Positions 1 to 64,000 of a stretch of 64,000 nt of DNA are shown here, one piece after another. A program made the position numbers and the translations under genes. Each line of letters starts with the position of its first letter. Positions within the stretch are counted from its first letter, which is position 1. The notes beneath the pieces are model-generated. The model did no database searches, was not told the origin of the DNA, and saw only the letters and a program-made list of their open reading frames with translations. Origin of the DNA: Fermentimonas sp. (lineage in GTDB: Bacteria; Bacteroidota; Bacteroidia; Bacteroidales; Dysgonomonadaceae); assembly GCA_028709385.1 (NCBI GenBank), contig JAQVXD010000003.1, positions 1-64,000 of the forward strand, in the 5' to 3' direction.

Positions 1-988
1 ATCCCCATGGGTATATGTTGTCTGAGCTGCCACTTCTTGCTGCAAGCTCCCATTCGGCTTCTGTGGGGAGGCGGTATTTTTCGACATGAACTCCTGCACT
101 ACTGACACTCCTGCGAAGGAAAAGTGTTCGCCATTCACAGAATGCTGTGGCTTGTTCCCAAGATACACCCACTACAGGGTGGTGAGCATATGCAGGGTTT
201 GAGAAGTAGTTGCGCATATATATTTCGTTGTTGCTGTTATGGAAATCGTTTATCCAGCTGGTGGTGTCTGGATAAATTTTGACTATGTAAGTGTGCACGA
301 AATCGTAGTGACTGCTGAAAGGGCGCGTTATCTTTTCATTTACTATACTGCCATCCTGAGCTATATAGGCTGTGTCTTTTGAAATTGTGATATTTGGGTT
401 GTTATTATCCTGATCTGGACGATACTTACTTTTTGCGGCTTCTGCAGCATCATACCACTCGTAGCGGAAATTCATCTGACCGGCATCCAGCATCTTCTCG
501 CCTGTTATTGGGTGAGTTTTGTAGAGACTGTTGATTGTTGCTTCTTCCTCCTCCGTATTGCGAGTCCAGGGTATTGGTATCGACCAGTTTAAATGTGGAG
601 TGACAGGGTCGCCGTAGATATCTTCGGTGATTAAGTAGAAATCATCACCTGCATAGGCAGGATCAGCCATCCGCTCACGTATTATTGAGTCTCGTACCCA
701 ATAGACAAACTGTTTATACTGCGAGTTGGTTATCTCTGTCTCGTCCATCCAGAAGTTGTCTACTGATACTCCGCGAGTAGGGATGTTTATTCCCCAAAGC
801 GAATCAATTTCGCCGGGACCCATAGTGTAGGCGCCGCGGGATACGAGTACCATGTTATAAGGTGTCGGTTCGTCCCATACCCTGCCTGTGGGGATGCCTG
901 TAAGCTCTCCTCCGGTTGTTCCCATTCTGCCTCCCCCACATGAATAGGTAAGAGTGATTATCAGCAGTAATAAAAAATAATTCCTCAT
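1..988 (-). CDS. gldK: GldK/PorK, T9SS outer-membrane ring lipoprotein (3' end cut by window edge)
   Basis: The frame opens with ATG at 988 and stays open to base 1, giving about 329 residues; the C-terminus lies outside the window. The N-terminus is a lipoprotein signal (hydrophobic stretch, then TYSCGGG with Cys17 as the lipid anchor). The rest is the formylglycine-generating-enzyme-like (SUMF1) fold: an early '[12 protein letters not shown]' strand, '[15 protein letters not shown]', and late '[17 protein letters not shown]' and '[14 protein letters not shown]' motifs. In Bacteroidota a lipoprotein with this fold directly after porP is GldK/PorK, which forms the periplasmic ring of the type IX secretion system with GldN/PorN. 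It starts 36 bases after the porP stop, so the two are probably one transcript; gldL, gldM and gldN would be expected beyond base 1 (inference). Confidence 0.88.
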
Positions 989-1024
989 GCTTATATTTTA
1001 ATTTTCCCTTAGTAGGGGAATTCC

Positions 1025-2056
1025 TTACAAAAGACGTATACTTTTGTGCGGTTGTGACCTTGGCTTGAAATTGTCCAGCGTAAGATCGTATCTTAAGTAC
1101 AGTTCGTGACTTCGATTACTCACTTCTTTATTATCGTTATTATAAGTGGTATATGCATATCCAAAACTAAAACCCTGTAATGTTGCTCCTGCAAAAAATG
1201 AGTATCCGTTGTCAGATATCAAAGAAAATCCGCCAGAGAATCTTTTAGCATAATCCAGTCGAACTGTCGCTTGTGTATATGTTCGATTTTCATCGTGCAG
1301 TAACCCGATCATCGGCTGTATTTCTAACGAATTAAATAGACCAATATTGTATCCGGCAATAAAATTATATGTTCTTGGAATATAAGATTGGGTTGAATCT
1401 GTTGAAGTCAGTTTGTTGATGCTTTGTTGACTTGAACCTGTTTCTGTTGTTTGTTCAGAAATTGAACCGGCTGATATGTGAAATCGGGGCTGATTGAGAT
1501 GCATTAGTGAGAGTCCGGCAAAGAACCTGTTGCCGCTCCAGGAGATTCCTGCGTTAAGATCTGCAATCTGTTTATCCGTTATTTTTATATTCGGTCCTGA
1601 TTGATTGCTTTGAAGTGTGTTGCTTTTAAGTGTGTCAGTATTTAACCTGAAGTTTCCTGCGTCATAATTAAGATCATAAATACCGGCTTGAAGGCCGATA
1701 CTAAGCGTTCCACTGCCGAGTTGCTGTTTGAAGCTGTATTGAGCTGCTATAAGTGAGTTGCGCAATGATCCGATGTTTTCTGTATATGCAGTAATTCCTG
1801 CACCATGTTTTCTTTTTATGAACTCAAATGGCATTTCAGCAGTAAAAATAAGTTGCTGTGGTGAATCCTTTATACCTGTCTTTTGAAAACGATATAATCC
1901 AGCAGATCTGATTTTGTCTGTTTCTCCTGCAAATGATGGATTATAATATCCTTTTAATTCCCAATAGTGACTAATTGGTTCTTCCCATTGTGCATGTGAT
2001 TTGTTTGCAATGCACAACAGCAGATATATTATAAAAAAAAATTGCCGTTTCTTCAT
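1025..2056 (-). CDS. porP: PorP/SprF family T9SS outer-membrane protein
   Basis: 343 residues with a signal peptide (KKR, a hydrophobic core rich in F, I and L, cleavage after SHA). The mature start has the family's 'YNPSFAG' signature near residue 38, followed by alternating amphipathic strands typical of a small outer-membrane barrel, including a late 'SFGYAYTTYN'. PorP/SprF proteins take part in type IX secretion and, in gliding species, in adhesin export. The order porP then gldK matches the Porphyromonas porP-K-L-M-N arrangement. The start is fixed: no other Met precedes the signal peptide. Its first ten codons form one arm and the U-tract of a terminator-like hairpin (separate entry), which is unusual. 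Confidence 0.85.
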   Translation of the reverse strand: MKKRQFFFIIYLLLCIANKSHAQWEEPISHYWELKGYYNPSFAGETDKIRSAGLYRFQKTGIKDSPQQLIFTAEMPFEFIKRKHGAGITAYTENIGSLRNSLIAAQYSFKQQLGSGTLSIGLQAGIYDLNYDAGNFRLNTDTLKSNTLQSNQSGPNIKITDKQIADLNAGISWSGNRFFAGLSLMHLNQPRFHISAGSISEQTTETGSSQQSINKLTSTDSTQSYIPRTYNFIAGYNIGLFNSLEIQPMIGLLHDENRTYTQATVRLDYAKRFSGGFSLISDNGYSFFAGATLQGFSFGYAYTTYNNDNKEVSNRSHELYLRYDLTLDNFKPRSQPHKSIRLL

Positions 2057-2081
2057 TATAAATATAACTGAGAAACGGCAA
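2033..2081 (-). terminator. Terminator-like hairpin overlapping the porP start codon
   Basis: Read on the minus strand, TTGCCGTTTCT (2081-2071) pairs perfectly over 11 bp with AGAAACGGCAA (2052-2042), followed at once by nine T (2041-2033). The 18-base loop holds the porP ATG (2056-2054). The 3' arm encodes porP residues 2-5 (KKRQ) and the T-run encodes FFF. It begins 20 bases after the stop of the upstream VOC gene, so it looks like the intrinsic terminator of the lipid operon placed on top of the next gene's translation start. Confidence 0.72.
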
Positions 2082-2101
2082 AAAAATTGTAGTTTGCTTC
2101 T

Positions 2102-3199
2102 TTATTTTAAACTTTCAGGGTCTACTTTCATAAATCTCAACATTCCCAGCATCCATTTTGGAAGTGGTTTTTTAGGATCACGTTTACGGAGATTGAGATA
2201 GAGGTTGAGCTTTTTCATAAGAGGTATTTTGTGTGCTTCTACCAGCTCAATGAGTGTGCCGTCGGGGTCTTCGATGTAGGCAAACTGACCTGCAGCTTCA
2301 CCCATATCAAAGGATTCTCCTTCTTTGAAATTGCGGGAACTGTCCACGGTGAAAGGGTATCCCATTTCTTCGCATTTTTTTCTTAGCGCATCTGTATTGC
2401 GTACATCAAAACATATTTGTATGAATCCGGGATCACCCCAGTAGCGACCTTCATAAATTTTTCGCTGTGTGCGGTCGAGTGGCTGCACCAGTTCAATGTA
2501 TGATTTGCCAAATAGTTCGCTAAAACTTCCCTGGCGAGGTTTGCTGTGTGACAGTATACGGCGGCGGAATTGTCCGCTACCTGATGGCAATCCTTTCAGA
2601 TCTTCAAAAGTGCCGGTTTCGTCAGCTGTTATAACATCATAACCAAGGATGTCGCGGTAAATGGGCATTGCTTTTTCGATATCGGTAACACCAATCATTG
2701 CACCTACAATACCTCCTGTTAATCGACCCTCATCTCTGTATATAGTTGTGTCATGAACAATTTGAAATATGTTCCCAAATGGGTCTTTCATGAAGAAGGT
2801 TTTGTGTCCGTCGATACTAATCTCCGGTTTGCCTAAAAGATGAACATTTGGTTTTTTGCTAAACTGCTCGTAGGTCTTTTCAACATCCCTGCTTTTGATT
2901 TTTGCGGCAAACACTCCAAGATCGCCTGCCTGTATTTCGAAATCGATGGGCTTTGGTTTTCGTTCTGAGTATTGCCATATTTCGAAACCGCCGCCGCCTT
3001 GCAGGTTGAGGGCAATTGCTGCACGTCGCTTTTGAGGTTTTCCTCCAGTGTATGGAAGCATTAGCTCGGCTACTTTGTCATCTTCAAGTATTCGGATATC
3101 CATATTGAAAACATCAATATAGTACTTCCAGGCTTTAGGAAAATTCTCTACGCCAATACCTATTTGTTGAATTCCGGATATGATATAATTCTCTTTCAT
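2102..3199 (-). CDS. Two-module VOC (glyoxalase/dioxygenase fold) protein
   Basis: 365 residues with two vicinal-oxygen-chelate modules, about residues 8-150 and 163-325, and a basic C-terminal tail. Each module has the beta-alpha-beta pattern ('IGIGVENFPKAWKYY' and 'MIGVTDIEKAMPIYRDILGY') and ends in a 'KDPFGNIFQIV' or 'EDPDGTLIELVE' strand. The two-module layout recalls 4-hydroxyphenylpyruvate dioxygenase, but the length-matched motifs of that enzyme are absent. The usual metal-ligand positions hold Q/I in place of His in the first strands, and Q in place of Glu in module 1; only the module 2 Glu remains. It may therefore not bind metal in the standard way. It is the last gene of the lipid cassette, 71 bases after the SDR gene. 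Function unknown. Confidence 0.75.
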   Translation of the reverse strand: MKENYIISGIQQIGIGVENFPKAWKYYIDVFNMDIRILEDDKVAELMLPYTGGKPQKRRAAIALNLQGGGGFEIWQYSERKPKPIDFEIQAGDLGVFAAKIKSRDVEKTYEQFSKKPNVHLLGKPEISIDGHKTFFMKDPFGNIFQIVHDTTIYRDEGRLTGGIVGAMIGVTDIEKAMPIYRDILGYDVITADETGTFEDLKGLPSGSGQFRRRILSHSKPRQGSFSELFGKSYIELVQPLDRTQRKIYEGRYWGDPGFIQICFDVRNTDALRKKCEEMGYPFTVDSSRNFKEGESFDMGEAAGQFAYIEDPDGTLIELVEAHKIPLMKKLNLYLNLRKRDPKKPLPKWMLGMLRFMKVDPESLK

Positions 3200-3270
3200 T
3201 ACGATTTGATAAAATTTTCAAAGTCAAATTTAATAGTAAGGTAAAATGTTTACTTGTTGCGTTTATATTA

Positions 3271-4062
3271 TTATGTTGCGCTGACCTTTCTTACAAGCCT
3301 TCTTGACAGTCCCGGCAGGAACCTTTTAATATAAACCATGATAAGCTCTTTACCGCCAACCAAAACTTCGGGTTTGCGTTTTTTTATCGCTCTTACTATT
3401 TTCTTGGCTGCTTTTTCGGCTGACATTCCGCTGTCCTGACCTTCATCCATTTTTGCATGTTTTCTGCCGTCGGCTTCAAGTGCGTTGTAGGATATATTTG
3501 TTCTGATGCGTCCGGGGCATACCATTACAACGCGAATATTATCATTAAAATACTCTGCGTGAACTGTCTCGAAGAAGCCGTAAACAGCAAATTTGGATGA
3601 TGCATAGGCTGAACGGAGCGGGAAGCCGAATTTGCCTGAGATGCTGCTGGTTACGGCAATTGTTCCTCCTCCATTTTCTATCATTGATGGCAGTAAACGC
3701 TTTGCTATCTTAACAGGAGCAAAGAAGTTAACAATCATTATTTTCTCGTCTACCTTAAAAGATGTGTCGAGAGTTTTGGAGCGCTGACTGATTCCGGCAT
3801 TCAGGAAAGCTGTATCGATTTTACCAAATGAGGCAATCGCTTTATCGGTAAGTTCATCAATGTTTTCAAGATCTGACAGGTCATATGGCAATATGACACA
3901 TTGTGCTCCCATATTGACGCATTTACACTGTACTTCCTGAAGTTTGTCAACTCTCGTTGCAGTCAGTATCAGGTTGGCCTTCTCTTTGGCAAACAGATAA
4001 GCGCAAGCTTCACCAATTCCTGACGAGGCTCCCGTTATCCATATTGTTTTATTGTTCAGCAT
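3271..4062 (-). CDS. SDR-family reductase, candidate 3-ketosphinganine/dehydrocapnine reductase
   Basis: 263 residues from the ATG at 4062; the frame also allows a TTG six codons upstream, less likely. It is a classical short-chain dehydrogenase: Rossmann loop TGASSGIG (10-17), NAG (88-90), catalytic Ser139/140, Tyr153 and Lys157 in YASSK. The C-terminus is basic and amphipathic ('FLPGLSRRLVRKV'), which could help it sit on the membrane. The gene lies 21 bases after the cysteate-synthase-like gene and in the same run as an AOS-family acyltransferase. In both sphingoid-base and capnine synthesis the ketone made by the acyltransferase is reduced by an SDR (CapC or ketosphinganine reductase), so this is the natural candidate. 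The substrate is inferred from context only. Confidence 0.82.
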   Translation of the reverse strand: MLNNKTIWITGASSGIGEACAYLFAKEKANLILTATRVDKLQEVQCKCVNMGAQCVILPYDLSDLENIDELTDKAIASFGKIDTAFLNAGISQRSKTLDTSFKVDEKIMIVNFFAPVKIAKRLLPSMIENGGGTIAVTSSISGKFGFPLRSAYASSKFAVYGFFETVHAEYFNDNIRVVMVCPGRIRTNISYNALEADGRKHAKMDEGQDSGMSAEKAAKKIVRAIKKRKPEVLVGGKELIMVYIKRFLPGLSRRLVRKVSAT

Positions 4063-4083
4063 TTTGTTAATTCTGTTCAATAA

Positions 4084-5412
4084 TCAATCCTCAAGAACTT
4101 CGTTCCAAAGTTTGATACGAAAATCATCAATGGAGTGGGGCTCACAGTCTTCTACACTATCAACACTTTTTGTTGTATAAATCATCTGCTCAAGGAAGTA
4201 GGGTGCACGGTTTGAGCCTTCGCCCAAGTTAATCAGAACCGTTTCACCATCCTTGATTTTGTTCTTCCTCAGTGCAATAAAGAATCCTGCCATACAAACT
4301 GCTGATGCGGGTCCCGGTATCACCTTTTTCTCGTATGCCATGAGTTTGCCGACAGAAAGGAGTTTGCTCTCACGCATTCTAAGAAAACTACCACCGGTTT
4401 TTTGTACCAGTTTAGCAAGTATGGGGTATGATGCCGGGTTGCCGGTTGCCAGTGTAGGTACTTCAGTCTGTGGGTTTTCAATTATGGGGTAATCATTTTC
4501 GAACCCTTCCGGGAATCCGGACTCTTCTGCCTTTTCCCAGGCTTGCACCATTGGATCGCAACCATCTGTCTGTACAAGTAGTAGACGTGGGTTTTTCAGT
4601 TCCGGGTAAATTTCCTTAATCTCACGAATACCTTTATCGATAGCTATCGGACCCGTGCCGCCGCTGATTGCCTGAATATATACATCTGGGAATTTATCCA
4701 TCTGACGGATCCATTCGAACACCATTGTCTTTTTGGCTTCAATGCGAATCGGATCGATATTGCCGGTTGACATATGTATATTGTGTATTTTAGCGTAGCC
4801 TGAAGCTAATTCCTTAGCTTTGGCATAATCACCTAATACCTTGAATACTTGTTGCCCATATGAACTAATTGTTGCTTCAGAAGCTTTTAATGTGTCTTCA
4901 GGCATGAAAACCGAGCAATTTACGTTTGCCAGGGAAAGGTATTTGGCGTATGCCGTGGCTGAATTTCCTGTAGAAGCTATACAGTACTGTTTGATACCAA
5001 TTTCGTTGAATATGCTGGCAGCCAGTGATGCGGCAATGTCTTTAAATGTTCCCGTTCCGCCGTTAAGGTCGTTGCGATAGACATGCACGTTGATATTTAG
5101 CCCGAACTTTTCCCTTGCAAAATCTTCGAGGAAGGTCCATTTCTCAACAGGTACAGCTCCTTCTTTAAGAGATATTATATGCCTCCTGCGCAAAAGCGGT
5201 AGGTAAGGGAAATAGTGCCAGAAGCTGTCCGGCTCACGTTTCATAATTCGGGGAAGCCTCTGGTACCTTCTGTTGTATGATACTTCCGAATGTTTACTGC
5301 CACACTTTGGGCATTGCTGGTTCTGATCGAACCATGTCCAGAAATTTGGTGTTATGTAACCGCATTTTGTACAAGTTAACCTGTACTTATGCTGTACTTT
5401 TACTCGCAGCAT
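4084..5412 (-). CDS. Zinc-ribbon threonine-synthase-like PLP enzyme, candidate archaeal-type cysteate synthase
   Basis: 442 residues. An N-terminal zinc ribbon (Cys14, Cys17, Cys34, Cys37) is followed by a fold-type II PLP domain: 'GGTGTFKD' with Lys124 as Schiff-base lysine, 'ASTGNSATAYAKY' for phosphate and substrate binding, 'AISGGTGPIAI', and a C-terminal 'INLGEGSNRAPYF'. Bacteroidota threonine synthase itself is normally a different, longer protein without the ribbon, so this looks like a paralogue. Archaeal cysteate synthase (O-phosphoserine plus sulfite to cysteate) belongs to this same threonine-synthase-like branch, and its homologues have been linked to capnine synthesis in Bacteroidota. 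Its place between an AOS acyltransferase (12 bases) and an SDR supports that role. Threonine synthase-like activity is the alternative. Confidence 0.75.
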   Translation of the reverse strand: MLRVKVQHKYRLTCTKCGYITPNFWTWFDQNQQCPKCGSKHSEVSYNRRYQRLPRIMKREPDSFWHYFPYLPLLRRRHIISLKEGAVPVEKWTFLEDFAREKFGLNINVHVYRNDLNGGTGTFKDIAASLAASIFNEIGIKQYCIASTGNSATAYAKYLSLANVNCSVFMPEDTLKASEATISSYGQQVFKVLGDYAKAKELASGYAKIHNIHMSTGNIDPIRIEAKKTMVFEWIRQMDKFPDVYIQAISGGTGPIAIDKGIREIKEIYPELKNPRLLLVQTDGCDPMVQAWEKAEESGFPEGFENDYPIIENPQTEVPTLATGNPASYPILAKLVQKTGGSFLRMRESKLLSVGKLMAYEKKVIPGPASAVCMAGFFIALRKNKIKDGETVLINLGEGSNRAPYFLEQMIYTTKSVDSVEDCEPHSIDDFRIKLWNEVLED

Positions 5413-5424
5413 CTCATTTAATTT

Positions 5425-6687
5425 TTACTCGATTGACATCGATTTCATTTCTTCGGATTTATATTTTCCTTCTTCGAGATTAACTTTAATAACTTTGAAG
5501 ACTTTAATAGTCTCTTCTACTTCCTTCTGCGTATGTGCAGCAGTTGGAATAAGCCTTAGCATCAGCACATCTTTAGGCACAACAGGGTATGCTACTATAG
5601 AACAGAAGATTCCATAATTCTCGCGAAGGTCAACTACCACATTTGTGCCTTCCGCTACGTTGCCTTTTACATAAACCGGTGTTACCGGAGATTCTGTGTC
5701 GCCGATATTAAATCCTTCTGCTACTAAACCATCTTGAAGCATTTTTGCAACTTTCCAGAGATTTTCTTTGTGTTCCGGTTGATTTTGAAGTATGTCAAGG
5801 CGTTTTAATGCTCCGATAACCATTGGCATGGGAAGAGATTTTGCGAATATCTGTGAACGCATATTGTATTTAAGTGAATCTATTATAGCCTTGTCTGTGG
5901 CTACGAAAGCACCTATACCTGCCATAGATTTTGCAAATGTGGAGAAATATATATCAACTTCATCCATTAGTCCAAAATGCTCACTTGTTCCGGCACCTGT
6001 TTCACCCATTGTGCCAAAACCGTGTGCATCATCTATCAAAATCCTGAAGTTGTATTTTTCTCTGAGCTTAACGATACCAGGTAAATCGCCCAATCCGCCC
6101 GACATTCCAAAAACGCCCTCTGTAACAAGCAGAATACCTCCACCTGTTTCTTCAGCTTTGCGTGTTGCAAAACCCAGCATCTTTGCGCAGCGCTCCATGT
6201 CGTTATGCGGGTAAACAAAACTCTTTCCGCCTTTTGCTTTGTGAAGGAATATACCATCCATGATGCAGGCATGTGACTCTGAGTCGTAAACAATAACGTC
6301 GTTTCTTGAAACAAGTGAGTCAAGAATTGAGACCATGCCCTGATAGCCATAATTAAGCAGATAGGCAGCTTCTTTTTTCTCGAATTTAGCAAGACGTTCC
6401 TCGAGCTCTTTGTGATATTTTGTCTGTCCTGACATCATTCTGGCGCCCATTGGATACGCCATGCCCCAGTCAGCGGCTGCTTTAGCATCTGCTTCACGTA
6501 CTTCGGGATGATTGGCAAGTCCCAGGTAGTTATTCAAACTCCAGGTTATAACCTCTTTTCCATGAAATTTCATTCTGGGGCCTATTTCACCCTCTAATTC
6601 AGGAAACATAAAATAGCCTTCTGCTTTTCTACGATACTGCTCAAGCGGTCCTTGCACGCTTTTCAGCCTGTCAAAAATATCAGTCAT
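5425..6687 (-). CDS. AOS-family acyltransferase: serine palmitoyltransferase or cysteate fatty-acyltransferase
   Basis: 420 residues, a PLP enzyme of the alpha-oxoamine synthase family, which condenses an amino acid with an acyl thioester and releases CO2. Visible: 'NNYLGLANHP' (52-61), 'SESHA' with the ring-stacking His139, 'DDAHGFGTMGETGAG' with Asp220 and His222, and 'STFAKSMAG' with Schiff-base Lys253. The family includes KBL and BioF, but neither a threonine dehydrogenase nor other biotin genes are near. Neighbouring cysteate-synthase-like and SDR genes suggest the first lipid step, either serine to 3-ketosphinganine (SPT) or cysteate to dehydrocapnine (CapB/SulA). Sequence alone does not settle which. 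An acidic and lysine-rich tail follows the conserved core. Confidence 0.88.
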   Translation of the reverse strand: MTDIFDRLKSVQGPLEQYRRKAEGYFMFPELEGEIGPRMKFHGKEVITWSLNNYLGLANHPEVREADAKAAADWGMAYPMGARMMSGQTKYHKELEERLAKFEKKEAAYLLNYGYQGMVSILDSLVSRNDVIVYDSESHACIMDGIFLHKAKGGKSFVYPHNDMERCAKMLGFATRKAEETGGGILLVTEGVFGMSGGLGDLPGIVKLREKYNFRILIDDAHGFGTMGETGAGTSEHFGLMDEVDIYFSTFAKSMAGIGAFVATDKAIIDSLKYNMRSQIFAKSLPMPMVIGALKRLDILQNQPEHKENLWKVAKMLQDGLVAEGFNIGDTESPVTPVYVKGNVAEGTNVVVDLRENYGIFCSIVAYPVVPKDVLMLRLIPTAAHTQKEVEETIKVFKVIKVNLEEGKYKSEEMKSMSIE

Positions 6688-6746
6688 GTTTATTTGTATA
6701 ATATGTTAATGATTTTCCTCCAAATAAAATTACTCACTTCTTATTG

Positions 6747-6995
6747 TCACTTATCTTTTATCTCTATAAAATCGGCATCTTCAGCTTCAGTCGATTCAAA
6801 AGATTTCTTTTGATACTCGATGATACGATCCTCCTGCGTTTCAGGTTGCTTAGGCTGCTCAGGACGAGGCCTTTGTTGTCTGTAACGATTTGTTGTTGTT
6901 CCTGATCTTTTACCTCCTACTATGAAAGCTAACAAGCCTTTAAGTAACAGGTATATAAATACGAAGACTAAAAAGAATTTTATAAGAAAACCCAT
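6747..6995 (-). CDS. DUF4834 small membrane protein
   Basis: 82 residues. One N-terminal membrane helix (about residues 3-27, rich in F, V and L), then a Pro/Gln/Arg-rich linker and an acidic end ('AEDADFIEIKDK'). This matches the Bacteroidota family DUF4834, of unknown function. It lies 71 bases after pssA and 59 bases before the AOS gene, in the same direction, so it is probably part of the lipid run. Nothing in the sequence suggests an enzyme; an anchored scaffold or adaptor is possible but not shown. Confidence 0.72.
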   Translation of the reverse strand: MGFLIKFFLVFVFIYLLLKGLLAFIVGGKRSGTTTNRYRQQRPRPEQPKQPETQEDRIIEYQKKSFESTEAEDADFIEIKDK

Positions 6996-7066
6996 AAGTG
7001 GAATAAAATGATAGAATATTTAGTAAAGATACAATGTTTACTTTGAACCTTTCCAATCTATTTTAA

Positions 7067-7780
7067 TTATTTAACGCTTGGATTAGAAATGTTTGGGGTA
7101 AATATCGATATAATTATGTATGCAGCTATTACACCGGCTATACCAGAAATGCCCCAAAATGCAACGAATATAATAAAAATAGCTGCAAGTATAAGTTGCC
7201 TTTCATTGCCTTTTAATGTTATTTTCTTGATTTTAAGAGAGAACATCGGGATTTCTGAGATCATCAGCCATGAGAACAGGAAGATCAGCATTATTGTGAG
7301 GTAGAAGATAGGTTCGTTTAGTGGAGCCAATTTATGTAAACCATAACAATAACTTATCCAGAATAGTCCGTTTGCAGGTGTAGGTAATCCAAAAAATGAT
7401 GTAGTTTGTCGTTCATCTATGTTGAATTTTGCAAGTCTGTATGCCGCAAACATAGGTATTAAAAAAGCCAGGTAAGGTGCAAAACGGCTTACTATGAGTG
7501 GCATGCCATTAAGCAAGAAATAATTATTCATCAGGATATATAATGCAGCAGAAGGAGCTACACCAAAGCTCAATACATCGGCCAGTGAGTCAAGCTCCTT
7601 ACCTAAAGGCGAGTATGCTTTAAGAAGCCGAGCTGCCATTCCATCAAAAAAATCAAACAGAGCTGCTATTGCAACCCAAATTACCACTCCTTCAAAATTG
7701 TGTTTGAAAGCCATAGTTATAGCAATACAACCTGAGAATAAGTTGAGGAGTGTTAGTATATTTGGAATGTGTTTTCTCAT
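7067..7780 (-). CDS. pssA: CDP-diacylglycerol-serine O-phosphatidyltransferase
   Basis: 237 residues, a polytopic membrane enzyme making phosphatidylserine from CDP-diacylglycerol and serine. The CDP-alcohol phosphotransferase signature DxxDGxxAR-x8-GxxxDxxxD is complete: Asp43, Asp46, Gly47, Arg51, Gly60, Asp64, Asp68. Several hydrophobic helices follow. The start is 2 bases past the psd stop (7783), so the two are translated in tandem and together give phosphatidylethanolamine. The family is the short type II enzyme found in Gram-positives and Bacteroidota rather than the PLD-like E. coli PssA. Confidence 0.93.
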   Translation of the reverse strand: MRKHIPNILTLLNLFSGCIAITMAFKHNFEGVVIWVAIAALFDFFDGMAARLLKAYSPLGKELDSLADVLSFGVAPSAALYILMNNYFLLNGMPLIVSRFAPYLAFLIPMFAAYRLAKFNIDERQTTSFFGLPTPANGLFWISYCYGLHKLAPLNEPIFYLTIMLIFLFSWLMISEIPMFSLKIKKITLKGNERQLILAAIFIIFVAFWGISGIAGVIAAYIIISIFTPNISNPSVK

Positions 7781-7782
7781 AA

Positions 7783-8451
7783 TTACTCTACTTTAGTTAA
7801 ACGGGCAAGAAATGTGACATTGGCACGAACTTCTTCTCCGATATTTACGAGTATCTCGCTGTTTAACGGAAGAAATATATCCATTCTTGATCCAAGCTTG
7901 ATAAACCCTAAAGGTGATCCTATATGTACATCTTCATTTTCTTTTACATATGTTACTATTCTGCGGGCTACTGCTCCTGCAATTTGTTTAGACAGAATTG
8001 TACCATGTTCGGGAGTTTTTATTAATATATTTGAATGCTCGTTTTCAGTACTTGATTTAGGCAGATAGGCAGCATAGAAATTACCCGAGATGTGAGAAAC
8101 ATGTGTTATTTTACCTGTTACAGGAATCCAGTTTGAATGTGCGTTGAAGAACGTCATGAAGATAGATATCTGTATTCGTTCTTCATTAAAGAAATCTTTT
8201 TCAAATACTTTTTCTATGGCTACTACCCTGCCGTCGGTGGGTGCATTGACCAAACCATGTAAGTCACCTTTATATTCACGGTTTGGTTTCTTGTAGAAGT
8301 TCATAGACAAGGCAAACAGTATAAGCGAAAGCACTAAAATAATTACCGAAAAAAGTGTATCAGGGAAAAAATAAAATGTAATAACATTTATCAGTAACAT
8401 ACTGATAAATATCCTGATAAGCGGTTTTTTACCCTCTTTGTGAATTGCCAT
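7783..8451 (-). CDS. psd: Phosphatidylserine decarboxylase, short archaeal-type
   Basis: 222 residues. Two membrane segments near the N-terminus (about 12-50) precede the decarboxylase domain. The self-cleavage site is the GS of 'KLGSRMDIFLP' (Ser188 becomes the pyruvoyl group of the small chain). 'FFNAHSNWIPVTGKI' holds the conserved His region. The length and the LGSR form of the motif fit the short, PssA-linked type rather than the E. coli LGST type. It sits between cvpA (4 bases) and pssA (2 bases), and acts directly on the PssA product at the inner membrane. Confidence 0.93.
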   Translation of the reverse strand: MAIHKEGKKPLIRIFISMLLINVITFYFFPDTLFSVIILVLSLILFALSMNFYKKPNREYKGDLHGLVNAPTDGRVVAIEKVFEKDFFNEERIQISIFMTFFNAHSNWIPVTGKITHVSHISGNFYAAYLPKSSTENEHSNILIKTPEHGTILSKQIAGAVARRIVTYVKENEDVHIGSPLGFIKLGSRMDIFLPLNSEILVNIGEEVRANVTFLARLTKVE

Positions 8452-8455
8452 ATGC

Positions 8456-9067
8456 CTAATCTACCTTAAAATGTCGTTTCTGAAATGTTGAATCAATATT
8501 GTTAAATCCAGGCATCTGTTGAATCAAACTATCACTCTTCTTTTCTATTTCATTGCGGTAATTTTCAGGTATGTATTCTTCCCAAAATTCTTTGTTGAGA
8601 TATGGTACGATGGCTGGAATAACAACTTCGACGCGTTCAAAGAAAAACGACTCCTTTTTTATTTCAGCAGTGATTATGTTTTCTCTCTTATCAAGCATTA
8701 GCAAAAGGTTTAAGACTATACTTAAAACTACCATCATTGTTCCTATTGCAATAACACTGCCCAATAGTCGGTTTACAAAGCTAAGTAATACTACATCTGC
8801 GAATTTTTCTATAAGTCTGCCTAGAAGAGAAATGACTACTGCAATCAGGCCAAAAGCTATTAAGAAGGATAGAACTCTCGCGAAGTTGGGCGAGATCTCC
8901 ATAAAACGGTTGATTTCCGGAAGGATTGTTTCAGCCAGTTTTCCACCAAATATTGCTGCGAGTATGATAACTGCCAGTCCTACCAGCTGCATTATAAAAC
9001 CTTTTCTGTAACCTTTAACTAAGGCTATAAGCAGAAAAATCAGAATAGTTAAATCAAACCAGTTCAT
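8456..9067 (-). CDS. CvpA family membrane protein
   Basis: 203 residues with four predicted membrane helices in the first 125 residues and a cytoplasmic or periplasmic charged tail. The opening 'FDLTILIFLLIALVKGYRKGF' pattern, with the Gly-Tyr-Arg-Lys-Gly turn, is the CvpA hallmark. CvpA proteins are linked to colicin V production and, in several bacteria, to envelope stress and bile resistance; the biochemical role is not settled. It is 8 bases after murI and 4 bases before psd, so it belongs to the envelope run. Confidence 0.85.
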   Translation of the reverse strand: MNWFDLTILIFLLIALVKGYRKGFIMQLVGLAVIILAAIFGGKLAETILPEINRFMEISPNFARVLSFLIAFGLIAVVISLLGRLIEKFADVVLLSFVNRLLGSVIAIGTMMVVLSIVLNLLLMLDKRENIITAEIKKESFFFERVEVVIPAIVPYLNKEFWEEYIPENYRNEIEKKSDSLIQQMPGFNNIDSTFQKRHFKVD

Positions 9068-9075
9068 ATTGATAA

Positions 9076-9915
9076 TTATAATGTTGCATTTTCGGCAACA
9101 ATTTGTTCTTCAAGAAATATTGAAGCCTGGTAATTGAATTTATCAGGTGAATCAGTAGTAAAATATCCTGTTGTGCCTCCTTTAGTACATTTAGCATCGA
9201 TTTCAGGGTGCCTGTTCAGATAATCTTTTAGACTATCGGCAACAATGTTTCCCTGAGAAACAACAGAGATATTTTCAGGCAGATACCTTTTAATTTTATC
9301 CATCAAAAGTGGATAATGTGTGCATCCCAAAATTATTGTATCTATTTGAGGATCTTTATTTAGAAGATTCTCCACATGTTGTTTGATGAAGTAATCGGCT
9401 CCTGGTTTGTTATACTCTCTGTTTTCAACCAGAGGCACCCACATAGGACAAGCTTCACCCGTAACAGTCATTTCAGGATGCAGCTTAGCAATCTCTATCT
9501 CGTACGATTTTGATTGAATAGTGCCCTCTGTACCCATGATACCGATATGTTTTGTTTTAGAAAGCAGCCCAACATACTCTGCTGTGGGACGAATCACACC
9601 AAGTACTCTTCTGCTACTATCTATTAGAGGCAGATTTACCTGTTGAATTGTGCGAAGTGCTTTTGCTGATGCTGTATTACATGCCAGAATAACAAGATGA
9701 CAGCCTTGTTTAAAGAACCATTCTACTGCTTCAAGAGTAAATTCATATACTCTTTCAAATGAACGGTTTCCATAAGGTGCCCTGGCATTATCTCCAAGAT
9801 AGATATAGTCATAGTCTGGTAAAATAGATTTTATCCCCGATAATACAGTAAGGCCACCATAGCCAGAATCAAATATTCCGACTGCACCTGCTTTATCGGG
9901 GGCTGTCTTTTCCAC
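9076..9915 (-). CDS. murI: Glutamate racemase
   Basis: 279 residues; converts L- to D-glutamate for peptidoglycan. The N-terminal 'GIFDSGYGGLTV' and the two catalytic cysteines, Cys79 in 'LACNTASA' and Cys198 in 'LGCTHYP', are present. The start is a GTG at 9915; no ATG lies between it and the conserved core, so GTG is needed. It begins 10 bases after the ompH stop, inside a 10-base tandem duplication that supplies two GTG triplets in different frames. Confidence 0.94.
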   Translation of the reverse strand: MEKTAPDKAGAVGIFDSGYGGLTVLSGIKSILPDYDYIYLGDNARAPYGNRSFERVYEFTLEAVEWFFKQGCHLVILACNTASAKALRTIQQVNLPLIDSSRRVLGVIRPTAEYVGLLSKTKHIGIMGTEGTIQSKSYEIEIAKLHPEMTVTGEACPMWVPLVENREYNKPGADYFIKQHVENLLNKDPQIDTIILGCTHYPLLMDKIKRYLPENISVVSQGNIVADSLKDYLNRHPEIDAKCTKGGTTGYFTTDSPDKFNYQASIFLEEQIVAENATL

Positions 9916-9930
9916 TTATTTCCACTTATT
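9911..9930. repeat. Perfect 10-bp tandem duplication at the ompH-murI junction
   Basis: The decamer TCCACTTATT occurs twice in a row on the plus strand (9911-9920, 9921-9930). On the minus strand the first copy provides the ompH stop TAA and the second copy the murI GTG start. It probably arose by slippage and sets the spacing between the two genes. Confidence 0.8.
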
Positions 9931-10492
9931 GGATACCCAGCTTCTGTTTAACATAAAAATTGGCGTCTTCTGCCAGAGGAGAAACAAAGGCTATGCCGGG
10001 ATTGGCTAAATCATAGATTACAGTATAATTTCGTTCTATACCTACCAGTCGAATTGCTTCTTTAATCTTTTGTTGTAACGGCTCCAGCTTCTCTTTTTCC
10101 TGAAACTCAATATCTTGTTGAGCCATAGTCATGAATTCCTGCATTCTGTTTTCCAGCTCAGTCAACTCCTGCATTCTGCGTAGTTTGATGTTTTCTGCCA
10201 GTGAAGATTGATAAGTGATATAGTCAGAATATTTTTTGTTATATTCACTTTGCATTAGCTTTAATTCACTTTCATATTCTTCACTTAGTGCAAGTAATTG
10301 CTCCGTAGCTTGTTTTCTTTCAGGGAAATCTTTAAGAATCTCATCTGAGTTTACATACCCTATCTTTATTTGCTGAATATTTTGGTTCTGGACTAAGTTT
10401 TGTGATTGACCTAAATTCTGAGATAAGGCCTTTTCACCGAATGCCATTACAAATAAGCAAAGGCTAAAAAGTTTTATTTTTGTCATAACCAT
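9926..10492 (-). CDS. OmpH/Skp family periplasmic chaperone
   Basis: 188 residues with a signal peptide (cleavage near ALSQ, about residue 24). A short Asn/Gln-rich linker with repeated QNL/QNQ units follows, then 'IGYVNSDEILKDFPE', the standard OmpH opening, and a long coiled coil (about 60-150, with charged heptads). Skp-type chaperones hold outer-membrane proteins in the periplasm for BAM. It follows infB by 26 bases. An ATG two codons downstream is an equally possible start. Confidence 0.88.
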   Translation of the reverse strand: MVMTKIKLFSLCLFVMAFGEKALSQNLGQSQNLVQNQNIQQIKIGYVNSDEILKDFPERKQATEQLLALSEEYESELKLMQSEYNKKYSDYITYQSSLAENIKLRRMQELTELENRMQEFMTMAQQDIEFQEKEKLEPLQQKIKEAIRLVGIERNYTVIYDLANPGIAFVSPLAEDANFYVKQKLGIQ

Positions 10493-10518
10493 ATTTTTAA
10501 TGAAATGAATATATTTTC

Positions 10519-13500
10519 TTATAAAGTTTTCTTTACTTCAATTTCCTCATAAGCTTCAATAATATCACCCACTTTTATATCGTTGAAATTGTGTATTGTT
10601 ATACCGCATTCATAACCGTTTGATACCTCTTTAACATCATCCTTGAAACGTTTTAAAGAATCAAGTTCGCCTGTAAAAACAACAATTCCGTCACGAATGA
10701 GTCGAATCTTGCTTGAACGTTTTATTTTTCCGTCTCTAACCATACAGCCTGCTACAGCACCAACTTTAGATACTTTGAAAACTTCAAGTACTTCAACGTT
10801 TCCGGTAATCTCTTCTTTAATATCTGGTGAAAGCATTCCTTCCATTGCAGCAGTAACCTCTTCAATAGCGTCGTATATTATTGAGTACAGGCGAATATCA
10901 ACTCCCTCTTTCTCAGCCTCTTTACGTGCATTGAGTGAAGGTCGCACCTGAAATCCGATAATAATTGCTTCTGAAGCAGCGGCTAGTGTAATATCTGATT
11001 CAGATATTTGTCCAACTGCTTTGTGAATTACATTTACCTGAATCTCTTCTGTTGAAAGTCTTATCAGTGAATCAGATAGTGCTTCAACTGAACCGTCCAC
11101 ATCACCTTTAACAATGATATTTAATTGCTGGAAATTTCCAATTGCAATCCTTCGTCCGATATCATCAAGTGTGAGCATTTTCTGTGTGCGCATCGATTGT
11201 TCACGTTGTAACTGCTCTCTTCTGTTAGCGATAGAACGCGCTTCCTGCTCAGTCTCCATTACGTTGAATGTGTCGCCTGCCTGAGGGGCCCCATTTAGTC
11301 CAAGTATTAGTGCCGGTTCTGCAGGACCAGCTTCAGTAATACGTTGATTACGCTCGTTAAACATCGCTTTAATACGTCCGAAATAGGCACCGGCAATTAC
11401 GATATCTCCTTGTTTTAAGGTACCGTTTTCTACTAAAACAGTAGCAATATATCCACGTCCTTTATCAAGTTCTGACTCAATAATAGAACCGGATGCATTA
11501 CGATTTGGATTTGCTTTTAGTTCAAGTAAATCTGCTTCAAGAAGCACTTTCTCCAGTAGTTCACGAATACCTGTACCCTTTTTTGCTGATATATCCTGCG
11601 ACTGGTATTTTCCACCCCAGTCCTCAACAAGATAATTCATCTCAGCCAGTTTTTCTTTTATCTTTTCGGGGTTAGCTCCCGGTTTATCTACTTTGTTAAT
11701 CGCAAAAACTATTGGAACACCTGCAGCACCGGCATGGTTAATTGCTTCAACTGTCTGAGGCATTACATTATCGTCTGCAGCAATAATAATGATAGCTACG
11801 TCCGTTACCTTAGCACCACGTGCACGCATGGCAGTAAATGCTTCGTGACCCGGAGTGTCAAGGAAAGTTATCTTTCTACCGTCAGAAAGTTGTACGTTAT
11901 AAGCACCAATATGTTGAGTGATACCACCGGCTTCTCCGGCAATTACGTTAGTACTTCTGATGCTGTCGAGTAGAGATGTCTTTCCGTGATCCACATGCCC
12001 CATCACAGTCACAATAGGAGAGCGTGGAATTAAATCTTCCGGATCATCCTCCTCTTCGGCTATTGCTTCGGTAACATCAGCACTTACAAATTCGGTTTTA
12101 AATCCATATTCTTCTGCAACAAGGTTTATGATTTCAGCATCCAAACGTTGGTTTATAGCTACCATTACACCCAGACTCATACATGTAGAGATTACATCTG
12201 TAACCGGTACATCCATCATATTTGCAAGGTCATTTGCAGTTACAAACTCAGTAAGTTGCAGTATGCGGCTTTCTCTTTCCTGCTGTCTTATTTCTTCCCG
12301 TTGTCTTGTTGCACTTGCTTCTCGCTTTTCCCGACGATATTTTGCGCCACCTTTCTTGCCTTTTTTTGCAGTAAGGCGAGCCAGTGTTTCTTTTATCTGC
12401 TTTTGTACATCCTCTTCACTCACCTCTGCCTTGACAGGTTTTCTAAGTGTAGATCTTCTGTCGGTTCTTTGTGTTTGATTATAAGTTGCCGGTTTGTCAA
12501 TATTTACTTTACTTGAACGTATTCTTTTACGTTTTTTCTTTGTATTATCTTCGGCTGATTCAGCACTATTCGGATGTTTCTTCTTTTCGTCGATTGCCTC
12601 TTTCTTCAAAAGTTTAACTTTTTCCTCTTTCAGCTTTTTACTGTCGACGTTTTTCTGTTCACGTTCAAGACGCTCTTTCTTTCGTTGTGCCCGGGATTTT
12701 CTTGGCGGACGCGTGCGATCATTTATTGCACTTAAATCTATGGAACCTTTAATTACAATGTTTGATTCCAGTTTGTTTTTATGTAGTCGGAATACTTTCT
12801 CTGATCTGGAACCTTCGGGTTTTGACTTAGCGTCCTCTGATACTGTTTCCTGATCTTCTTTTACTTTTTCATTAACCGGCTGATCTGTTTTTTCAACAGC
12901 TTTTAATTCAACTGTTTTTATGTTCACTTTTTCTTCGTCCTTAGAATGGATTTGTTGATCTTTTATTGCTTCAGTTTTTATTGAAGGTTCTGATTCAGTA
13001 TCAGTTTTACTGTCTGTCTCTAATTTTATATCCTTTATATTATCTTTTTCAGGTTCCGGTTTAACCTCGGCTTTTGGTTTAGTTTCAGCTGCCGGTTTAA
13101 CTTCCTCAACAGTTATAATTTCAGGTGTAGTTTCTTCTTTAGATTCTGTGATTGGCTCTTTTTGTTGCTCCTGTTTTTCTTCAGGCGCTTTTTTGTCAAT
13201 ATCAGCCTCTTTTTTGTCAGAAGATTCAACTTTTATCTCCTGTTTTTCAGGAATCTCTTTTACAGCTTCTTCTTTTTCTTCAATTTGAGGCTGAGCGTTA
13301 ACTTGAGGCTGAGTGTTAACTTCTTCTTTCTTAGTTTTCTCAGCTTTAATCACGCTCTTTTTAGGTTCTGTTTTCTTTTTATTCAAATTATCCAGATCGA
13401 TACTGCCAATTACGTTAACCTGTGGTTTCAGCTCTTGTGGAACTTCAGTCTCAATGGTCTCTTTTTCAGGAGCTTTTTTAGTGGCACTGTCTTCAGGCAA

Positions 13501-13749
13501 TTCATAACCTTCAATAGCTACAGTTTCACGTTTTTCATCACGTCGATGCATTTTTTCACGTGTTTCAGTAGCTTCTTTTCGGATGTTTTTATCCTTGCCA
13601 AATTCAGCGATCAGTATATCATAGTGCTCATCTTCAATCTTAACATTGGGATTTGCTTCTATTTCAATACCTTTCTTGTGCAGAAATTCAACAAGACTGT
13701 TAATTCCCACATTTAAATTTTTCGAAACTTTAATTAGTCTAATAGGCAT
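10519..13749 (-). CDS. infB: Translation initiation factor IF-2
   Basis: 1076 residues. Residues 1-55 form an IF2-N-type domain. About 60-470 is a low-complexity Lys/Glu-rich linker containing two copies of a 'GSIDL' motif, each before a basic patch. A second IF2-N module precedes the GTPase: G1 'GHVDHGKTS' near residue 585, G3 'DTPGHE', G4 'NKVDK'. Domains II-IV follow and bind fMet-tRNA. It is the third gene of rimP-nusA-infB, 54 bases after nusA. The linker's A/T- and Glu/Lys-rich codons give many long open frames on the opposite strand, which are not genes. Confidence 0.97.
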
Positions 13750-13803
13750 ATATATATCTTCTAACCTTACTCTTTTTTTTGTTGAATTTGTAATGTGAAA
13801 CTT

Positions 13804-15153
13804 TTAAAGTTGTTCTTCCACATCATCCTCTTTTATTTCCGTCTCTTCTATAGTATCATTTTCAACTTCAGAAGAATCCTCGTTTTCTTCAAATTCTTCT
13901 TCATCTTCGAATTCGTATCGAAGAATAGCAAGAATCTCATCTACTGTACTCTCTTCAAGGTCAGCTTCTTTTATCAGTCTTTCCCTGCTTGTAGCAAGTA
14001 CGTTTTTGGCTGTAGAGCACCCAATTTTCTTAAGTTGATCTATTACCCAGCCATCAATTTCATCACGAAACTCATCCAGATAAATGTCTTCTTCATCAAC
14101 TTCATCAATATCTCTGAACACCTCAATATTGTATCCCGTGAGCATAGATGCAAGCTTTATATTTGCTCCACCTTTACCTATTGCCAGTGATACCTCTTCA
14201 GGATTGAGAAAAACCTCAGCACGATGCTCTTCCTCTTTAACTGCTATTGAGTTGATTTTTGCAGGACTTAGAGCACGTTGAATATAAAGAGTCGTATTGT
14301 TTGTATAATTTATAACGTCGATGTTTTCGTTACGTAATTCACGTACTATACCGTGAATACGAAATCCTTTCATGCCCACGCAAGCACCAACCGGGTCTAT
14401 TCTGTCATCGTAAGCTTCTACTGCCACTTTCGCACGTTCACCGGGTATTCGGGCTATACCTTTTATTGTTATTAATCCGTCTGCAATCTCAGGAATTTCT
14501 TGTTCAAACAGACGTTCCAGAAAGACCGGTGATGTGCGGGAAAGAATAATCTTCGGATTATTATTTTTATTTTCAACCCTTGCAACTACTGCACGAACAT
14601 GCTCTCCCTTGCGGAAGAAATCACTGGGGATTTGTTCTGTTTTAGGCAGGATAAGCTCATTGTGATCGTCGTCAAGCAGTAAAAGCTCCTTCTTCCATAC
14701 CTGATAAACTTCACCTGAAACAATTTCTCCAACTTTTTCTTTATATAGATTGTAGAGGTTGTCTTTCTCAAGCTCAAGTATCTTTGAAGATAATGTCTGT
14801 CTTAGATTGAGAATGGTGCGGCGACCAAAATGTTCAAGCGGCACCTCGTCAGTTACCTCTTCCCCCACCTCGAAATCCTCATCTATCTTTAAAGCTTCAG
14901 TTAGCGTAATCTCCATATTTGGATCTTCCAACTCAGCATCTTCAACAATAATACGGTTACGCCATATTTCCAGGTCTCCCTTATCCGGGTTAATTATTAT
15001 ATCGTAATTCTCGTCAGTTCCAACGGACTTAGAAATTACTGTTCGGAATGCTTCTTCAAGTACACTGATAAGCGTAGCCTTATCGATATTTTTCAGCTCG
15101 TTAAATTCAGAAAATGTATCTATGAGACTTATGGATTCTTTCTTCTTGCCCAT
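13804..15153 (-). CDS. nusA: Transcription termination/antitermination factor NusA
   Basis: 449 residues. An N-terminal RNA-polymerase-binding domain, then S1 (about 125-200), KH1 with 'GACVGMKGFRIHGI', KH2 with 'EVSLAIGKGGANIKLA', one helix-hairpin-helix region (about 360-415) and a very acidic tail. NusA stimulates pausing and termination at intrinsic hairpins. It lies 6 bases after rimP. A terminator hairpin stands in the leader of this operon, so feedback by NusA is possible (see findings). Confidence 0.97.
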   Translation of the reverse strand: MGKKKESISLIDTFSEFNELKNIDKATLISVLEEAFRTVISKSVGTDENYDIIINPDKGDLEIWRNRIIVEDAELEDPNMEITLTEALKIDEDFEVGEEVTDEVPLEHFGRRTILNLRQTLSSKILELEKDNLYNLYKEKVGEIVSGEVYQVWKKELLLLDDDHNELILPKTEQIPSDFFRKGEHVRAVVARVENKNNNPKIILSRTSPVFLERLFEQEIPEIADGLITIKGIARIPGERAKVAVEAYDDRIDPVGACVGMKGFRIHGIVRELRNENIDVINYTNNTTLYIQRALSPAKINSIAVKEEEHRAEVFLNPEEVSLAIGKGGANIKLASMLTGYNIEVFRDIDEVDEEDIYLDEFRDEIDGWVIDQLKKIGCSTAKNVLATSRERLIKEADLEESTVDEILAILRYEFEDEEEFEENEDSSEVENDTIEETEIKEDDVEEQL

Positions 15154-15159
15154 ATGTTT

Positions 15160-15624
15160 TTAAAATCTTATAAGATATTTTGTATATTTTACTTCATCAA
15201 ACGTGTAATAGATATCTTCTTGAATATCCATTTTACGTTTGGCACCTTCAGGTTTCACCTTTTTCACTACTGTTATAGTAAATCCTTTGTCATCGGACGA
15301 TTTCAGAATTCCTGTCAGTTTAATGCCATTTTTACCCAGAACTTCTATTTCCTTGTTTGCGAATTTCTTATACTGTCTAACTGTTTTAAAAGGAGAAGTT
15401 AGTCCTACAGATGTTACAGTCAGGTCGAAGTCTTCTGATTCACGATCCAGTTTAGACTCAATATGTCTGCTAAGTGCTACACAATAGTCAATATCCACAC
15501 CATTATCGTTATCAATTTCAACAGTAATTGAATTTCTGGAACCAAGGATAATATCCACCAGATAATTCGATGAATCTTTCAAATATTCTTCGGCAATATT
15601 GACAAGTTCGCTTTTATCTATCAT
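15160..15624 (-). CDS. rimP: Ribosome maturation factor RimP
   Basis: 154 residues. N-terminal alpha/beta domain with 'VDYCVALSRHIESKLD'-type motif followed by 'DFDLTVTSVGL' and the C-terminal SH3-like domain ('NKEIEVLGKNGIKLTGIL'). Needed for 30S subunit maturation. First gene of the run; its leader holds a promoter and a hairpin. Confidence 0.94.
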   Translation of the reverse strand: MIDKSELVNIAEEYLKDSSNYLVDIILGSRNSITVEIDNDNGVDIDYCVALSRHIESKLDRESEDFDLTVTSVGLTSPFKTVRQYKKFANKEIEVLGKNGIKLTGILKSSDDKGFTITVVKKVKPEGAKRKMDIQEDIYYTFDEVKYTKYLIRF

Positions 15625-15644
15625 AAATTTGGTGTGTACTGAAT

Positions 15645-15673
15645 AAAAAAGGAAGCGGTATTTTCCTGCTTCC
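15645..15673 (-). terminator. Intrinsic terminator in the rimP-nusA-infB leader
   Basis: On the minus strand GGAAGC (15673-15668) pairs with GCTTCC (15656-15651); a further GG/CC pair forms around a bulged A, leaving a 6-base loop, and six T follow (15650-15645). It lies about 10-15 bases after the expected transcription start and 20 bases before the rimP ATG. The gene to the right is divergent, so this hairpin can only act on the rimP leader. Confidence 0.75.
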
Positions 15674-15691
15674 CCTCATTCATTTCAAATG

Positions 15692-15722
15692 CAAAGATAT
15701 TGTTTTCAAACGGATTCACAAA
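15692..15722 (-). promoter_or_regulatory. Promoter of rimP-nusA-infB
   Basis: Minus strand: -33 box TTTG (15722-15719), 19-base spacer, -7 box TATCTTTG (15699-15692). This is an exact match to the Bacteroidota consensus TTTG-N19-21-TAnnTTTG. Expected transcription start near 15685. Confidence 0.7.
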
Positions 15723-15804
15723 ATGTTTGCCCTATTTTTTAACCTACTGTAATTCATAAGGAGATAGTTAATGTGCACTTTACACCATTATCGAAAATAT
15801 TATG

Positions 15805-15812
15805 TACTTTTG
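15805..15812 (+). promoter_or_regulatory. -7 box of the DUF5063 operon
   Basis: TACTTTTG fits TAnnTTTG and lies 33 bases before the ATG at 15845. The -33 element is weaker (CTTTAC about 22 bases upstream). It is divergent from the rimP promoter. Confidence 0.45.
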
Positions 15813-15844
15813 TTCATGTAGATGGTTGACCATATAACATCATA

Positions 15845-16432
15845 ATGAATATTTATAATATGAAAAAACGTGACATAGATGAAATAGTTTATGATAAAAA
15901 CGTAATTGAATTCCTGACTGTGGCAGTCAATTTCTGTTCATTGCTTGAGTCAGATGAGAAATTATCCCGTTCGGTATGGATAGAAAAAATGCTTAAGATT
16001 CTTCCACTTATGTATTTAAAGGCTTCTTTGCTTCCGGAAACTATTGAGACTTTTGAAGAGCCGCCTGCACCTTTTGTGCGTGAAGAAGATTATGCCAGAG
16101 TTGTAAATATAGTCAGTGAAATTATGGGTGAAGAGGATATTTATCTTGATGTTTTCATAGAAGAGATGAAATATAGCGACAGACCTATTTCAGCTACTGT
16201 CTCGGAAAACATAGCCGATATTTATCAGGATGTCAGAAATTTTGTCTCTGTTTATCAGATGGAGCTTTCCGATCAAATGCAGAGTGCAATAAATATCTGT
16301 ACGGTAAACTTCCGTACATATTGGGGCCAAAAGCTTGTAAATGTTTTACGTCCATTGCATACTCTAAAAAGCAAAGAATTTGAAAATACAGATTATGATG
16401 ATTTATTAAATATTGAGGATTCGTGGGATTAA
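15845..16432 (+). CDS. DUF5063 domain protein
   Basis: 195 residues, mostly helical, acidic, without signal peptide or membrane segment. Repeated 'LYLKASLLPETIE'-like and 'VRNFVSVYQMELSDQ' stretches fit DUF5063, a cytoplasmic Bacteroidota-enriched family of unknown function. An in-frame ATG at 15860 is an alternative start. The last 10 bases overlap the next gene, an exonuclease, which implies coupled translation; this pairing is the only hint of function. Confidence 0.72.
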   Translation: MNIYNMKKRDIDEIVYDKNVIEFLTVAVNFCSLLESDEKLSRSVWIEKMLKILPLMYLKASLLPETIETFEEPPAPFVREEDYARVVNIVSEIMGEEDIYLDVFIEEMKYSDRPISATVSENIADIYQDVRNFVSVYQMELSDQMQSAINICTVNFRTYWGQKLVNVLRPLHTLKSKEFENTDYDDLLNIEDSWD

Positions 16433-17028
16433 CCATTACTAAACAACAGCTGGCAGAGTTGGACAGAGTTAATTTTGAGGGCAAAATTTATGTAATAGAT
16501 CATGCCGCGCAAGTTGAAGATGCAGTAGCTTATCTTTCTACTCATCATGCTCTGGGGTTCGATACTGAAACTAAACCGGCTTTTAAACGAGGACAAGTAA
16601 ATAAAGTTGCATTATTGCAATTGGCTACAGAAGAAGAGTGTTTTCTTTTCAGGCTAAATAAAATAGGCTATCCGAAGGCTCTTGAGGAATTAATGTGTTA
16701 TGAATCAATAAAAAAAATTGGTCTGTCACTGAGAGATGATTTCGCAGCACTGCGTAAACGTACCGGTAAAAAGCCTCAAAACTTCATCGATCTTCAGCTT
16801 TTTGTAGATAAGTTTGGTATTGAAGATAACAGCCTTCAAAAGATTTATGCAATCATATTCGGTAAAAAGATATCGAAGAGTCAAAGATTATCCAATTGGG
16901 AGGCTGCTGAGTTATCACCCGCACAACAATCATATGCAGCAATTGATGCCTGGGCTTGTCTCGAAATATATAATCATCTTACTCAATCTAAGATTCAAAA
17001 CAAGCCAATAGATAATAAAGCGAAATAA
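16423..17028 (+). CDS. DEDDy-type 3'-5' exonuclease
   Basis: 201 residues of a single DnaQ-like/RNase D-type exonuclease domain. ExoI 'FDTETKP' gives the first Asp and Glu, 'GLSLRDDFAALR' the second Asp, and 'YAAIDAWACLEIY' the Tyr and last Asp. No HRDC domain is present, so it is not full-length RNase D. The start is a GTG at 16423, overlapping the end of the DUF5063 gene by 10 bases; the next ATG would remove part of the domain's first strands. Substrate (RNA or DNA) is not clear. Confidence 0.85.
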   Translation: MGLTITKQQLAELDRVNFEGKIYVIDHAAQVEDAVAYLSTHHALGFDTETKPAFKRGQVNKVALLQLATEEECFLFRLNKIGYPKALEELMCYESIKKIGLSLRDDFAALRKRTGKKPQNFIDLQLFVDKFGIEDNSLQKIYAIIFGKKISKSQRLSNWEAAELSPAQQSYAAIDAWACLEIYNHLTQSKIQNKPIDNKAK

Positions 17029-17081
17029 TATGGATAAATAGAGTTCCATATGATACTTATTAAAAAAATAAATTCAATTAT

Positions 17082-18275
17082 ATGAATACCTACAAAGAAA
17101 TTGTTTTAAAACCCAAAAAAGACGAGTTTTTAAAAAGATTCCACCCCTGGGTATTTTCAGGTGCAGTGGCATCAAAATTTGATGGTATAGAGGAAGGAGA
17201 GGTAGTAAGAGTTTTATCACATGAGAGAGAATTTCTCGGAGTAGGTCATTACCAGATAGGAAGTATTTCTGTTCGTATTTTATCATTTAAGGACGAAGTT
17301 ATAAACACCAAATTCTATGAACAACGACTTTCTGAAGCATTCAATATGCGTAAACAGATTGGATTGATTCGTCCGGATAATAACACTTACCGATTGGTTC
17401 ACGGGGAAGGAGATAACCTCCCGGGATTGATTATTGATATTTACGGTAACACCGCTGTATTGCAGGCACATTCAGTTGGTATGCACAACGATAGAGCAGA
17501 GATTACCAAAGCATTGCAAACAGTCTATAATCAAGACAATCTAAAAAACATATTTTATAAATCAGAAGGGACATTGCCTTTCAAAGCAGATATAGGACCA
17601 GAGGATTCCTATATTTTTGGCGGTGCAGATGTTGATGATGTTGCAGTGGAAAACGGACTTAAATTCAAAATAGACTGGCTTAAAGGTCAAAAAACAGGTT
17701 TTTTTATCGACCAGAGAGAGAATCGCCGACTTCTTGAAAGGTATTCTGAGGGACGTAAAGTACTTAATATGTTTTCATATACAGGCGGATTTTCTGTCTA
17801 TGCTCTCAGAGGCAGTGCTTTGGAGGTAGATTCAGTGGATAGTTCATCAAAGGCGATGTCGATTGTTGATCAAAATGTGCATTTGAATTTCGGTGATGAT
17901 CCTCGTCATAAATCTTACTCAGAAGATGCCTTCAAGTTTTTAAATAATATTCCTAACGACAGGTACGACCTTATTATTCTCGATCCCCCTGCTTTTGCAA
18001 AACATAGGGGAGCTGTTAATAATGCTCTGCAGGGTTATAAAAAATTGAATCATTCAGCATTCGAGAAAATTGCAAAAGGTGGTATACTTTTCACCTTCTC
18101 ATGCTCTCAGGTAATTACTAAAGAGCAGTTCAGACTTGCTGTTTTCAGTGCTGCAGCCATAAGCAAAAGAAAAGTGCAGATACTTCATCAGCTTACGCAG
18201 CCGGCAGATCATCCAATCAATATATATCATCCGGAAGGTGAATACCTGAAAGGTTTGGTATTGTATGTTGAATAA
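17082..18275 (+). CDS. rlmI: RlmI-type class I SAM-dependent rRNA methyltransferase
   Basis: 397 residues. N-terminal PUA-like domain (about 1-75, 'RFHPWVFSGAV'), an EEHEE-like linker, and a Rossmann methyltransferase: 'TGFFIDQRENRR', motif I 'NMFSYTGGFSVYAL', motif IV 'LIILDPPAFAK', and 'FTFSCSQ' with the candidate catalytic Cys. In E. coli RlmI makes m5C1962 of 23S rRNA. It follows the exonuclease by 53 bases. The exact target base is inferred from family. Confidence 0.88.
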   Translation: MNTYKEIVLKPKKDEFLKRFHPWVFSGAVASKFDGIEEGEVVRVLSHEREFLGVGHYQIGSISVRILSFKDEVINTKFYEQRLSEAFNMRKQIGLIRPDNNTYRLVHGEGDNLPGLIIDIYGNTAVLQAHSVGMHNDRAEITKALQTVYNQDNLKNIFYKSEGTLPFKADIGPEDSYIFGGADVDDVAVENGLKFKIDWLKGQKTGFFIDQRENRRLLERYSEGRKVLNMFSYTGGFSVYALRGSALEVDSVDSSSKAMSIVDQNVHLNFGDDPRHKSYSEDAFKFLNNIPNDRYDLIILDPPAFAKHRGAVNNALQGYKKLNHSAFEKIAKGGILFTFSCSQVITKEQFRLAVFSAAAISKRKVQILHQLTQPADHPINIYHPEGEYLKGLVLYVE

Positions 18276-18400
18276 TCGAAATTGTTTAAAAAATCATCTT
18301 AAACTGATAAAATACTGTTTAATCAGTTCATTTTTCGTTAAACAGTGTAAAATTAGAGGTTTTTTCTTTCAAAAGTTATGGTTGGTAAGAATAAAACCTC

Positions 18401-18480
18401 TATATTTGCATTGTGTTTTTCATGGTATTAGATTTAAGGTTAACAATGAAGATTGGTTGTCGTGAGACAACCTTTCCTTT
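18401..18480 (+). ncRNA. Possible small RNA: -7 box followed by terminator
   Basis: TATATTTG at 18401-18408 would start transcription near 18415, and the intrinsic terminator at 18455-18480 would end it about 65 bases later. No clear -33 box and no known RNA family is recognised, so this is a weak candidate. Confidence 0.25.
18455..18480 (+). terminator. Intrinsic terminator after rlmI
   Basis: GGTTGTC (18455-18461), loop GTGA, GACAACC (18466-18472), then a T-rich tract TTTCCTTTTT. The stem is a perfect 7 bp with a tetraloop. Confidence 0.65.
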
Positions 18481-18579
18481 TTATATACTTCCCCATCTCC
18501 CAATTCACATTTTATAAAACTTACAATTAGCTAATTGGTTCATTTATTTATATTTTTGTATTAGTATAAATATAAAGAA

Positions 18580-19596
18580 ATGGATTTCAGAACGCATGTA
18601 CAAATTCCGAATAGTGGTTTCAAAATAGATCATTCTTCTAAAATGATGCTGTTTGGATCATGCTTTTCAGAAAACATTGGCCGAAAACTTCAGCACAACA
18701 AGTTTGATGTAGATGTAAATCCTTTTGGAATACTGTATAATCCAATGTCAGTATCATCTTCTTTAAAAAGACTTTTGCAGAAAACGGAATTTACAGAATC
18801 TGATCTTGTATATAATAATGAAATGTATCATAGTTTCATGCATCATGGTAGTTTCTCTGATACAGATAAAGATGTTTGTCTGAAAAATATCTCTGAAAGA
18901 TATGAGAAAGCAACTGATTTTATTGATAACGCAGATATATTTCTCATTACGTTTGGTTCAGCATACGTCTTTAGGCTGAAGCCAACAGTAGATAAGGAAA
19001 ACAGTGAAGTAGTCAGCAACTGTCACAAATTCCCGGCAGATATTTTTGAAAGAACAAGATTGTCAGTTGAAGAAATTGTTGAAGAGTGGAGGAAATTAAT
19101 AATTTCACTTAAAGCTAGAAATCCTCATGTAAGATTTGTTTTTACAGTTAGCCCCATTCGTCACTGGAAGGATGGAGCTCATGAAAACCAAATCAGTAAA
19201 TCTATATTGCATTTGGCAATTGAACAATTAACAAGTTCTTTTGGAGAAGATCTTCAGTATTTCCCGGCATATGAAATAATGATTGACGAACTTCGTGACT
19301 ACAGGTTTTATGAAGAGGATATGAACCATCCCACATCATTTGCTGTTGACTACATATGGAAACTTTTTTCAAAAACCTTTTTTTCTGATGCTACAATATT
19401 GTTAAATAAAGAGTGGGCACAAATCAGAAAATCCATCAATCATAAACCTTTGTTCCCGACAACAAACTCTTACAGAAGTTTTTTAAATAAGACTCTAAGT
19501 AGTCTGAATGATTTTGCTTCAAAATATCCATTTATATCCTGTGAACGTGAAATTCATCAAATTTCATCATTACTTAAATCACATGAACGGGATTAG
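18580..19596 (+). CDS. GSCFA domain protein (SGNH-hydrolase-like)
   Basis: 338 residues. The signature 'LFGSCFSENIG' (Gly26-Ser27-Cys28-Phe29) defines the GSCFA family, which resembles SGNH esterases; 'ITFGSAYVF' and the late 'DMNHPTSFAVDYIW' would supply the Gly/Asn and the Asp-x-x-His blocks. No signal peptide is present, so the protein is cytoplasmic. It ends 23 bases before murF-alr and is probably co-transcribed, which suggests an envelope-precursor or acyl-group role; this is inference. Confidence 0.82.
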   Translation: MDFRTHVQIPNSGFKIDHSSKMMLFGSCFSENIGRKLQHNKFDVDVNPFGILYNPMSVSSSLKRLLQKTEFTESDLVYNNEMYHSFMHHGSFSDTDKDVCLKNISERYEKATDFIDNADIFLITFGSAYVFRLKPTVDKENSEVVSNCHKFPADIFERTRLSVEEIVEEWRKLIISLKARNPHVRFVFTVSPIRHWKDGAHENQISKSILHLAIEQLTSSFGEDLQYFPAYEIMIDELRDYRFYEEDMNHPTSFAVDYIWKLFSKTFFSDATILLNKEWAQIRKSINHKPLFPTTNSYRSFLNKTLSSLNDFASKYPFISCEREIHQISSLLKSHERD

Positions 19597-19619
19597 TCAA
19601 ACTGACAATAACAGCTATT

Positions 19620-22088
19620 ATGAAATACGAAATAAAACAAATAGCATCAATTATAGGCCTATCACCGAATAATCTGAATTATGCTGAAATATCCACATTG
19701 CTGACTGATAGTCGCAAGATTACAAATCCCTCAAGTACTCTCTTTTTCGCATTGGAGTCTAAAAGCAATGATGCTCATAACTACATAAGTGAGTTATACA
19801 ACTCAGGGGTACGAAATTTTGTTGTGTCTAAGCAATTCGATGAATGGAAAGATTTCAAAGATGCTAATTTTCTAAAAGTAAAAAATTGCTTGTTAGCTTT
19901 TCAAAAGCTTGCACAATATCACAGATCAAAATTTAATATTCCCGTGATAGGAATAACTGGCAGCAACGGCAAAACAGTTGTTAAAGAGTGGCTCTATCAA
20001 TTATTGGAAAAAGATTTCAATATTGTCCGCTCACCAAGAAGTTATAACTCTCAGATAGGAGTTCCGTTGTCTGTATGGCAACTTGATGAAGATACTGAAC
20101 TGGGCATATTCGAAGCCGGAATTTCCAAGCCCGACGAAATGGAATATCTTGAGCCAGTGATTAAGCCCACTATTGGAGTATTAACCAAAATAGGAGAGGC
20201 TCATCAGGAGAATTTTAGTTCACTTCAACAAAAGACTCTCGAAAAACTTGAGCTTTTCACAAATTGCGAAGTGTTTATTTATGAAAAGGATAATGAACTG
20301 GTTAATAGTTGTGTAGATCTTAAGGTTCTTTCACAGAAGACTTTTACCTGGTCCAGAAAAAACAGGGAAGCTCATCTTTTCATTTCAAATACAGAAAAAA
20401 AGGAAAACAGTACAGTTATCAGCTATACATTTATGAATTTTGATTATCGCTTTGAAATTCCTTTCATAGATGATGCTTCAATTGAGAATGCAATTAACTG
20501 CCTGGCTGTAGCGCTTTATCTGCATGTGTCACCCGATGACATATCTGACAGGATGAGTACTCTTGAGCCTGTTGCAATGCGACTTGATGTTCGCAAAGGG
20601 AAACGCGGCTCTCTGATAATAAACGATAGTTATAACTCTGATGTAAATTCAATCAAGATTGCTCTTGATTTTCAGCATCAGCGTAAAATGGACCGTAAAC
20701 TAAAGAAGACGCTCATACTTTCAGATATACTTCAGTCAGGTGTCCCGCCAAAGAGCCTATATAAAAGAGTAGCTGATATGGCAGAGCAGAGCGGAATTAA
20801 GAGAATTATTGGTATTGGCAGGGATATAACGACAAATTCAGAATTCTTTACAATGCCAGAGAAAACTTTCTTTTTAACTACTGATGATTTTCTTAAATCG
20901 AATATTCGTGAAACATTTCGTGATGAACTGATACTGCTGAAAGGTGCAAGAAAATTTAATTTCGAGAAAATCAACAATGTTTTAGAAGAGAGAAATCATG
21001 AAACTCTGCTTGAAGTGGATCTCGACGCTGTCGTACATAATTTTAATTATTACAAAACAAAACTAAAGCCTGATGTTAAGTTGATTTGTATGGTTAAGGC
21101 CAACGCGTATGGTGCGGGAGCATTAGAAATTGCCAAGACACTTCAATACCATCGATGCGATTATCTTGCGGTCGCTGTAGCGGAAGAGGCTGTTTCGCTT
21201 AGAAATGAAGGCATAACACTTCCCATAATAGTCCTCAATCCGGAAGTAAATGGTTTTGAAGAGTTGATTACAAATAATCTTGAACCTGAAATATATAATT
21301 TCCGTATTCTGGAGACTTTCATTAAAAATTCTGAGAGGAGCGGAATAACAGATTATCCTATCCACCTGAAAATTGATACTGGTATGCATCGCCTGGGTTT
21401 CCTCCCCGATCAAGTTAAAGAGCTTGCTGTGATGCTTAAAAAGCAGAAGGGACTCAGGGTCAAATCAATTTTCTCTCATCTTTCTGCAAGCGAAAGCTGG
21501 GCATTCGACGATTTTACACATCAGCAGATAAACACATTCAGAGAGGTTGCAGAAAAAATAGAGAAAGAATTAGGCTATCCGGTTTATAAACATATTCTTA
21601 ATTCTGCCGGAATAGAACGTTTTCATGAATACGAGTGGGATATGGCCCGACTGGGTATTGGACTTTACGGCGTTAGTCCAAGTGGTTTCAAAGGACTAAG
21701 GAACGTTTGCACCTTAAAAAGCACTATTTTACAAATTAAACAGGTGTCAAATAACGAAACTATAGGGTATGGAAGAAAAGAAAAACTTGATCATGATGCA
21801 CGTATTGCAACCATACGGTTTGGTTATGCTGACGGAATGGACAGACAGTTTGGAAATAGAAAAGGCAAAGTACTTATAAACGGTCAATTTGCTCCCATAG
21901 TAGGAAATGTTTGTATGGATCTTTGTATGATAGATGTTACAGATATTAAGGCTGAGGAGGGAGATATGGTTATATTGATTGGAGAAGAACTACCGGTTAC
22001 CGAATTGGCTGAATGTATAGGAACTATACCTTATGAAATTCTTACTTCTGTTTCTCCTCGGGTAAAGCGTATTTATATAAAAGAATAA
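19620..22088 (+). CDS. MurF-alanine racemase fusion
   Basis: 822 residues carrying two enzymes. Residues 1 to about 455 are UDP-MurNAc-tripeptide:D-Ala-D-Ala ligase: ATP loop 'GITGSNGKT' with Lys118, 'NSQIGVPLSVW', and 'INDSYNSD'. Residues about 460-822 are PLP-dependent alanine racemase: 'CMVKANAYGAGA' with Schiff-base Lys493, 'HLKIDTGMHRLGF', 'RFGYADGMDR', and 'GNVCMDLCMIDVT' near the end. One chain therefore makes D-Ala and adds the D-Ala-D-Ala dipeptide to the peptidoglycan precursor; Ddl is needed in between. This fusion is known in Bacteroidota and is not a frameshift artefact. Confidence 0.95.
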   Translation: MKYEIKQIASIIGLSPNNLNYAEISTLLTDSRKITNPSSTLFFALESKSNDAHNYISELYNSGVRNFVVSKQFDEWKDFKDANFLKVKNCLLAFQKLAQYHRSKFNIPVIGITGSNGKTVVKEWLYQLLEKDFNIVRSPRSYNSQIGVPLSVWQLDEDTELGIFEAGISKPDEMEYLEPVIKPTIGVLTKIGEAHQENFSSLQQKTLEKLELFTNCEVFIYEKDNELVNSCVDLKVLSQKTFTWSRKNREAHLFISNTEKKENSTVISYTFMNFDYRFEIPFIDDASIENAINCLAVALYLHVSPDDISDRMSTLEPVAMRLDVRKGKRGSLIINDSYNSDVNSIKIALDFQHQRKMDRKLKKTLILSDILQSGVPPKSLYKRVADMAEQSGIKRIIGIGRDITTNSEFFTMPEKTFFLTTDDFLKSNIRETFRDELILLKGARKFNFEKINNVLEERNHETLLEVDLDAVVHNFNYYKTKLKPDVKLICMVKANAYGAGALEIAKTLQYHRCDYLAVAVAEEAVSLRNEGITLPIIVLNPEVNGFEELITNNLEPEIYNFRILETFIKNSERSGITDYPIHLKIDTGMHRLGFLPDQVKELAVMLKKQKGLRVKSIFSHLSASESWAFDDFTHQQINTFREVAEKIEKELGYPVYKHILNSAGIERFHEYEWDMARLGIGLYGVSPSGFKGLRNVCTLKSTILQIKQVSNNETIGYGRKEKLDHDARIATIRFGYADGMDRQFGNRKGKVLINGQFAPIVGNVCMDLCMIDVTDIKAEEGDMVILIGEELPVTELAECIGTIPYEILTSVSPRVKRIYIKE

Positions 22089-22167
22089 ATGATTTATTTC
22101 TGTTGACTGGAAGTTTTCTCCGTAATACTACAGGTTTATGAAAAGATCTTCCATATTACTTCAAAGC

Positions 22168-22201
22168 AAAAAAAAAGCATCTCGGGAGAGATGCTTTTTT
22201 T
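22168..22201. terminator. Bidirectional terminator between murF-alr and ompA
   Basis: GCATCTC (22177-22183), loop GGGA, GAGATGC (22188-22194), flanked by A9 on the left and T7 on the right, so it reads as a terminator on both strands for the two converging genes. Confidence 0.92.
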
Positions 22202-22225
22202 GATATGTATTATGATCTTGTTGAA

Positions 22226-23377
22226 TTAGTCAACGAAGAAGATAGCAACACGGTTCCAGTCGTTTTCTGCGTATGGCTGTTCGGTATCACCCTTCCAGTC
22301 AATAGAGATACGATCACTGTTAATTCCGTACTCGTTGATCAGTGCATCAGCAACTGCTCTTGCACGTCTTTCAGAAAGTGCGAAGTTGTATTCAGGTGTA
22401 CCTGTTTGTCTGTCTGCATAAGCAACGATGTTTACTTTTGCATCTTCGTTAGCCTTCATGTATTCAGCAGTGTTGTAAACACTTACTTGCTGACCTCTGT
22501 CAATAGTTGAAGAGTTGATGCGGAAGAATACTACGTTAGGTACATAAACTGCTTCGTTTACTACCGGCTGTACTTCCGGACATTCTGGACAAGACTCTGG
22601 TCTTTGTCTTAGCTGTTCGTTTTCAGCACGTAGTCTGTTAATCTGGCTGTTCAGGTCGTTGATCAGGTTGTAATCCATAAGTTCAGCAGGTGTGAAATCT
22701 TGTTTTCCACCTAAACCGAATTTAATACCTGCAGTTCCAGTGAACATGCTGTCATATTCAAAATCACCGCCAAGACCACTACCGTCAAATGTTTCTTGCA
22801 TAACTCTCCAGCCTAACTCAACAAAAATAGCTACGCTTTTTGATATCTGGAAGTTGTTGATTAAACCAACATTATAAGTAAGTGATTGGTTTTGGTTTTT
22901 GAACAGGTCTCCATCAGGATTTGGTTTTTTCCAATCTTCATTCAGACCGTACATGTAACCAATACCTAAATAAGGTATAAGGCTGTATACTCTGTCAGGA
23001 TTGTAAGAACCCCATGCGTTAATGATATTATACATTAAATCTACATGTCCGCCAAGCCAGTTTTGTTCTGCTGGAATACCTGCTGCTACGTGAGCAATGT
23101 TACCGCCATCAATAACTAAACGAGCTCCCCAGTTTGGAGAATTCCAACGACCAACTTCAAGCTGACCCATCCAACCTAGACGGTCACCGAAGTTAGCATC
23201 AGCGTCGTTCTCACCCTGAGTCATATAAAGGTTGGTTCCTCCGCCAATACCCATATACCAATTATCACTTGCTTTGTTTTTCAGATACACTGTACCTTGA
23301 GAAACGTTTTGTACTTCCTGTGCACTTATGCTAAACGCAACAAGAGCAGTAAATAAAAGTAAACTAAACTTTTTCAT
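22226..23377 (-). CDS. OmpA family outer-membrane protein
   Basis: 383 residues: signal peptide (cleavage after ISA, about residue 19), an N-terminal eight-strand-type barrel (about 35-220), a short coiled-coil (about 235-260), a Cys/Pro stretch 'PESCPECPEV', and the C-terminal peptidoglycan-binding OmpA domain ('FRINSSTIDRG', 'NFALSERRARAVADAL'). It anchors the outer membrane to the cell wall. A 340-base leader precedes it. Confidence 0.92.
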   Translation of the reverse strand: MKKFSLLLFTALVAFSISAQEVQNVSQGTVYLKNKASDNWYMGIGGGTNLYMTQGENDADANFGDRLGWMGQLEVGRWNSPNWGARLVIDGGNIAHVAAGIPAEQNWLGGHVDLMYNIINAWGSYNPDRVYSLIPYLGIGYMYGLNEDWKKPNPDGDLFKNQNQSLTYNVGLINNFQISKSVAIFVELGWRVMQETFDGSGLGGDFEYDSMFTGTAGIKFGLGGKQDFTPAELMDYNLINDLNSQINRLRAENEQLRQRPESCPECPEVQPVVNEAVYVPNVVFFRINSSTIDRGQQVSVYNTAEYMKANEDAKVNIVAYADRQTGTPEYNFALSERRARAVADALINEYGINSDRISIDWKGDTEQPYAENDWNRVAIFFVD

Positions 23378-23719
23378 AAATTTTCAATTCTAATTAAACA
23401 TTTTTTATTACAATAACTCGATATCTTTTGTCATGTTGCTTCTGTACTAAATTGAAGAAGCAATTTTTAATGTTTTATTTATAACGTTTCCGTTATAAAA
23501 ATGTTCGGAAAAATTAATGTAAAACTGTAATAGTTTCATAATTCAACCTCAATAGCCATGCATTTTACTTAACATTAAAACTATTAAACGCAAATATAAA
23601 ACTTAATTTTCACATATTTCCCTTTTTGTGTAAAAAATCTGCAAAAAACAGTGATTGTGTGATGATTTTCTACACTTAATCCTTACAAACAACCTAAATA
23701 GGCAGTATTATCAGATAAA
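23378..23719 (-). promoter_or_regulatory. Long A/T-rich ompA upstream region with a -7 box
   Basis: 342 bases without a gene. The only exact minus-strand TAnnTTTG is TATATTTG at 23598-23591, which would give ompA a leader of about 205 bases. No -33 match at the right distance and no rpoD terminator is clear. Confidence 0.35.
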
Positions 23720-24580
23720 TCAGCCCAAATAACTTTTTAGTAATTTGCTTCTTGAATCTTGTCTAAGCCTGCGTATGGCCTTCTCTTTGATTTGGCGTAC
23801 ACGTTCGCGAGTCAATTGGAATTTGTCCCCAATCTCCTCAAGTGTCATTTCCTGGCATCCGATGCCAAAAAACATTTTAATAATATCACTTTCTCTTTCT
23901 GTGAGAGTTGATAAAGCCCTGTCGATCTCTTTCTGTAGAGATTCATTTATAAGTTTCCGGTCAGCTATCGGTGCATCATCATTTACAAGTACATCCAGCA
24001 GACTGTTATCTTCACCTTCAACAAAAGGTGCATCCATTGATATATGACGACCTGACACCTTAAGTGAATCGGTCACCTTTTCTACAGGTATATCAAGAAC
24101 TACTGAAAGTTCTTCGGCAGAAGGACGACGTTCATTCTCCTGCTCAAATTTCTGAAAAGCCTTGCTGATTTTATTAAGTGATCCAACCTGGTTTAATGGT
24201 AGCCTCACGATTCGAGACTGCTCGGCAAGTGCCTGCAGAATAGATTGACGAATCCACCATACTGCATAACTGATGAATTTAAACCCTCTGGTTTCGTCAA
24301 ACTTTTCAGCAGCTTTTATCAATCCGAGGTTCCCCTCGTTGATCAGGTCAGGTAAACTCAATCCCTGATTCTGGTATTGTTTTGCTACTGAAACCACGAA
24401 TCGGAGGTTAGCCCTGGTCAGTTTTTCCAACGCCTGGCGGTCGCCCTTTTTAATGGCTTGTGCCAATTCCACTTCTTCTTCCACGGTGATCAGGTCTTCA
24501 CGGCCGATCTCCTGCAGATATTTATCTAAAGAAGCACTCTCACGATTAGTGATAGATTTTGTAATTTTTAATTGTCTCAT
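23720..24580 (-). CDS. rpoD: Primary sigma factor RpoD (short Bacteroidota type)
   Basis: 286 residues. Region 1.2 '[15 protein letters not shown]', region 2 with '[20 protein letters not shown]' and '[13 protein letters not shown]' (2.3-2.4), region 3, and region 4.2 '[18 protein letters not shown]'. Region 1.1 and the large non-conserved insert of E. coli sigma70 are absent, as is normal for the Bacteroidota housekeeping sigma factor, which reads TTTG/TAnnTTTG promoters. Candidate own -7 box TATTTTTG at 24638-24631. Confidence 0.95.
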
Positions 24581-24681
24581 TTATATCTTATCCTTCTGTA
24601 TATTTTCTCGTTAATAAACTTTAGGGGGTGCAAAAATACAAAATATTTCTGTCTTCCCACTGATATAATCCATATTAGTAT

Positions 24682-24731
24682 AAAAACTATAGCAAAGGAA
24701 ACAAGCATTGCACCAGTTTCCTTTGCTATAG
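24682..24731 (-). terminator. Intrinsic terminator of htrA with perfect 16-bp stem
   Basis: CTATAGCAAAGGAAAC (24687-24702) and GTTTCCTTTGCTATAG (24716-24731) are exact reverse complements with a 13-base loop; on the minus strand TTTTT follows (24686-24682). It lies 64 bases after the htrA stop and upstream of rpoD, keeping the two transcripts apart. Confidence 0.8.
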
Positions 24732-24795
24732 AAACATTTATCGCTCTGTTTTTGTTACTAAAAAAGTGCGAATTAACTTTACTTAACTCAGTTTT

Positions 24796-26310
24796 TTATT
24801 TTACTGAAAGGTCGATAGCGATATATTGTGTTCTTCCGTTAGGGTAAAAACCTGCTATCAATAATACTTTGTCCTGTCTGTTTTGTGTAGAAGCCACTAT
24901 TGTTTTAATGTCGCTTTCGCTGTTTACGGGGGTATTGTTTATCCTCATAATGATAAATCCTTTATTAATACCCTCTTTCCTGAACAGACCATTTGTATCT
25001 ACACTTTCAACTTCAATACCGCTTGAGATTCCCAAGCTTGCCTTTCTCTCGTCAGTAAGAGGTTTGAATGTTGCTCCAAGCTGACTCAAGGCATCGGTGC
25101 TGCGGGTAATTTCAGTATTGCCCTCGTCATTTTTAAGTTCGATGTTGAATTTTTGTTCCCGATTGTTTCTTTTTACAGTTACACTGATTTTGTCACCCGG
25201 CCTGTATCTGTTAAGCTGATTCTGTAATTCACTGAAATTTCGGATAGGTACATTGTTTATTTCAGTAATGATATCTCCTTTTTCCAGTCCGGCAGCCTTT
25301 GCAGCACTGCGTTCAGAAAAATCTTCAACTAAAACACCTATTATCTGCGACAATTCTCTTGCTCTTTCAGGATCCTCACGTCTTATATTTTCAATATTTG
25401 GTACCTGAACTCCAAGGTATGCTCGCTGTACTGTTCCATATTCTTTTAAATCTGCCGCAACTTTTCCGGCAATAGAGATTGGAACTGCAAATGCATAACC
25501 GGTGAAATTACCTGTCTGTGAGAATATAGCAGTGTTTATACCAACAAGTTCTCCTCTTGTATTAACCAAAGCACCGCCACTGTTACCGGGGTTCACGGCT
25601 GCATCCACCTGTATAAACGACTGAATGCCTCCATTAATAACATTTTCCCTGTTTTTAGCACTTACTATTCCGGCAGTAACCGTTGAAGTAAGGTTAAAGG
25701 GATTTCCCACAGCCAATACCCATTCGCCAACCTCTAATGCATCTGAATTTCCGAATGTGAGATAAGGAAAATCATCTCCTTCTATTTTAATAAGAGCAAT
25801 GTCACTCTGAGGATCTGTACCAACCACCTTAGCCAGAAATTCTCTGTTGTCGTTCAGAGAAACTGTTACTTCATTTGCGTTTTCTACAACATGGTTGTTT
25901 GTTATTATATAACCATCACTTGAGATGATGACACCAGAACCAAAACCAACCTGTTCACGAGGTTGTGAAGGTGCGCGGTCACCAAATCCAAAGAAAAAAT
26001 CAAACGGATTTATGTATTGTTGCTGACTTACAGTTTTTGTTTTAACGTGTACAACGCCATCAACCGATCTTTTCGCTGCTTCAGTAAAATCAGGATAACC
26101 TTCTGAAGTAGTAAGGTTTGTCAGTACAACATTTTTGTTCTGATCAAAAGTTGCTGAATAGGCTCCGATCTCTTCAGATGTTACTGTATTACCTGATGAG
26201 TTCCCGGCTTTATTTTTGTTTATAACATTATACCCAAGTAAAGTAACTACTGAACTTACAACAGCTATCAGTACAATGAAAAGTACGTTTTTTGTTTTAT
26301 TTGTATTCAT
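24796..26310 (-). CDS. DegP/HtrA periplasmic serine protease-chaperone
   Basis: 504 residues. N-terminal signal anchor (about 8-28), trypsin-like domain with triad His140 ('TNNHVV'), Asp170 ('QSDIALIKI') and Ser244 ('GNSGGAL'), then two PDZ domains (about 290-385 and 405-500). Degrades or refolds damaged envelope proteins. The second PDZ is less well conserved. Followed by a strong terminator; minus-strand -7 candidate TATATTTG at 26354-26347. Confidence 0.93.
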   Translation of the reverse strand: MNTNKTKNVLFIVLIAVVSSVVTLLGYNVINKNKAGNSSGNTVTSEEIGAYSATFDQNKNVVLTNLTTSEGYPDFTEAAKRSVDGVVHVKTKTVSQQQYINPFDFFFGFGDRAPSQPREQVGFGSGVIISSDGYIITNNHVVENANEVTVSLNDNREFLAKVVGTDPQSDIALIKIEGDDFPYLTFGNSDALEVGEWVLAVGNPFNLTSTVTAGIVSAKNRENVINGGIQSFIQVDAAVNPGNSGGALVNTRGELVGINTAIFSQTGNFTGYAFAVPISIAGKVAADLKEYGTVQRAYLGVQVPNIENIRREDPERARELSQIIGVLVEDFSERSAAKAAGLEKGDIITEINNVPIRNFSELQNQLNRYRPGDKISVTVKRNNREQKFNIELKNDEGNTEITRSTDALSQLGATFKPLTDERKASLGISSGIEVESVDTNGLFRKEGINKGFIIMRINNTPVNSESDIKTIVASTQNRQDKVLLIAGFYPNGRTQYIAIDLSVK

Positions 26311-26447
26311 ATTCCTTGTTTTAATTTAATGTTATCTCTTTTTCATCAAATATAAAGCAAATAGTAGACAAATTAATTTTTGCGAGAGCTCGTTTTAACA
26401 CTTTTAACTGAATAAAAATAGGATTAACCCGATTTAACCTTGAAAAA

Positions 26448-27644
26448 CTACTTATACCATCTTCTAACTGACAAAATGGCACGGTTTCGTCTATTGGCAT
26501 AACTAGTAAAACGTTGATTATTTATAGGTTGTATAAGGTCAAACATAAGAAGCTCAATCCCAAATCTACCTGAGCCGAAGTGGCTGCTGTTTTTATTAAT
26601 TACTGATATTCTGACCAATAGATTTATTGTAAAAAGCAGAAGTGCAAAGCCAAGTAATATATAGTTAGATGACAGTATGCCTGTTACTACAGATGCTATA
26701 AACAAAAGTATAAAAGAGTATTTTGAAAGATTTTCAAATCCAAATAACAGGGGAGCAGAGCCTCTGTAAAGCTGTTTTGTGTATAAGTGCTTCGATTTAA
26801 GTGATCTCCATGTCGCAAAGCTTTCCACACTGTCTGTCTCCGTTATGCTATTAGCAGAAGTAACTACGTCTGTATTTCGTTTATTGGATATTCTGTTTAT
26901 AAAAAGATCATCCTCCCCGCCATCAATACCCAGAATAGCAGAAAAACCTTTATTTTTAAAAAAGAGCTCTTTTTTGTATGCCATGTTTCTTCCTGTTCCC
27001 ATAAAGGGTTTACGGGAAATGGCGCGTGATAAAAATTTAATATTATGTATCAGATTGTCATATTTTATGAATTTGAGGTGTGAGACTTTTTCAGGTATTT
27101 GCAAATTATTGAACCCCAAAATTATATCCTTTCCTTGTTTGAATTGTTTTCCAAACTCTCTTATCCATTCCGGTGAACTTGGTTTGCAATATGATTCCGT
27201 AAAAAGGATAAAATCATTTTTTGCTGCTTTAATACCTAATGTCAGTGCCAGTTTTTTTTCATTTATCTCATCAGCTTCCGCAGGAATGAATGTGTGATAG
27301 AGTTGTGGATATTTATATGCCGCTGCTTTTAAGACAGTATCTGTCTCGTCAGTCGAACCACAGTTTACCACAATCACTTCGAAATTAGGATAATCCTGCT
27401 CCAAAATATATGGAAGATTTTTCTCTAACTGCTCAGAATCATTTTTTGAACTTATTATAACTGAAATACCGGGCAGACTGCCGTCATCAACAGAAATATC
27501 TTTCCTTTTAAGCTCATGTTTGTATGGTTTCCTGTAAACAAAAAGATTATAACACAGCAGAATTAAAAAGAAAAAAAGCAGTACAGCTCCCAAAAACCAT
27601 TCATAAATGGAGAACTGGGCAACATAAGATAAAATAAAATCCAT
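26448..27644 (-). CDS. Family 2 glycosyltransferase, membrane-bound
   Basis: 398 residues. One N-terminal membrane helix (about 13-35), a GT-A domain starting 'PGISVIISSKNDSEQLEKNL', with 'VIVVNCGSTDETD' (nucleotide-binding Asp region), a later 'GTGRNMAYKKELFF' and 'IDGGEDDLFINR' (likely acid/base region), then two or three C-terminal helices (about 305-350). It probably extends a cell-surface glycan using a nucleotide sugar. Substrate cannot be told. It follows lysA by 67 bases. Confidence 0.85.
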   Translation of the reverse strand: MDFILSYVAQFSIYEWFLGAVLLFFFLILLCYNLFVYRKPYKHELKRKDISVDDGSLPGISVIISSKNDSEQLEKNLPYILEQDYPNFEVIVVNCGSTDETDTVLKAAAYKYPQLYHTFIPAEADEINEKKLALTLGIKAAKNDFILFTESYCKPSSPEWIREFGKQFKQGKDIILGFNNLQIPEKVSHLKFIKYDNLIHNIKFLSRAISRKPFMGTGRNMAYKKELFFKNKGFSAILGIDGGEDDLFINRISNKRNTDVVTSANSITETDSVESFATWRSLKSKHLYTKQLYRGSAPLLFGFENLSKYSFILLFIASVVTGILSSNYILLGFALLLFTINLLVRISVINKNSSHFGSGRFGIELLMFDLIQPINNQRFTSYANRRNRAILSVRRWYK

Positions 27645-27711
27645 TTTTTTTAATATACTATAGAGAAATGCAAAAGGCTGATTTGTGTATTATTTTTCGT
27701 TTGATAACGAA

Positions 27712-28869
27712 TTAGGGTGCGTCTGAGAAATAAGATGCAGGGATATCCCTGCAGTTGTATCTGGACACCATTGTTTCTCCATAGGCACCGGCAGAACGAA
27801 TCGCAATTAAATCTCCTCTGACAGACTTGTTAAGCATCATCTGTTCGGCAAACAGATCACTCGACTCACAAATTGGGCCTACAACATCGTAAGGGGTGTA
27901 TTCTTCTTCTGAACTAATATTTTCAATAAGGTGAAAAGCTTGGTACAGGGCAGGTCTTATCAAATCAGTCATACCTGCATCAATTATAAGAAAGTTTTTC
28001 TTTATACCCTCTTTTATGAAAAGTGCGCGACTGATTAATGTCCCGCAGGGAGCAACAACTGATCTTCCCAATTCAAAATGTAAAGTCTGTCCTTCCCAGA
28101 GATCCAAATACTTGTCAAATAATCTGAAATAAGATTCGAAATCAGCCATAGGGAAATGATTAGGGTGTTGGTAATTAATACCCAATCCCCCGCCTACATT
28201 TAATATCGGCAGATCAATGCCCTCCTGTTTTAACCGGTTACGTATCTCTTTAACCTTCACGCAAAGGTCTTCAAATGATGTAAGATCAGTAATTTGTGAG
28301 CCAATATGAAAATGTATCCCTATAAGTTTAATATTTGATGATGACTTAACAGTTTTCAAGGTTAAAGGGAGATCCTTTTCGTTTATACCAAACTTATTTT
28401 CGTTCAGTCCTGTAGTGATATATTTATGCGTACGTGCATCTACGTTTGGGTTTATTCTTAAAGCTACTGAAGCAGTTTTCCCTTTTTTCGCTGCAAGAGT
28501 ATTTAGCACCTCAATTTCAGGAATCGATTCTACGTTAAAGCAGAAAATATCGTTATCCAGTCCGATGTTAATCTCTTTGTCGGTCTTCCCTACACCTGCA
28601 AAAGCTATTTTAGAAGGATCAAATCCACACTCAAGTGCTCTCAAAATTTCATTTCCGCTCACACAGTCTGCGCCAAATCCATAAGATGCAATCTCCTTTA
28701 TAATACGAGGATTTGAATTAGCTTTTAAAGCGTAGTGTACATGAAAAGGCTTATTCTCAGTCTCTTTTATAATAGTGTCAAGCGTTTTGCGCAGCAGCTC
28801 CATATCGTAGTAATAGAAAGGAGTCTCAAGTAGTTCGAACTTATCGTTTGGGAATTTTCCTTTAATCAT
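27712..28869 (-). CDS. lysA: Diaminopimelate decarboxylase
   Basis: 385 residues, PLP enzyme with an alanine-racemase-like barrel. Lys49 in 'HYALKANSNP' is the Schiff base; 'HFHIGSQI', 'NVGGGLGI' and 'GPICESSDLF' (with the Cys of the active site) are in place. Makes lysine from meso-DAP. An exact -7 box TAATTTTG (28917-28910) lies 41 bases before the start codon. Confidence 0.94.
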   Translation of the reverse strand: MIKGKFPNDKFELLETPFYYYDMELLRKTLDTIIKETENKPFHVHYALKANSNPRIIKEIASYGFGADCVSGNEILRALECGFDPSKIAFAGVGKTDKEINIGLDNDIFCFNVESIPEIEVLNTLAAKKGKTASVALRINPNVDARTHKYITTGLNENKFGINEKDLPLTLKTVKSSSNIKLIGIHFHIGSQITDLTSFEDLCVKVKEIRNRLKQEGIDLPILNVGGGLGINYQHPNHFPMADFESYFRLFDKYLDLWEGQTLHFELGRSVVAPCGTLISRALFIKEGIKKNFLIIDAGMTDLIRPALYQAFHLIENISSEEEYTPYDVVGPICESSDLFAEQMMLNKSVRGDLIAIRSAGAYGETMVSRYNCRDIPASYFSDAP

Positions 28870-28975
28870 TAATTATCTGTTTATGTATTTATTGGATTGG
28901 AAACGATCACAAAATTACATAAAAGTCTTCACATTACACAGACCAATAAAATTGAATGTCTGTTTTATTAGACAC

Positions 28976-29896
28976 TTAAATATTCTTATTTATAACCCCA
29001 CTGGCAGTCTCCAGCTTTTTATCTAAAGGCAAAGTCGCATCTATCCAATTGATCGTGAAACCGCGCCTCTCCATTCCCCGGAACCAGGTCATTTGTCGTT
29101 TGGCAAACTGATGTATTGCTATCTCGAGCTGACTGTACATTTCCTCATAACTTATTTCACCGGTTACATAAAGTGTGACAAATTTGTATTCCAGTCCGTA
29201 GTAAATGAGATCTTCAGCAGAGACTCTCGATTTCAGGATATCTTCAATTTCTTCAACCATTCCCTCTTCAAGTCTTGCTTTTAATCGTCTTGAAATCTTT
29301 TCCCGGCGGAGGTTCCTGTCAATATTCACGCCAAGTATTATACTTTCTATCGGAGGGAATTCCAGTTTGGATAAATCCTGTTTCGATTGGAAATCTGCAA
29401 TTTCTATTGCACGAATTGCACGTTTCTTTGTATCTGTGTCTGTAATATTGTGAAGTGAGCGATAACTTTTAAGTATCTCTGAGAGTTCTTCAAGCGACCG
29501 GTTTTGCAGAGATTCTCTGAGTTCAGGGTTTGCAGGCACATCAGGAAGGTTATACCCCTTTAAAACAGATTCTATGTAAAGTCCTGTTCCCCCGCAAAGT
29601 ATCGGTGTTTTGCCTCTTGATAAAATATCTTCGTATACTTTATGAAAATCGTGCTGATAATCAAAAAGAGTATATTTATCCCCCGGTTCACGAATATCTA
29701 TCAGATGATATGGTATTGATACGCCGTCAATAATATATTCCGAAAGATCTTTACCTGTGCCGATATCCATTTTTCGGTATATCTGACGTGAGTCTGCACT
29801 AATAATTTCACCATTCAGCTTATTTGCCAAATGTACGGCAAAAGTAGTTTTACCACTGGCTGTTGGTCCCAGAATTGTTATAAGTTTGTTTTTCAT
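28976..29896 (-). CDS. miaA: tRNA dimethylallyltransferase
   Basis: 306 residues from ATG at 29896. P-loop 'GPTASGKTTFA', then 'ISADSRQIYRKMDIGTGK' and 'ILCGGTGLYIES', as in MiaA, which puts the isopentenyl group on A37 of tRNAs reading U-starting codons. The same frame stays open for 64 more codons upstream, but that stretch only reads the glycine-rich C-terminal codons of the preceding TPM gene out of frame. The short start lies one base after that gene's stop codon, a tight coupled junction. Confidence 0.95.
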   Translation of the reverse strand: MKNKLITILGPTASGKTTFAVHLANKLNGEIISADSRQIYRKMDIGTGKDLSEYIIDGVSIPYHLIDIREPGDKYTLFDYQHDFHKVYEDILSRGKTPILCGGTGLYIESVLKGYNLPDVPANPELRESLQNRSLEELSEILKSYRSLHNITDTDTKKRAIRAIEIADFQSKQDLSKLEFPPIESIILGVNIDRNLRREKISRRLKARLEEGMVEEIEDILKSRVSAEDLIYYGLEYKFVTLYVTGEISYEEMYSQLEIAIHQFAKRQMTWFRGMERRGFTINWIDATLPLDKKLETASGVINKNI

Positions 29897-29897
29897 T

Positions 29898-30701
29898 TTA
29901 CCAGCTTCCCCCGGCACCTCCGCCACCGAAACTACCGCCTCCGCCGCCACCAAAGCCGCCTCCGCCTCCAAATCCTCCAAAACCACCGCCAAATCCTCCT
30001 CGGTGTCTTCCGGAAGTTGGAGGGAAAAATATGGGAGGGAAATTTGTGGTGTGATGACCGCCTCCTCCAATATTCTGATCTCCTCCACCGGTTATAATAA
30101 CCAGAATCACTATTATTCCTGCTATGATAATAAAAACGGCAACCCAGGGAAATCCTTCTGCTTCTCCCTCTTCAGCATCAAATTCACCAGACAGCCGTTC
30201 AATCATAGTATCAACAGCTGCATTTACACCGCCAAAATAATCCTCTTCAATAAAATAGGGGATCATTACGTTCCTGACTATCCTGCCTGCGTAAGCATCA
30301 TTTATTCTTGCTTCCAGACCGTAACCTGTGGCGATAAATGCCTGGCCTCTGCTATTGCCGATTTTCGGTTTTATTAGTATTACAGCTCCGTTATCTTTGC
30401 TTTTCTGACCTATTTCCCACTTCTCACCCAGTCTGAATGCATAGTCTGATGCAGCATAACCACTTAGGTCAGACACTGTAACGATATATATTTGTGTGGA
30501 TGTGGAATCATTATAGGTAAGCAGCTTTTGTTCAAGTGCCTGATTCTCGGCATCGGAAAAAACGCCGGCAAAATCGTTCACCAAGCGGTAAGGTACCATC
30601 GGATCCGGAATATCTTGTGCCGGAATTTCAAAAGTGAATAATAAGAGTAAAAATATCAGAAGAAATTTATTCTTCAATAATAACCTCATTGTCAAGTTCA
30701 T
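29898..30701 (-). CDS. TPM domain membrane protein with Gly-rich tail (YgcG-like)
   Basis: 267 residues: signal peptide (cleavage after IPAQ), a TPM domain (about 37-165, 'VNDFAGVFSDAENQALE'), one membrane helix (about 190-207, V/I-rich), and a C-terminal tail made almost only of Gly, Phe and Ser. TPM domains are found in photosystem II repair protein TLP18.3 and in YgcG/YdjH-like proteins. ATG at 30689 is an alternative start; either way it overlaps the upstream TPM gene. Clustered with another TPM gene and LemA, a combination often seen together. Confidence 0.85.
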   Translation of the reverse strand: MNLTMRLLLKNKFLLIFLLLLFTFEIPAQDIPDPMVPYRLVNDFAGVFSDAENQALEQKLLTYNDSTSTQIYIVTVSDLSGYAASDYAFRLGEKWEIGQKSKDNGAVILIKPKIGNSRGQAFIATGYGLEARINDAYAGRIVRNVMIPYFIEEDYFGGVNAAVDTMIERLSGEFDAEEGEAEGFPWVAVFIIIAGIIVILVIITGGGDQNIGGGGHHTTNFPPIFFPPTSGRHRGGFGGGFGGFGGGGGFGGGGGGSFGGGGAGGSW

Positions 30702-31092
30702 TTATGTCGTTTTCAGAGACCGGAAAACGTGATTTTATAACTTCTCCTACCTTGCCAACACCTTTGCAGATGCCTTCCGTAATAAGTTCTTTCCTGAAAT
30801 AGGAGAGCATTATATCCAGAGTGTCCTGCCAGAAATCAGACTCATTTATCTGTGAATTAATGCCTTCGTCTGCATATATTGCAGCCTTGTGGTCAGAAGG
30901 TGAGAGATATATAATTACTCCATTTCTCAAATCAGTTTCGTTCATTTTGAGCTTATGAAATAACTTGTAAGCAGTTTCCAGCGGAGCTCCTTTACAGTGT
31001 TTAGCAACGTAAACACGTATTTCAGCAGAGGTGTTGCTTTCTGCAAACCTTATAGCTTCAGAAATTTTATCGAGCTCTTCTTTATTAAGCAT
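30667..31092 (-). CDS. Cytoplasmic TPM domain protein
   Basis: 141 residues with no signal peptide or membrane helix. TPM domain with 'DKISEAIRFAESNTSAEIRV' opening and 'NGVIIYLSPSDHKAAIYADE'. It lies 3 bases after lemA and overlaps the next TPM gene by 35 bases. Probably works with those two at the envelope; biochemical role unknown. Confidence 0.82.
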   Translation of the reverse strand: MLNKEELDKISEAIRFAESNTSAEIRVYVAKHCKGAPLETAYKLFHKLKMNETDLRNGVIIYLSPSDHKAAIYADEGINSQINESDFWQDTLDIMLSYFRKELITEGICKGVGKVGEVIKSRFPVSENDINELDNEVIIEE

Positions 31093-31095
31093 AAC

Positions 31096-31677
31096 CTAAA
31101 ATTGTACTTCCGGAGCTGTCTGTGCTTCAGGTTGAGCTTCAAAATATGCTTTAGGTTCAAATTTAAACCATTTGGCATAAATCACCTGAGGGAATTTTCT
31201 TATATATGAGTTATAGTCCTGTGCTATCTGATTGAATCTGTTACGTTCAACCGAAATTCTGTTCTCTGTTCCTGCCAGCTCATCCTGAAGTGCCAGAAAA
31301 TTCTGGTTTGCCTTCAGTTCAGGGTAATTTTCCTGTATCAAAAGTAATCGTCCCAGTGCCTGACTAAGCTGGTTTTGTGCCTGCTGATACTCCTGAAGGC
31401 TTTCAGCTGTAAGGTTTTCCGGACTTACCGTTGTCTGTGTGGCTTTGGCCCTTGCTTCTGTTACCTGCGTGAAAGTCTCTTGTTCATGCTGAGCATAACC
31501 TTTCACTGTATTCACAAGGTTGGGTATAAGGTCGGCTCTTCGCTGATAGGCATTTTGTACATTACCCCATTGTGCGGTAACTGCTTCCTGTTTTTCAACC
31601 ATTCTGTTGTAACCTGAACAGCTAGAAAGTGTTATTACGCCTACTAAAATAAAAAAAAGACCGGATATTTTCTTCAT
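31096..31677 (-). CDS. LemA family lipoprotein
   Basis: 193 residues. Lipobox 'TLSSC' gives a lipid-anchored Cys20. The LemA signature 'YNRMVEKQEAVTAQWGNVQ' and 'QRRADLIPNLVNTVKGYA' follow, then helical hairpins typical of the family. LemA proteins are conserved with TPM proteins but without a defined biochemical role. First gene of the LemA-TPM-TPM-miaA run. Confidence 0.92.
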   Translation of the reverse strand: MKKISGLFFILVGVITLSSCSGYNRMVEKQEAVTAQWGNVQNAYQRRADLIPNLVNTVKGYAQHEQETFTQVTEARAKATQTTVSPENLTAESLQEYQQAQNQLSQALGRLLLIQENYPELKANQNFLALQDELAGTENRISVERNRFNQIAQDYNSYIRKFPQVIYAKWFKFEPKAYFEAQPEAQTAPEVQF

Positions 31678-31705
31678 AACTTTAAAAAATTAATGTATTC
31701 TCTTA

Positions 31706-31713
31706 CAAATGTA
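31706..31713 (-). promoter_or_regulatory. -7 box of the lemA operon
   Basis: Minus-strand TACATTTG fits TAnnTTTG exactly, 28 bases upstream of the lemA ATG. No good -33 match is seen. Confidence 0.45.
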
Positions 31714-31759
31714 TAATTTTTATCTGTAATGTATAAATAACGTTTTAAATATATTTTTC

Positions 31760-31767
31760 TATCTTTG
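31760..31767 (+). promoter_or_regulatory. -7 box of the DUF3078 gene
   Basis: TATCTTTG fits TAnnTTTG, 53 bases before the ATG. A small hairpin GGCTC-TGT-GAGCC lies in the leader. Confidence 0.45.
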
Positions 31768-31820
31768 TATTTGTATGGGGCTCTGTGAGCCGACGGAAGT
31801 CTTAACCAAAATTTTTAAGT

Positions 31821-33362
31821 ATGAAGCAACTGTTTATATCACTGATTATATCTGTTTTTACATTGGCTGCTACTGCATCCGAATCTCATCAGGTTGCTGA
31901 TAGTCTGGATCTTTTTGAAGATATTACCGATATCAGCCGCTTGATACAAAAGCGCACCTCCGGAGAGACTGTTGTACGTGACACTATTATACCAACAGAA
32001 CCAATTATTAATCAGGATACAATTTTACCAAGGGAAAGAGTTACTGATTACATTATACCAGATGTAATAAAAATACCTGAATATATTTCAAGAAATCCTC
32101 TGGACTCAATTTATTCCAGAAATGAGAGAGGTATATTACAATTGCCTGCAAATTATTACAATCCTGATGTCTTGCGAGGACTGACTTTTCGTGATACTCT
32201 CTTTTACAATCCTCTGTTTCTTCCAATGATTTTCAATGGAAAAATACTACCACGAGATTTGTCTTTTTATAATCCTGATAAAGATTACGAGCCAGGCAAA
32301 CTGATTAATCAGTCAGAAACATTTGCTCCCGGATTAGAAAAGTTTGATTTCGTTCAGAAAATAAGACGTAATTATTATTTGGAATATCCCGACAGAGTGA
32401 GGTATTCGGTCGCAGACTTTGATGATTTGCCCAGTTTATATACCGGGGATGATATTGTAAAGGATACATTTAATCCTTTCCGTGAACTTTTAAGTCCCGA
32501 AACCGCATATTCTCTGGAAGCTCCCGGAGTGGAGTTAACTACAATTGACCGCAAATATTGGGTGCGCTCGGGTGAGCACTCTTTTCAGTTTGCACAGAAT
32601 TACTTTTCTGAAAACTGGCATAAGGGTGGTACAAATAACTTGAACTTTAATAGTTATCACGTGTTCAGGGCAAATTATAAAAAGGAAAAGGTGAAGTTTA
32701 ATAATACGCTGGAATGGAGGCTTTCTGTATTTAATGCACCTGACGACTCACTCAGAGAGTACAGGATTGGTAACGATCTGATTCGTTATTATGGTGACTT
32801 TGGACTTGATGCATTTGCAAAAGGGTGGTCTTATTCAATGAATATGGAGGCTAAATCTCAACTGTTCAATTCTTACCCTACCAACTCAAACCATTTGCGC
32901 TCATCTTTATTTTCTCCTCTTTATGTAAACGCGGGTGTCGGTTTGAAATTCAATCTTGACAAGAAGTCAGAAAATTATCGCGGACGTCGCGTACGCTGGG
33001 ATCTTGCATTAGCACCTATATCTGTCAACTTCAAATATGTTGCAAATGATTCGGTTGATGTTGTGCGTTTTGGTATTCCTGAAGATAAAAAATTCAATCT
33101 TGATATGGGTACGACCGTTACATCAATTCTTAAATTTGATATAACTCGTTATATAACCTGGGATTCACGATTAACCTACTTTACAAGCTATGATAAGGTT
33201 GAGGCGGAATTCGAGAATAGTCTGAATATGGCATTAAGCAATGCATTTTCTACCAGGTTATATCTAAATCTGAGGTTTGATGATGGTGTACCGCCACATC
33301 CTGATTTAAAATACTGGCAGTATAATCAGACATTAAGTTTTGGGTTAAATTATAAGTGGTAA
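31821..33362 (+). CDS. DUF3078 outer-membrane protein
   Basis: 513 residues with a signal peptide (cleavage near ATAS, residue 20). The first 240 residues are a soluble acidic region. From about 250 comes the DUF3078 signature 'NYFSENWHKGGTNNLNFNSY' and then alternating amphipathic strands ending in an aromatic-rich 'LSFGLNYKW', a typical barrel C-terminus. Function unknown. Its 3' end overlaps fmt, which converges on it, by 13 bases. Confidence 0.85.
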   Translation: MKQLFISLIISVFTLAATASESHQVADSLDLFEDITDISRLIQKRTSGETVVRDTIIPTEPIINQDTILPRERVTDYIIPDVIKIPEYISRNPLDSIYSRNERGILQLPANYYNPDVLRGLTFRDTLFYNPLFLPMIFNGKILPRDLSFYNPDKDYEPGKLINQSETFAPGLEKFDFVQKIRRNYYLEYPDRVRYSVADFDDLPSLYTGDDIVKDTFNPFRELLSPETAYSLEAPGVELTTIDRKYWVRSGEHSFQFAQNYFSENWHKGGTNNLNFNSYHVFRANYKKEKVKFNNTLEWRLSVFNAPDDSLREYRIGNDLIRYYGDFGLDAFAKGWSYSMNMEAKSQLFNSYPTNSNHLRSSLFSPLYVNAGVGLKFNLDKKSENYRGRRVRWDLALAPISVNFKYVANDSVDVVRFGIPEDKKFNLDMGTTVTSILKFDITRYITWDSRLTYFTSYDKVEAEFENSLNMALSNAFSTRLYLNLRFDDGVPPHPDLKYWQYNQTLSFGLNYKW

Positions 33363-34339
33363 AAACTTTTATCCAACTTATAGCCATTCAGAAAGTCTAC
33401 AGTTTTCATGCGTTTTTTACCTGACAACTGCAGATCTGTGATTCGCAGAAGACCGTCTCCAACCACTACATCAATATAGGTTTTATTGTCGGTTATTATT
33501 GATCCGGGTGTCAGTGAGCTCAGCTTTTCACCTTTTGTCTCATCACTCTTTTCACAGGCAAATATTTTCAATCGAAGGGTTTCGCCACTCTCATTGTTGT
33601 GTAATTCTGTCCACGCTGCAGGGTAGGGCGATAATCCCCTGATAAAGTTAAATACCTCTTCTCTGCTCTTGTTCCATTCTATCCTGCAGGTTTGTGTGAA
33701 TATTTTGGGAGCAGGTTTAAGTATTGTTTCGTCGTTAAATAATTGATCCTGTGGTATAGCAGTTATTTTATCTTCAATTATAGCATCAACGGTTTTCTTC
33801 ACAAGTCTTGCACCAATAACCATTAGTCTGTCATGCAAAGTACCGGCATTATCATTTTCACTAATTTCCGTCTTTTCCCTGAAGATTATTTCACCTGTAT
33901 CAATCTCATGAGAAAGAAAGAAAGTGGTTACACCGGTTTCCTTTTCACCGTTAATAATTGCCCAGTTGATCGGTGCCGCACCCCGGTATTGCGGAAGTAA
34001 TGATGAGTGCAGATTAAATGTTCCTTTCAGTGGCATGTCCCACACTACTTCGGGAAGCATTCTGAAAGCTACGACCACCTGTACATCAGCATTAAGTTTT
34101 CTCAGTTCATTTAAAAAGTCCTCATCCTTAAGTTTTTCAGGTTGAAGAAGATACAACCCTTTTTCCAAAGCATATTGTTTCACTGGTGACGGTTGCAGTT
34201 TATATCCTCTCCCTGCCGGCTTGTCTGGCATTGTAATAACTCCCACAACATTGTAATCATTCTCAACCAGTGTTTTCAGTGATTCAACGGCAAATTCCGG
34301 TGTACCCATGAAAACTATCCTTAAATCTTCTTTTTTCAT
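33350..34339 (-). CDS. fmt: Methionyl-tRNA formyltransferase
   Basis: 329 residues. N-terminal formyltransferase domain ('RIVFMGTPEFAV', then 'NLHSSLLPQYRGAAPINWA' with the catalytic Asn-x-His, and 'THEID'-type 'SHEIDTGEI' with Asp), and a C-terminal tRNA-binding domain. Formylates initiator Met-tRNA. 28 bases after the CLC gene, last of a five- or six-gene run. Confidence 0.96.
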   Translation of the reverse strand: MKKEDLRIVFMGTPEFAVESLKTLVENDYNVVGVITMPDKPAGRGYKLQPSPVKQYALEKGLYLLQPEKLKDEDFLNELRKLNADVQVVVAFRMLPEVVWDMPLKGTFNLHSSLLPQYRGAAPINWAIINGEKETGVTTFFLSHEIDTGEIIFREKTEISENDNAGTLHDRLMVIGARLVKKTVDAIIEDKITAIPQDQLFNDETILKPAPKIFTQTCRIEWNKSREEVFNFIRGLSPYPAAWTELHNNESGETLRLKIFACEKSDETKGEKLSSLTPGSIITDNKTYIDVVVGDGLLRITDLQLSGKKRMKTVDFLNGYKLDKSFYHL

Positions 34340-34367
34340 CTTTCAAAATTACATTTAACCCAAACAA

Positions 34368-36158
34368 TTATTCATCAGCTTCAGAGTAATTCTCCACTAA
34401 AACCTCTCTGTATGAGTTGAAAACTGATGATTGAGACAGCAGTCCCTGATAAACCCCTTTGTCGTCAATTACCGGTAAGTTCCATGCTTTTGTTTTTTCA
34501 AACTGATCCATAACATCTTCCATACTATCGTTGATATTTATTTTAGCAGGGGAACCAACCATAAATTTTTCAACAGTGAAACGGTCATAAAGCTCAGATC
34601 TGAACATTATATTTCGGATATCATTCATCAGAACCAGTCCCAGTAATTTGTTTTCATTGTCCACAACGGGAAATATATTTCGGTTAGAGTTAGACATTAC
34701 CTTTACCATATCACCTAATGTCATCTCAGGAGTAACGGTAGGGATATCTTTTTCGAGAAGGTCTTCAACCTTCAGGAAGGTCAGTACAGCCTTATCTTTG
34801 TGATGTGTTATCAGTTCCCCGCTTTTTGCAAGTCGTATGGCATATATACTGTGTTTCTCAAAAATCAGTATAGTGCCGTATGATACCAGCGATACAATCA
34901 TAAGAGGCAGAAATAGGTCATATCCGCCCGTGAGCTCAATTATCAGGAACATACCGGTTAGCGGGGCATGCATCACCCCTGCCATAAGTCCCGACATGCC
35001 CATAAGTGCAAAATTCTCCTGTGGCAGATACGTGGAAACACCAATTTGATTTAGAATATAGGAGAAAACAAAGCCGGCAATACAGCCCAGGAAAAGTGTG
35101 GGTGCAAAAACTCCGCCGGTACCTCCACCCCCGTTTGTGGCACTTGTGGCAAATACTTTAAAGAGTAATACAAGTATAAGAAAGATAATTACTGACCATG
35201 GGCTCTTCCAATTATAAAAATAGCTCTCATTTGTTAATGTCTGAAATGAGTTACCACCTTCAAGCAGTGTTTCTATCGTATTATATCCTTCACCAAAAAG
35301 AGGCGGGAAAAAAAATATCAGCACACTTAATGTAACTCCTCCCAATAAGAATTTTCTCAAGGGCGAAAGCTTATGATATATACTCTCGCACCAGCTCATA
35401 ATACGTATAACGTAAAGAGAAATCAGTCCGCATAGTATTCCCAAAAGAATAACGTATGGTATACGATCGAGAGTAAACTGTTCAACCAGAGTGAACGCAA
35501 ACATTGCATCCATTCCTGTGAGCATGTAAGATACTACGGTAGCGGTTACTGCTGTTACCAATAGCGGCATGATTGACGACATCGTAAGGTCCAGAAGTAA
35601 CACCTCTATAACAAACAGTATTCCTGCCACAGGGGCTTTAAAGATACCTGCAATAGCTCCTGCGGCACCACAGCCTACCAAGATCATCAAGCTATGCTGC
35701 TCCAGCTTGAAAAACCTGCCCAGATTAGATCCTATGGCTGAGCCGGTTAGTACGATAGGTGCCTCAGCTCCAACAGATCCCCCGAATCCGATAGTGATTG
35801 AACTTGCCACAAGTGACGAGTGCATATTATGTGGCTTTATCCTGCTCTTACGTTGTGATATTGCAAAAAGTATTTTGGTAACACCGTGACTGATATCATC
35901 TTTCACGATATATCTGACATAAAGTCCTGCTATCAGAATACCAACTATCGGGAAAAGCAGATATGAGTAGTTGTGGCTGACCTGACTAAAATTTTCTGTG
36001 AGAAATACCTGTATGAATTCAATGGCGATTTTCAGTATATATGCGGCGAATGCAGTAAGTATACCAACTATGAAACACACAAAAAGCAAAAAATGGCGCT
36101 CTTTTATGTGCTCATCGCGCCAAAGAAGTAATTTGTTATGTATCTCTTTAAATTGCAT
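34368..36158 (-). CDS. CLC chloride channel/antiporter with CBS pair
   Basis: 596 residues: about ten membrane helices (1-430) and two CBS domains (about 465-585). Selectivity-filter motifs: 'DDISHGVTKIL' in place of the usual GSGIP, 'GSVGAEAP' with the gating Glu, and 'GGTGGVFAPTLFLG'. The loss of Ser-Gly-Ile-Pro may change anion selectivity. The CBS pair probably senses adenine nucleotides. Lies between tsaC and fmt. Confidence 0.92.
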   Translation of the reverse strand: MQFKEIHNKLLLWRDEHIKERHFLLFVCFIVGILTAFAAYILKIAIEFIQVFLTENFSQVSHNYSYLLFPIVGILIAGLYVRYIVKDDISHGVTKILFAISQRKSRIKPHNMHSSLVASSITIGFGGSVGAEAPIVLTGSAIGSNLGRFFKLEQHSLMILVGCGAAGAIAGIFKAPVAGILFVIEVLLLDLTMSSIMPLLVTAVTATVVSYMLTGMDAMFAFTLVEQFTLDRIPYVILLGILCGLISLYVIRIMSWCESIYHKLSPLRKFLLGGVTLSVLIFFFPPLFGEGYNTIETLLEGGNSFQTLTNESYFYNWKSPWSVIIFLILVLLFKVFATSATNGGGGTGGVFAPTLFLGCIAGFVFSYILNQIGVSTYLPQENFALMGMSGLMAGVMHAPLTGMFLIIELTGGYDLFLPLMIVSLVSYGTILIFEKHSIYAIRLAKSGELITHHKDKAVLTFLKVEDLLEKDIPTVTPEMTLGDMVKVMSNSNRNIFPVVDNENKLLGLVLMNDIRNIMFRSELYDRFTVEKFMVGSPAKININDSMEDVMDQFEKTKAWNLPVIDDKGVYQGLLSQSSVFNSYREVLVENYSEADE

Positions 36159-36215
36159 CGGGTATAAATTGAATCACTTAAACAAAGGTAATAAATTTAG
36201 CTTCCAAACGAAACC

Positions 36216-36779
36216 CTACTTCCTGATAATCTGAATTGTTCCGTTCTTCCCAAGCTTAAGTATACTCGATGGTTTAACTTCAACATTCTCTTTTTTTCTG
36301 TAGCTGACTACATAATCTACTCCATTTTTAATATCCGGTGATATCTTGGAGAACTTTGACGGGGATGGCTCACCGCTGATGTTTGCAGATGTGGAGACAA
36401 TCGGTTTTCTGAACTGCTTGCATAATTCTCTTGAGAACAGCTCGTCTGTTATCCTTATCCCTATAGAGCCATCCGGGGCTATCAGGTTAGTTGCCAGATT
36501 TTTAGCTCCTTCATAAATAATTGTGAGCGGCTTGTCTGTCAAATCTATCAGATCCCATGCAATATCAGGTACCTCCTGAACATACGTTTGCAATTTGGCA
36601 GGATTATCAAGCAGCACGAGCATAGACTTGCTGTCTTCGCGTTGCTTCAGATCATAAATACGTTTAACAGCCTCTTCGTTGGTCGCATCGCAACCTATTC
36701 CCCAAATGGTGTCAGTAGGATAGAGAATGATTCCGCCTGCTTTTAACACCTCAATTGCTTTTTTTATATCTTCCTGCAT
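36216..36779 (-). CDS. tsaC: L-threonylcarbamoyladenylate synthase (TsaC/Sua5/YrdC family)
   Basis: 187 residues of YrdC fold: 'GIILYPTDTIWGIGCDATN' and 'KPLTIIY', 'IGIRITDELFSRELC', 'PIVSTSANISGEPSP'. Makes threonylcarbamoyl-AMP for t6A37 in tRNA. No Sua5 C-terminal domain, so the short TsaC type. 6 bases after the GNAT gene. Confidence 0.93.
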   Translation of the reverse strand: MQEDIKKAIEVLKAGGIILYPTDTIWGIGCDATNEEAVKRIYDLKQREDSKSMLVLLDNPAKLQTYVQEVPDIAWDLIDLTDKPLTIIYEGAKNLATNLIAPDGSIGIRITDELFSRELCKQFRKPIVSTSANISGEPSPSKFSKISPDIKNGVDYVVSYRKKENVEVKPSSILKLGKNGTIQIIRK

Positions 36780-36785
36780 CTTATA

Positions 36786-37328
36786 TTAAATTAAATCACA
36801 GTTTACTCTCTGCATTATTAACGCATTCTCATATTTATTACCTGTCGACAACCATTCAAGCAGTTTACCCGCATCGGTATAACCTGCTTTACGGAACAGC
36901 TTTACGCTGCCACTGTTGTTCTCAGGTATGACTGCATACATCTGTTTTAGTTTCAGGAAATCAAATGAGTATTTTTCCATTATTTGTAAAGCCTGCAAAC
37001 CATAACCCTGTTCACGGAACTTTGCATCGATCAGTATGCCCACTCCGGCTCTTTTGTGAAAAGGATCAAAATCATACAGGTCAATTGTTCCTGCAACCTC
37101 ACCCGATTCTTTTATTACAATCATTAACCGCAACTGTTTATCTGTGTACAGATCCTGTTTTGAGTCGATAAGATATTGTTTCAGGGCGAAACGTGAGTAT
37201 GGTGTGACAGATGACCCAAATTCCCATAACGAGGTGTCGTTTTCCCATTTGTATAGATAATCCAGATCCTCAGGTTCCGGTGCACGTAGGCGAAGTGTGT
37301 TATTTTCAAGAATTTTTCTCATTATCAC
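36786..37328 (-). CDS. GNAT family N-acetyltransferase (RimJ/RimL type)
   Basis: 180 residues. Acetyl-CoA-binding region 'FREQGYGLQALQIM' (R/Q-x-x-G-x-G/A) and 'VIPENNSGSVKLFRKAGYTD' as in RimJ/RimL and SpeG-like enzymes. Substrate unknown. The first codons overlap the upstream membrane-protein gene by 23 bases; ATG two codons later is an alternative. Confidence 0.88.
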   Translation of the reverse strand: MIMRKILENNTLRLRAPEPEDLDYLYKWENDTSLWEFGSSVTPYSRFALKQYLIDSKQDLYTDKQLRLMIVIKESGEVAGTIDLYDFDPFHKRAGVGILIDAKFREQGYGLQALQIMEKYSFDFLKLKQMYAVIPENNSGSVKLFRKAGYTDAGKLLEWLSTGNKYENALIMQRVNCDLI

Positions 37329-37794
37329 TATCCGCTTGTTCGTTCAACTTGTCTTTATCTGCTAAACCGGCTAACTCAGAATAGGAGGGCTTGCAGAATA
37401 TATAAATAATAAAAAGTACAATCGTAAACCAGAAGAAGTTCATATTACCAGAAATTGCATATAGAGATATATTCATAAAGGTGACTATGTTAATAATCAA
37501 CAGGCGAATGTTTGATGCCTTTTTATAACTCTTGACAACGGTCTTTATGTCTGATGCGGGGGATACTTTCTTCAGCATTTCGGCAAACAGCTTAAATGCC
37601 GCCGGGATAGCAATTATTGTTATTACAATGGCATACCTTTCTAAAGTAACACCAACCTCAACTCCTTTAAATGGATTGTGAAGCAGATCAAAAATGAGTA
37701 GTAAAAAATAAGAAGCAAGCACAGCAATACTCAGCCAATATTGCAGTCTAAGTGAGCTGATTGTTCTGTCAAATATGTTTTTGTTTAAACTCAT
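37306..37794 (-). CDS. Small four-helix membrane protein, unknown
   Basis: 162 residues with four membrane helices (about 15-33, 50-68, 93-112, 115-133) and a charged, Asp/Lys-rich tail. I do not recognise the family. Its ATG overlaps the recR stop by 4 bases (ATGA), and its 3' end overlaps the GNAT gene, so all three are co-translated. Confidence 0.75.
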
Positions 37795-38423
37795 TTAGAT
37801 AATTGTTTATAAGATTCATCAAAGGGCGTTCTGTTTAATATGGAGCGCCCGAGAGTAACCTCATCTGCATATTCTATCTCATCCCCTATTGATACACCAC
37901 GTGCAATTATACTCACTTTTAAATTATAAGGCTGTAGTTTGCGGTAGATATAGAAATTGGTTGTGTCTCCTTCCATAGTTGCACTTAAGGCTAAAATCAC
38001 CTCCTTTACCTGTCCCGATTTAACTCTCTCTTCCAGACTTGCTATTTCGAGATCGGAAGGGCCAATGCCATCTATCGGAGAAATAATTCCTCCCAATACA
38101 TGATAGAGCCCCCTGAACTGATCGGTTTTTTCTATTGCCATCACTTCCTTCACGTTTTCTACAACGCAGATCAGTGAGTTGCTGCGCGACTTATCGGAGC
38201 AGATATCACAAATATCAATGTCGGAAATATTATGACATATGGTACAGTATTTTATCTCCCTCCTGAGTTTAAGGATCGTATCTGCAAAAGCAACCACTTT
38301 TTCTTCATCCTGCCTGAGCAGGTGGAGTACAAGGCGGAGTGCAGATTTTTTTCCGATTCCCGGTAATTTGGCAAATTCATTAACTGCATTTTCTAATAAG
38401 GTGGAAGGGTAATGACTGTTCAT
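37791..38423 (-). CDS. recR: Recombination protein RecR
   Basis: 210 residues. Helix-hairpin-helix '[20 protein letters not shown]', zinc finger '[16 protein letters not shown]', and a Toprim domain with '[14 protein letters not shown]' and '[19 protein letters not shown]'. Loads RecA at gaps with RecF/RecO. First gene of the run to fmt. Confidence 0.96.
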
Positions 38424-38558
38424 AAAGTAATCTTTGGTGGACTGTCACAAAGATAATATGAATCGATTTCCTGAACAAATATCTTTTAAAATAGAATCAT
38501 TTGAGAACTTTGTCTTGTTTTTTTCTTCTAATTTCGTTTTTTGTTACGTTTAAGTTTG

Positions 38559-38566
38559 TAAATTTG
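38559..38566 (+). promoter_or_regulatory. -7 box upstream of serA
   Basis: TAAATTTG fits TAnnTTTG; a second match TAAGTTTG lies at 38551-38558. Transcription would start near 38573, 16 bases before a 21-codon ORF. Confidence 0.4.
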
Positions 38567-38588
38567 TAACCTAATATATAATTTTTTA

Positions 38589-38654
38589 ATGGAAAAATTG
38601 TTTAAGGGAATACCTTCCGCTTCAATATGTGAATCCAATTTATTTAATAAGTGA
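38589..38654 (+). CDS. Possible 21-residue leader peptide upstream of serA
   Basis: ATG at 38589 to TGA at 38652-38654 encodes 21 residues (begins MEKLFKGIPSASICES) with three Ser and one Cys. It starts close to the predicted transcription start and ends 8 bases before the serA ATG. It could be a regulatory leader linking serine supply to serA translation, but it may be chance. Confidence 0.3.
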   Translation: MEKLFKGIPSASICESNLFNK

Positions 38655-38662
38655 TACAAAAT

Positions 38663-39589
38663 ATGAAAGTACTTTTGGCAACAAGTAAACCTTTTGCTTT
38701 GCAGGCAGTGCAGGGGATACAGAATGTAATTGAAACTGCCGGACTTAAATTCGAAAAACTAGAAAACTATACTGATAAATCGCAACTACTTGATGCCGTT
38801 AGAGATGTTAATGCTTTAATAGTCAGAAGTGATGATGTCGATGGAGAGATTATGGATGCTGCCCCGCAGCTTAAGCTTATTATCAGGGCAGGTGCAGGTT
38901 ATGATAATGTTGATCTGGAGGCTGCTACAAGTCGCAACATCTGTGTGATGAATACTCCCGGGCAGAATGCTAATGCTGTTGCAGAACTGGTATTTGGTAT
39001 GATGATTTTCATGCAGCGTAACCAGTTTAACGGGACTGTAGGAAGAGAGCTGATAAACAGACGACTCGGACTTTATGCTTTTGGTAATGTAGCAAAAAAG
39101 GTTGCGCGTATTGCCCGCGGTTTTAATATGGCGGTTTATGCTTATTCTCCTACCTTAACTCACGATGATCTCAGGAAAGAGGGTGAGTATGGGGTAATTA
39201 CTGCATACAGCAACAGAGAGCTGTTTGAAAGCAGTGATATAGTATCTCTTCACATGCCCTTACTGGAAGATACTAAAAATTGTGTTGACTATAACCTCTT
39301 GGCTTATATGCCTAAAGATGGATTATTAATTAATACTGCCCGTAAGGAGCTTATTGTTGAAGATGATTTGATTAGAATCATGGAGGAACGCACTGAATTC
39401 CAGTATGTGACAGATATCAAACCGGATAAGCACGAAGTCTTCCTTGAAAAATTTCCAACACGCTATTTCTCCACTCCTAAGAAATCGGGAGCGCAAACCA
39501 GGGAGGCTAACCGAAATGCCGGTATTGCAGCTGCTCACCAAACGGTGATGTTTTTTAAAAACGGTGATGATCGTTATAGGGTTAATTAA
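38663..39589 (+). CDS. serA: D-3-phosphoglycerate dehydrogenase, short type
   Basis: 308 residues from ATG 38663; a GTG at 38651 is a less likely start. D-2-hydroxyacid dehydrogenase fold without the ACT domain: 'IIRAGAGYDNVDLEAAT', 'NAVAELVFGMMIFMQRN', 'LINTARKELIVEDDL' (catalytic Arg), and 'KKSGAQTREANRNAGIA'. The NAD loop is 'YAFGNVAKKVA', so two of the usual three Gly of GxGxxG are Ala, an oddity to check. Lies upstream of serC, making the first two steps of serine synthesis. Confidence 0.88.
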   Translation: MKVLLATSKPFALQAVQGIQNVIETAGLKFEKLENYTDKSQLLDAVRDVNALIVRSDDVDGEIMDAAPQLKLIIRAGAGYDNVDLEAATSRNICVMNTPGQNANAVAELVFGMMIFMQRNQFNGTVGRELINRRLGLYAFGNVAKKVARIARGFNMAVYAYSPTLTHDDLRKEGEYGVITAYSNRELFESSDIVSLHMPLLEDTKNCVDYNLLAYMPKDGLLINTARKELIVEDDLIRIMEERTEFQYVTDIKPDKHEVFLEKFPTRYFSTPKKSGAQTREANRNAGIAAAHQTVMFFKNGDDRYRVN

Positions 39590-39593
39590 TAAG

Positions 39594-39632
39594 ACTTTTG
39601 AAAACTACCATTAACCAGAGAGTAGTAAAAGT
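39594..39632 (+). repeat. Inverted repeat between serA and serC
   Basis: ACTTTT (39594-39599) and ACTAC (39604-39608) face GTAGT (39622-39626) and AAAAGT (39627-39632), a bulged hairpin without a following T-run. It may stabilise the mRNA or weakly terminate. Confidence 0.45.
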
Positions 39633-39677
39633 TGTAATTACCGAATAATTTGAATATAATTTCTAAAACAATAATCA

Positions 39678-40757
39678 ATGGAAAAGTACAATTTTAATGC
39701 CGGACCTTGTGTGCTTCCCAGACCGGCAGTTGAGTCGGCTATTGAAGCAATCCGCAATTTTGACAACACGGGAATAGGTATTCTTGAGATTTCTCATCGT
39801 ACACCGGGTTGGGAACGAATCATGAAAGAGACAGCCGATTTGTGGAAGGAACTTCTTAATATTCCAGATAACTATCATGTTCTTTTTCTTGGTGGTGGTG
39901 CCAGCACACAGTTTTTTGATGTACCTGCAAACCTGTTGAAAAGTAAGGCTGCTTACCTCGAAACAGGCTCATGGGCAAAAAAAGCTATTAAAGAGGCTAA
40001 GTTTTACGGAGATGTTGAAATTGTTGCTTCATCTTCTGATAAAAATTTCTCATATATACCTAAGGGTTTCACTGTCCCTACTGATGTTGATTATTTCCAT
40101 ATAACAACCAATAATACCATTTACGGAACGGAGATACATGAAGATATTGACAGTCCGGTTACATTGGTTGCCGATATGTCATCTGACATAATGAGCCGCC
40201 CTGTTGATGTTTCAAAATACGGTATCATTTATGGAGGCGCACAGAAGAATGTCGGTCCTGCGGGAGTAGCTTTCGTTATTGTACGCGAAGATATACTCGG
40301 TAAAACAGGCCGTCCCATTCAAACGATGGTTGATTACCGCACTCATATCAGTGATTCGGAGAAAAACCGTTCAATGTTTAATACACCTCCCGTATTCTCT
40401 ATTTTCGTGATGCACGAAACCCTAAAATGGCTTAAAGAGCAGGGTGGGGTGGAAGCAATCTATAAGCTGAATAAGGAGAAGGCAGGCATGCTTTATGACG
40501 AGATCGACAGGAACAAGCTATTCGTTGGAACAGCTGCAAAAGAGGACCGCTCAATTATGAATGTATGCTTCGTGATGAATGAAGAATATAAAGACAAAGA
40601 GGCTGAATTCCTTAAATTTGCAACCGAGAGAGGTATGGTTGGAATTAAAGGTCACCGTTCTGTTGGCGGTTTCCGTGCATCAATTTACAACGCATGTCCA
40701 AAAGAAGCAGTTGAAGCACTCATTAAATGTATGCAGGATTTTGAAAAGCAGTTTTGA
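39678..40757 (+). CDS. serC: Phosphoserine aminotransferase
   Basis: 359 residues. '[10 protein letters not shown]' opening, '[12 protein letters not shown]' substrate region, '[11 protein letters not shown]', '[14 protein letters not shown]', and Schiff-base Lys190 in '[11 protein letters not shown]'. Converts phosphohydroxypyruvate and glutamate to phosphoserine. Follows serA by 88 bases. Phosphoserine is also the substrate a cysteate synthase would use (inference). Confidence 0.96.
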
Positions 40758-40817
40758 TCAGCTATTTATTTAAACGGATATTTTAAATATTCTAAGTATT
40801 TATGGATTAATAGGAGA

Positions 40818-40848
40818 GGGAGTTTCATTAAATTGATTCTCCCTTTTT
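40818..40848 (+). terminator. Probable terminator after serC
   Basis: GGGAG (40818-40822) pairs with CTCCC (40839-40843) and is followed by five T. The stem is short and the loop long (16 bases), so it is weaker than others here. Confidence 0.55.
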
Positions 40849-40971
40849 GTGTATATTTACCTCTCTCAGAGGTTCCATTTAGGCTACTTTAACCAATAAT
40901 TTAAATCTCACGTGACTTTTATCATTATAATTGCATTTGTGTTAATATGCATAAAACCAAAACCATAAGTT

Positions 40972-41778
40972 ATGAAAAAGAAAATTTTAAACGCTTTTAC
41001 TATTGTATTGCTATTGTCAATTGCATTAGTAGCTTGTGAAAAAAGCGATACTTTTGAAGGAATTGATTCGGAAAAAGTAGCTCTTCAATTCCGCGCTGTG
41101 AATAGCGGGACAAGCACTCGAAGTACAAATTTTTATATTGATTCATTTATAATGAACGTTGGAGAAATCGAGTTTGATTTTGATGACGATTATTATGATG
41201 ACGATGATGATTTTGACGACGACGATCACAATTGGCAATCACGTTACGGTGAAACATATTCTTACGATGACGACTTAGAATTGAAGGGACCTTTTGAAAT
41301 TGCTCTTATTTCAGATGGTAAATTACAGTCAGAACCATTGTTTGCAAACCTTGAACTACCTAATTTGTATTACGAGGAAATTGAATTTGAAATGCAAAAA
41401 AGCAGGAATGTAGAATCGCCAATTTTTGAAAAAGCCATTTTAATAGAAGGCGAATATAACGGTGTACCTTTCATATTTGCATCTGACAAGGAATTCGAAT
41501 TGGAAATTGAATTCGACAAACCTTATATTCCACGAGACGATCTAAGTATCACTGTTGATTTTTATATCGATAATTTTTTAAATCATTCACTTCCCAAATT
41601 CGAATATATATTTTCTCAAGCTGTTCCGGATGATGATGGTGTTGTTAGACTCTTCTATTTTGAAGACTATGACGATGATGACTATAAGACTCATTACGAG
41701 TATAACTACAAGTTAGGTGAAGCTATATGGAAATTATTTGATGATTTTGATGATATATTCGATTGTGATTTTGACTAA
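40972..41778 (+). CDS. Aspartate-rich lipoprotein, unknown
   Basis: 268 residues. Lipobox 'ALVAC' (Cys22). After a beta-rich segment ('NFYIDSFIMNVGEIEFDFD') comes a stretch of Asp (about residues 63-83, 13 Asp in 18 residues), a folded middle part, and two further Asp-rich parts, 'DYDDDDY' and the C-terminal end. It resembles small DUF4382-like lipoproteins but I cannot name it. The acidic runs could bind Ca2+ or other cations. It lies between serC and blaI with its own spacing. Confidence 0.75.
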   Translation: MKKKILNAFTIVLLLSIALVACEKSDTFEGIDSEKVALQFRAVNSGTSTRSTNFYIDSFIMNVGEIEFDFDDDYYDDDDDFDDDDHNWQSRYGETYSYDDDLELKGPFEIALISDGKLQSEPLFANLELPNLYYEEIEFEMQKSRNVESPIFEKAILIEGEYNGVPFIFASDKEFELEIEFDKPYIPRDDLSITVDFYIDNFLNHSLPKFEYIFSQAVPDDDGVVRLFYFEDYDDDDYKTHYEYNYKLGEAIWKLFDDFDDIFDCDFD

Positions 41779-41866
41779 TATTTTTGTGAATAGGAATAGT
41801 GTTACCTGTTTCAGGATGTGACATGTTTAGGCAGAACATCAACTGTACTTCAGCCTGACCATCTCC

Positions 41867-41953
41867 ATACTTAGTCCATACCTTGCTCGTCATCTCCTCA
41901 TATTTATATAAGCTATGTTAGGAGTTGGTACGAAGTTGGTATGGACTTAGTAC
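41867..41953. repeat. Imperfect palindrome in a 385-base intergenic region
   Basis: Arms 41867-41882 and 41938-41953 are reverse complements at 14 of 16 positions; further pairing (CTCGT against ACGAA, TCTCCT against AGGAG) extends them to about 33 bases each. Within the right arm a direct duplication GTTGGTACGAA/GTTGGTATGGA is seen. No ORF or T-run. It may be a decayed mobile-element end or MITE. The rest of 41779-42084 shows nothing else. Confidence 0.5.
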
Positions 41954-42084
41954 AGCCTTTTCATCTACAAAGTATATTCAATTAATCTGTTTTGCCAGAA
42001 CTTATATACAGTGTTATCTATATAATCTTTTAAAATCATCTTTTCAACATTATAATTATTTAACTATAAAAAAGTACGAATTAA

Positions 42085-42114
42085 TTTGACTATTACGAAA
42101 ATGTCGTACATTTG
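42085..42114 (+). promoter_or_regulatory. blaI promoter with embedded operator
   Basis: -33 box TTTG (42085-42088), 18-base spacer, -7 box TACATTTG (42107-42114). Between them lies the palindrome TACGA-AAATG-TCGTA (42094-42108), overlapping the -7 box, a fitting site for the BlaI dimer to block its own promoter. A further TACGA is at 42075-42079. Confidence 0.65.
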
Positions 42115-42163
42115 TGATGTCTCAATATTGAATATTAGTATTAAACAGGAAACAAAGATAATT

Positions 42164-42526
42164 ATGGAACGATTAACACCACAGGAAGAAAATGTGATGC
42201 TGCATGTGTGGCAACTGAACGAATGTGCTATTAAGGATGTGGTTGACAGAATGGAAGAGCCGCGCCAGCCATATACAACAGTTGCTTCTATCTTTAATAA
42301 TCTTGAGAATAAGGGATATCTGACAAAAAGAAGATTTGGCAATGTAAAGGTGTATAAACCCAAGATTACTGAATCTGCATATAAAAGACATTTTCTGTCG
42401 GATGTTGTGAAAAGTTATTTTGACAACTCTTATAAAGAGCTGGTATCATTCTTCGCTAAAGAGCAGAAGGTTAGTGCTGAAGATCTTAACGAGATTGTGC
42501 GCCTGATTGAAAATAGTCAGAAGTAG
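42164..42526 (+). CDS. BlaI/MecI/CopY family repressor
   Basis: 120 residues from ATG 42164. The frame is open 26 codons further upstream, but that would run through the promoter and operator. Winged helix: 'LTPQEENVMLHVWQL', recognition region 'YTTVASIFNNLENKGYL', wing 'KVYKPKI', then a C-terminal dimerisation helix. 29 bases before the M56 gene, as in BlaI-BlaR1 pairs. It is likely cut or released when the M56 protease is active. Confidence 0.9.
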   Translation: MERLTPQEENVMLHVWQLNECAIKDVVDRMEEPRQPYTTVASIFNNLENKGYLTKRRFGNVKVYKPKITESAYKRHFLSDVVKSYFDNSYKELVSFFAKEQKVSAEDLNEIVRLIENSQK

Positions 42527-42555
42527 TTATTTAATCACCCAAATAATCAGCGGTC

Positions 42556-44712
42556 ATGCAACCAATATTTTTATACATAATTCAGGTGAATTTTGCATTG
42601 GTGCTGTTCTATCTCTTATATGCAGTACTATTTAAAAGAGATACTTTTTTGAAAATAAGGAGATTTTATTTCCTGTCTGCTATAATTTTTTCATTGATCT
42701 ACCCATACTTTGTTGTTCCGGGACTGACCGATGTATTGGATTTCAGATCAGATGAACCTCAGGCCATTGAAACTTCTGTTTTCTTTGAAGTGCCTACCTA
42801 TGAAATGATGGTTGAAGAGCAGGTAGAAACTGCTGCAGCTATTGACATTCCATGGGAGCAAATTCTGACTGTACTTTATATTGCTGTAACGCTATTTTTC
42901 ATTTTTCGCTTTTTATGGCAATTGTTTTCAATCTTTCGGATAAGGTTAAAAAGTGAAGAGATTGAGGTATCGGGCGTCAGGGTTTATAATCTTAAAGATG
43001 ATATTACACCATTCTCGTTTTTCGGGATGATTTTCATAAACTCCGGCATGCACTCACCCGACGAGCTGGAGCAGATAATAATACATGAGCATACGCACGT
43101 TAGGGAAAAACACTCACTTGATATTATGCTCGTGGAAACAGTGTTGCTTTTTTCCTGGTGGAATCCCTTTGTATGGCTTTTGAAGCGCGAGATGGCAATG
43201 AACCTTGAGTATCTTGCCGATATCGGTGTGCTTAGAGAGGGCGTGGATAGCAGGGATTATCAATACCACCTTTTAAGACTGACTTATCATGAAACTGCAG
43301 TTCAGATAGTAAATAACTTTAATGTATCACAATTAAAACAGAGAATTATGATGATGAACAAAACCAAATCTTCTTCACTGAAGTTGGCCAAATACCTGCT
43401 TATGTTGCCAATATTTTTTATATTGATTGCAGCAAACAGTTCGTATGCCGGAGTGATGGAGCAAAGTATGCAGGAAACAGGTATGCAGGAACCGCCTCCA
43501 GTAAAGAAAGAAGTAACTGAAGAAATATTTGTTGTAGTAGAGGAGCAGCCTGAATTTCCGGGCGGAATGGAAGCTATGATGAAATTTCTGGGTGATAGTA
43601 TAAGATACCCTGCTATTGCAAAAGAAAAAGGAATACAAGGCAGGGTAATATGTAACTTTGTTGTAATGAATGACGGCAGCATTGCAGACGTGAGTATTGT
43701 TCGTGGAGTTGATCCGGTAATTGATGCGGAAGCTGTAAGAGTATTGGAATCTATGCCAGATTGGAAACCGGGCAGGCAGCGTGGACAAGCGGTTAACGTG
43801 AGGTTTACATTGCCTGTGGTATTCAGATTGTCAAGTGAAGATGATATACAGAGTGATCTGTTAACAGATGACGACAGAAAAAAAATGGCAGAAGGCCAAA
43901 AAGTTGAAGAAGTTATAATATCTACAACAGCTAAATCAAGTGATCAGAAGGATAAGTCTGAATTAAACGAGGTGTTTGTTGTTGTGGAAGAACAGCCTGA
44001 GTTTCCCGGTGGAACCGATGCTATGATGAAATTTCTTGCAGATAATATTGTTTATCCCGCAGATGCAAAAGTTAAAGGAATTCAGGGCAGGGTAATTTGC
44101 AATTTTGTAGTGACGAAAGATGGAACTATTGCCGATGTTAGTGTTGTTCGAGGTGTTGAACCGCAACTTGATGCTGAGGCTGTTAGAGTTTTAGAGTCAA
44201 TGCCAAATTGGAAACCGGGCAAACAGCGTGGACAAGCGGTTAATGTAAGATATACTCTTCCTATTACATTTAAATATGACAATGAGTCTCTTTCCGAAGA
44301 AAAAAGACAGGAATTGCAAAGAATAAAAGACAGCGTGGAAGAAGCTAAATTTCCCGGTGGAGAAGATGCATACATGAAATTTTTAGCTGATAATATAAAA
44401 TACCCTGTTATAGCTCTGGAGAATGGCATTCAGGGATTGGTGATTGCAAGGTATCGGATTCTTTCAGATGGAAAGGTTGATTTTATTGACATAACAAATG
44501 AAGCTGATCCTATGTTGAAAAAAGAAGTACAGCGTGTCATTGAACAAATGCCAGACTGGACTCCCACAAAAATTGATGGTAAGGGTACTACAACTGTAAG
44601 TACCATACCTTTTGTTTTCCGTTTGCAGGGTGATAATGTTAAACCTTATGATGGTCCGCCGTTACCTGAAAATGCTGTAGTTGTAGTCGGGTATGGTTCA
44701 AAAACCAACTGA
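42556..44712 (+). CDS. M56 (BlaR1-like) metallopeptidase with three TonB-C-like repeats
   Basis: 718 residues. Four membrane helices (three before the protease site, one at about 275-295). The zinc protease motif is 'HEHTHVREKHSLD' with His177, Glu178, His181. After the last helix come three TonB C-terminal-like repeats (about 327-425, 478-573, 595-692); the first two are nearly identical in protein ('FPGGxxAMMKFL', 'GIQGRVICNFVV', 'MPxWKPG'), the third more diverged. The last residues read 'AVVVVGYGSKTN', like the start of SusC plug domains. No penicillin-binding sensor domain is present, so the signal is probably not beta-lactam. Confidence 0.88.
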   Translation: MQPIFLYIIQVNFALVLFYLLYAVLFKRDTFLKIRRFYFLSAIIFSLIYPYFVVPGLTDVLDFRSDEPQAIETSVFFEVPTYEMMVEEQVETAAAIDIPWEQILTVLYIAVTLFFIFRFLWQLFSIFRIRLKSEEIEVSGVRVYNLKDDITPFSFFGMIFINSGMHSPDELEQIIIHEHTHVREKHSLDIMLVETVLLFSWWNPFVWLLKREMAMNLEYLADIGVLREGVDSRDYQYHLLRLTYHETAVQIVNNFNVSQLKQRIMMMNKTKSSSLKLAKYLLMLPIFFILIAANSSYAGVMEQSMQETGMQEPPPVKKEVTEEIFVVVEEQPEFPGGMEAMMKFLGDSIRYPAIAKEKGIQGRVICNFVVMNDGSIADVSIVRGVDPVIDAEAVRVLESMPDWKPGRQRGQAVNVRFTLPVVFRLSSEDDIQSDLLTDDDRKKMAEGQKVEEVIISTTAKSSDQKDKSELNEVFVVVEEQPEFPGGTDAMMKFLADNIVYPADAKVKGIQGRVICNFVVTKDGTIADVSVVRGVEPQLDAEAVRVLESMPNWKPGKQRGQAVNVRYTLPITFKYDNESLSEEKRQELQRIKDSVEEAKFPGGEDAYMKFLADNIKYPVIALENGIQGLVIARYRILSDGKVDFIDITNEADPMLKKEVQRVIEQMPDWTPTKIDGKGTTTVSTIPFVFRLQGDNVKPYDGPPLPENAVVVVGYGSKTN

Positions 44713-44741
44713 TTACAGTAGTCATTTAATCGCTGATTAAT

Positions 44742-44785
44742 ACAAAACGGGAGCTCTCAGTAAAGAGGCTCCCGTTGTGTTTTTA
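44742..44785. terminator. Terminator between the M56 gene and pbp
   Basis: ACAAAACGGGAGC (44742-44754) pairs with GCTCCCGTTGTGT (44768-44780) at 12 of 13 positions, followed by TTTTT on the plus strand; the minus strand has a shorter T-run. It separates two converging genes. Confidence 0.85.
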
Positions 44786-44837
44786 ATAAAGACTTACTTT
44801 TTAAAAGTAGCAATTGTTAACTGTTTCGTTGATTATG

Positions 44838-47234
44838 TCAATTAAAAATATCATCAATTCCTTCGCTTTCTACAGGTTCGTTTTTGCGGTAGAAGTCGGG
44901 TGAATAACGTTCAGAGCCTGCACAGGGATTGAATCCGGCGGGGATATCAAATGTGCCGTTGTCTTTATAATCAAGATCCGGGTCAGCGTACACCTTCTGG
45001 TAGAAGAGACCGTGAATTGGCAGTGCCATACTGGCTCCCTGACCATAAGCCATCTGATCGAAGTGTATCGACCTCTCTTCACCGCCTACCCAGGCACCTG
45101 CAACCAGTGAGGGTGTGAACGACATAAACCATCCGTCGGAGTTGTTGTTGGTTGTACCTGTTTTTCCTCCCATTTCTCCTTTCAGGTTGTACCTCCAGCG
45201 AAGTCGGTTACCTGTTCCGCCATCCACTACAGATTTAAGCATATCCAGCATCTTATATGATGTTGATTCGCTGAATATCTCTCTCATTCTGGGAACAAAT
45301 GAGGCAACTTCATTTCCGTATGAGTCTTCAATTCGGGTAACAAGTACAGGTTCAACTCTAATTCCTTTGTTTATGAATGATGAGTAGGCACCAACCATCT
45401 CGAAGACAGATGCATCGTTTGGTCCCAATGCAAGTGATACAACAGGATCAGCAGGTGTTTTTAGTCCGAACGACTGTAACATCCTTGCAAAAGCATATGG
45501 AGAAAACTGGCTCATAAGATATGCCGTTACCCAGTTGCTTGATCGCTGAAGCCCCCATTTAATTGTAACTGTTTCTCCGCTTGAGTGTCCGGGATTTCTT
45601 GGAGTCCACGGGTTCCCGTTTTCATCCATAAGCGTTATAGGCTGATGAACCAAAGGAGTACATGGAGTTAATCCCTCTTCCATTGCCAGAGTATATAGGT
45701 AAGGTTTGATTGTAGATCCAATCTGACGCTTTCCTGTTGTTACCATATCATACTTGAAATATTTAAAATCGGGACCTCCGACATAAGCCTTCACGTGTCC
45801 TGTGTAAGGGTCCATTGCCATGAAACCTGTACGCAGATAGTTTTTATGATAACGTATTGAATCCCATGGAGTCATTAGGGTGTCAATCTCTTGATGCTCC
45901 CATGAGAAAACTTTCATTTCAACAGGCTTTTCCTTGAAGTTTTTAATAATTTCAGCTTCGGAAAAACCATCATTTTTGAGAATTCGGTAGCGGTCGGTCT
46001 GCCTCATTGCTCTCAGCATAAGATCCTCTACCTGATCACTTACTTCACGAGAGTATGGAGCATAAGTTTTGCCCCTTTTTTCTCTGAAGAACTCTTTCTG
46101 AAGATATCCACCCATATGCTCTGATACAGCATCTTCGGCATGTTTTTGCATTCGGGAATCGATTGTGGAGTAGATCTTAAGTCCGTCGGTATAAATATTA
46201 TAATTAGATCCGTCTGATTTAAAGTTCTTATTGCACCAGCCGTAAAGTGGATCTTCTATCCAGGCAAGTGAATCTTCTGAGTACTGTTGATTTTGCCATG
46301 ATGCGTAGTTCTTTCTTTCAGGTTTTACAGCCATCATTATTTTTGCGAGATGCTGACGATAATAAGGAGCGGAAATATCAACGTGACTTGAGCGATTGAA
46401 GTCAATATCCAATGGCAGCTGCATTAGTGAATCGTATTCCTGACGTGAAATATTACCCGCTTTGCGCATCTGGCTGAGCACTACATTACGCCTTTCTTTA
46501 GTGAGTTCGGGACGACGTACAGGATTGTATAGTGAAGAGTTTTTGAGCATACCCACTATAGTTGCGGCCTCTTCAATAGTAAGATCTCTTGGTGCTTTAT
46601 TGAAATAGGTGCGGGTAGCAGATTCAATGCCTACAGCGTTGTAGTTGAAGTCGTATTTGTTGAGATAGAGGTTAATTATCTCGTCCTTTGTGTAATATCT
46701 TTCCAGTTTTGCAGCAATTACCCATTCAACCGGTTTTTGGAAAATACGCTGTATTTTATTGCTTGCCCTGGGTGAGTACAGTAGTTTTGCCAGCTGCTGA
46801 GTGATAGTACTTCCACCACCGCTCTCTTCTCTTTGAAGTATAACTGTTTTGAATATAGCTCTTCCCAGACCTATTATATCTATACCTGAATGTGAGTAAT
46901 AGCGTATGTCTTCAGTGGCCACCAATGCACTAATAAGATAGGGGGATAGATCGGAATAGTCGATCATGATGCGGTTATCATCACTAAGTGAATAGGTAAA
47001 CAGCAACTCATTATCTGATGATATTACCTGAGATGCATAGCGGTCGATTGGGTTTTCAAGCTCATCGATATTGGGCAGATAACCTATGGCTCCGGTTGAC
47101 AGCAACGCGAAGAATAGTATAACTGCAACTACAAGCAGTCCAAATAGTTTCCACAGAGTCTTTATAAAACCCTGTTTCTTGTTTCCGTTGCCGGTATCAG
47201 TCTTTTTATTGTTTGTTATTGTTTTCTTACTCAT
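44838..47234 (-). CDS. Class A penicillin-binding protein (transglycosylase-transpeptidase)
   Basis: 798 residues. One N-terminal membrane helix (about 30-50). GT51 domain: 'ATEDIRYYSHSGID' with the catalytic Glu, and 'GGGSTITQQLAKLL'. Transpeptidase: Ser507 in 'GSTIKP', 'RSSN' and 'GKTGTTNNNSDGWF'. It polymerises and crosslinks peptidoglycan. The PBP1a/1c-like length and no extra C-terminal domain fit Bacteroidota PBP1. Minus-strand -7 candidate TATTTTTG at 47290-47283. Confidence 0.95.
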   Translation of the reverse strand: MSKKTITNNKKTDTGNGNKKQGFIKTLWKLFGLLVVAVILFFALLSTGAIGYLPNIDELENPIDRYASQVISSDNELLFTYSLSDDNRIMIDYSDLSPYLISALVATEDIRYYSHSGIDIIGLGRAIFKTVILQREESGGGSTITQQLAKLLYSPRASNKIQRIFQKPVEWVIAAKLERYYTKDEIINLYLNKYDFNYNAVGIESATRTYFNKAPRDLTIEEAATIVGMLKNSSLYNPVRRPELTKERRNVVLSQMRKAGNISRQEYDSLMQLPLDIDFNRSSHVDISAPYYRQHLAKIMMAVKPERKNYASWQNQQYSEDSLAWIEDPLYGWCNKNFKSDGSNYNIYTDGLKIYSTIDSRMQKHAEDAVSEHMGGYLQKEFFREKRGKTYAPYSREVSDQVEDLMLRAMRQTDRYRILKNDGFSEAEIIKNFKEKPVEMKVFSWEHQEIDTLMTPWDSIRYHKNYLRTGFMAMDPYTGHVKAYVGGPDFKYFKYDMVTTGKRQIGSTIKPYLYTLAMEEGLTPCTPLVHQPITLMDENGNPWTPRNPGHSSGETVTIKWGLQRSSNWVTAYLMSQFSPYAFARMLQSFGLKTPADPVVSLALGPNDASVFEMVGAYSSFINKGIRVEPVLVTRIEDSYGNEVASFVPRMREIFSESTSYKMLDMLKSVVDGGTGNRLRWRYNLKGEMGGKTGTTNNNSDGWFMSFTPSLVAGAWVGGEERSIHFDQMAYGQGASMALPIHGLFYQKVYADPDLDYKDNGTFDIPAGFNPCAGSERYSPDFYRKNEPVESEGIDDIFN

Positions 47235-47338
47235 AATTCAGAAGAGTCACTTCAGGGTAATTTGAATAATGCGAAGTTGGCGCAAAAATAAACAAATCCA
47301 ACGAATAGTTGAAGAAAGTAGTATTAAAAATAGTTTTC

Positions 47339-47367
47339 GGGGAGTTCTTGCACATTACAAACTCCCC
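47339..47367 (-). terminator. Probable terminator of the TPR-barrel operon
   Basis: GGGGAGTT and AACTCCCC form an 8-bp stem (47339-47346, 47360-47367), 54 bases after the barrel gene's stop. The minus-strand T-run is offset by eight bases (GAAAACTA before TTTTT), so termination may be partial. Confidence 0.5.
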
Positions 47368-47420
47368 TTATAAATTATGTATGATAATTAGTTGACTGCT
47401 TAAATTCTCACTTAAAGTGC

Positions 47421-49157
47421 TTAAAACTTAAATGTAAATCCTCCTGCAACATTAATTCCCTGAGCGGGGTAACCATACCATATATCATACTTTTGCGAGA
47501 GTATGTTGTTTGCTTTTACGTTAAGAGAAAATGAATCACTTATATCATAAACAGCACCCAGATTAAGATCGTTGATGTTATCCATTTTGATATTCTCTCT
47601 TTCCATATTGTGTAAATTATCAGAGAAAGTCCATCTGTCACCCGCAAAATAGTAATTAAGCGTTATTTTCAGATCTGGGATAATTTCCAGAGAAGCTCTG
47701 ACATCTGTTTCAAATCCCGGCTTGTTATATGCCTTTGGATCACTTATTTCAGATTCATTTGAAATCACATTGGCTGCTTCAAAGAAATTCTTTTTTAAAC
47801 GAAGTGAAATGTTGAGAGGTGACCAGATATTTGACTGTATCATACCTCCGATAAAAGAGTGGGTAAGATCACCGTATATAGGTTTAAGTGATTCGATAAA
47901 CGGACCGAAAGCATCTCCGCCAAAAACGTCACGACCGTTCAGAATCAGAAAATGCTCATCATCTGTCTTCTTATATCCACCAAAGATATCAAATCTGAAT
48001 CCGCTGAGTTCTCCTATTTTGAATCCTGCTTCAAGATCGATATGTGAAAATGATGGTTTGACAGGTTCAATTGTCATAAAATATCTGCTTTCGTCCATCA
48101 TATCCAGAAGAGTGTTGTGATCGAATCCGCCATGTATTGTTGCGTACACAGACGAGTAATCTGTAAAACCATATTGCAGGTCAACATTTGGCACTACACG
48201 AATTTTGGTGCTTCCTGCTGTCAGAAACAATACATCTGCTCCAAGTTTAGCATGTCTGTTAAGTCCGTTGAAGCTGATGTAAGGCGATGCATTTATCAGG
48301 AAGTAGTTGTCGTTGTCACCGTTATATATTGCGGTTAGTATTGAACCGTCAACACCAATCTTGTTACTGGTTGTGCTGCTGGCTCCAAAAGGTTTATCAA
48401 ACCCTACACCTGCATGAATCTGATTGCCTTTCATCCAGTCGTATGAAGAGATCTCGCTTCTTTTTGTATTGAAGTTGTTAAAGTCGATAAAACCCCTGTA
48501 ATTAAGAAGATTATTTTCAACTGATTCCAAACCTACTCTTGCATTAAGTACACCTAAGCTGTTTTTCTCATTTTCGAAAAAGCGGGTATTTCCAAATGTA
48601 TTACCGTAATAATTAAACTTTGAGTGCAGATAGGAGATATGCATATCAAGCTTTACAGTCTCCGCGAGATGGTTGTATCTCAACTTTCCGAGGTTGTCCA
48701 TAAAATATGCGTTGTTTCCTGCGGGATCTGTTTCCTGTACATAATTAATATCACTGTTTGTGGAGTTGTGCAAGAAAGAGAAAGCTAGGTTATGCTTCTC
48801 ATTGCCAACCAGTCTGTACCCCAATCCACCATTCAGGTTAGCATAATTACCTGCATTAAAGAAAAGGTATCCTCGCTTGAGACTGTAAGGAATCTCAGTC
48901 ATTATATCTCCCGGTCGCGGTAGTGCAATTTCAAGTGGCGGAGCAATTCGTCCTGCCCAGTTTGAGTAATTTGTATTGGCCTTTTGAACGGCAGGCTCAC
49001 GCAATGCAGGCAGTGAATTGATCTTATCAGCATCAAGCAGAGTAGGGTTAAACTCTCTCTCTAGCTCCATCTGTCTTCTTAACAAGGAGTCCTGTGTCTG
49101 GGCAGATATTCCGGCAGACAATGTTAATGCAGTAATTAAAATATAAATCTTTCTCAT
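47421..49157 (-). CDS. Outer-membrane beta-barrel protein, TonB-receptor-like, no plug
   Basis: 578 residues with signal peptide (cleavage after ISA, residue 19). After about 60 residues there is an all-beta part of alternating amphipathic strands, ending in 'NVAGGFTFKF' with the C-terminal Phe of outer-membrane barrels. No plug domain or TonB box is visible. It follows the large TPR gene by 51 bases, and the pair probably acts as one unit at the envelope. Function unknown. Confidence 0.78.
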   Translation of the reverse strand: MRKIYILITALTLSAGISAQTQDSLLRRQMELEREFNPTLLDADKINSLPALREPAVQKANTNYSNWAGRIAPPLEIALPRPGDIMTEIPYSLKRGYLFFNAGNYANLNGGLGYRLVGNEKHNLAFSFLHNSTNSDINYVQETDPAGNNAYFMDNLGKLRYNHLAETVKLDMHISYLHSKFNYYGNTFGNTRFFENEKNSLGVLNARVGLESVENNLLNYRGFIDFNNFNTKRSEISSYDWMKGNQIHAGVGFDKPFGASSTTSNKIGVDGSILTAIYNGDNDNYFLINASPYISFNGLNRHAKLGADVLFLTAGSTKIRVVPNVDLQYGFTDYSSVYATIHGGFDHNTLLDMMDESRYFMTIEPVKPSFSHIDLEAGFKIGELSGFRFDIFGGYKKTDDEHFLILNGRDVFGGDAFGPFIESLKPIYGDLTHSFIGGMIQSNIWSPLNISLRLKKNFFEAANVISNESEISDPKAYNKPGFETDVRASLEIIPDLKITLNYYFAGDRWTFSDNLHNMERENIKMDNINDLNLGAVYDISDSFSLNVKANNILSQKYDIWYGYPAQGINVAGGFTFKF

Positions 49158-49208
49158 ATTTGGTTGTCAGTTTGTTGTTGTCAGTAATTAGCTTTCAGAT
49201 CACATTTC

Positions 49209-52199
49209 TCAATTTCCAAGTCTTGCATTTATCATCTGCTGAATATCATCCTCTTCGCCTTTATAGTTATTCCTAAGGCTCTCAAGATATTGTTTTGCCT
49301 GAAACTCATCACCTTTTGCAAGGTATGTGTCAGAAAGTACTATAAGAGCACGTGCCATCCAATATTGATGAGGTGTGCCTTTCTGCATAAACTCCTTGAC
49401 CTGCGCTTCTGCCTTATCAAAAGAGTTTTGTTTGTAGAATGTGTCTGCAAGAATAAATTGTGCTTCTGCACCGTAAATGCTTCTGGTGTCGTTTGCCACA
49501 AATTGGAAATCTGCAACCGCACTGTTTATTTCGTTTACCTGCTGATATGCCTTACCGCGCAAATATCTTACTTCTGTAATGATTTCGGGAGAAAGGGAAC
49601 TGTTTGCAAGTAATTCAGTAGCTGCCCTTGCTGCATCGTGATGGTTGCCCAATTGATACTGTGTACGAACTAGACCTAATTGACCTATTTGTTTGTTTGT
49701 TGCATTTCTTGCTGAATTGGATAATCTTGAATAGTCGGCAAGCGCCTGTTGCAGATTGCCATTTTGATATTCTGTCTGCGATGTATAGATCAATGCATTG
49801 TCGAGAAACTTAATATTGCCGGCATCGATAACTCTTCTGAAGTGAGACAGAGCCTGTTGCTTATTATTTTTCTCATCAGCAATCAGTCCCAGGTAATAAT
49901 GTGCATCACTGTTGTATGCACCGTTTGGATAAGACTGAAGGTAACGGTTCATTGCTGACTCTGCCTCTGAGCGGTTGCCACGCATATAAACACTCTCTGC
50001 TGCCAGGTATGTCAGTGAGTCCTGTTTAGAAGTGGATATTCTTAAACCGCCGGGAAGTGAATTGGCATAATCAACATATGACTGTATATCATTCATGTCC
50101 CTATAAACTGTTTCCAGAGAGATTAATGCATTACGTGCATCATCTGTACCCGGGAAATTGGAAATTACATTTTTATATGCCTGTATACTTTGCTGATGAT
50201 TACCGTTGTTGTAGTAAAGCTGGCCTAATTGAACGCCGCCCTGACTTGTAAGCGGGCTATTCGGGAAATCGTTAACCAGTCTTTGTAATACACTGATTGC
50301 TTCACTTTCCCTGTTGAGCATTGTTAAGGCGCGGCTCTTTTCATAAAGTGCATCATCGAAATATTGTGAGTTTGGATATCTGCTCATAAGGTTGTCCAAA
50401 GCAGTAATTTTTCCTTGATAGTTACGTTGCAGGCCAAGTACAAATGCACGCTGATATGCTGAGTAATCGGCGGCAGAAGGACTTGCGTCGGCTGCCTGTG
50501 CATAATATCTTTCAGCATCACTGAAGTTGCGGTTAAAATAGTAACTGTCGCCGATTCTGTTCAGTGCATCTGCATACTCGCTTTTGTTGCGGTTGGTTTC
50601 AGATGAGATGTATTTCTGGAAAGAACCGACTGCCTGTGAATATTGCTGTTGTTTGAATTGTGAGTATCCAAGGTTGTACCATCCCAGTGCATAGTTTTCA
50701 TCCGAAGGAGATGCATTTTGTGTGAACTGTCTGAAATCACTTGCTGCACTAATATAATTGCCCATGCGGTAATATGCTTCACCACGCCAGTAGTATGCAT
50801 TGTTACGCGCCTTGTTATCGTAGCTGCCCATTCCGATGCTGTTGTTGAAATACTGCACTGCCTGATTCATGTTGCCGTTTATAAACTCTTGTGCACCAAG
50901 TTGAAAGAGAACCATCTGCTTTGCTTCCAATATTCTTCTTCCGGGGTTGCTTATACGGTTAATTGCATTTAGAGCTGCCTGATAATCTTTGGTTGTAAGG
51001 AAAGTTTCGGCAAGAATGTCATTTACCTGGTCGGTGTATTGAGAGTTGGGGAACTCCTTGAGGAAATTCTCGAATAATGAGATGGACTCACTGAAGACGG
51101 AGAAGTTGGTCTCGTGCGCAAGAAGGGCGTAATTGAACATTGCGGTTTCGCGTACCTGTGGACTGAAATTGTCTCTCGAGGCAGCTTCAAATGCCATTTG
51201 TGCCTGCTGTTTCTGATTCAGTTTCAGGTAGGTTTGTCCTAACTGTAACTGTGCGTTCTGCGACAGTTCATCTGACTCACCGACAGCTTGCTGAAACATT
51301 CGTAATGCTTCGTTGTATTTGCCAGTCTCAAAATATGATAACCCCATAAAGTATGCATCACCGCGAAGGGGTTTTTCGGCACCGACTACATATCTTTCGT
51401 AATATGGGATTGCACGTGTGGGCTGACCAAGACGGTAGTAGCTGTTTCCAAGTATTCTGTTAAGTTCAGTATTGTGCTGACTTGCGGGAAATCTTGTCAG
51501 GAACGCTTCGGAAAGTCGTATAGCCTCATCAATTTTTCCGTCAAAGAATGTTGCCTGAGCAGTATAGAAAGCAATCTCTTCCTGATATTCAGGATGATTT
51601 TTTAGTCTTTCGAAACGACTTAATGCTTCTGAATAGTTGCCGTTTGCATACTCAATATAACCGAGATAGAAATCTGCTGCATCACGATAATTGCGGCTGT
51701 TTTGTGACAACAGTCCAAAATATCGTCTGGCTTCATCTCTGTTTCCCAGCTGCATATTGGTGTAACCTAAGCGGAAACTGTAATCCTCCTGCTCATCGAG
51801 AGAAAGATAATCCAGATCGGCCATATTAAACCAAAGCAGGGCTTTTTGCCATTCTTTTTTGTCGTAATATTGCGAAGCAACAAGAAAATTTACCTGATGT
51901 CTGTGTATTGTTTCAGGGAATTTCTCTAAAAACTCTTTAAGAATATCTCCGCTATTTTCATTTCCCATACGGAATGAAGATACAGCAATCATGTATGATG
52001 CCTCTTCTTTCAGGAACCGGTCGGTACTACCTGAAATGTATTCCTGCAAAATATCCTGGGCACCGGTATAATTTCCCCCGAGAAACATCTCCTTTCCCTG
52101 ATTAAACAGTAGGTCCGGTTGAGAATTGTATACAGATTTCTGTGCCGGGGAAGCATATGTAATTAAGGCAAGAGTAAAAACAAAGATAATTTTCTTCAT
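49209..52199 (-). CDS. Large periplasmic TPR protein
   Basis: 996 residues. Signal peptide (cleavage near SPAQ, residue 19), then about two dozen tetratricopeptide-type helix pairs, many of the form 'AxxxFxxxxxxYPxSxxxxxA', rich in Gln, Asn and Tyr. It resembles long YbgF/CpoB- and BamD-like repeats but is far longer. Likely a scaffold that binds partner proteins, perhaps the barrel protein encoded next. Confidence 0.85.
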   Translation of the reverse strand: MKKIIFVFTLALITYASPAQKSVYNSQPDLLFNQGKEMFLGGNYTGAQDILQEYISGSTDRFLKEEASYMIAVSSFRMGNENSGDILKEFLEKFPETIHRHQVNFLVASQYYDKKEWQKALLWFNMADLDYLSLDEQEDYSFRLGYTNMQLGNRDEARRYFGLLSQNSRNYRDAADFYLGYIEYANGNYSEALSRFERLKNHPEYQEEIAFYTAQATFFDGKIDEAIRLSEAFLTRFPASQHNTELNRILGNSYYRLGQPTRAIPYYERYVVGAEKPLRGDAYFMGLSYFETGKYNEALRMFQQAVGESDELSQNAQLQLGQTYLKLNQKQQAQMAFEAASRDNFSPQVRETAMFNYALLAHETNFSVFSESISLFENFLKEFPNSQYTDQVNDILAETFLTTKDYQAALNAINRISNPGRRILEAKQMVLFQLGAQEFINGNMNQAVQYFNNSIGMGSYDNKARNNAYYWRGEAYYRMGNYISAASDFRQFTQNASPSDENYALGWYNLGYSQFKQQQYSQAVGSFQKYISSETNRNKSEYADALNRIGDSYYFNRNFSDAERYYAQAADASPSAADYSAYQRAFVLGLQRNYQGKITALDNLMSRYPNSQYFDDALYEKSRALTMLNRESEAISVLQRLVNDFPNSPLTSQGGVQLGQLYYNNGNHQQSIQAYKNVISNFPGTDDARNALISLETVYRDMNDIQSYVDYANSLPGGLRISTSKQDSLTYLAAESVYMRGNRSEAESAMNRYLQSYPNGAYNSDAHYYLGLIADEKNNKQQALSHFRRVIDAGNIKFLDNALIYTSQTEYQNGNLQQALADYSRLSNSARNATNKQIGQLGLVRTQYQLGNHHDAARAATELLANSSLSPEIITEVRYLRGKAYQQVNEINSAVADFQFVANDTRSIYGAEAQFILADTFYKQNSFDKAEAQVKEFMQKGTPHQYWMARALIVLSDTYLAKGDEFQAKQYLESLRNNYKGEEDDIQQMINARLGN

Positions 52200-52226
52200 G
52201 TTTTTGAGTATAATAAATTTTCTAAA

Positions 52227-52751
52227 TCATTTTTCAATATGCAGTAACATTTCAATTCCTTTGCGGATAGAGAGCAGTCCGAAATCTTCCGGATTGAGAT
52301 CGTCTAAAGCAATGAATTTTAGTTCCGAAACGTCGTCCTGTGCTTTTAAGTTGCTGAAATCATCAACCTTACATTCAAAGAAAAGATCGACAGTATGAAC
52401 TTCGAATCCCGAATATACATAAATATTCGGTATTGAGAAAAGGTAGCTTAATGATACTACAGCCAGGCATGTCTCTTCATTTACCTCCCTTTTTACAGCC
52501 TCCTCTGCTGTTTCATACATGTCAATAAAACCTCCGGGAAGGTCGTAAGTACCTTTTGCCGGATCTTTAGCTCTGCGTGCAACCAGAATCTCTCCTTTGC
52601 TATTCTTGATTACTGCTACTGAAGCGGCTGAAGAGTTGTAATAGTATGTAAACCCGCAATCATTACACTTCTTGGATTTGTCATTATTCTCCCGGAACTG
52701 TGCTGAACCGCATTTGGGACAGTAGATAAATTGATAGAGAGGATGTTTCAT
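52227..52751 (-). CDS. NUDIX hydrolase with N-terminal zinc ribbon
   Basis: 174 residues. Zinc ribbon 'CPKCGSAQF...CNDCG' (about 11-37), then the NUDIX box 'GGFIDMYETAEEAVKREVNE' plus ET: the box Glu residues are intact, with Cys where Gly is usual near its end. It resembles NudC/NADH-pyrophosphatase-like and ADP-ribose types. Substrate not clear. 10 bases after mrp. Confidence 0.88.
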   Translation of the reverse strand: MKHPLYQFIYCPKCGSAQFRENNDKSKKCNDCGFTYYYNSSAASVAVIKNSKGEILVARRAKDPAKGTYDLPGGFIDMYETAEEAVKREVNEETCLAVVSLSYLFSIPNIYVYSGFEVHTVDLFFECKVDDFSNLKAQDDVSELKFIALDDLNPEDFGLLSIRKGIEMLLHIEK

Positions 52752-52761
52752 TTGCTTGCTT

Positions 52762-53871
52762 TTATTTTACTTTCATTTCAACAATTGATGTCTTTGGCAG
52801 GTCCCGGTTACGTTTATCAATTGCTTCAACAAGATTATCAGCGAGCTGACTGAAGGCCATTCCAGTTATGCTGTCCTGGTTTAAGGCTACAGGCTGACCG
52901 TCATCACCGCCTTCACGAATACTTTGTACTATGGGAATCTCGCCGAGAAGATCGTAACCCTGCTCTTTTGCAAGTCGTTTGCAACCTTCTTTACCAAACA
53001 GATAGTATTTGTTTTCAGGCAGTTCAGCCGGAGTAAACCAAGACATATTCTCCACAAGTCCGAGAATTGGAACATTTACCTTGTCGCTTGTGAACATGCT
53101 TATACCCTTTCTGGCATCTGCCAGTGCAACCTCCTGAGGTGTACTCACTATCACTGCTCCGGTAATAGGAATTGTTTGTACAAGAGTCAAATGAATATCA
53201 CTTGTTCCGGGCGGGAAATCAATCAGAAAATAATCCAGTTCTCCCCAGTCGGCATCACCAATAAGCTGCTTTAGTGCATTACTTGCCATGGCTCCTCGCC
53301 AGACTACGGCATCATCTTTGTTGACAAAGAAACCTATGGAAAGCATTTTGATGCCGTAATTCTCGATAGGTACGATCAGATCGCGACCATCCTTTTTTAC
53401 CAGGGCAGGAGCTGATTCTTCTACGCCAAGCATTTTTGGTACTGAAGGTCCAAATATATCTGCATCAAGAAGTCCCACTTTATACCCTTTCTGTGCCAGT
53501 GCTACAGCCAGGTTGGTACATACTGTGCTTTTGCCGACGCCACCTTTGCCGGATGCTACGGCAATAATGTTTTTTACGCCCGGCAGCAGTTCAGGCAGAG
53601 CAGGTTTTGGAGCCTGTTTTGATTTAACCGAGATATTTCCGACTATGTCAATATCTTTATCTGCATAGGTAAGAATTGCCTGTTCAGCCATCTTTACCAG
53701 CGATTTAATGAAAGGATCGTGTGCTTTTTCAGTTATAATCGTAAAACTTACCTTGTTACCGTCGATACGTATATCATCTGCAACCATGCCGGCAGATACA
53801 ATATCCTGACCGGTTCCCGGGTAACGCACATTTTTAAGTGCATCTATTATCAGTTGTGGATATATTGCCAT
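52762..53871 (-). CDS. Mrp/ApbC/NBP35-type Fe-S carrier ATPase
   Basis: 369 residues. N-terminal MIP18 (DUF59) domain (about 1-85), then a P-loop ATPase: 'ASGKGGVGKSTVCTNLAV' with deviant Walker A, 'LLDADIFGPSVPKMLG', 'LIDFPPGTSD'. The C-terminal CxxC that binds the bridging cluster in E. coli Mrp is replaced: the region reads 'ENMSWFTPAELPENKYY'. It may carry its cluster differently. 3 bases after trmB. Confidence 0.92.
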   Translation of the reverse strand: MAIYPQLIIDALKNVRYPGTGQDIVSAGMVADDIRIDGNKVSFTIITEKAHDPFIKSLVKMAEQAILTYADKDIDIVGNISVKSKQAPKPALPELLPGVKNIIAVASGKGGVGKSTVCTNLAVALAQKGYKVGLLDADIFGPSVPKMLGVEESAPALVKKDGRDLIVPIENYGIKMLSIGFFVNKDDAVVWRGAMASNALKQLIGDADWGELDYFLIDFPPGTSDIHLTLVQTIPITGAVIVSTPQEVALADARKGISMFTSDKVNVPILGLVENMSWFTPAELPENKYYLFGKEGCKRLAKEQGYDLLGEIPIVQSIREGGDDGQPVALNQDSITGMAFSQLADNLVEAIDKRNRDLPKTSIVEMKVK

Positions 53872-53874
53872 ATT

Positions 53875-54642
53875 CTATATATTTTCTTTTTTATTAATTT
53901 CAAACACTTTTCTCCTGCTTCTGCCGAAGCTGCGGTAGTCATCTTTTTCTATCTCAATATCAGGCTCTTTCCAGTCGGTTTTCTCTTTGCATATAAATTT
54001 TATATACTTTATAGTTAAACCGCACTCAAGCCACTGTTGTTCATAGTATGTCTTAATTCCCAAAATATCATCTTCATGCAGCGAATTGTAAAGGTCGTCT
54101 GTATCAAATAATACAGGCAGCTGATTTTCCTCAATCATGGCGCTTGTATAACTATACAGGAAATTACTGTCGGTTTTAAGGTGAATGATGCCTTTATCCT
54201 TTAGTATTTTGCTGTATTCCTTCATAAACCTTGTGGAGGTTAACCTTTTATTTACCTTCTTCATTTGCGGATCAGGAAAGGTAATCCATATCTCAGACAC
54301 CTCATCATTTGAAAAGAAATAGCTTATAAATTCAATTTGAGTGCGGATAAAAGCAACATTTTCCAGATTATCATTGAGAGCTTCGGTGGCACCTTTCCAG
54401 ATTCGGGCTCCTTTGATATCAATTCCTATGAAGTTCTTTTCGGGAAACTTACGGGCAAGTCCAACAGTGTATTCACCTTTACCACAGCCCAGCTCCAGGA
54501 TAATTGGATTGTTGTTTTTAAAATAAGTATTCCATTTGCCCTTCAGTGGGAAACCTTCAGTTTTCAATCTGTTAAAGGGTATTTGAAATACATTCTTGTA
54601 TGTTGCCATCTCGGCGAACTTGGCTAGTTTGTTTTTTGCCAT
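53875..54642 (-). CDS. trmB: tRNA (guanine-N7)-methyltransferase
   Basis: 255 residues. SAM motif '[16 protein letters not shown]', '[16 protein letters not shown]', and '[19 protein letters not shown]', the TrmB signature. Makes m7G46 in tRNA. First gene of trmB-mrp-NUDIX; -7 candidate TACATTTG at 54689-54682. Confidence 0.93.
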
Positions 54643-54909
54643 TTGAGACTAAATTCGATTAACTGCTAAACAATTACTACGCAAATGTAACATTTAAACG
54701 TTAAAAACGGAAATTTTCGATTATTCATTAACTTGTCGATTTAAAAATGATTACTTTTAAACATTCTTTTAGATGAATAAGCCTTTTATCAATAAGATGA
54801 AACAGATTAAAAGTGAACCTAATCTTTTTTGAATATCATTATTTTTAGTTTTTTAAGGAAATTATGTGTATTTTCGCAAAAAGAATATTTAATAAACAAA
54901 CTATTTAAC

Positions 54910-56247
54910 ATGAGAGTAGATGATGTAATGACTCAGCTTGAAGCCAAGCATCCGGGAGAGTCGGAATACCTGCAGGCTGTAAGAGAAGTTTTAATTTCTA
55001 TTGAAGATGTATACAATCAGCATCCCGAATTTGAAAAAGCGGGTATTGTTGAGCGTATTGTTGAACCAGACCGTGTGTTCACATTTCGTGTTCCATGGGT
55101 TGATGATAACGGGAAAGTGCATGTGAATATCGGTTATCGTGTCCAGTTTAATGGTGCTATCGGCCCATATAAGGGTGGTATTCGTTTTCACCCTTCAGTA
55201 TCCTTATCATCGCTAAAGTTTTTAGGATTCGAACAAACGTTTAAGAATGCACTTACAACATTGCCAATGGGTGGTGGTAAAGGTGGTTCTGATTTTGCCC
55301 CAAAAGGTAGGTCACAAGCTGAAATAATGCGTTTTTGTCAATCCTTTGTAATGGAACTTTGGAAAGTTATCGGACCGGATACTGATGTTCCTGCGGGCGA
55401 TATTGGCGTGGGAGCCAGAGAAGTAGGATATATGTACGGTATGTACAAAAAACTTGCAGGTGAGCACACTGGCACCTTTACAGGAAAAGGACTCTCTTTT
55501 GGCGGTTCAAGACTGCGTCCTGAGGCTACCGGTTTTGGAGCTCTCTATTTCGTACAGAAAATGTGTGATGAGTTCCATATCGGTTTAAGAGGAAAAACTG
55601 TTGCCGTATCCGGTTTTGGAAATGTGGCATGGGGTGCTGTAACCAAAGCAACTGAACTTGGAGCAAAAGTGGTTGCAATTTCAGGACCTGACGGATATAT
55701 TTATGACGAGGACGGTGTAAACACTCCGGAGAAAATAGCTTACATGCTCGAGCTTCGTAATTCGGGTGAGGATATTGTAGCTCCTTATGCAGAAGAGTTT
55801 CCGCGTGCTAAATTCTTCCCCGGCAAAAAGCCTTGGGAGTGTAAGGTTGACATTGCGTTGCCTTGTGCTATTCAGAATGAGCTGAACCTTGAAGACGCCA
55901 AGATGTTGAAAAGCAACGGTGTAATACTTGTTGCAGAAGTTTCTAATATGGGTTGCACATCAGAAGCAGTGGATTTCTTTATTGAGAATGAAATGCTTTT
56001 TGCTCCCGGTAAGGCTGTTAATGCAGGAGGTGTTGCCTGCTCAGGATTAGAAATGACACAGAATGCAATGCATCTGTCATGGGATAACGAAGAAGTGGAC
56101 AGATGGCTGCATCAGATAATGAGTAATATACACGAACAGTGTGCTGCCTACGGTAAGGAAGGTGATTATATCAACTACGTGAAGGGAGCTAACATTGCAG
56201 GTTTTATGAAAGTTGCCGATGCAATGATGGCTCAGGGAGTAGTATAA
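54910..56247 (+). CDS. gdhA: Glutamate dehydrogenase, NADP-type
   Basis: 445 residues from ATG 54910, the standard length. 27 upstream codons are open but cover the probable promoter (TATTTTCG near 54870), so they are not used. 'PYKGGIRFHPSV', 'LPMGGGKGGSDF' with the catalytic Lys, 'VPAGDIGVGAREVGYM', and the NAD(P) site 'VSGFGNVAWG'. Assimilates ammonium into 2-oxoglutarate. The 3' end overlaps the converging GH16 gene by 16 bases. Confidence 0.96.
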   Translation: MRVDDVMTQLEAKHPGESEYLQAVREVLISIEDVYNQHPEFEKAGIVERIVEPDRVFTFRVPWVDDNGKVHVNIGYRVQFNGAIGPYKGGIRFHPSVSLSSLKFLGFEQTFKNALTTLPMGGGKGGSDFAPKGRSQAEIMRFCQSFVMELWKVIGPDTDVPAGDIGVGAREVGYMYGMYKKLAGEHTGTFTGKGLSFGGSRLRPEATGFGALYFVQKMCDEFHIGLRGKTVAVSGFGNVAWGAVTKATELGAKVVAISGPDGYIYDEDGVNTPEKIAYMLELRNSGEDIVAPYAEEFPRAKFFPGKKPWECKVDIALPCAIQNELNLEDAKMLKSNGVILVAEVSNMGCTSEAVDFFIENEMLFAPGKAVNAGGVACSGLEMTQNAMHLSWDNEEVDRWLHQIMSNIHEQCAAYGKEGDYINYVKGANIAGFMKVADAMMAQGVV

Positions 56248-57026
56248 AACCTGACTCTGTCAATCAGCATTTCAACGGGAAGTGTTTCCGGATCAACTTC
56301 ACCTACCCAGCTTCCTCCAAGTTGCATATCAAGAAGCAGGTAGAAGTCCTGATCATTGAATGGGAATTGTCCCGTTTCATCGGTTTCAATTCTTGAATAC
56401 TTGAATGTAAGATTGTCATTTACATAAAAAAGAAGACTATCGCTGTACTTCTCAACAGCATAAGTATTGTAATTCTCCGGATTTATAGGGGCAGTTGCTC
56501 CATTCGGAGGATTTTTTATGTTTAAATTATGAGTGAAGTTTGTGTGAATAGTTTGATATACAATGGTGTCGTAATCAAGACGCTCCATTATGTCAATTTC
56601 GCCTCCGTTAGGCCATTGTGCATTTTCCGGCAACATCCAGAAAGCAGGCCAAGCGCCCGTTGCACCGTTCAGTTTTGCCCTGATTTCTAATCGGCCTTCA
56701 CCAAAAACTTTCTTATCTTTAGTAAATACGCCGCCTGTAATAAATGGCGTTGTATCATTGGGAAGCACATTATTAACGATACCTCTTAGTATCAGATTGC
56801 CATCAGCTACTTCATACAGAGAATCATAATCACTCATATAATTGTTCCAGTCGCTTTTGCCCCTGGGTATCTTGGACCATACCGAATAATCGATATCTGT
56901 ACCATTGAACTCCTCTTCCCAAACAAGCTCCCAATCAGTTTTTATCTCATTCTCACTTTGATTATTACAGGAAACGATTCCCGATAAAATCGCTAATGCT
57001 ATTACAATAATTAGTGTATATCTCAT
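56232..57026 (-). CDS. GH16 family lipoprotein (beta-glucanase/laminarinase type)
   Basis: 264 residues. Lipobox 'GIVSC' (Cys20). Concanavalin-like glucanase fold with 'GGEIDIMERLD', giving the Glu143-Asp145-Glu148 catalytic set (ExDxxE with the beta-bulge Met). 'GAWPAFWMLPENAQWPNGG' is the usual substrate face. Probably cuts beta-1,3- or 1,3/1,4-glucans at the surface or in the periplasm. A minus-strand TATCTTTG lies 24 bases upstream. Confidence 0.9.
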   Translation of the reverse strand: MRYTLIIVIALAILSGIVSCNNQSENEIKTDWELVWEEEFNGTDIDYSVWSKIPRGKSDWNNYMSDYDSLYEVADGNLILRGIVNNVLPNDTTPFITGGVFTKDKKVFGEGRLEIRAKLNGATGAWPAFWMLPENAQWPNGGEIDIMERLDYDTIVYQTIHTNFTHNLNIKNPPNGATAPINPENYNTYAVEKYSDSLLFYVNDNLTFKYSRIETDETGQFPFNDQDFYLLLDMQLGGSWVGEVDPETLPVEMLIDRVRFYTTP

Positions 57027-57188
57027 CTTCTAAAATTTTATGTTACGCAACAAAGATAGCTTTATTGTTTTTAATAAGGACTTGAGGTATGAAGATTTTG
57101 TAGACACAAGATGATGTTGAACTAATCATTTTGCAGTTTGTTTCATCTGTACTATCCTTATTTTTTAATCATTAAATTCTTCTGTATT

Positions 57189-58247
57189 ATGGCAAATTCT
57201 AAAATAATTCAATTACTGGGAAATCAGAGTGAGTATCTTCTGAATCATCAAAGTAAAACAGTTGACAAGTCGCTGCTGCACACCACAGGTCCTGATGTTA
57301 TCGATAAATTGTGGATCGATACTGACAGGAATATACCTACTTTAAATAATTTACAGCGAATGTTTGGACATGGACGTTTAGCTGATACAGGTTATTTATC
57401 CATACTTCCTGTTGATCAGGGAATTGAGCATACTGCAGGAGCCTCTTTTGCACCAAACCCACTCTATTTTGATCCTGAGAACATTGTTAAACTGGCTGTT
57501 GAGGCAGAATGTAATGCCGTTGCTTCAACATTTGGTGTTCTGTCTTCTGTTGCAAGAAAGTATGCACACAAAATTCCTTTTGTAGTAAAACTAAATCACA
57601 ACGAGTTACTTACCTATCCCAATTCATATAATCAGGTCTTTTTTGGAACTGTCAGAGACGCCTGGAATATGGGAGCAGCAGCTGTTGGTGCTACAATATA
57701 TTTTGGCTCAGAAGAGAGCCGAAGGCAAATTATTGAAGTTTCAGAAGCATTTGAATATGCACATGAGCTGGGCATGGCCACTATACTATGGTGTTATCTT
57801 CGGAATAATGATTTCAAGAAAGATGGCACAGATTATCATACTTCGGCAGATATGACTGGGCAGGCTGATCACCTGGGTGTGACTATCAAAGCGGATATAA
57901 TCAAGCAAAAACTGCCAACCAACAACGGTGGGTTTAAGGCAATTAATTTTGCTAAAACCAATCCGGGTATGTATGATCAATTGAGCTCAGATCATCCTAT
58001 TGATCTCTGCAGATATCAGGTGATTAATGGGTATATGGGACGAATAGGACTTATCAATTCGGGAGGTGCCTCCAGTGGTGAGAGTGATCTTGCTGAGGCT
58101 GTTTACACTGCTGTTGTTAACAAACGTGCCGGTGGAATCGGATTGATTGCAGGTCGCAAAGCATTTCAAAAGCCTATGAAAGAGGGTGTGGAACTGATAC
58201 ATACTATTCAGGATGTATATCTTGACCAAAGTATCACTTTGGCATAA
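57189..58247 (+). CDS. fbaB: Class I fructose-bisphosphate aldolase (FbaB/DhnA type)
   Basis: 352 residues from ATG 57189; the open frame extends 17 codons upstream into a non-coding leader. '[15 protein letters not shown]', 'VVKLNHNEL', '[13 protein letters not shown]', and a late '[12 protein letters not shown]' and '[15 protein letters not shown]' for phosphate binding. Archaeal-type class I enzyme working through a Schiff-base lysine. Glycolysis or gluconeogenesis. Confidence 0.92.
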
Positions 58248-58289
58248 CAGCTATATCGGTTTATTTTCACTTCAATCTTAAATAAAAGT

Positions 58290-58325
58290 CCGGCAATATA
58301 TTACTATAATTGCCGGTCTGTTTTA
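58290..58325. terminator. Bidirectional terminator between fbaB and the AGE gene
   Basis: CCGGCAAT (58290-58297), 11-base loop, ATTGCCGG (58309-58316), then TCTGTTTTA on the plus strand; the minus strand reads ACTTTTATT after the stem. It touches the stop codon of the AGE gene. Confidence 0.78.
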
Positions 58326-59582
58326 TCTATACTGAGAAAGTCGGCGTAGTACTTCTGTACACATGCGACTATTATGATACGGAGCTTTCCATGCTGATAT
58401 TTTATATGCACCTTTGTTTAGCTGTCCATCATTTCCAAATCCCCAAAACCATTCTCCATACTCTTTATCTACAAAATTGTCTTCAGTAAATTTCCAGACT
58501 GACAATGCACGATCTATCCATACTTCATCGTTTGTCAACTGCCATGCATTAATGAATCCGACAACTGCTTCCGCCTGAACCCACCATTGCAGCGATTTTG
58601 AATCCTCTCCATTGATCGTTTCATTAGTTAAACTGCCATCCTGATTCAACGCTTCTAAAGTGGATTCTGCCATAGCTATGGAAGCTTTCTTTACTTTTTC
58701 TGTCAGCTCTTTATTTCCTAATACTTCAGCAGCTTCAAATAATAGCCATGAGCATTCTATATCGTGTCCGTATGATTTAATATCTGCAATACTTTTCCAG
58801 TCACGGTCAAAAAAGTAAAACTGACGATTAGTTTCGGTATTGATTATTTTTTCAAGAGTAATGATAATCATTTCCTGCAAACGATCCTTTACAACAGGTG
58901 ATTTCCAAACCCTGTACATATTGGTAAGAGATTCCAATACATGTAAACTTGTGTTCATTGTCATTGCAGCATCCCCAATCTCATTTCTTGTGCCATCCGC
59001 TACAGGAGTCCAGTCTCTGTTGTAAATTTCGCCATAACCTCCATAAATCGAATCATGAGCGTTCTCCTCTAATTTCAAAAAAGTGTTTTGTGCATAATAT
59101 AAAGCTGTTTGATTCCCTGTAGCAAGTACATATTCAGATAACCCGTATATCAGAAAGGAATTTGCATAAGTGCTTTTAGTTTCATTTATCCACGTTCCGG
59201 TATAATCAACGGTATAAACACCACCTCCAAATTCTTTATCTATAAAATAATCTTCAATATACTTAAAGGCTCTATCTGCAACTGAAAGAAAGTTCTCATC
59301 TCCGTCTTTTAAGTAAAGTGATGAAAATGTCCAGAGAATGCGTGAGTTCAGTATTAAACCTTTATCTGCCTCAGGATCTCCGTTTCCTTCAATATCCACT
59401 GTTCCGAAGAAACCTCCGTTAACACTGTCTATGCTGTGGTTCAGCCAAAAAGGTACAATATTTTCGTATAAGTTTTCTTCAACAGATACAGCTAAATGGT
59501 TGAGTTTGTCTGTTGTACTGAATTTTTGCGTACAGGCAATGAATTGTACTGCTGTTATAAATAATATTAAGTAGTGTTTCAT
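58323..59582 (-). CDS. AGE-family lipoprotein, N-acylglucosamine/cellobiose 2-epimerase
   Basis: 419 residues from ATG 59582, chosen because it opens a lipoprotein signal (lipobox 'FIAC', Cys17); an ATG eight codons upstream is also open. Alpha6/alpha6-barrel: 'GGFFGTVDIEG', 'LNSRILWTFSSLYL', 'EIGDAAMTMNTSLHVLE', 'SYGHDIECSWLLFEAA' with the His of the active site, and 'KAPYHNSRMCTEVLRRL' at the end. Fits cellobiose 2-epimerase more than the GlcNAc type, given GH9 next to it. 43 bases after GH9. Confidence 0.88.
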   Translation of the reverse strand: MKHYLILFITAVQFIACTQKFSTTDKLNHLAVSVEENLYENIVPFWLNHSIDSVNGGFFGTVDIEGNGDPEADKGLILNSRILWTFSSLYLKDGDENFLSVADRAFKYIEDYFIDKEFGGGVYTVDYTGTWINETKSTYANSFLIYGLSEYVLATGNQTALYYAQNTFLKLEENAHDSIYGGYGEIYNRDWTPVADGTRNEIGDAAMTMNTSLHVLESLTNMYRVWKSPVVKDRLQEMIIITLEKIINTETNRQFYFFDRDWKSIADIKSYGHDIECSWLLFEAAEVLGNKELTEKVKKASIAMAESTLEALNQDGSLTNETINGEDSKSLQWWVQAEAVVGFINAWQLTNDEVWIDRALSVWKFTEDNFVDKEYGEWFWGFGNDGQLNKGAYKISAWKAPYHNSRMCTEVLRRLSQYR

Positions 59583-59625
59583 GAAATATTTCAAATTAGA
59601 TGACATACTAACTTGTGCTAAAGCA

Positions 59626-62151
59626 TTATTGATCAGTTAATAACTGCTGTGCAGCCAGTACAAGAAACATATAGTGAGAAGATCCTCCTCCCATGACATA
59701 TTCAACCTGTTGCCACAGATAAGGGAATTCAAGTAGTTCGGGGAAATCAGGACGTATCAAAGCAGTGCCTGAAATAACACCACCGGGAATATAAGACCAG
59801 TCAGCTCTGTTTAATCCATAACCAACAGTAGCTGAATTTGCACCAACACCCGATGCAAAAGAAGCTGTATTTGATCCCGGATGACACCCGAGAATGAAGT
59901 TCAGTGCATTGAAAATGTATTGAGTTCCAAAAATATCAGGATAAGCTTTATGCAGAAAATAGTGTTTAAAACCGAATTCCTGAATATTCCATCCGGCACC
60001 CCAGATATGCGGTCTGTAAGGAATTCCGTAAGGAGTTTCAGATGCCTGATTGTCTAAGTCTGCACGCAGACTAAGAAGCGCCCGGTTAACCGACTTAGAG
60101 AACTCGTCATCGTTTATTTTCTCTTCAGCACGTCCAAGAAACCAGCCGAAGCGATTTATATTATCAACAATAAAATCAGATTCTTTAAGAAGCCAGTTTT
60201 TATATTTCACGTCGCCTGTTGTAAGAAACAATTCTACAGCTGCATGAACCTTTGATGATTTTGAACGACTGTTTTCTTCCGTAAATTCATAGATCTCCTC
60301 AGCACATTCTAAAGCATGTATGCTTAGAGAGTCGTTAAAGCCTTTCAATGCCCGTGATGCAGCAGCCATGTTAGCTGCAATAGTCAGTTCCCTGCCCGGG
60401 TTATCCTCAGTAAATACCCAGCGGTCGTCTTTATTACCAATCTCATTATCAGTCATCGCAGCCGCATCTCCCAACAATACATAATCACGCAAGTTGTTGG
60501 TAATTATTCCACGGTATAAACGTCCCATAGAGCGATAAGCGCCTATAACAGACAATGTCCCGTTTTCTATCTGTTGAAGCAAGTCCGGTTTTCCGTCAGG
60601 CTGGTGAATCTCTGTTATGCGTGAGTGCTGATCAATAGATGTGACATCATAATCAACATCAAACTCCTCATAAGCAAGGGTTAGAATATACGTTTCACCT
60701 GCCTGAGACTCAACACGCAGATCAAAATCTCCCGCATCATGCCAGCCTCCGATATTTAATCCCGGTACTATATCTCCTGATTTGAAGTTTGTAAGTGTTA
60801 ATGGGCCTTGACTATAACCATCAATATGGTTGAAGTTGACCGGTGCCATACGAGCATCGTCAAAATGACACAAGTCATGCCATACACGATATTTCTCGTT
60901 TACTCTCGTATGACACATCTGCACAGGAAGAAAATATTCAAGTACCGGCTGCCATACTCCTCTATCGTATACATCTCCTGATATTCTAAAAATGCTTGAT
61001 TTCGAATCGCCATAGCTTATCTGATATAAACCTTCCTCTTTTACTTCAGAAAAATCAAATTTCAAATAGCTGTAACGTAAAAAATCTCCCCATTCTTCAC
61101 CTTCTTTCAGAAAAACCTCTTTCAGCCCGTCGGTGGTTATTTTATTTAAGACCGGTGTGCTGTGTCCGATATCCCTTTTATCCAGTTCGATTACAGCTAC
61201 CTTCGGCTGATTTGGATGATATCCTACCTGAGAAGTCTGTACAACAGGTTTATATAACCACTCTTCAACAACATTAGGTGTAATTACCCATTTAATTGCC
61301 TCTTTTGTTTTACCTTGGGGCACTTCACTTCTGATTACAAACCAGCCATTGTTATGATTCATACGCCCATCATACAATTTAAGATCTGCTCCAAGTGATT
61401 CTATTGTATATTTATTGTATGGATCATCGGGCTGAACAACAAAACGTTTTCCTATTGCATAAGGCTCAGATACAATATCATCAGCAATAATGGGACTGTA
61501 TCCTTCTCCTGCAAGTTGTTCAGCAGATGCCTGTCCCTCTTTATTGAAGTCACCCATAAATTTATGATTTGCCTGCATGATGCTTGTTGGTCCATTTGGC
61601 TGTTGAGGGAATATGCCAGACTGATCATCATCCATAATCCATGGTTTCCCGAAAAGTGCACCGGGGAAAAGTTCCAGATTGAAGCCCACCTTACCGATAA
61701 ACTCAGCTGGGACAGGACGGTCCAGGTCTACACTAACAATAATTGATTCACCTTCACTTTTCACATTAACTGTGTAGTTAAATACAAAATCGGGATAGAT
61801 CATCGGATTAAAACCTGTTAAATGTCTTGAAGAATCAGGATAACTTAAATTTACTGTTATAGTATTTGTATTATGATCAACTATTCTCTCACGTTGTACC
61901 GGAACAGGCTGCCACTGTCCGGGTGTCGGCTCTAAGCGGATGTCTCCGTTGGTTGCTACACGATTGCCATGCATAATCAGCGACAGACCTCCCTGATGTC
62001 CTTCAGGATAGATATCATCAAAGACCATAATATCAACTCCCTTGTTCTGGAAATAATCTGTAGGAGTTAACTTAAATTCCTGAGCATTTAGTATTGCAGT
62101 AAAAAGTAACAGGAAAATACTGATTAATTTAATGGGATGTTTATTGTTCAT
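59626..62151 (-). CDS. GH9 family glucanase with N-terminal CelD-like Ig domain
   Basis: 841 residues. Signal peptide (cleavage near LNAQ, residue 23), an extra N-terminal beta region (about 25-290), an Ig-like CelD_N domain (about 300-390), and the GH9 alpha-barrel (about 400-835). 'GGWHDAGDFD' near residue 470 supplies the base Asp residues, 'NFILGCHPGSNTASF' is typical of GH9, and a Glu in 'QQVEYVMGG' near the C-terminus is the likely acid. Acts on beta-1,4-glucans or related oligosaccharides. 6 bases after GH30. Confidence 0.92.
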   Translation of the reverse strand: MNNKHPIKLISIFLLLFTAILNAQEFKLTPTDYFQNKGVDIMVFDDIYPEGHQGGLSLIMHGNRVATNGDIRLEPTPGQWQPVPVQRERIVDHNTNTITVNLSYPDSSRHLTGFNPMIYPDFVFNYTVNVKSEGESIIVSVDLDRPVPAEFIGKVGFNLELFPGALFGKPWIMDDDQSGIFPQQPNGPTSIMQANHKFMGDFNKEGQASAEQLAGEGYSPIIADDIVSEPYAIGKRFVVQPDDPYNKYTIESLGADLKLYDGRMNHNNGWFVIRSEVPQGKTKEAIKWVITPNVVEEWLYKPVVQTSQVGYHPNQPKVAVIELDKRDIGHSTPVLNKITTDGLKEVFLKEGEEWGDFLRYSYLKFDFSEVKEEGLYQISYGDSKSSIFRISGDVYDRGVWQPVLEYFLPVQMCHTRVNEKYRVWHDLCHFDDARMAPVNFNHIDGYSQGPLTLTNFKSGDIVPGLNIGGWHDAGDFDLRVESQAGETYILTLAYEEFDVDYDVTSIDQHSRITEIHQPDGKPDLLQQIENGTLSVIGAYRSMGRLYRGIITNNLRDYVLLGDAAAMTDNEIGNKDDRWVFTEDNPGRELTIAANMAAASRALKGFNDSLSIHALECAEEIYEFTEENSRSKSSKVHAAVELFLTTGDVKYKNWLLKESDFIVDNINRFGWFLGRAEEKINDDEFSKSVNRALLSLRADLDNQASETPYGIPYRPHIWGAGWNIQEFGFKHYFLHKAYPDIFGTQYIFNALNFILGCHPGSNTASFASGVGANSATVGYGLNRADWSYIPGGVISGTALIRPDFPELLEFPYLWQQVEYVMGGGSSHYMFLVLAAQQLLTDQ

Positions 62152-62157
62152 AATATT

Positions 62158-63624
62158 CTATTTTTTCCATTGATAAGATATCACTGAATTAGCAGGAACA
62201 TCATAAGTGAAGTGATGCTTTCCGTCGTCAAGTATAATACCTCTTGCAGAAGAAGTACTGTTTAATAAAACTACTGCATAAGTACCGTCACTATTCTCAA
62301 AAGCGGAATGTATAAACCCCGGATCCGAGAATCCTGTTGTTCCAATTCTTACAGCACCCGGTTTTACTACTGATGAAAGATGTCCGATAATGTAATAGTG
62401 AGAGTTTCTGGTGATTGTAGAAAAATCTGATATGTTAATATCAACAGCACCGTAGCATGTCTGACAACCTCCATCACGATTAGGACCCCGTTCACTGTCA
62501 AGCATCAGATTCCACACGATTACAGCTTTGCAGCCGTTGTTTACTGTTCCCAATGCTACTTCACGCATATCATCAATCAGTCTTACCTCAAGATTATGCC
62601 CGTCATTCCATGTACCGATTGACGTTTCAGTGAAAACCAGTTCCCTGTCAGGATATCTGCTCTGAACCTTAAGTAGTTCCGATTTATCACCTCCGTAGTT
62701 ATGGTAGGCAGCACCTGCAACCACTTCAGAATCTATTCCGGCATCATATATTTTCATTGGATACCCCTCCTGATCAGCCATATTATCGTAATTATAATTA
62801 TGATCAAACAGATATATTTTTGTATCCAGAGATGCCTCTTTGAATTTAGGAACCAGATGGTTTTGTACAAAATCATACTGCTCTTCCCATCCCATATACA
62901 ACGATGCTGAGTTACCCCTGTTAAGAGGTTCGTTTTGAGGTGTAACAGAATATATTTTGATTCCGTTCTGATTCAAAGCCTGAACCCACTTTACAAAATA
63001 TGTAGCATAATCGCCATAATAGGCAGGGTTAAGCTGTCCGCTTGTCCACGAGTTGAATGGCTGTAAATCAGTAAGATTATTCACCTTCATCCATTTTGGC
63101 GGAGTCCATGGCGAACCCATAATTTTAAGATTAGGATTTATTGCCAGTATCTCTTTTAATACCGGAATCACATAATCTGTTTCCTCTGATGTCAGGCCGA
63201 AATTCTCAATTCCCGGAGTATCACAAAGGCTGTACTCACTTAAAGAGAAATCGGAGCAACCGATTGAAATTCTCACATAACTCTGTCCCATACCTTCAGT
63301 AGGTGAAAAAGTTTCCTTAAGGAATTTAGTCCTGTTTTCCTTAGTCATCTTCAGCAGGTTGAAAGCTGTCGATCCGGTTATTGCCGCTCCGAATCCATCC
63401 ATTGTCTGGTACCTTTCAGCAGGATTCAACTTGATTGTTGTAGGCGACATATTGCTCTTGCTGCTAAAATCAACAGTCTGTTTCTTGAAATCCTGCGAGC
63501 GGTTATTTGTTGTAACATACATAGTCACATCCCCTTTTGGAACACTGTCTGTTTTAACACACGAAGAGAAGCTGCAAAGAGCCAGGAAAAGTAAAATCAG
63601 TTTAAATGAATATATTAACTTCAT
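62158..63624 (-). CDS. GH30 family lipoprotein (beta-1,6-glucanase/glucosylceramidase type)
   Basis: 488 residues. Lipobox 'FSSC' (Cys21). TIM barrel with acid/base Glu232 in 'TPQNEPLNRG' and nucleophile Glu333 in 'VFTETSIGTWN', plus a C-terminal beta domain. 'MDGFGAAITGSTAFNLL' and 'YVRISIGCSDFS' match the beta-1,6-glucanase/glucosylceramidase subfamilies. First gene of GH30-GH9-AGE; all three export signals suggest work in the periplasm or at the surface. Confidence 0.92.
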   Translation of the reverse strand: MKLIYSFKLILLFLALCSFSSCVKTDSVPKGDVTMYVTTNNRSQDFKKQTVDFSSKSNMSPTTIKLNPAERYQTMDGFGAAITGSTAFNLLKMTKENRTKFLKETFSPTEGMGQSYVRISIGCSDFSLSEYSLCDTPGIENFGLTSEETDYVIPVLKEILAINPNLKIMGSPWTPPKWMKVNNLTDLQPFNSWTSGQLNPAYYGDYATYFVKWVQALNQNGIKIYSVTPQNEPLNRGNSASLYMGWEEQYDFVQNHLVPKFKEASLDTKIYLFDHNYNYDNMADQEGYPMKIYDAGIDSEVVAGAAYHNYGGDKSELLKVQSRYPDRELVFTETSIGTWNDGHNLEVRLIDDMREVALGTVNNGCKAVIVWNLMLDSERGPNRDGGCQTCYGAVDINISDFSTITRNSHYYIIGHLSSVVKPGAVRIGTTGFSDPGFIHSAFENSDGTYAVVLLNSTSSARGIILDDGKHHFTYDVPANSVISYQWKK

Positions 63625-63831
63625 AGGATTAAAATTTAAAGTCTGTATTTAGATCATTAGAACAAAGAAAATATAATTAACAGCTATAAAAAAACTATGA
63701 CTGTTAAATATTATACTTTATGGAATATTGAGTTCTGTTGTTTTTCTTCTTCATATTTTTATTTTAATTTATTTGAAATAAATTGCTTAGTTTTGCATGA
63801 AATAGGATATTAATTATAGGATACTAACCTT

Positions 63832-64000
63832 ATGACCCCTTTCCTCTACAAAGTAGCTGAAGTTTTTTTTAAAGAGTACAGCACTGACCTTTATAAGCAT
63901 ACGTTTGTTTTCCCAAACCGCCGTGCAGCTATGTTTTTCCAGAAGTATCTTGCCGAGATTGCAGGTAAACCGCTGTTTTCTCCTTCAATGCTGACTATAC
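63832..64000 (+). CDS. AddB-like PD-(D/E)XK nuclease/helicase-fold protein, start only
   Basis: ATG at 63832 and 56 codons to the window edge. 'HTFVFPNRRAAMFFQKYLAE' is the usual N-terminus of the Bacteroidota AddB-like PD-(D/E)XK nuclease family, which works in double-strand-break processing, often with an AddA-like helicase. A -7 box TAGTTTTG lies at 63788-63795. The rest of the gene is outside the window. Confidence 0.7.
   Translation, partial: MTPFLYKVAEVFFKEYSTDLYKHTFVFPNRRAAMFFQKYLAEIAGKPLFSPSMLTI

Follow-up and report, generated by a model that had tools for sequence, protein, structure and literature searches.

A sulfonolipid gene set in Fermentimonas sp. with a candidate cysteate synthase outside the CapA and archaeal-type classes

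In a stretch of 64,000 nucleotides from Fermentimonas sp. (Bacteroidales; GCA_028709385.1, contig JAQVXD010000003.1, positions 1 to 64,000; hereafter the window), a group of adjacent genes probably directs the synthesis of sulfonolipids, which are sphingolipid relatives containing sulphur, and the PLP enzyme encoded among them is probably a cysteate synthase, distinct from the threonine synthase (ThrC) of the cell. The family of this enzyme lies outside both described classes of cysteate synthase, and would constitute a third lineage next to the cystathionine-beta-synthase-like CapA and the archaeal-type CapA2 (TIGR03844). As a whole, it appears quite likely that this third-lineage cysteate synthase feeds CapB, followed by an SDR, so that sulfonolipids of the capnine or sulfobacin kind are formed. 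In the proposed pathway, O-phosphoserine from SerC (39678-40757) would be converted to aminoacrylate on PLP-Lys124, to which sulfite adds before L-cysteate is released; CapB would then join cysteate and a long-chain acyl thioester to give 3-ketocapnine, and the SDR, judging from its position and family, would reduce 3-ketocapnine to capnine. Sulfonolipids have been linked to gliding, to the induction of choanoflagellate rosettes and to inflammation (PMC11211663, PMC3463246), and genome surveys use CapA- or CFAT-type queries to find organisms that produce them (PMC11211663). No description of a third family or of capB-cysH clusters was found in the full-text literature, among the matches listed.

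Gene Organization of the Putative Sulfonolipid Operon

The preliminary description of this stretch had proposed a capnine operon of three genes with an archaeal-type enzyme at its centre. An ORF check places the three genes in tandem on the minus strand, as proposed there, with intergenic gaps of 12 and 3 bp among the acyltransferase, PLP enzyme and SDR ORFs, and Pfam assigns them to Aminotran_1_2, PALP and adh_short, respectively. The conserved unit extends one gene beyond these three, to the VOC protein at 2102-3199. The features of the locus are:

2102..3199, minus strand: two-domain VOC (glyoxalase-superfamily) protein, co-conserved; PF00903 in two stretches
3271..4080, minus strand: SDR, candidate 3-ketocapnine (dehydrocapnine) reductase with a CapC-like role; 269 aa from TTG
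4084..5412, minus strand: candidate third-lineage cysteate synthase, a PLP-dependent enzyme; 442 aa, PALP fold
5425..6687, minus strand: alpha-oxoamine-synthase-like capB/sulA, putative cysteate fatty acyltransferase (3-ketocapnine synthase); 420 aa
6747..6995, minus strand: 82-aa ORF, kept upstream of capB in close relatives
7067..7780, minus strand: pssA-like CDP-alcohol phosphatidyltransferase; TIGR00473 114.9 bits, cut-off 107
7783..8451, minus strand: phosphatidylserine decarboxylase (psd); PRK05305.1-2 232.5 bits, cut-off 225

The 82-aa ORF, pssA and psd are located upstream of capB on the same strand, and the 82-aa ORF matches no NCBIfam or Pfam family at E ≤ 0.001. The likelier start of the SDR is an in-frame ATG six codons past the TTG. 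A promoter and terminator scan came out near chance (31 vs 28.6; 9 vs 7.3) and is uninformative on the ends of the operon. The capnine operon is retained here as a sulfonolipid gene set with a CapB-type acyltransferase, a probable non-ThrC cysteate synthase and an SDR, whereas the wording "archaeal-type" is given up.

The Acyltransferase Is of the CapB/SulA Type

The acyltransferase matches PDB 7u7h, which we take to be the A. finegoldii SulA of PMC9304779, over its full length with an E value of 2.4e-170, and 28eh, titled "Cysteate-C-fatty acyltransferase", with 3.7e-164, while the match to the SPT 3a2b is far weaker (E 1.8e-74). On the SPT model NF047600 it scores 309 bits with a cut-off of 640, and the host has an SPT of its own (665 bits, cut-off 640). 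In CapB/SulA, Lys281 replaces the alanine of SPT (PMC9304779), and Lys283 of the window protein aligns with residue 281 of 7u7h, counted after the 20-residue tag of the latter. This diagnostic lysine is present in 205 of 205 CapB rows (142 of 142 distinct) and is an alanine in the SPT of the host; all 205 rows (142 distinct) likewise agree at the His, PLP-Lys and Arg positions that were checked. An SPT reading is rejected on the failed SPT model, the structure matches and the diagnostic lysine, and the acyl-transfer step of the preliminary description is supported by a CapB/SulA-type enzyme. Sequence comparison revealed no feature that would set the window acyltransferase apart from CapB/SulA, with which it shares the full-length match far above SPT, the Lys281 equivalent and the checked catalytic residues, and homology and this lysine strongly support a condensation of cysteate and a long-chain acyl thioester as the reaction of CapB here.

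The ordinary character of CapB also bears on the product of the PLP enzyme, as its invariant diagnostic residues, together with the residues that the PLP enzyme has in common with archaeal-type cysteate synthases (CS; see below), argue that CapB receives cysteate itself rather than an analogue, such as homocysteate made from phosphohomoserine and sulfite, which would give rise to an unusual sulfonolipid. Such an analogue would suit the deep divergence from CapA2 and the ThrC-like scaffold of the PLP enzyme; moreover, linkage to CysH favours sulfite and is silent on the amino acid, and in the host genus, where no match of CysH/CysD strength exists, the nucleophile is not fixed. On balance, the analogue is considered improbable.

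The PLP Enzyme Is Distinct From Both Described Cysteate Synthase Classes

Under the archaeal-type model TIGR03844 (CapA2), the PLP enzyme obtains 109.2 bits with a cut-off of 324.9, and three other proteins of its type (hereafter window type) obtain 113-133 bits, while full-length archaeal-type members in the order reach about 440-510 bits; with its score of 109 vs 325, "archaeal-type" is rejected as a family label. The CapA model NF053679 is not among its 16 NCBIfam matches at E ≤ 0.001. CapA, as known from Capnocytophaga (PMC10191378), would play the same role in the proposed pathway and differs in belonging to another branch of the PALP fold and in not being found in the host. The CapA model (cut-off 600) gives 172-254 bits for the three CysK-like proteins of this genome (88% complete), and a CapA elsewhere in it is rejected.

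The best NCBIfam score of the PLP enzyme is to the ThrC model PRK08197, at 155 of 303 bits, and TIGR00260 is likewise missed (94 of 167). In its AF2 model (mean pLDDT 92.4), the nearest solved structures by fold, as by sequence, are threonine synthases, and 9k3c, an archaeal-type enzyme titled CapA2 from Alistipes finegoldii, ranks 17th by fold. Sequence identity amounts to 23% with one archaeal-type CS (L189) and to 21% with 9k3c in the fold alignment. An N-terminal zinc ribbon of four cysteines (C14, C17, C34 and C37; the Cys4 ribbon) shows no variation across an alignment of 41 rows, and its conservation over the 65-row tree set is 95-100%. Twelve positions are common to the window type and ThrC and never seen in archaeal-type CS; seven others (D195, Y196, G217, Y245, Q247, A248 and N395) are common with archaeal-type CS and occur in 0 of 14 ThrC rows, and three go the opposite way, being the same in CS and ThrC and never found in the window type. 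N154/S155 of ThrC, presumably active-site positions, are G/N in the window type.

In phylogenetic trees, which contain no archaeal sequence (TIGR03844 and 9k3c serve as proxies for archaeal cysteate synthase in this analysis), the PLP enzyme forms a clade of its own, and neither the best midpoint-rooted tree nor the best outgroup tree places it in one of the two ThrC clades. The outgroup tree joins the window type to archaeal-type CS with a support of 99/94, the two remaining separate clades on long stems, and the sister relationship is favoured rather than proven. Read alone, the midpoint-rooted tree gave an independent origin from ThrC, and the outgroup tree favours sisterhood instead. Constrained trees that hold the window type with ThrC were not rejected (p-AU 0.26 and 0.19), and neither origin is taken as firm. 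A grouping with true threonine synthases, which the preliminary description had named as evidence against its proposal, is accordingly missing from the best trees and tolerated in the forced ones; the CS clade, too, excludes the window enzyme, perhaps as its sister, so that the archaeal-type label fails in the trees as it does under TIGR03844.

The fold, the PLP lysine and the Cys4 ribbon, which the enzyme shares with ThrC of the PRK08197 type, could mean that it is a threonine synthase in addition to the cell's own, or some other paralogue acting on phosphohomoserine, whose place in a lipid operon is incidental, and the best NCBIfam score, the top PDB matches by sequence and fold, the 12 common positions and the unrejected ThrC-joined trees point the same way. 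This is judged slightly less probable still than the cysteate analogue, as both ThrC cut-offs are missed, that of 303 bits by far, the best trees place the enzyme outside both ThrC clades, the phosphate-site positions are altered with N154/S155 replaced by G/N, and the host genome, for which the preliminary description had asked whether another ThrC exists, contains a separate one (297 bits, cut-off 167); the gene context, with linkage to capB and cysH/D/N, and the exclusion of archaeal-type CS (both below) have no ready explanation by ThrC.

With CapA2, the candidate cysteate synthase shares the PALP fold, probably the reaction, the seven family-specific residues and a complementary occurrence, and the two are perhaps sisters; it differs in failing the CapA2 model and in keeping the Cys4 ribbon. 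A diverged member of the published archaeal-type class of gut Bacteroidota, of which Alistipes and Odoribacter carry a homologue according to a review (PMC10191378), is the least probable alternative, since the common clade and the seven common residues are outweighed by the TIGR03844 score, the 23% identity, the separate long-stemmed clades, the ribbon, mostly absent in archaeal-type CS, and the different gene neighbourhoods.

Distribution of the Window-Type Enzyme

In the host genus, the PLP gene (E ≤ 1e-20) and capB (E ≤ 1e-90) are both present in 32 of 37 genomes and both absent from five, with no discordant case; four of the five are 59-87% complete and one, G652, is 99% complete. Across 295 genomes of the order, the window type and archaeal-type CS (TIGR03844 at E ≤ 1e-25) were never found together (15.1 expected, Fisher 4e-9), nor within the 209 CapB genomes (0 vs 17.3 expected), the statistic being on genomes counted, without correction for relatedness. 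Archaeal-type CS exceeds its cut-off in 79 of the 295 genomes. The window type is present and archaeal-type CS absent in 47 of the 209 CapB genomes; if the window type is a cysteate synthase, probes of the CapA or archaeal type would miss these probable producers. At E ≤ 1e-90, CapB is missing from 8 of the 55 genomes with the window type, which weighs against the main reading; one of the eight, G695 (99% complete), carries the window-type gene in a cysH-cysD-cysN cluster.

Neither type occurs in 85 of the 209 CapB genomes, so that the supply of cysteate in the order is only partly explained, and the notion that each CapB genome has exactly one of CapA, CapA2 and the window type does not hold. 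When 79 of these 85 genomes were searched for the CapA type (the six least complete omitted), G741 alone exceeded 41% identity (45%) at E ≤ 1e-60. A second list, composed of window-type genomes (46 having CapB and 8 lacking it) and 26 archaeal-type genomes, gave matches in G944 (47%) and G871 (45%), both of the window type and each with an in-frame stop, and in G727 (43%). At two loci (L103 and L105), a CapA-like gene adjoins capB (551 and 547 bits, cut-off 600). Samples of the class (395 genomes, E ≤ 1e-45) and phylum (296 genomes, E ≤ 1e-30), which include few genomes of the host order, contained the PLP family in the host alone.

Gene Neighbourhoods and the Source of Sulfite

Among 80 PLP-gene loci surveyed in genome contigs, some of which are truncated at contig ends, 57 have capB in the same orientation no more than 300 bp from the PLP gene and 58 no more than 2 kb from it, which is more than chance. 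In 49 loci an SDR gene of that orientation stands at most 1 kb from the PLP gene, in 44 a VOC gene at most 3.5 kb from it, and 44 loci have the complete set of CapB, SDR and VOC beside it.

In related families, the PLP gene clusters with genes for APS/PAPS reductase and ATP sulfurylase, at times with CapB. In the order sample, 54 loci of the window type were scored for same-strand genes up to 8 kb away: cysH, cysD or cysN was near the PLP gene in 14, all in families other than the host's (cysH in 12), capB in 14, and capB together with cysH in six (L268, L270, L285, L298, L299 and L311). Of the 14 genomes with cysH/cysD/cysN loci, 13 encode CapB somewhere. The proteins scanned from these clusters, CysH (three), CysD (one), CysN (one) and CysQ (one), all pass curated models, while the transporter of L264 is under the cut-off of its sole NCBIfam match. 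The controls have no cysH/D/N/Q within their flanks of 6-7 kb, neither at 20 loci of archaeal-type CS (from 79 genomes) nor at 20 CapB loci of genomes with neither type (from 85); linkage to capB or cysH/D/N/Q thus separates the window type (28 of 54 loci) from CapA2 (0 of 20). Another 14 of the 54 loci show a different context with no obvious link to sulphur (TPR protein, PF04018 membrane protein, shikimate-dehydrogenase-like protein), 11 of these 14 genomes holding CapB, and in 12 none of the families looked for was found.

The clustering of cysH/D/N with the PLP gene in related families suggests that sulfite is produced next to the enzyme that consumes it. The evidence leans, with less assurance than for the pathway itself, towards a wider reading, in which an unnamed third Bacteroidales lineage of cysteate synthase replaces CapA and CapA2, has its own sulfite generator clustered with it in several families, and has the VOC protein as an unrecognised member of the pathway. 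The gene orders capB-cysH-PLP or cysH-cysD-cysN-transporter-cysQ-PLP would then form a direct line from sulfate to sulfonolipid, and the capB-cysH clusters would show the origin of sulfite in those lineages.

In all 37 genomes of the host genus, a PF01507 match of CysH/CysD strength is absent (five have weaker matches of 44-97 bits), which speaks against sulfite from the host's own CysDH and weighs against the main reading. Matches of that strength were found in 12 of 15 archaeal-type-CS genomes sampled (none in 3 of 15), in 14 of 15 CapB genomes with neither type and in 5 of 13 genomes from other genera that lack CapB.

The SDR and the VOC Protein

The SDR passes PRK06181 with 224.5 bits (cut-off 215), and its adh_short family and operon position with capB agree with the candidate ketone reductase of the preliminary description. 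Family and operon position, the two features compared, are also what it shares with the 3-ketocapnine reductases CapC/KCR (PMC11211663). The AF2 model of the VOC protein (pLDDT 85.7) has glyoxalase-family proteins as its nearest folds, a likeness at the superfamily level only. Its gene adjoins capB in other families as well (L285, L298), and from this linkage the protein may act in the sulfonolipid pathway at a step as yet unassigned, which, if the wider reading is true, would make the VOC gene a testable missing step.

The gene cluster and its acyltransferase

In the core of the cluster the gaps between the capB-like, PLP enzyme, SDR and VOC genes are 12, 3 and 71 bp.

Genes of the cluster in transcription order
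8451-7783, minus strand: psd, upstream of pssA
7780-7067, minus strand: pssA, downstream of psd
6995-6747, minus strand: 82-aa ORF, between pssA and the capB-like gene
6687-5425, minus strand: CapB/SulA-like acyltransferase, upstream of the PLP enzyme gene
5412-4084, minus strand: PALP-fold PLP enzyme, between acyltransferase and SDR
4080-3271, minus strand: SDR, downstream of the PLP enzyme gene
3199-2102, minus strand: two-domain VOC protein, downstream of the SDR

As the preliminary description had proposed, the acyltransferase is of the CapB/SulA type and not an SPT: it matches nearly full-length to 7u7h (E 2.4e-170), which we take to be the structure of A. finegoldii SulA, and to 28eh (E 3.7e-164; titled 'Cysteate-C-fatty acyltransferase'), whereas the match to the SPT 3a2b is weaker (E 1.8e-74) and the SPT model is not passed (309 of 640 bits). 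After subtraction of a 20-residue tag, the PLP lysine and the marker lysine of 7u7h lie at 251 and 281, the residue numbers also given in PMC9304779, according to which Lys281 may serve to distinguish sulfonolipid from sphingolipid enzymes. Lys283 of the window enzyme occupies the marker position, which is K in 205 of 205 CapB rows (142 distinct; rows selected for resembling the window CapB more than any other query) and A in the separate SPT of the host (L009, 665 bits, cut-off 640).

A distinct family of PLP enzymes

Judged by its sequence, the PLP enzyme belongs to a distinct family of its own. It reaches 155 bits on the ThrC model PRK08197 (cut-off 303) and only 109 bits on the cysteate synthase model TIGR03844 (cut-off 325), so that the earlier label 'archaeal-type' does not hold; three further window-type proteins behave likewise. 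The CapA model NF053679 is passed by none of the seven PALP proteins of the host genome (128 contigs, 88% complete), the three CysK-like ones reaching 254, 192 and 172 bits against a cut-off of 600. Of the records that carry a name, those with the most similar PLP genes are a Fermentimonas MAG (97%, partial), a Bacteroidales MAG (94%) and Proteiniphilum (~80-84%); Petrimonas sp. IBARAKI reaches 72%.

A 110-row tree was built from 65 window-type sequences, 31 cysteate synthases including 9k3c, 11 PRK08197-type ThrC (three scanned, all three passing) and three class-I ThrC PDB fragments; every group falls on one side of a branch, with support of 91 for the window type and 99-100 for the others. 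The cysteate synthase group is taken as the archaeal-type class which PMC10191378 reports for Alistipes and Odoribacter, because the title of 9k3c is 'CapA2 from Alistipes finegoldii'. A placement of the PLP enzyme outside ThrC is favoured, though not firmly: in a 48-row subset whose outgroup consists of two PALP proteins judged TrpB by eye, CysK and a CapA-type protein, the window type is sister to the cysteate synthases (99/94; outgroup branches long), but constraints joining it to both ThrC groups or to PRK08197-type ThrC alone are not rejected (p-AU 0.26 and 0.19).

These AU tests are compatible with the enzyme being a second ThrC, as are 12 positions common to window type and ThrC and absent from cysteate synthases. 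The nearest folds are also ThrC (2zsj first, 9k3c at rank 17). We nevertheless regard a second ThrC as improbable. The host carries another ThrC elsewhere, which passes TIGR00260; its absence was a point that the preliminary description had set against its own proposal. The window enzyme keeps the PLP lysine K124, the S-x-G-N loop and R223, and D195, Y196, G217, Y245, Q247, A248 and N395 each occur in 90% or more of the rows in both the window-type and the cysteate synthase groups, and in 0 of 14 ThrC rows; three positions are common to cysteate synthases and ThrC and absent from the window type. G217 aligns with N154 of T. thermophilus ThrC, presumably a substrate ligand.

Gene neighbourhoods

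The family is linked to capB and, in relatives, to sulfite-making genes. Among the best 80 of 99 confirmed loci from genome_contigs, capB lies on the same strand within 2 kb of the PLP gene in 58, an SDR is nearby in 49, and capB, SDR and VOC are all near in 44. The order sample holds 54 window-type loci, many on short contigs; on the same strand within 8 kb, capB is found in 14, cysH in 12, cysD in 7, cysN in 7, cysQ in 10 and a CitMHS/DASS-type transporter in 7. At least one of cysH, cysD and cysN occurs in 14, capB together with cysH in six, capB or any cys gene in 28, and none of the families looked for in 12. Typical gene orders are capB-cysH-PLP (L270, L285, L311), capB-cysH-transporter-PLP (L298, L299) and VOC-cysH-cysD-cysN-transporter-cysQ-PLP (L264, L293); the scanned CysH, CysD, CysN and CysQ pass curated models, and the remaining ones are named by similarity to these. 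As a control, with flanks of 6-7 kb, all four genes are absent from 20 archaeal-type cysteate synthase loci (of 79 genomes) and from 20 CapB loci (L312-L331) of the 85 CapB-positive genomes that have neither enzyme type.

CysH produces sulfite; a PLP enzyme adjoining CysH and CapB has the expected look of a cysteate synthase. We consider it probable that the enzyme represents a third cysteate synthase lineage, feeding CapB and then the SDR; it would catalyse the cysteate synthase reaction, the SDR would act as reductase, and host cells would contain sulfonolipid. The VOC protein (window 2102-3199; L285:11635-12687; L298:12196-13314), of glyoxalase superfamily fold, travels with capB, PLP and SDR genes in several families, has Q12, E73, E236, Q261 and E318 invariant in 28 rows, and may have a role in the pathway. 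The sulfonolipid pathway is already known; no publication on the enzyme lineage or on the cysH clusters was found among the matches listed in a full-text literature search.

Other contexts also occur. At L268:5376-6848, a 491-aa membrane protein of PF03601, which we take to comprise putative sulfate exporters, lies between cysH and the PLP gene. At L258, L259, L272, L165, L170 and further loci, whose named sources include Salinivirgaceae, the PLP gene lies with TPR, PF04018 membrane and shikimate-dehydrogenase-like proteins (one of each scanned) and no sulphur genes; this context accounts for 14 of the 54 loci of the order sample, and CapB is present in 11 of these 14 genomes.

Phylogenetic distribution

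In the genus, PLP enzyme and CapB occur together in 32 of 37 genomes, neither in five (four incomplete; G652 99% complete) and one alone in none. Across 295 genomes of the order, the archaeal-type cysteate synthase is above cut-off in 79, with fragments in two more, and 55 have a weaker match, full or partial; the 54 such sequences outside the host all match the window protein better than any other query. The two types are mutually exclusive in this sample, no genome holding both (15.1 expected; Fisher 4e-9, counting genomes, not independent events). CapB (E<=1e-90) is found in 209 of the 295, namely 77 with the archaeal type, 47 with the window type and 85 with neither. In 78 of 79 genomes of the last kind searched, no CapA-like match exceeds 41% identity, and their cysteate perhaps comes from a further enzyme. 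Samples of 296 phylum-wide and 395 class-wide genomes, with few from the host's order, hold the family in the host alone; the phylum sample has 11 other matches (E<=1e-30), with identities of 29-33% and a place in the PRK08197 ThrC group, and CapB occurs in 108 of the 296.

Table 2 of PMC12927429 names as CapA of the capnine-rich Labilibaculum euxinus a match of 32% identity, whereas the host CysK, which passes the CysK model, is 40% identical to a CapA-type protein; the true cysteate synthase of L. euxinus may therefore be of another type.

Supply of sulfite and O-phosphoserine

Against the cysteate synthase reading, CapB (E<=1e-90) is absent from eight of the 55 window-type genomes, several of these eight being incomplete; G695, which is not incomplete, has its PLP gene in a cysH-cysD-cysN cluster. 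Also against it, for PF01507, which covers CysH and CysD, no match of their strength is found in any of the 37 genomes of the host's genus, five of which have weaker matches (44-97 bits). At least two matches, with frame lengths fitting CysD and CysH, occur in 12 of the 15 archaeal-type genomes sampled and in 14 of the 15 'neither' genomes; the other three archaeal-type genomes also have no match of that strength. Thus either host sulfite must come from elsewhere, with uptake, thiosulfate and sulfonates as candidates, or the enzyme uses another nucleophile or substrate.

O-phosphoserine, the presumed substrate, would presumably be supplied by a tandem of a SerA-like dehydrogenase (38651-39589; 168 bits, short of the 454 set as cut-off for PGDH) and SerC (39678-40757; both its models passed). 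Elsewhere in the window, an 822-aa ORF (19620-22088) with a Mur-ligase middle domain and alanine-racemase N and C domains is a MurF-Alr fusion.
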